From contig CAIYYQ010000255.1 of NCBI GenBank assembly GCA_903930505.1, positions 1 to 8,890 of the forward strand: a stretch of 8,890 bases of DNA. The letters run 5' to 3'. Position 1 is the stretch's first letter. Each line of letters opens with the position of its first letter. Below are positions 1 to 8,890 of the stretch, piece by piece. This DNA comes from Methanobacteriota archaeon (lineage in GTDB: Archaea; Thermoplasmatota; E2; DHVEG-1). Below the pieces are notes generated by a model. It did no database searches and was not told where the DNA came from. It saw only the letters and a program-made list of their open reading frames with translations. Both the position numbers and the translations under genes were made by a program.

Positions 1-1308
1 CTCTTCGGTAACGGACAGTTCATTCCAGCAAGCTATTACATATATTCGCAATTGCGACAAACCAAGCACATCCTCCAGCTGATCCCCATCCCTGATTTTT
101 ACAACAATCGAATCGCGACCGATTTCTTCTACACGTCACCAAATTATGATTTCATCCCAGACTATAAAGTTGGTCGAATCCCTGTATCAACAGCTGATGA
201 AGCAGCTACCGTCGTCCACAAACTCATCGCATGGCAGGAGAATGCGACATGGGACTGGTTCCAACACGTGTACGTCTCAGGAGATCAGCCAGACCACCCT
301 GAAGAAATGGATCTGGAAGGATGCTATGCAGGGGAGATGATCGCGGTTGATTCCATCAACAACAATTATTTCCAAGGGATGGATATCGCGAAACTCTTTT
401 TGACTGAGGAAAAATTCAACAAACAATCTATTGAAGATGCGATGAAACAAGGCGATGCAGGGTTCTTTTACATGATGGCTCATGGTGGTGTTGACCGCTG
501 GGGAACATACAAAGAAACAGATCCGTACGTTCTTGCTGATGAGATCATTCAATTCCCGGAAAACGTGCATGTCCCCATTGTTGTTTCGGTTGCCTGCATG
601 TGCGGTGCCTATGATACCTATACCGCTCATCCATATACAATCAGCCGCGGACATAAATCACTGGGAGAAGCTATTCTTCTTTCGAAAGGAGCAGGTATCG
701 CCTATATTGGAACCACACGAGCAACCCTGGGCTCCCCGTTGTTGTATCTTGATGACGGAGACTTGGTGATTACAAAAGAACGGGAAATCGCTGGGATGCT
801 TACGAACGTTTTCAAGGCATATCACAACGGAATCGTATATCTTGGTAATCTTACAAAAACTGCGATGGCTACTTATGTGAATGAAAACACCTTCCCAAGT
901 AATAACCTGGAGAAAGATGAAGCCTTTGTTGTCCTGATGAGTTTTGTCCTTCTTGGCGACCCTGCATTAATGCTTCCTGCACAACAGCCAGAGACCCGTG
1001 CTTCCTATCAACAGCCACATCTGTCTGCACTGAGTCCTGAAGGTACTACTTCGGAAACGTATCAAAGACCATGGTATTATACGAATGCCTCAGTCCACAT
1101 TCAAATTGAAACGAATTCACCGCAGGTATCGGTAAAACTCATTGATATTGATGCGGAGTTGGTAGTAGACAGACAAAATCTATCGACGGTCGGTAACACG
1201 ACGGTGTACACATTTACTTCTTCAACAAATGCTACTCGATACCTTATCCGAGCAAGTGCAGATGACGGGAAAGAAGGATGGATGTACTGTACAATAAAGA
1301 CGAGTTGA
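1..1308 (+). CDS. C25 (gingipain-type) cysteine peptidase, 5' end outside the window
   Basis: This is probably an exported cysteine endopeptidase of family C25. The frame is open from base 1, so the gene starts upstream; the TTG at 52 lies inside the protein and is not a believable start. Counting from that TTG, the gingipain-like VGRIPVST strand is near residues 40-47. The catalytic His fits H144 in MMAHGG, and the nucleophile fits C182 in SVACMCG, which matches the AC-V-NG context of gingipain R. After GEAILLSKGAGIAYIGTTRA and LLGDPALMLP the catalytic fold ends near residue 310. Residues about 335-418 look like a beta-sandwich (Ig-like) tail. I see no C-terminal membrane segment or PGF-CTERM signal, so the product may be released or held by other means. 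The signal peptide and pro-region would be off-window. Substrate preference (Arg or Lys) cannot be judged. A second Cys (C184) sits two residues after the nucleophile. Confidence 0.85.
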   Translation, partial: LFGNGQFIPASYYIYSQLRQTKHILQLIPIPDFYNNRIATDFFYTSPNYDFIPDYKVGRIPVSTADEAATVVHKLIAWQENATWDWFQHVYVSGDQPDHPEEMDLEGCYAGEMIAVDSINNNYFQGMDIAKLFLTEEKFNKQSIEDAMKQGDAGFFYMMAHGGVDRWGTYKETDPYVLADEIIQFPENVHVPIVVSVACMCGAYDTYTAHPYTISRGHKSLGEAILLSKGAGIAYIGTTRATLGSPLLYLDDGDLVITKEREIAGMLTNVFKAYHNGIVYLGNLTKTAMATYVNENTFPSNNLEKDEAFVVLMSFVLLGDPALMLPAQQPETRASYQQPHLSALSPEGTTSETYQRPWYYTNASVHIQIETNSPQVSVKLIDIDAELVVDRQNLSTVGNTTVYTFTSSTNATRYLIRASADDGKEGWMYCTIKTS

Positions 1309-1338
1309 GTACAACCGAAAACATCAATATCATACTAC

Positions 1339-1345
1339 TTTTTTT
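1339..1345 (+). terminator. T-run terminator after the C25 peptidase gene
   Basis: Seven consecutive T lie 31 bases after the TGA stop. Archaeal RNA polymerase terminates at such U-tracts without needing a hairpin. The 199-base gap up to 1507 is convergent. It also carries A-runs (about 1352-1358 and 1439-1444) that are T-runs on the minus strand and could end the leftward transcript. I see no gene in the gap. Confidence 0.5.
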
Positions 1346-1507
1346 CATTACAAAAAAACCATTTTTCTAGATTAAACTCTTCGCCATCGTAGCGAGAACT
1401 TCTACAATAGGAAAAACTATCACATTGATGCCATTGTTAAAAAATAGCGGATTCTTTGCTGTTAAGCATCTAATTCAGTTATAAAAGTAACAACAATCTT
1501 TTTGTGG

Positions 1508-1927
1508 TTAGCCCTGAGATCCCCCGCCATCACCAGATCTTTCAAGGGTGAAACTAACACTTGCGAAAGGATTCCCTGAAGTAAGCGTTGCCGAGAAGGT
1601 TTGTGACGTATACCCTATTTTACTTGCGGTTACCGCATGGGTTTGTAGCGATAGATCATTGATAGTATATGAGCCATAAAGATTAGTAACAGCGGTTTTT
1701 CCCCCAGCAGTAACTATGGCCAAAGGAAGCGGATATGTTGACCATCCGTTGGATCCATACACTGTTCCTGAAATACTCCCATATTGTTGAGGGTTACTTC
1801 CTCCACCGTTGACAATACTGTTATCGCTAAGAATAAGTTGATTCAGTTGATTCGGGGGGAGAGCCATTGCTATGTTAGATATTAAAAACACAAGCATTAC
1901 AAGTGCGATTACAATAATTTTTTTCAT
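1508..1927 (-). CDS. Small secreted protein with a carboxypeptidase-regulatory-like domain
   Basis: This is a 139-residue exported protein. I chose the ATG at 1927, giving MKKIIVIAL; a TTG four codons upstream is less likely. The N-terminus is a clear signal peptide: two Lys, a hydrophobic core, and an AMA cleavage site near residue 22. A short linker rich in Asn, Ser and Gly is followed by one domain (about residues 48-130) with the pattern GSISGTVY ... TNLYGSYTINDL ... VTASKIGYTSQ. That pattern is typical of the CarboxypepD_reg-like / peptidase-associated beta-sandwich fold. The C-terminus is a short Gly-Ser tail with no membrane anchor or sorting signal. Such domains occur as stand-alone or repeated modules in archaeal surface proteins and do not show an enzymatic activity. 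No Shine-Dalgarno site precedes the start. It lies downstream of iorB on the same strand, with its own TATA box about 90 bases upstream. Confidence 0.75.
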   Translation of the reverse strand: MKKIIVIALVMLVFLISNIAMALPPNQLNQLILSDNSIVNGGGSNPQQYGSISGTVYGSNGWSTYPLPLAIVTAGGKTAVTNLYGSYTINDLSLQTHAVTASKIGYTSQTFSATLTSGNPFASVSFTLERSGDGGGSQG

Positions 1928-2013
1928 ATGCGCACACAACTTATTGCATTGTTTTTTTTCCGTACCGCGGAAAGCACAATACGCAATATTAAACTAATAT
2001 AATCACCGGTACT

Positions 2014-2023
2014 ATATAAAATT
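2014..2023 (-). promoter_or_regulatory. TATA box for the small secreted protein gene
   Basis: Read on the minus strand this is ATTTTATATA, a strong archaeal TATA box preceded by an A-rich BRE-like stretch (CGCAAA). A start about 25 bases downstream would be near 1990, leaving a leader of about 60 nt. The leader contains a small hairpin: arms TTTCCG/CGGAAA at 1957-1962 and 1968-1973, loop of five. Confidence 0.5.
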
Positions 2024-2123
2024 TGCGTGGTTTTTCCTGTATTTTCCTATGTTTTTTGTGATACAGCACAACATCACGTTAATTTTATAATAGTTGGTAT
2101 TTTTTTATGAATGAATGTGTAGG

Positions 2124-2142
2124 GTCTCTTTCACAACGAGAC
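2124..2142 (-). other. Short hairpin downstream of iorB
   Basis: A perfect five-base inverted repeat (GTCTC/GAGAC) with a nine-base spacer lies ten bases after the iorB stop. No T-run follows it on the minus strand, so it is at best an RNA 3'-end or processing hairpin. Because the whole 1940-2151 gap lacks a minus-strand T-tract, iorAB transcripts may continue into the next gene. Confidence 0.25.
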
Positions 2143-2151
2143 TATCGTTAT

Positions 2152-2751
2152 TCACTTTCGCAGTTTTTTAAATGCATTCATCCCTTGCGTAAATGCGTTT
2201 TCGTTCACCGATGTATATTTTTCAGGAACATTCTCAAGGATTGTCTCTAGCAACACATCAGAAGAAAATGGCAACACACCAGTTCCTGCAAGTGCACCCA
2301 ACAGCACGATATTTCTCGTAATCACTGCTCCCACGTCTTCTGCAATCTGCAATGCATCAATCGTACACAATTCGCCATGAGTCCGAAGTTCAGCAAAGAT
2401 CTCCTCAAGCGAAGGATACGTCTCTCCACCAACAGCAACGGTAAACGGAATCACCGGATGTATATCAGTGATTATTTTTGTTTTCTTATGTGCAAATGTG
2501 ATATACCGAAGCGCTTCCACAGGTTCCGTACTCACAATCACATCTGCACTTCCATTTGGAACCAATGGACCAGAGACGTCACCCATCCGCACCGTACAGC
2601 TTACGCTTCCTCCACGCTGAGCCATCCCATGAACCTCAGAAGAAAACACATTTACCTTTCCTTTCACCGCTGCTTTCCCAAGAAGATTCGCTGCGGTCAC
2701 AACCCCTTGACCACCAACACCAGTGAGCACAATGTTCACTTTTTCATTCAT
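2152..2751 (-). CDS. iorB: Indolepyruvate:ferredoxin oxidoreductase, beta subunit
   Basis: This is the small subunit of the cytoplasmic IorAB complex, which oxidatively decarboxylates indolepyruvate, phenylpyruvate and hydroxyphenylpyruvate to aryl-acetyl-CoA with reduction of ferredoxin. It has 199 residues, a normal length for the family. The family glycine motif LTGVGGQG falls at residues 9-16. It is followed by the SSEVHGMAQRGGSV segment that marks the gamma-type domain of 2-oxoacid:ferredoxin oxidoreductases. I chose the ATG at 2751 (MNEKVN) rather than the longer reading upstream because a strong AGGAGGGG site precedes it at the right distance. The start overlaps the iorA stop as ATGA, so the two subunits are translationally coupled and probably made in equal amounts. 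I see no defects. Confidence 0.93.
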   Translation of the reverse strand: MNEKVNIVLTGVGGQGVVTAANLLGKAAVKGKVNVFSSEVHGMAQRGGSVSCTVRMGDVSGPLVPNGSADVIVSTEPVEALRYITFAHKKTKIITDIHPVIPFTVAVGGETYPSLEEIFAELRTHGELCTIDALQIAEDVGAVITRNIVLLGALAGTGVLPFSSDVLLETILENVPEKYTSVNENAFTQGMNAFKKLRK

Positions 2752-4628
2752 TTTTCCCCTCCTTTTTTTGAGATAGCGCCAAACGGGCAAATCTGCGTAC
2801 AGATTCCGCAGCCGTTACACTGTGTTACATCAATATGAATACTTGCATCCTCTGCAAAATACAAGGCAGGGCACCCAAAGCGACCAATGCAGGTTTTACA
2901 CTGCTTACATTTCCCTTGATTAATCTCATAAATAGAAATAATTTCTCCTGCCTTTCGTTTCCGCTGCACCTCTAAAAGAATACATGGTGATTTACTGACA
3001 ACAACTGCAGGACCTTTGAAATCAATCGCGCGTTTAAACGCCGCAGCCGTTTCCTTTATATTATCAGGATTCACAATCTCGATGCACTCGACGCCAAGCC
3101 CTTTCACAACATCCTCGACATTAAGGCGTTTCGCAGGTCGCCCCATCCCATCGATATCAGTTCCAGGATTAGGTTGATGACCGGTCATCGCAGTTGTTCT
3201 ATTATCAAGAATCGTGATGACAACATCATGATTATGATGCACTGCGTCAACAATCGGTGGAATGCCGGAATGAAAAAACGTGGAATCACCCATGAAAGAA
3301 ACAATTTTCTGATCCGTAGAGACTGCAAGACCACAAGCAGTCCCCGCATTTGATCCCATACACAACAAAAGATCAGCGATTTCAAGCGGCGGAGCTTTCC
3401 CAAGTGTATAACAACCAATATCAGTTGGATATATAGTTTCCTTCGGAGCTGCTTTTTTCACCGCATAATATGTTGATCGATGCGGACAACCCGGACAAAG
3501 TGACGGTGGCCTACTAGGAAGTTTTAATTTTGATACAATCGGCTGAGGATACGGGTTTTTCATTTTAAAAAATTTTGAAAACGCGGCCGCAACAATATCT
3601 GGTGTATATTCATATAAACGAGAGAAATGACCTGTTGACTTTCCTATGATCTTTACATCAGATCCGATGTCGTGGGCAAGTGCTTTGAATTGTTGTTCAA
3701 GAATCGGTTCCAGTTCTTCAACAACGATAATTGTATCACATGAATCGATGAATTTCTCACACATCTTTCTTGGGATCGGATGCGTCATACCCAATTTTAA
3801 TATCCTTACGTTCAGATGCATATCCTCGGCGACTTCTTTCGCGTAATCAAAACCGACACCTGATGCAACAATCCCAACAGATCCTGGTTTACCGATTGAA
3901 ATAATTTCATTAAACGGTGATTTCTCTGAGATTTTTTCTGCATCGTCAAGATGCTGTAAAAGGATTGGATGTTTTGCGCGTGCGGTCGCGGGAACGGTCA
4001 CAAGTAGTGGGTCTTTTTTGAAATGTCCTTTTCTGCGTGGTTTTTGCATCGCATTTAATGTTATTGGTCCACGTGCATGATTTAATCGCGTGGTGGTTCG
4101 AAGAAGAATCGGCAGTTCGAGTTGTTCAGAGAGATCAAACCCGATTCTGGTCATTTCTTTTGCTTCCTGCGGTGTGGTCGGTTCGAGCATTGGCGCGCCA
4201 CCAAAGATCGCGAAATATCTGTTATCTTGTTCGTTTTGAGACGAATGACAATATGGATCATCAGCGGAGACGATGATATGTCCTCCTCTGCAACCGACGT
4301 ACATGTACGTCATGAACGCATCGCTTGCGACATTCAGACCGACGTGTTTCATACAGGTGAGCGCTCGTAACCCGCAGAGCGATGCTGCTGCAGCAATCTC
4401 AAGTGCCACTTTTTCATTCACTGAATATTCAAAATAAAACCCTGGGTCTTTTTTTTGCTTTGTTGCTGCTCGTGCAATCTTTGAAAAGGTATCAGCGATT
4501 TCTGATGATGGCGTTCCTGGGTAGGTTGTTGCGACATCGATACCTGCTTCTAGCGCGCCTCTGGTAATCGCTTCGTTTCCTAAGAGTAAAATTTGCTTTC
4601 CTTTGTTATCTTCTGTTATCTCCATCAT
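2748..4628 (-). CDS. iorA: Indolepyruvate:ferredoxin oxidoreductase, alpha subunit
   Basis: This is the large catalytic subunit of IorAB, carrying thiamine diphosphate and two iron-sulfur clusters. It has 626 residues counted from the ATG at 4628, chosen because GGTG lies six bases upstream; a GTG at 4640 would add four residues. The order fits full-length IorA. An N-terminal pyrimidine-binding domain contains TTYPGTPSSEI near residue 34 and FEYSVNEKVA near 66. A transketolase C-terminal-like domain spans about 250-345. LCPGCPHR lies at 377-384. A TPP-binding domain has GDS at 447 and Asn at 476. The C-terminal ferredoxin domain holds C574, C577, C580 and C586 (last spacing five) then C604, C607, C610 and C614. 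It is the first gene of the iorAB unit, with a TATA box about 65 bases upstream. The sequence gives no cause to suspect loss of function. Confidence 0.95.
   Translation of the reverse strand: MMEITEDNKGKQILLLGNEAITRGALEAGIDVATTYPGTPSSEIADTFSKIARAATKQKKDPGFYFEYSVNEKVALEIAAAASLCGLRALTCMKHVGLNVASDAFMTYMYVGCRGGHIIVSADDPYCHSSQNEQDNRYFAIFGGAPMLEPTTPQEAKEMTRIGFDLSEQLELPILLRTTTRLNHARGPITLNAMQKPRRKGHFKKDPLLVTVPATARAKHPILLQHLDDAEKISEKSPFNEIISIGKPGSVGIVASGVGFDYAKEVAEDMHLNVRILKLGMTHPIPRKMCEKFIDSCDTIIVVEELEPILEQQFKALAHDIGSDVKIIGKSTGHFSRLYEYTPDIVAAAFSKFFKMKNPYPQPIVSKLKLPSRPPSLCPGCPHRSTYYAVKKAAPKETIYPTDIGCYTLGKAPPLEIADLLLCMGSNAGTACGLAVSTDQKIVSFMGDSTFFHSGIPPIVDAVHHNHDVVITILDNRTTAMTGHQPNPGTDIDGMGRPAKRLNVEDVVKGLGVECIEIVNPDNIKETAAAFKRAIDFKGPAVVVSKSPCILLEVQRKRKAGEIISIYEINQGKCKQCKTCIGRFGCPALYFAEDASIHIDVTQCNGCGICTQICPFGAISKKGGEK
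2755..2763 (-). promoter_or_regulatory. Shine-Dalgarno site of iorB inside the iorA 3' end
   Basis: The minus-strand sequence AGGAGGGGA sits directly before the ATG at 2751, inside the final codons of iorA. It settles the iorB start and allows reinitiation after the iorA stop. The same nine bases are perfectly complementary to 5730-5738 in the candidate small RNA described below. Confidence 0.8.
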
Positions 4629-4692
4629 GAGAAACACCACATAATGAGAGAATTAATTACATTGCCCCAGAGTGCTCGTAAAGGAGGACAGC

Positions 4693-4700
4693 ATATAAAT
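4693..4700 (-). promoter_or_regulatory. TATA box for iorAB
   Basis: On the minus strand this reads ATTTATAT, a good archaeal TATA box. A start about 25 bases downstream (near 4672) leaves a leader of about 45 nt before the ATG at 4628. The terminator of the upstream surface-protein gene lies just behind it, so iorAB appears to be separately transcribed. Confidence 0.5.
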
Positions 4701-4702
4701 CT

Positions 4703-4715
4703 AACGAATATCGTT
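4703..4715. promoter_or_regulatory. Palindrome directly upstream of the iorAB TATA box
   Basis: AACGA-ATA-TCGTT is a perfect inverted repeat with five-base arms, ending two bases from the TATA box in the BRE region. A regulator bound here could block or recruit TBP/TFB. Short arms make chance possible, and no other copy was noticed. Confidence 0.3.
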
Positions 4716-4744
4716 CAATCTTAAATAAAATAGTTGATGATGAT

Positions 4745-4794
4745 AAAAAAGAAAAAAAGATGAGAAGAAGGAAGTGTTTTATTTCCTTCTTTTC
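4745..4794 (-). terminator. Hairpin plus T-tract terminator overlapping the end of the surface-protein gene
   Basis: Arms at 4762-4773 and 4783-4794 pair over 12 positions with one G-T; the inner nine (AAGAAGGAA/TTCCTTCTT) are perfect. The loop is nine bases. On the minus strand the stem covers the last LKRRK codons and the TAA, and is followed by T7 and T6 runs. It has the geometry of a bacterial intrinsic terminator and would insulate iorAB from the gene upstream. Confidence 0.7.
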
Positions 4795-5459
4795 AGGATG
4801 ATGAGTGCAGCTCCAACCGCTGCGATCGCGAGGACTGTTTCAAAACCTGGTGTTTTTGGCTGAGGTGTGGGACTAACCGGAACCGGATTCGTAACTTCGT
4901 ACGGGAATTGTGTATCAGGAGCCCAATCACCCCACCATTCTCCTTGATAACCCTGATCCGCTGAAGTAAAATTAACAGGGTATTCCCATGCCCAGCCAGT
5001 AAAATTCAATGCTGTAGGTTCAGTTGTTGTATTCAATGGTATTGTGGCAATAAAAGATTTTTCATCAGCGGAAAGTACGACCTCTCCGATTATTGGTTGA
5101 AAAGGATTTGACGTACTGAATCCAGCTGCCATCTTTAATTCGCTGTTATATGTTACCATCAGCATGGTATCTGATGTATTATATAGAATAAAGTAAACGA
5201 TTTTACTTGAATTTTGAATTGTTCCAGCAACAGTTAGTGTGAGAGTTAAATTTTTATTTTCAAATGATGATGTGAGTTGTGTAATATCAATATTGGGTTT
5301 TGCATCAGTACTTACTGTTGCTGTCCACGCAGTACTTACCCAGGTAATATGATAGACATCATTTGTTCCATCGTTGATTGTCTCTGCAGAAACAGACATG
5401 GCTGACAATACCAGCATTAGTGTTCCTATTCCTACTATACCATATTTCAATAGTTTCAT
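4779..5459 (-). CDS. Secreted surface protein with PGF-CTERM sorting signal
   Basis: This is a 226-residue protein destined for the cell surface. I chose the ATG at 5459 (MKLLKYG) because GGGGAG stands seven bases upstream and the following residues form a signal peptide ending in SVSA near residue 25; the longer reading has no such support. The mature part (about 26-185) is a predicted beta-rich domain: a start INDGTNDV, then PNIDITQLTSSFENKNLTLTLTV, several N-x-S/T glycosylation sequons, and a Trp-rich end. It resembles the DOMON/CBM9-like beta-sandwiches common in archaeal exported proteins; that resemblance is weak. A Pro-rich linker leads to TPGFE, a hydrophobic segment and KRRK. This is the tripartite PGF-CTERM signal that archaeosortase A processes in other archaea, with lipid attachment. 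The ligand is unknown. Confidence 0.82.
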   Translation of the reverse strand: MKLLKYGIVGIGTLMLVLSAMSVSAETINDGTNDVYHITWVSTAWTATVSTDAKPNIDITQLTSSFENKNLTLTLTVAGTIQNSSKIVYFILYNTSDTMLMVTYNSELKMAAGFSTSNPFQPIIGEVVLSADEKSFIATIPLNTTTEPTALNFTGWAWEYPVNFTSADQGYQGEWWGDWAPDTQFPYEVTNPVPVSPTPQPKTPGFETVLAIAAVGAALIILKRRK

Positions 5460-5466
5460 ACAATTT

Positions 5467-5510
5467 CTCCCCATGTATTGAGGTGTTAAAACCTGGTTCA
5501 TCGTATAAAT
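5467..5510 (-). promoter_or_regulatory. Promoter and ribosome binding site of the surface-protein gene
   Basis: On the minus strand, ATTTATA (5504-5510) is a TATA box. A start near 5480 gives a leader of about 20 nt that carries GGGGAG (5467-5472), seven bases from the ATG. The short, well-formed leader supports the chosen start. Confidence 0.5.
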
Positions 5511-5557
5511 GTATCGGCGGAATAATTTGGTGTCGCTTCCTCGATAGCATCTGCAAG

Positions 5558-5586
5558 ATGTAAAGATAAATGACTTTACATTTTTT
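5558..5586. other. Inverted repeat with T-run, upstream of the surface-protein promoter
   Basis: ATGTAAAG (5558-5565) and CTTTACAT (5574-5581) form a perfect eight-base inverted repeat with an eight-base spacer; the second arm runs into T6 (5581-5586). Read on plus it looks like a terminator, but no plus gene precedes it. Read as DNA it lies about 50 bases upstream of the minus TATA box and could be an operator. A third TTTACAT occurs at 5635-5641. Confidence 0.4.
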
Positions 5587-5649
5587 CATCTAAGGCGTGA
5601 AGACAGTAGTGATAGAAGGTTAACTACATACGTATTTACATATTCAGCT

Positions 5650-5668
5650 GCGAAAAAGATACTTAAAA
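5650..5668 (+). promoter_or_regulatory. BRE and TATA box of the candidate small RNA
   Basis: GCGAAAAA (5650-5657) followed by ATACTTAAAA (5659-5668) resembles the CGAAA-type BRE plus TATA arrangement of strong archaeal stable-RNA promoters. The expected start is about 5686-5691, exactly where the base of a long stem begins. Confidence 0.45.
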
Positions 5669-5685
5669 CACCACTGCTTTCAAGA

Positions 5686-5778
5686 GGTTGGAAGGAATTG
5701 GGCTGGTAGTTGTTTTAGAGTGCATCCCATCCCCTCCTAGTGAGGCCAGCCTTTCCTTCTTTCTAAAACAGTTTTTTT
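5686..5778 (+). ncRNA. Candidate structured small RNA of about 90 nt
   Basis: No protein frame explains this stretch, yet it has a promoter-like element upstream and ends in T7 (5772-5778). Stem 1 pairs GAAGGAA (5691-5697) with TTCCTTC (5753-5759), and GGCTGG (5701-5706) with CCAGCC (5746-5751), around a small internal loop. A mini-hairpin CCTC-ctagt-GAGG (5733-5745) abuts stem 1. A nine-base perfect pairing, TGTTTTAGA (5711-5719) with TCTAAAACA (5762-5770), links the loop of stem 1 to the 3' flank, so both together form a pseudoknot-like topology. The loop exposes UCCCCUCCU (5730-5738), an anti-Shine-Dalgarno-like sequence. I do not recognise a known family: there is no T-loop for a tRNA and no C/D boxes, and an ACA at 5768 is too far from the stem for a standard H/ACA guide. 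The start is estimated. Confidence 0.5.
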
Positions 5779-5880
5779 CTTCTGTAAATAAGGGCCCCTC
5801 ATTTTTATTCGTGAAAAAATAACAAAGTATTTTACCATAGTCGACATTACAAAATTGGTGGATGGAAAAACACGCTTGAG

Positions 5881-5908
5881 GGGATATCTGAGGAGAGATA
5901 CTTATCCC
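5881..5908 (+). other. Hairpin with two alternative pairings in the small-ORF leader
   Basis: GGGATA (5881-5886) can pair with TATCCC (5903-5908), or the inner TATCT (5885-5889) can pair with AGATA (5896-5900) while GGGA/TCCC stay closed. It could be a leader element or simply a DNA inverted repeat. It lacks the conserved CUGAGA and other core bases of a TPP riboswitch. Confidence 0.3.
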
Positions 5909-5935
5909 GGGAAATAGTTACATCAAACACCCTTT

Positions 5936-5950
5936 GATTTCCAGGAAATC
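5936..5950. promoter_or_regulatory. 15-base palindrome upstream of the small ORF
   Basis: GATTTCC-A-GGAAATC is a perfect dyad with seven-base arms around one base. The single-base centre favours a protein-binding operator over an RNA hairpin. It ends 41 bases before the ATG at 5992. Confidence 0.4.
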
Positions 5951-5991
5951 CACTTCATTGAACCAAACACATACAGAGGAGGAATTGTTGA

Positions 5992-6105
5992 ATGACCGCA
6001 CATGTACCAAATTATTGTCAAGAACCAAAGGCTATACCGAAGCAGATACCGCTATTTGAGGAACAGGATGATGGAAAACTCATCCCGTACACAAAAGAAA
6101 TTTAA
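5992..6105 (+). CDS. Small ORF of 37 residues, function unknown
   Basis: This reads from ATG at 5992 to TAA at 6103-6105. AGGAGG (5977-5982) lies nine bases upstream and an in-frame TGA directly precedes the ATG, so the start is fixed. The peptide begins MTAHVPNYCQEPKAIPKQ, continues IPLFEEQDDGKLIPYTKEI, and is soluble, charged and Pro-rich. It has no signal peptide or membrane segment, and its single Cys could not bind a metal alone. T-rich sequence follows the stop, so it has the layout of a complete one-gene unit lying 82 bases before thiDN. I do not recognise the family. It could be a genuine small protein or, less likely, a leader peptide for the downstream gene, although the T-rich tract and the separate thiDN promoter argue against that. 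Confidence 0.6.
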   Translation: MTAHVPNYCQEPKAIPKQIPLFEEQDDGKLIPYTKEI

Positions 6106-6112
6106 CAAATGA

Positions 6113-6139
6113 TTTTTCTTCTTTTCATTTCTTTTTTTT
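6113..6139 (+). terminator. T-rich terminator after the small ORF
   Basis: T5 (6113-6117) and T8 (6132-6139) runs follow the small-ORF stop within 35 bases, and the thiDN TATA box comes after them. This suggests separate transcripts. Confidence 0.5.
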
Positions 6140-6155
6140 ACCAGTTAAAGGAACG

Positions 6156-6163
6156 AATATAAA
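6156..6163 (+). promoter_or_regulatory. TATA box for thiDN, predicting a leaderless mRNA
   Basis: AATATAAA lies about 28 bases before the ATG at 6188, so transcription should begin at or next to the start codon. No Shine-Dalgarno site is present upstream of that ATG, in agreement. A second TATA-like stretch at 6173-6180 is too close to serve this start. Confidence 0.5.
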
Positions 6164-6187
6164 CCTTGTTATGATATAAATCGTCTC

Positions 6188-7576
6188 ATGGAAAAACGAA
6201 CAGTTGCATTAAGTATCGCAGGATCAGATTCTTCAGGTGGCGCAGGCATTCAAGCGGATATGAAATCATTTTCTGTTCTTGGTGTCCATGGATTAACCGT
6301 GATAACTTGTGTTACCGCGCAGAACACACAACGGGTACACCATATACATCCTGTGTGTGTTGAAAGTATTGAACAACAAATTGATGCCGTGTATGGGGAT
6401 TTCTCTATTAACGCTGTGAAAACCGGGATGCTGTACAGTGACGAGATAGTAAGTTGTGTTGTAAAAAAAATTTCAAAGTATCATATGAAAGCTGTTGTCG
6501 ACCCTGTAATGATTGCTACAAGCGGAGATAGTCTTTCTCAAAAAACGTTTCTTGAAACACTGAAAAAAGATCTGCTGCCGAAAACATACTTGTTAACCCC
6601 GAATATCCCTGAGGCAGAAATGCTTCTTGGAAAAACGATAAAATCTTTGGAAGAAATGCAAAACGCTTGCAAAAAACTTCATCATCTCGGACCAAAACAC
6701 ATATTTTTGAAAGGAGGTCATCTTGAATGCGATGATGCCACGGATGTCTTTTTTGATGGGAAAAAAATCTCTACGTTTTCTCTCCCACGAATCCCCCTGG
6801 GAAAAACACATGGCTCAGGGTGTACACTTTCAGCACTTATTACTGGGTATCTTGCATTAGGAGAAACACCCTTTCACGCAGCACAAAAAGCAAAAACCAT
6901 GACATGGACGATGATTAACGATGGTTTTCGATTAGGAAAGAGCACAACACTTTTGAATCAATCACTTTATATCCATGATGTTCCACCGATATGTCCTAGC
7001 ATTGATCATTTTTGTGTGTGGCTAGAGTTAAAAACCATGGTTGATCGTTTACTCTCAGGTTTACCCAAAGAGTTTGTTCCTGAGGTAGGAATGAACATCG
7101 GTTATGCAGTAATTGGTGCAATGAGTCCAGATGAGATCTGCGCAATTGAGGGACGAATCGTAAAAACATGCGACCGTGTACTTCGATATGGTCGATTGGA
7201 TTTCGGCGTCTCAAAACACATAGCCTCGATTATCCTTACGGTGATGTCTCTTGATATGTCGATGCGATGTGCGATGAACATTCGTTATTCGCAAGAAAAC
7301 CTTAATCTATGTAGAAACGCTGGGTTAACCGTTGGTTCTTTTGATCGAAAAAATGAGCCGGCGAACGCCTCTTCAACAATGGAATGGGGAACTAAAGATG
7401 CAATCGTAAGGCTCAACTGTATCCCTGATATAATCTATGATACCGGTGGTGTTGGAAAAGAACCTATGATTCGCCTTCTTGGCAAAAACCCTTCAGATGT
7501 TCTTCGAAAGATGCAATGCATCATCGGAAAAACAGGAGAAAAATTACGAAATCATTATAAAGGACAACAGAATTGA
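6188..7576 (+). CDS. thiDN: Bifunctional HMP/HMP-P kinase and thiamine-phosphate synthase (ThiD-ThiN)
   Basis: This is a 462-residue cytoplasmic fusion enzyme of thiamine synthesis. The ThiD part (about 1-262) phosphorylates hydroxymethylpyrimidine to its monophosphate and diphosphate. It has the substrate motif IAGSDSSGGAGIQAD (10-24), VDPVM (104-108) and the C-terminal anion-hole motif HGSGCTLSA with C212, the usual catalytic Cys position. The ThiN part (about 270-458) is the archaeal thiamine-phosphate synthase. It joins HMP-PP to the thiazole phosphate and replaces bacterial ThiE. Recognisable ThiN segments are VPEVGMNIGYA, RLDFGVSKH, CAMNIRY, GSFDRKNEP and DTGGVGKEP. Both domains are complete with normal length. 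The ATG at 6188 is the only sensible start. No TPP riboswitch is seen upstream. alba follows 40 bases downstream on the same strand and may be partly cotranscribed. Its product chain supplies the cofactor that IorA needs. Confidence 0.94.
   Translation: MEKRTVALSIAGSDSSGGAGIQADMKSFSVLGVHGLTVITCVTAQNTQRVHHIHPVCVESIEQQIDAVYGDFSINAVKTGMLYSDEIVSCVVKKISKYHMKAVVDPVMIATSGDSLSQKTFLETLKKDLLPKTYLLTPNIPEAEMLLGKTIKSLEEMQNACKKLHHLGPKHIFLKGGHLECDDATDVFFDGKKISTFSLPRIPLGKTHGSGCTLSALITGYLALGETPFHAAQKAKTMTWTMINDGFRLGKSTTLLNQSLYIHDVPPICPSIDHFCVWLELKTMVDRLLSGLPKEFVPEVGMNIGYAVIGAMSPDEICAIEGRIVKTCDRVLRYGRLDFGVSKHIASIILTVMSLDMSMRCAMNIRYSQENLNLCRNAGLTVGSFDRKNEPANASSTMEWGTKDAIVRLNCIPDIIYDTGGVGKEPMIRLLGKNPSDVLRKMQCIIGKTGEKLRNHYKGQQN
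7555..7562 (+). promoter_or_regulatory. Possible internal promoter for alba
   Basis: TTATAAAG at the very end of thiN could be a TATA box giving a start near 7585 and a leader of about 30 nt. GGGAG at 7605-7609, seven bases before the alba ATG, is a good ribosome binding site. An abundant protein such as Alba would be expected to have its own promoter. Confidence 0.35.
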
Positions 7577-7616
7577 GAGCAGTCGTAAAACCAAAGATGA
7601 TACAGGGAGATAAGTT

Positions 7617-7904
7617 ATGACGGGAAAAGGAAACGCATCAGAGAACATCATCTATGTGGGAAGCAAACCGCCAATGAGCTATGTACTCGCTATAGTCACT
7701 CAGTTCAACAGTGGCTCAAGTGAAGTGATCATCAAAGCACGAGGCAAAGCAATCAGCAGAGCAGTCGATGCAGCGGAGATTACACGAAACCGGTTTGTGA
7801 CAGACGCAAAATTAAAAGATATCAAAATCGGCACAGAAGCAGTGACGAACGAAGAAGGCAGAACATCCAACGTTTCTTCCATTGAGATTTGTCTTGAGAA
7901 GTAA
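7617..7904 (+). CDS. alba: Alba, archaeal chromatin and RNA-binding protein
   Basis: This is a 95-residue basic dimeric protein that coats DNA and also binds RNA. It aligns along its full length with Sulfolobus Sso10b without gaps at the N-terminal loop: [15 protein letters not shown] corresponds to the NVVLIGKKPVMNYVLA region. Also conserved are [24 protein letters not shown] (helix and strand core) and the C-terminal SSIEICLEK strand. K17 of the DNA-binding loop is kept, but the position of Sso10b K16, the acetylated lysine, is Ser here, as I recall for many euryarchaeal Albas. The start is supported by GGGAG seven bases upstream. It follows thiDN by 40 bases; the pairing has no obvious functional meaning. 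Confidence 0.95.
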
Positions 7905-7956
7905 CGTTATTTTGGAAGACGTATTTTCTTTAACAAAAAATATTTCTCCCAACTTC

Positions 7957-7969
7957 TTTTTCTTTTTTT
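7957..7969 (+). terminator. T-run terminator after alba
   Basis: T5 (7957-7961) and T7 (7963-7969) runs separated by one C lie about 55 bases after the alba stop, with no clear hairpin. The 155-base gap is convergent with the citrate lyase gene. Confidence 0.5.
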
Positions 7970-8004
7970 AGTTTTTAATGTTTTCTGTTCGTTATAGACA
8001 TATC

Positions 8005-8046
8005 AAAAAAAATAAATAAAAAAGAAAATAAAAACGAGAGAAAAAA
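8005..8046 (-). terminator. T-run terminator after the ATP-citrate lyase gene
   Basis: A-runs on plus at 8041-8046 and 8005-8012 are T6 and T8 on the minus strand, beginning 14 bases after the TAA at 8060. Confidence 0.5.
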
Positions 8047-8059
8047 GACTCCCCTCATT

Positions 8060-8890
8060 TTATTTTTCAGGCAGCATGTAAGCGATATCATCCCATGGAT
8101 GCCTGTACAAACCCTGTTTCAGTCGCTTCTGATCGAGGTAATGGCCGATCAGTCCAATGCTTCTACCCAGGACAAAAAGTCCATTCAACGCACCCATTTT
8201 GATATATTCATCTGCTTCTTGCTTCGTGAACTCAGATCTGAGCATATCAACAAAACAGATACCGATACATCCGTCAACGTTGAGAATGAGATTGTCCCGT
8301 TTTGATGTTGTGATTTTCTCAACTTCTCGCGCATAATCAAGCAGAGGAGTACTCTTGAAATGTTTCTTCGCATAGCCACTGATGATCGTGACACGCATAT
8401 CCGGGTTGTGGATGGATTTTACCAGATGACCAATACCCTGAATATTTGCACCTTTCGCCTTCATATCATCGACAAACTGCTGCGGTGTCTTCCCAGCATC
8501 ATACGCCTCAGAAAACATCTGAGCAGCACCATCAATCGCACCACCAAAGCGCGGCCCGATCGTAAGCATACCAGACACAAGAGAAGAAATCAGATCTTTA
8601 CCTGCGCGTGTCGCAACAATCGTGTTATGCGCACCAGAAACAGCAGGCCCATGATCCGCGGTGACCATTATAGCCATCTCAATAAACTTCGTTGCGTAGG
8701 ATGGCAATTGTTTTTTAAACCAAAGGATACTCAGCACGCCGCCGATACCAATATCTTTTTCAAATACCTTAGAAATCGGCATGTTCCCATACAAAAGTTC
8801 CTCGCCGCGATCATCTGATATTGTACAGATAAAATTCGCAGGTTTTCGTACAGCCTTTGTTTTCATCGCAGTAGCATAATCCATCGGAAC
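8060..8890 (-). CDS. aclA: ATP-citrate lyase, citryl-CoA lyase domain, 5' part outside the window
   Basis: This is the C-terminal 276 residues of an ATP-citrate lyase, which converts citrate, ATP and CoA to acetyl-CoA, oxaloacetate, ADP and phosphate. The frame stays open at the right edge; the first visible residues VPMDY match an internal point of human ACLY, so the start is off-window. The whole citrate-synthase-like domain is present: [16 protein letters not shown] with the substrate His, [65 protein letters not shown], and the terminal [13 protein letters not shown]. The final helix and LPEK ending match ACLY. One oddity is GIGHLVKS where human ACLY has GIGHRVKS. The CoA-ligase half with the phospho-His is not visible, so a two-subunit (aclA/aclB) or fused form cannot be told; aclA follows Chlorobium usage. 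Confidence 0.92.

Follow-up and report, generated by a model that had tools for sequence, protein, structure and literature searches.

Between two protein-coding genes of this archaeal contig lies a protein-free gap, and the question it raises is whether positions 5650-5778 hold a small RNA gene in its own right and, if so, which messages its product would act on. The window (the whole 8,890-nt stretch of DNA analyzed) encodes a C25 peptidase, subunits of a POR-type oxidoreductase, a PGF-CTERM protein, ThiD-ThiN, Alba, and citrate synthase; on one side of the segment, the PGF-CTERM ORF starts at 5501 on the minus strand, and on the other, thiDN starts at 6188 on the plus strand. The original prediction placed here an archaeal small RNA with its own promoter, two crossing stems, and an oligo-T terminator, and every feature it listed was located in a sequence check. 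The independent small RNA with promoter, stem, and oligo-T end has held up, whereas the pseudoknot or switch has not. Our reading, which draws on sequence comparison, is that 5687-5771 very probably specifies a trans-acting base-pairing sRNA that has FtsZ mRNA as a target and is conserved across the phylum.

The RNA gene and its distribution

The features assigned to the locus are as follows.

5650-5657, plus strand: BRE-like GCGAAAAA, putative promoter part, from the sequence
5659-5668, plus strand: TATA-like ATACTTAAAA, putative promoter part; such a block also lies upstream of short-type copies
5687-5771, plus strand: small RNA gene, with the 5' end placed by the TATA distance and the 3' end by the T run
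5691-5697, plus strand: GAAGGAA, outer helix 5' strand, pairing with 5753-5759; seen in family copies
5701-5706, plus strand: GGCTGG, inner helix 5' strand, pairing with 5746-5751; the counterpart helix covaries
5703-5711, plus strand: CUGGUAGUU, pairing segment 1, complementary to AACUACCAG of ftsZ leaders
5716-5720 with 5734-5739, plus strand: UAGAG with CUC-C-UA, possible apical stem
5720-5734, plus strand: GUGCAUCCCAUCCCC, apical loop region and pairing segment 2, complementary to GGGGATGGGATGCAC
5746-5751, plus strand: CCAGCC, inner helix 3' strand; the counterpart helix covaries
5753-5759, plus strand: TTCCTTC, outer helix 3' strand, from the sequence
5762-5770, plus strand: TCTAAAACA, 3' arm of the predicted crossing helix; not a conserved part (1 of 79 copies)
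5772-5778, plus strand: T7 tract, probable terminator; T runs follow the stem in relatives' copies

A contig scan with ThiD-ThiN retrieved a close relative, L001, with 90% identity (other matches: L002, one bacterial). In pairwise comparison, 5684-5766 is 100% the same in L001 and differences begin immediately outside. Two further noncoding blocks, 5595-5658 upstream of the RNA, which contains the promoter, and 5806-5854 downstream of it, are likewise strongly conserved between these two close relatives, being nearly or fully identical. Farther downstream, a 37-codon ORF (MTAHVPNYCQEPKAIPKQIPLFEEQDDGKLIPYTKEI) at 5992-6105 on the plus strand, preceded by GAGGAGGAATTGTTGA, keeps an open reading frame that is mostly retained in L001; it gave no Pfam match and is probably an unannotated small protein. 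A CRISPR-repeat-like string in the window, GUUUUAGAG, was dropped because relatives do not retain it.

The RNA element is present in all 45 genomes of the nearest family, 31 of which have two or three matches. A family model built from 37 copies (threshold E ≤ 0.001) also matched 49 of 52 genomes of the order and 70 of 80 of the class. Across the sampled phylum (Thermoplasmatota), it matched 217 of 389 genomes at the same threshold, a count that was made with strict filters and rough E-values, with 40 distant copies read and the weakest matches left unread, and that errs both ways, since same-kind copies can be seen by eye in the model-negative genomes G096, G114, and G119. Some weak matches (L083, 25 nt long, L147, L148, L149, and L151) look chance-like, and another, L137, is an ftsZ leader on its opposite strand; the genomes concerned also have stronger matches. 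The apical loop, GUGCAUCCCAUCCC, is near-invariant across the phylum copies read.

The neighborhood of the gene was clustered over 128 distinct motif places, with one member of each cluster named by Pfam. Upstream there is an LSM gene on the same strand in 24 loci and a DUF7121 gene in 21; downstream are genes for urocanase (26 loci), SRP54 (18), ThiD-ThiN (9), and fumarase (7), and a TGT gene lies near the RNA on the other strand in 7 loci. A TATA-like block stands at a fixed distance before the stem: across 39 phylum copies, positions -30 to -25 have an AT content of at least 0.90. In 68 of 78 family copies and 24 of 39 phylum copies, the stem is followed within 22 nt by a run of at least four T's. 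The positioned block and the T runs in relatives bear out the predicted promoter and oligo-T end, and together with the varied neighbors they argue that the RNA has its own gene and is not the leader of one neighbor. That it precedes thiDN in the window and in nine loci would fit a cis-regulatory leader of the downstream gene, here ThiD-ThiN, but the downstream genes vary by clade and T runs follow the stem, and we regard such a leader as most improbable. A TPP riboswitch in the thiDN leader was rejected as well, as no Rfam model matched and the neighbors vary among clades. Judged by these comparisons, 5687-5771 is an independent small-RNA gene recurring across the phylum, and we infer that it is transcribed. 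It is separate from its candidate target: ftsZ lies on other contigs or, in the single-contig genome G014, far off. The LSM gene beside 24 copies of the RNA suggests, by neighborhood, a partner Lsm protein.

The original prediction had recognized no known family. Rfam 15 at gathering thresholds indeed gave no match in the window and, in 20 divergent loci, two tRNAs and no other match. The open-licence PMC articles, in the portions available, held no description of such an RNA under Thermoplasmatota small RNAs, the loop string, or archaeal ftsZ-directed sRNAs. A short, phylum-wide RNA that in one clade has SRP54 and TrmY genes as neighbors might also be a guide or structural RNA for ribosomal RNA, of the H/ACA or C/D kind. 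We rejected this candidate and give it next to no weight: no Rfam family matched, the boxes are absent by eye (including an ACA box after the stem), and the best match to the 16S and 23S rRNAs of four genomes is at shuffle level.

Structure of the RNA

The outer and inner helices comprise 13 bp in total (5691-5706 with 5746-5759). The fold by itself is unremarkable and not beyond chance: 5685-5780 has a minimum free energy of -26.5 kcal/mol (z -1.15), and 27 of 200 shuffled sequences fold equally well. What sets the RNA element beyond chance is the identity of 5684-5766 in L001 and its recurrence in 45 of 45 family genomes. The stem proposed in the original prediction is supported by covariation. 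In 38 distinct phylum rows, 98.6% of inner-helix cells are paired and 34 cells carry a two-sided change; five of the six pairs have at least one sequence in which both partners differ, and none of 500 shuffles matches the covariation score. Shifting the partner of the inner helix by one to three columns lowers that score from 0.483 to at most 0.115. The alignment behind these values was fitted to the model, which somewhat favors the inner helix, and its 41 rows include L174 4409-4493 (E 0.09), a probable chance match that was counted in the test. In an arm-exchange stem test, only moderately discriminating compared with the covariation test, 7 of 11 representatives scored highest with their own partner; rows with a broken or partial motif (L067, L070, L083, L117 plus strand, L137, L147, L148, L149, and L151) and any short or N-containing row were excluded from it. 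Stem variants include GGCUGG/CCAGCC, GGGCUAG/CUAGCCC, CAGACCGG/CCGGUCUG, and GGUCAG/CUGACC, around a nearly constant loop, GAGUGCAUCCCAUCCC. Counterparts of the possible apical stem, UUAGA/UCUGA, occur in other clades.

The second helix of the original prediction, a pseudoknot or switch formed by 5711-5719 with 5762-5770, had to be given up. In the window, TGTTTTAGA at 5711-5719 and TCTAAAACA are perfectly complementary, but an exact run of at least 6 nt is found only in this copy, 1 of 79 distinct ones, and the 3' arm differs in L001. Across copies, the mean run with the own partner (3.42) is chance-like next to that with shuffled partners (3.58). The bases of the 5' arm sit in the mRNA-facing loop, and part of them can close the apical stem.

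By eye, further hairpin RNAs combine a loop identical or similar to this one with clearly unlike stems, such as AGUCUGG/CCAGACU and GGGGGUC/GACCCCC, among others (L207, L216, L232, L234, and L244; L219, L230, L245, and L248; L217 and L251; L239; L084, L085, and L144). These may be paralogues within one sRNA superfamily. In one clade (L131-L134, L139, and L140) the RNA also has GAUGCUCUUUUU, which is the complement of the RNA's own loop GAGUGCAUC and has U's after it, possibly a self-sequestering or terminator variant.

Complementarity to ftsZ leaders

FtsZ orthologues were fetched by protein (query P0001; TIGR00065, 7e-112) in order to avoid the bias of sites found through the word itself. The family set comprises 30 loci from 35 strong matches, and the leader nearest to the window among those examined is that of G001. 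Conserved complementarity to the RNA near the translation start is present in 30 of 30 family ftsZ leaders, 0 of 20 paralogous ones, and 7 of 30 loci outside the family. All 30 family leaders carry the 12-mer that complements the loop (29 exactly, 1 with one mismatch) and AACTACCAG, complementary to the other invariant segment of the RNA (28 exactly, 2 with one mismatch), and in all of them the order of the two segments suits a single antiparallel duplex. The 12-mer falls within a small predicted hairpin, GGGG-AUGGGAUGCA-CCCC in most leaders, while AACUACCAG, the complement of the invariant CUGGUAGUU, ends 4-13 nt before the GGAGG ribosome-binding site. A second predicted hairpin lies between the two segments; 2 of 12 predicted pairs change on both sides. 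For the paralogous family ftsZ genes, a search of 600 nt found no site with at most one mismatch, the best having two. Among the 30 distant FtsZ-type loci, seven have the word with at most one mismatch (mean 0.03 and maximum 1 in shuffled leaders), five more have it with two mismatches, and 23 lack it at one mismatch or fewer. G173, G179, G201, G219, and G271 carry the RNA, and their FtsZ matches are only remote. Many of the genomes compared are fragmented.

In some distant clades, sequence comparison indicates that the RNA and the ftsZ leader have changed together; in others no ftsZ site was found. In G072, GGGCUGGUAGC-AAAAA-GGCAUCCCAUCCCCUCCC in the RNA faces GGGAGGGGATGGGATGCC-GCTACCAGCCC in the leader (blocks of 19 and 11 nt; z -8.9). 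In G061, GGAUAGGCUGGUAGUUGUUA faces TAACAACTACCAGCCTATCC over 20 nt without the 12-mer (z -4.9), and in G087, GGUGCAUCCCAUCCCC faces GGGGATGGGATGCACC over 16 nt (z -5.0). G205 has a 17-nt block, GAAGGGATGGGATGCAC, which uses the clade's CCCUUC flank (z -4.5); an FtsZ-type gene of G235 (44% identity to P0001) has GTCAGAAGGGATGGGATGCAC, matching 21 nt of its own RNA's GUGCAUCCCAUCCCUUCUGAC; and the ftsZ leader of G068 (62% identity) has GGGGATGGGATGCACTACCAGCCTAT, matching 26 nt of the shortened loop of the G066 and G070 RNAs from the same class (the RNA of G068 itself was not found). Because they were found through the word, G205, G235 (the second gene), and G068 indicate match length, not frequency. 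Among 22 RNA-leader pairs scored, of 31 chosen, nine have z ≤ -3 and six z ≥ 0. In a block matrix of 21 leaders (21 of the 22 chosen pairs, G040 being out because its RNA row was merged as a duplicate), the own RNA is best on 12, ties included, and strictly best on three; it is seldom strictly best because the core is nearly identical everywhere. For the class members G063, G071, G073, G075, G076, and G077, whose RNA reads GGUAGC..GGCAUCCC, the ftsZ leader should, on the pairing model, read GGGATGCC and then GCTACC, as found in G072.

We infer from this complementarity that the RNA pairs with the ftsZ leader in the cell. The stem would display the loop GUGCAUCCCAUCCC and the adjoining CUGGUAGUU, and the hairpin of the FtsZ mRNA leader would display the complementary loop AUGGGAUGCA. 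Loop-loop contact could initiate pairing, which would then spread to AACUACCAG and give a two-part duplex of about 25-30 bp from which the second leader hairpin is excluded. Such a duplex would end inside the expected ribosome footprint and lower FtsZ synthesis; the same loop could also cover the start codons of EarA-like regulator mRNAs (see below).

The sign of the effect is drawn from these positions, and repression of ftsZ translation appears likely. It is preferred because the expected ribosome footprint would take in the end of the duplex and because blocking the sites brings no rise in the predicted accessibility of GGAGG, whose mean unpaired probability in predicted folds goes from 0.45 to 0.37, a change that is not decisive. 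The same RNA could instead activate ftsZ, for instance by shielding the leader or exposing the ribosome-binding site, and weak CUACC/GGAGG pairing in several predicted leader folds is consistent with this; the fall in GGAGG accessibility speaks against it, and pairing across EarA-like start codons would presumably impede initiation, so that we consider activation unlikely. A different reading takes the shared loop as a protein docking site and the match to mRNAs as secondary. The near constancy of the loop in the phylum copies read and the LSM gene adjoining the RNA in 24 loci are compatible with docking, but the mRNAs hold the complement of the loop, not the same word, and RNA and leader change jointly in G072, G061, and G205; we find this reading quite improbable. 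Pairing with ftsZ mRNA, with repression as its likely outcome, is the explanation we retain.

Comparison with known ftsZ regulators and further candidate targets

To our knowledge, targets are known for few sRNAs of archaea, and most such RNAs have a narrow distribution. The present RNA is phylum-wide, with a named candidate target in cell division and, in some clades, pairing sites that vary in step, and these properties provide a testable model of posttranscriptional FtsZ control in archaea. Among bacterial RNAs, DicF pairs with ftsZ mRNA. Complementary hairpin loops also face each other in the antisense RNAs that control plasmid copy number, for example RNA I/RNA II; those are cis-encoded plasmid controls, whereas the archaeal RNA is trans-encoded and chromosomal and has a second pairing segment. 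DicF, an E. coli Qin-prophage sRNA, is like the archaeal RNA in being a small RNA that controls cell division (PMC5069750); it is bacterial and prophage-borne, whereas the present RNA is archaeal and phylum-wide, with two pairing segments. In Klebsiella pneumoniae, DinR occupies the ribosome binding site of ftsZ and thereby represses its translation; DinR is cut from the 3' end of dinI, Hfq dependent, and LexA controlled (PMC10907235). The archaeal RNA would have a comparable role but is built differently, with a promoter of its own and a site in the leader that precedes the ribosome-binding site. StfZ of E. coli is antisense to ftsZ mRNA (PMC9628754), as the archaeal RNA would be; StfZ is a cis-antisense RNA from ftsA-ftsZ, whereas the archaeal RNA is trans-encoded. 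The targeting of ftsZ mRNA that would be shared with DicF, DinR, and StfZ is deduced here from complementarity. No kinship to the three is evident as judged by Rfam alone, in which no family matched at gathering.

Each of 44 family genomes contains the loop complement GGATGGGATGCA, with 242 occurrences in total, a number that includes the RNA genes themselves (one to three per genome); the reversed word is absent from these genomes. In 14 distant genomes there are 36 occurrences, and none of the reversed word; 27 genomes without a model match have 37 occurrences in 15 genomes and the reversed word twice, and several of these sites are RNA-like hairpins or, in one case, an ftsZ leader. We read 50 family word loci (L204-L253; 46 distinct sites), which comprise RNA genes, other-stem hairpin RNAs, ftsZ leaders, EarA-like start codons, an insertion-sequence-like protein, a few leaders just 5' of ATG, and chance-looking coding matches.

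Genes for EarA-like small proteins account for 10 sites, with GTG GAT GGG ATG CA at the start codon (L204, L229, L233, L235, L236, L243, L246, L247, L250, and L253); the assignment comes from PF07381 in the single member tested. EarA itself is the archaellum regulator of Methanococcus (PMC5512572). The RNA loop could cover these start codons, which makes them further candidate targets by sequence, and the conservation of the sites is not an independent test, since they were found via the word itself. Somewhat less firmly than repression of ftsZ, we favor the view that a family of hairpin sRNAs, several per genome, uses the shared loop UGCAUCCCAUCC to read the mRNA tag GGAUGGGAUGCA and so forms an RNA-level regulon whose tags would lie in the ftsZ leader, at EarA-like start codons, and elsewhere, perhaps together with an Lsm protein from the adjacent gene. 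If true, this regulon would link cell division with other programs, and the family model with the 12-base tag allows regulon mapping in uncultivated archaea.

Other tag sites stand apart. A set of repeated genes (L226, L237, L240, L242, L350, L352, L370, and L371) begin with ATG/GTG GAT GGG ATG CAG; they are probably insertion-sequence genes, and the RNA may silence them or they may make use of it. A long inverted repeat at L376 (G065 C54), present on two contigs, contains the tag twice, the copies facing each other with 45 bp between them. At L278 (G321), the tag lies upstream of a coding sequence that we take, from its residues, to be SMC-like, another chromosome-maintenance gene.
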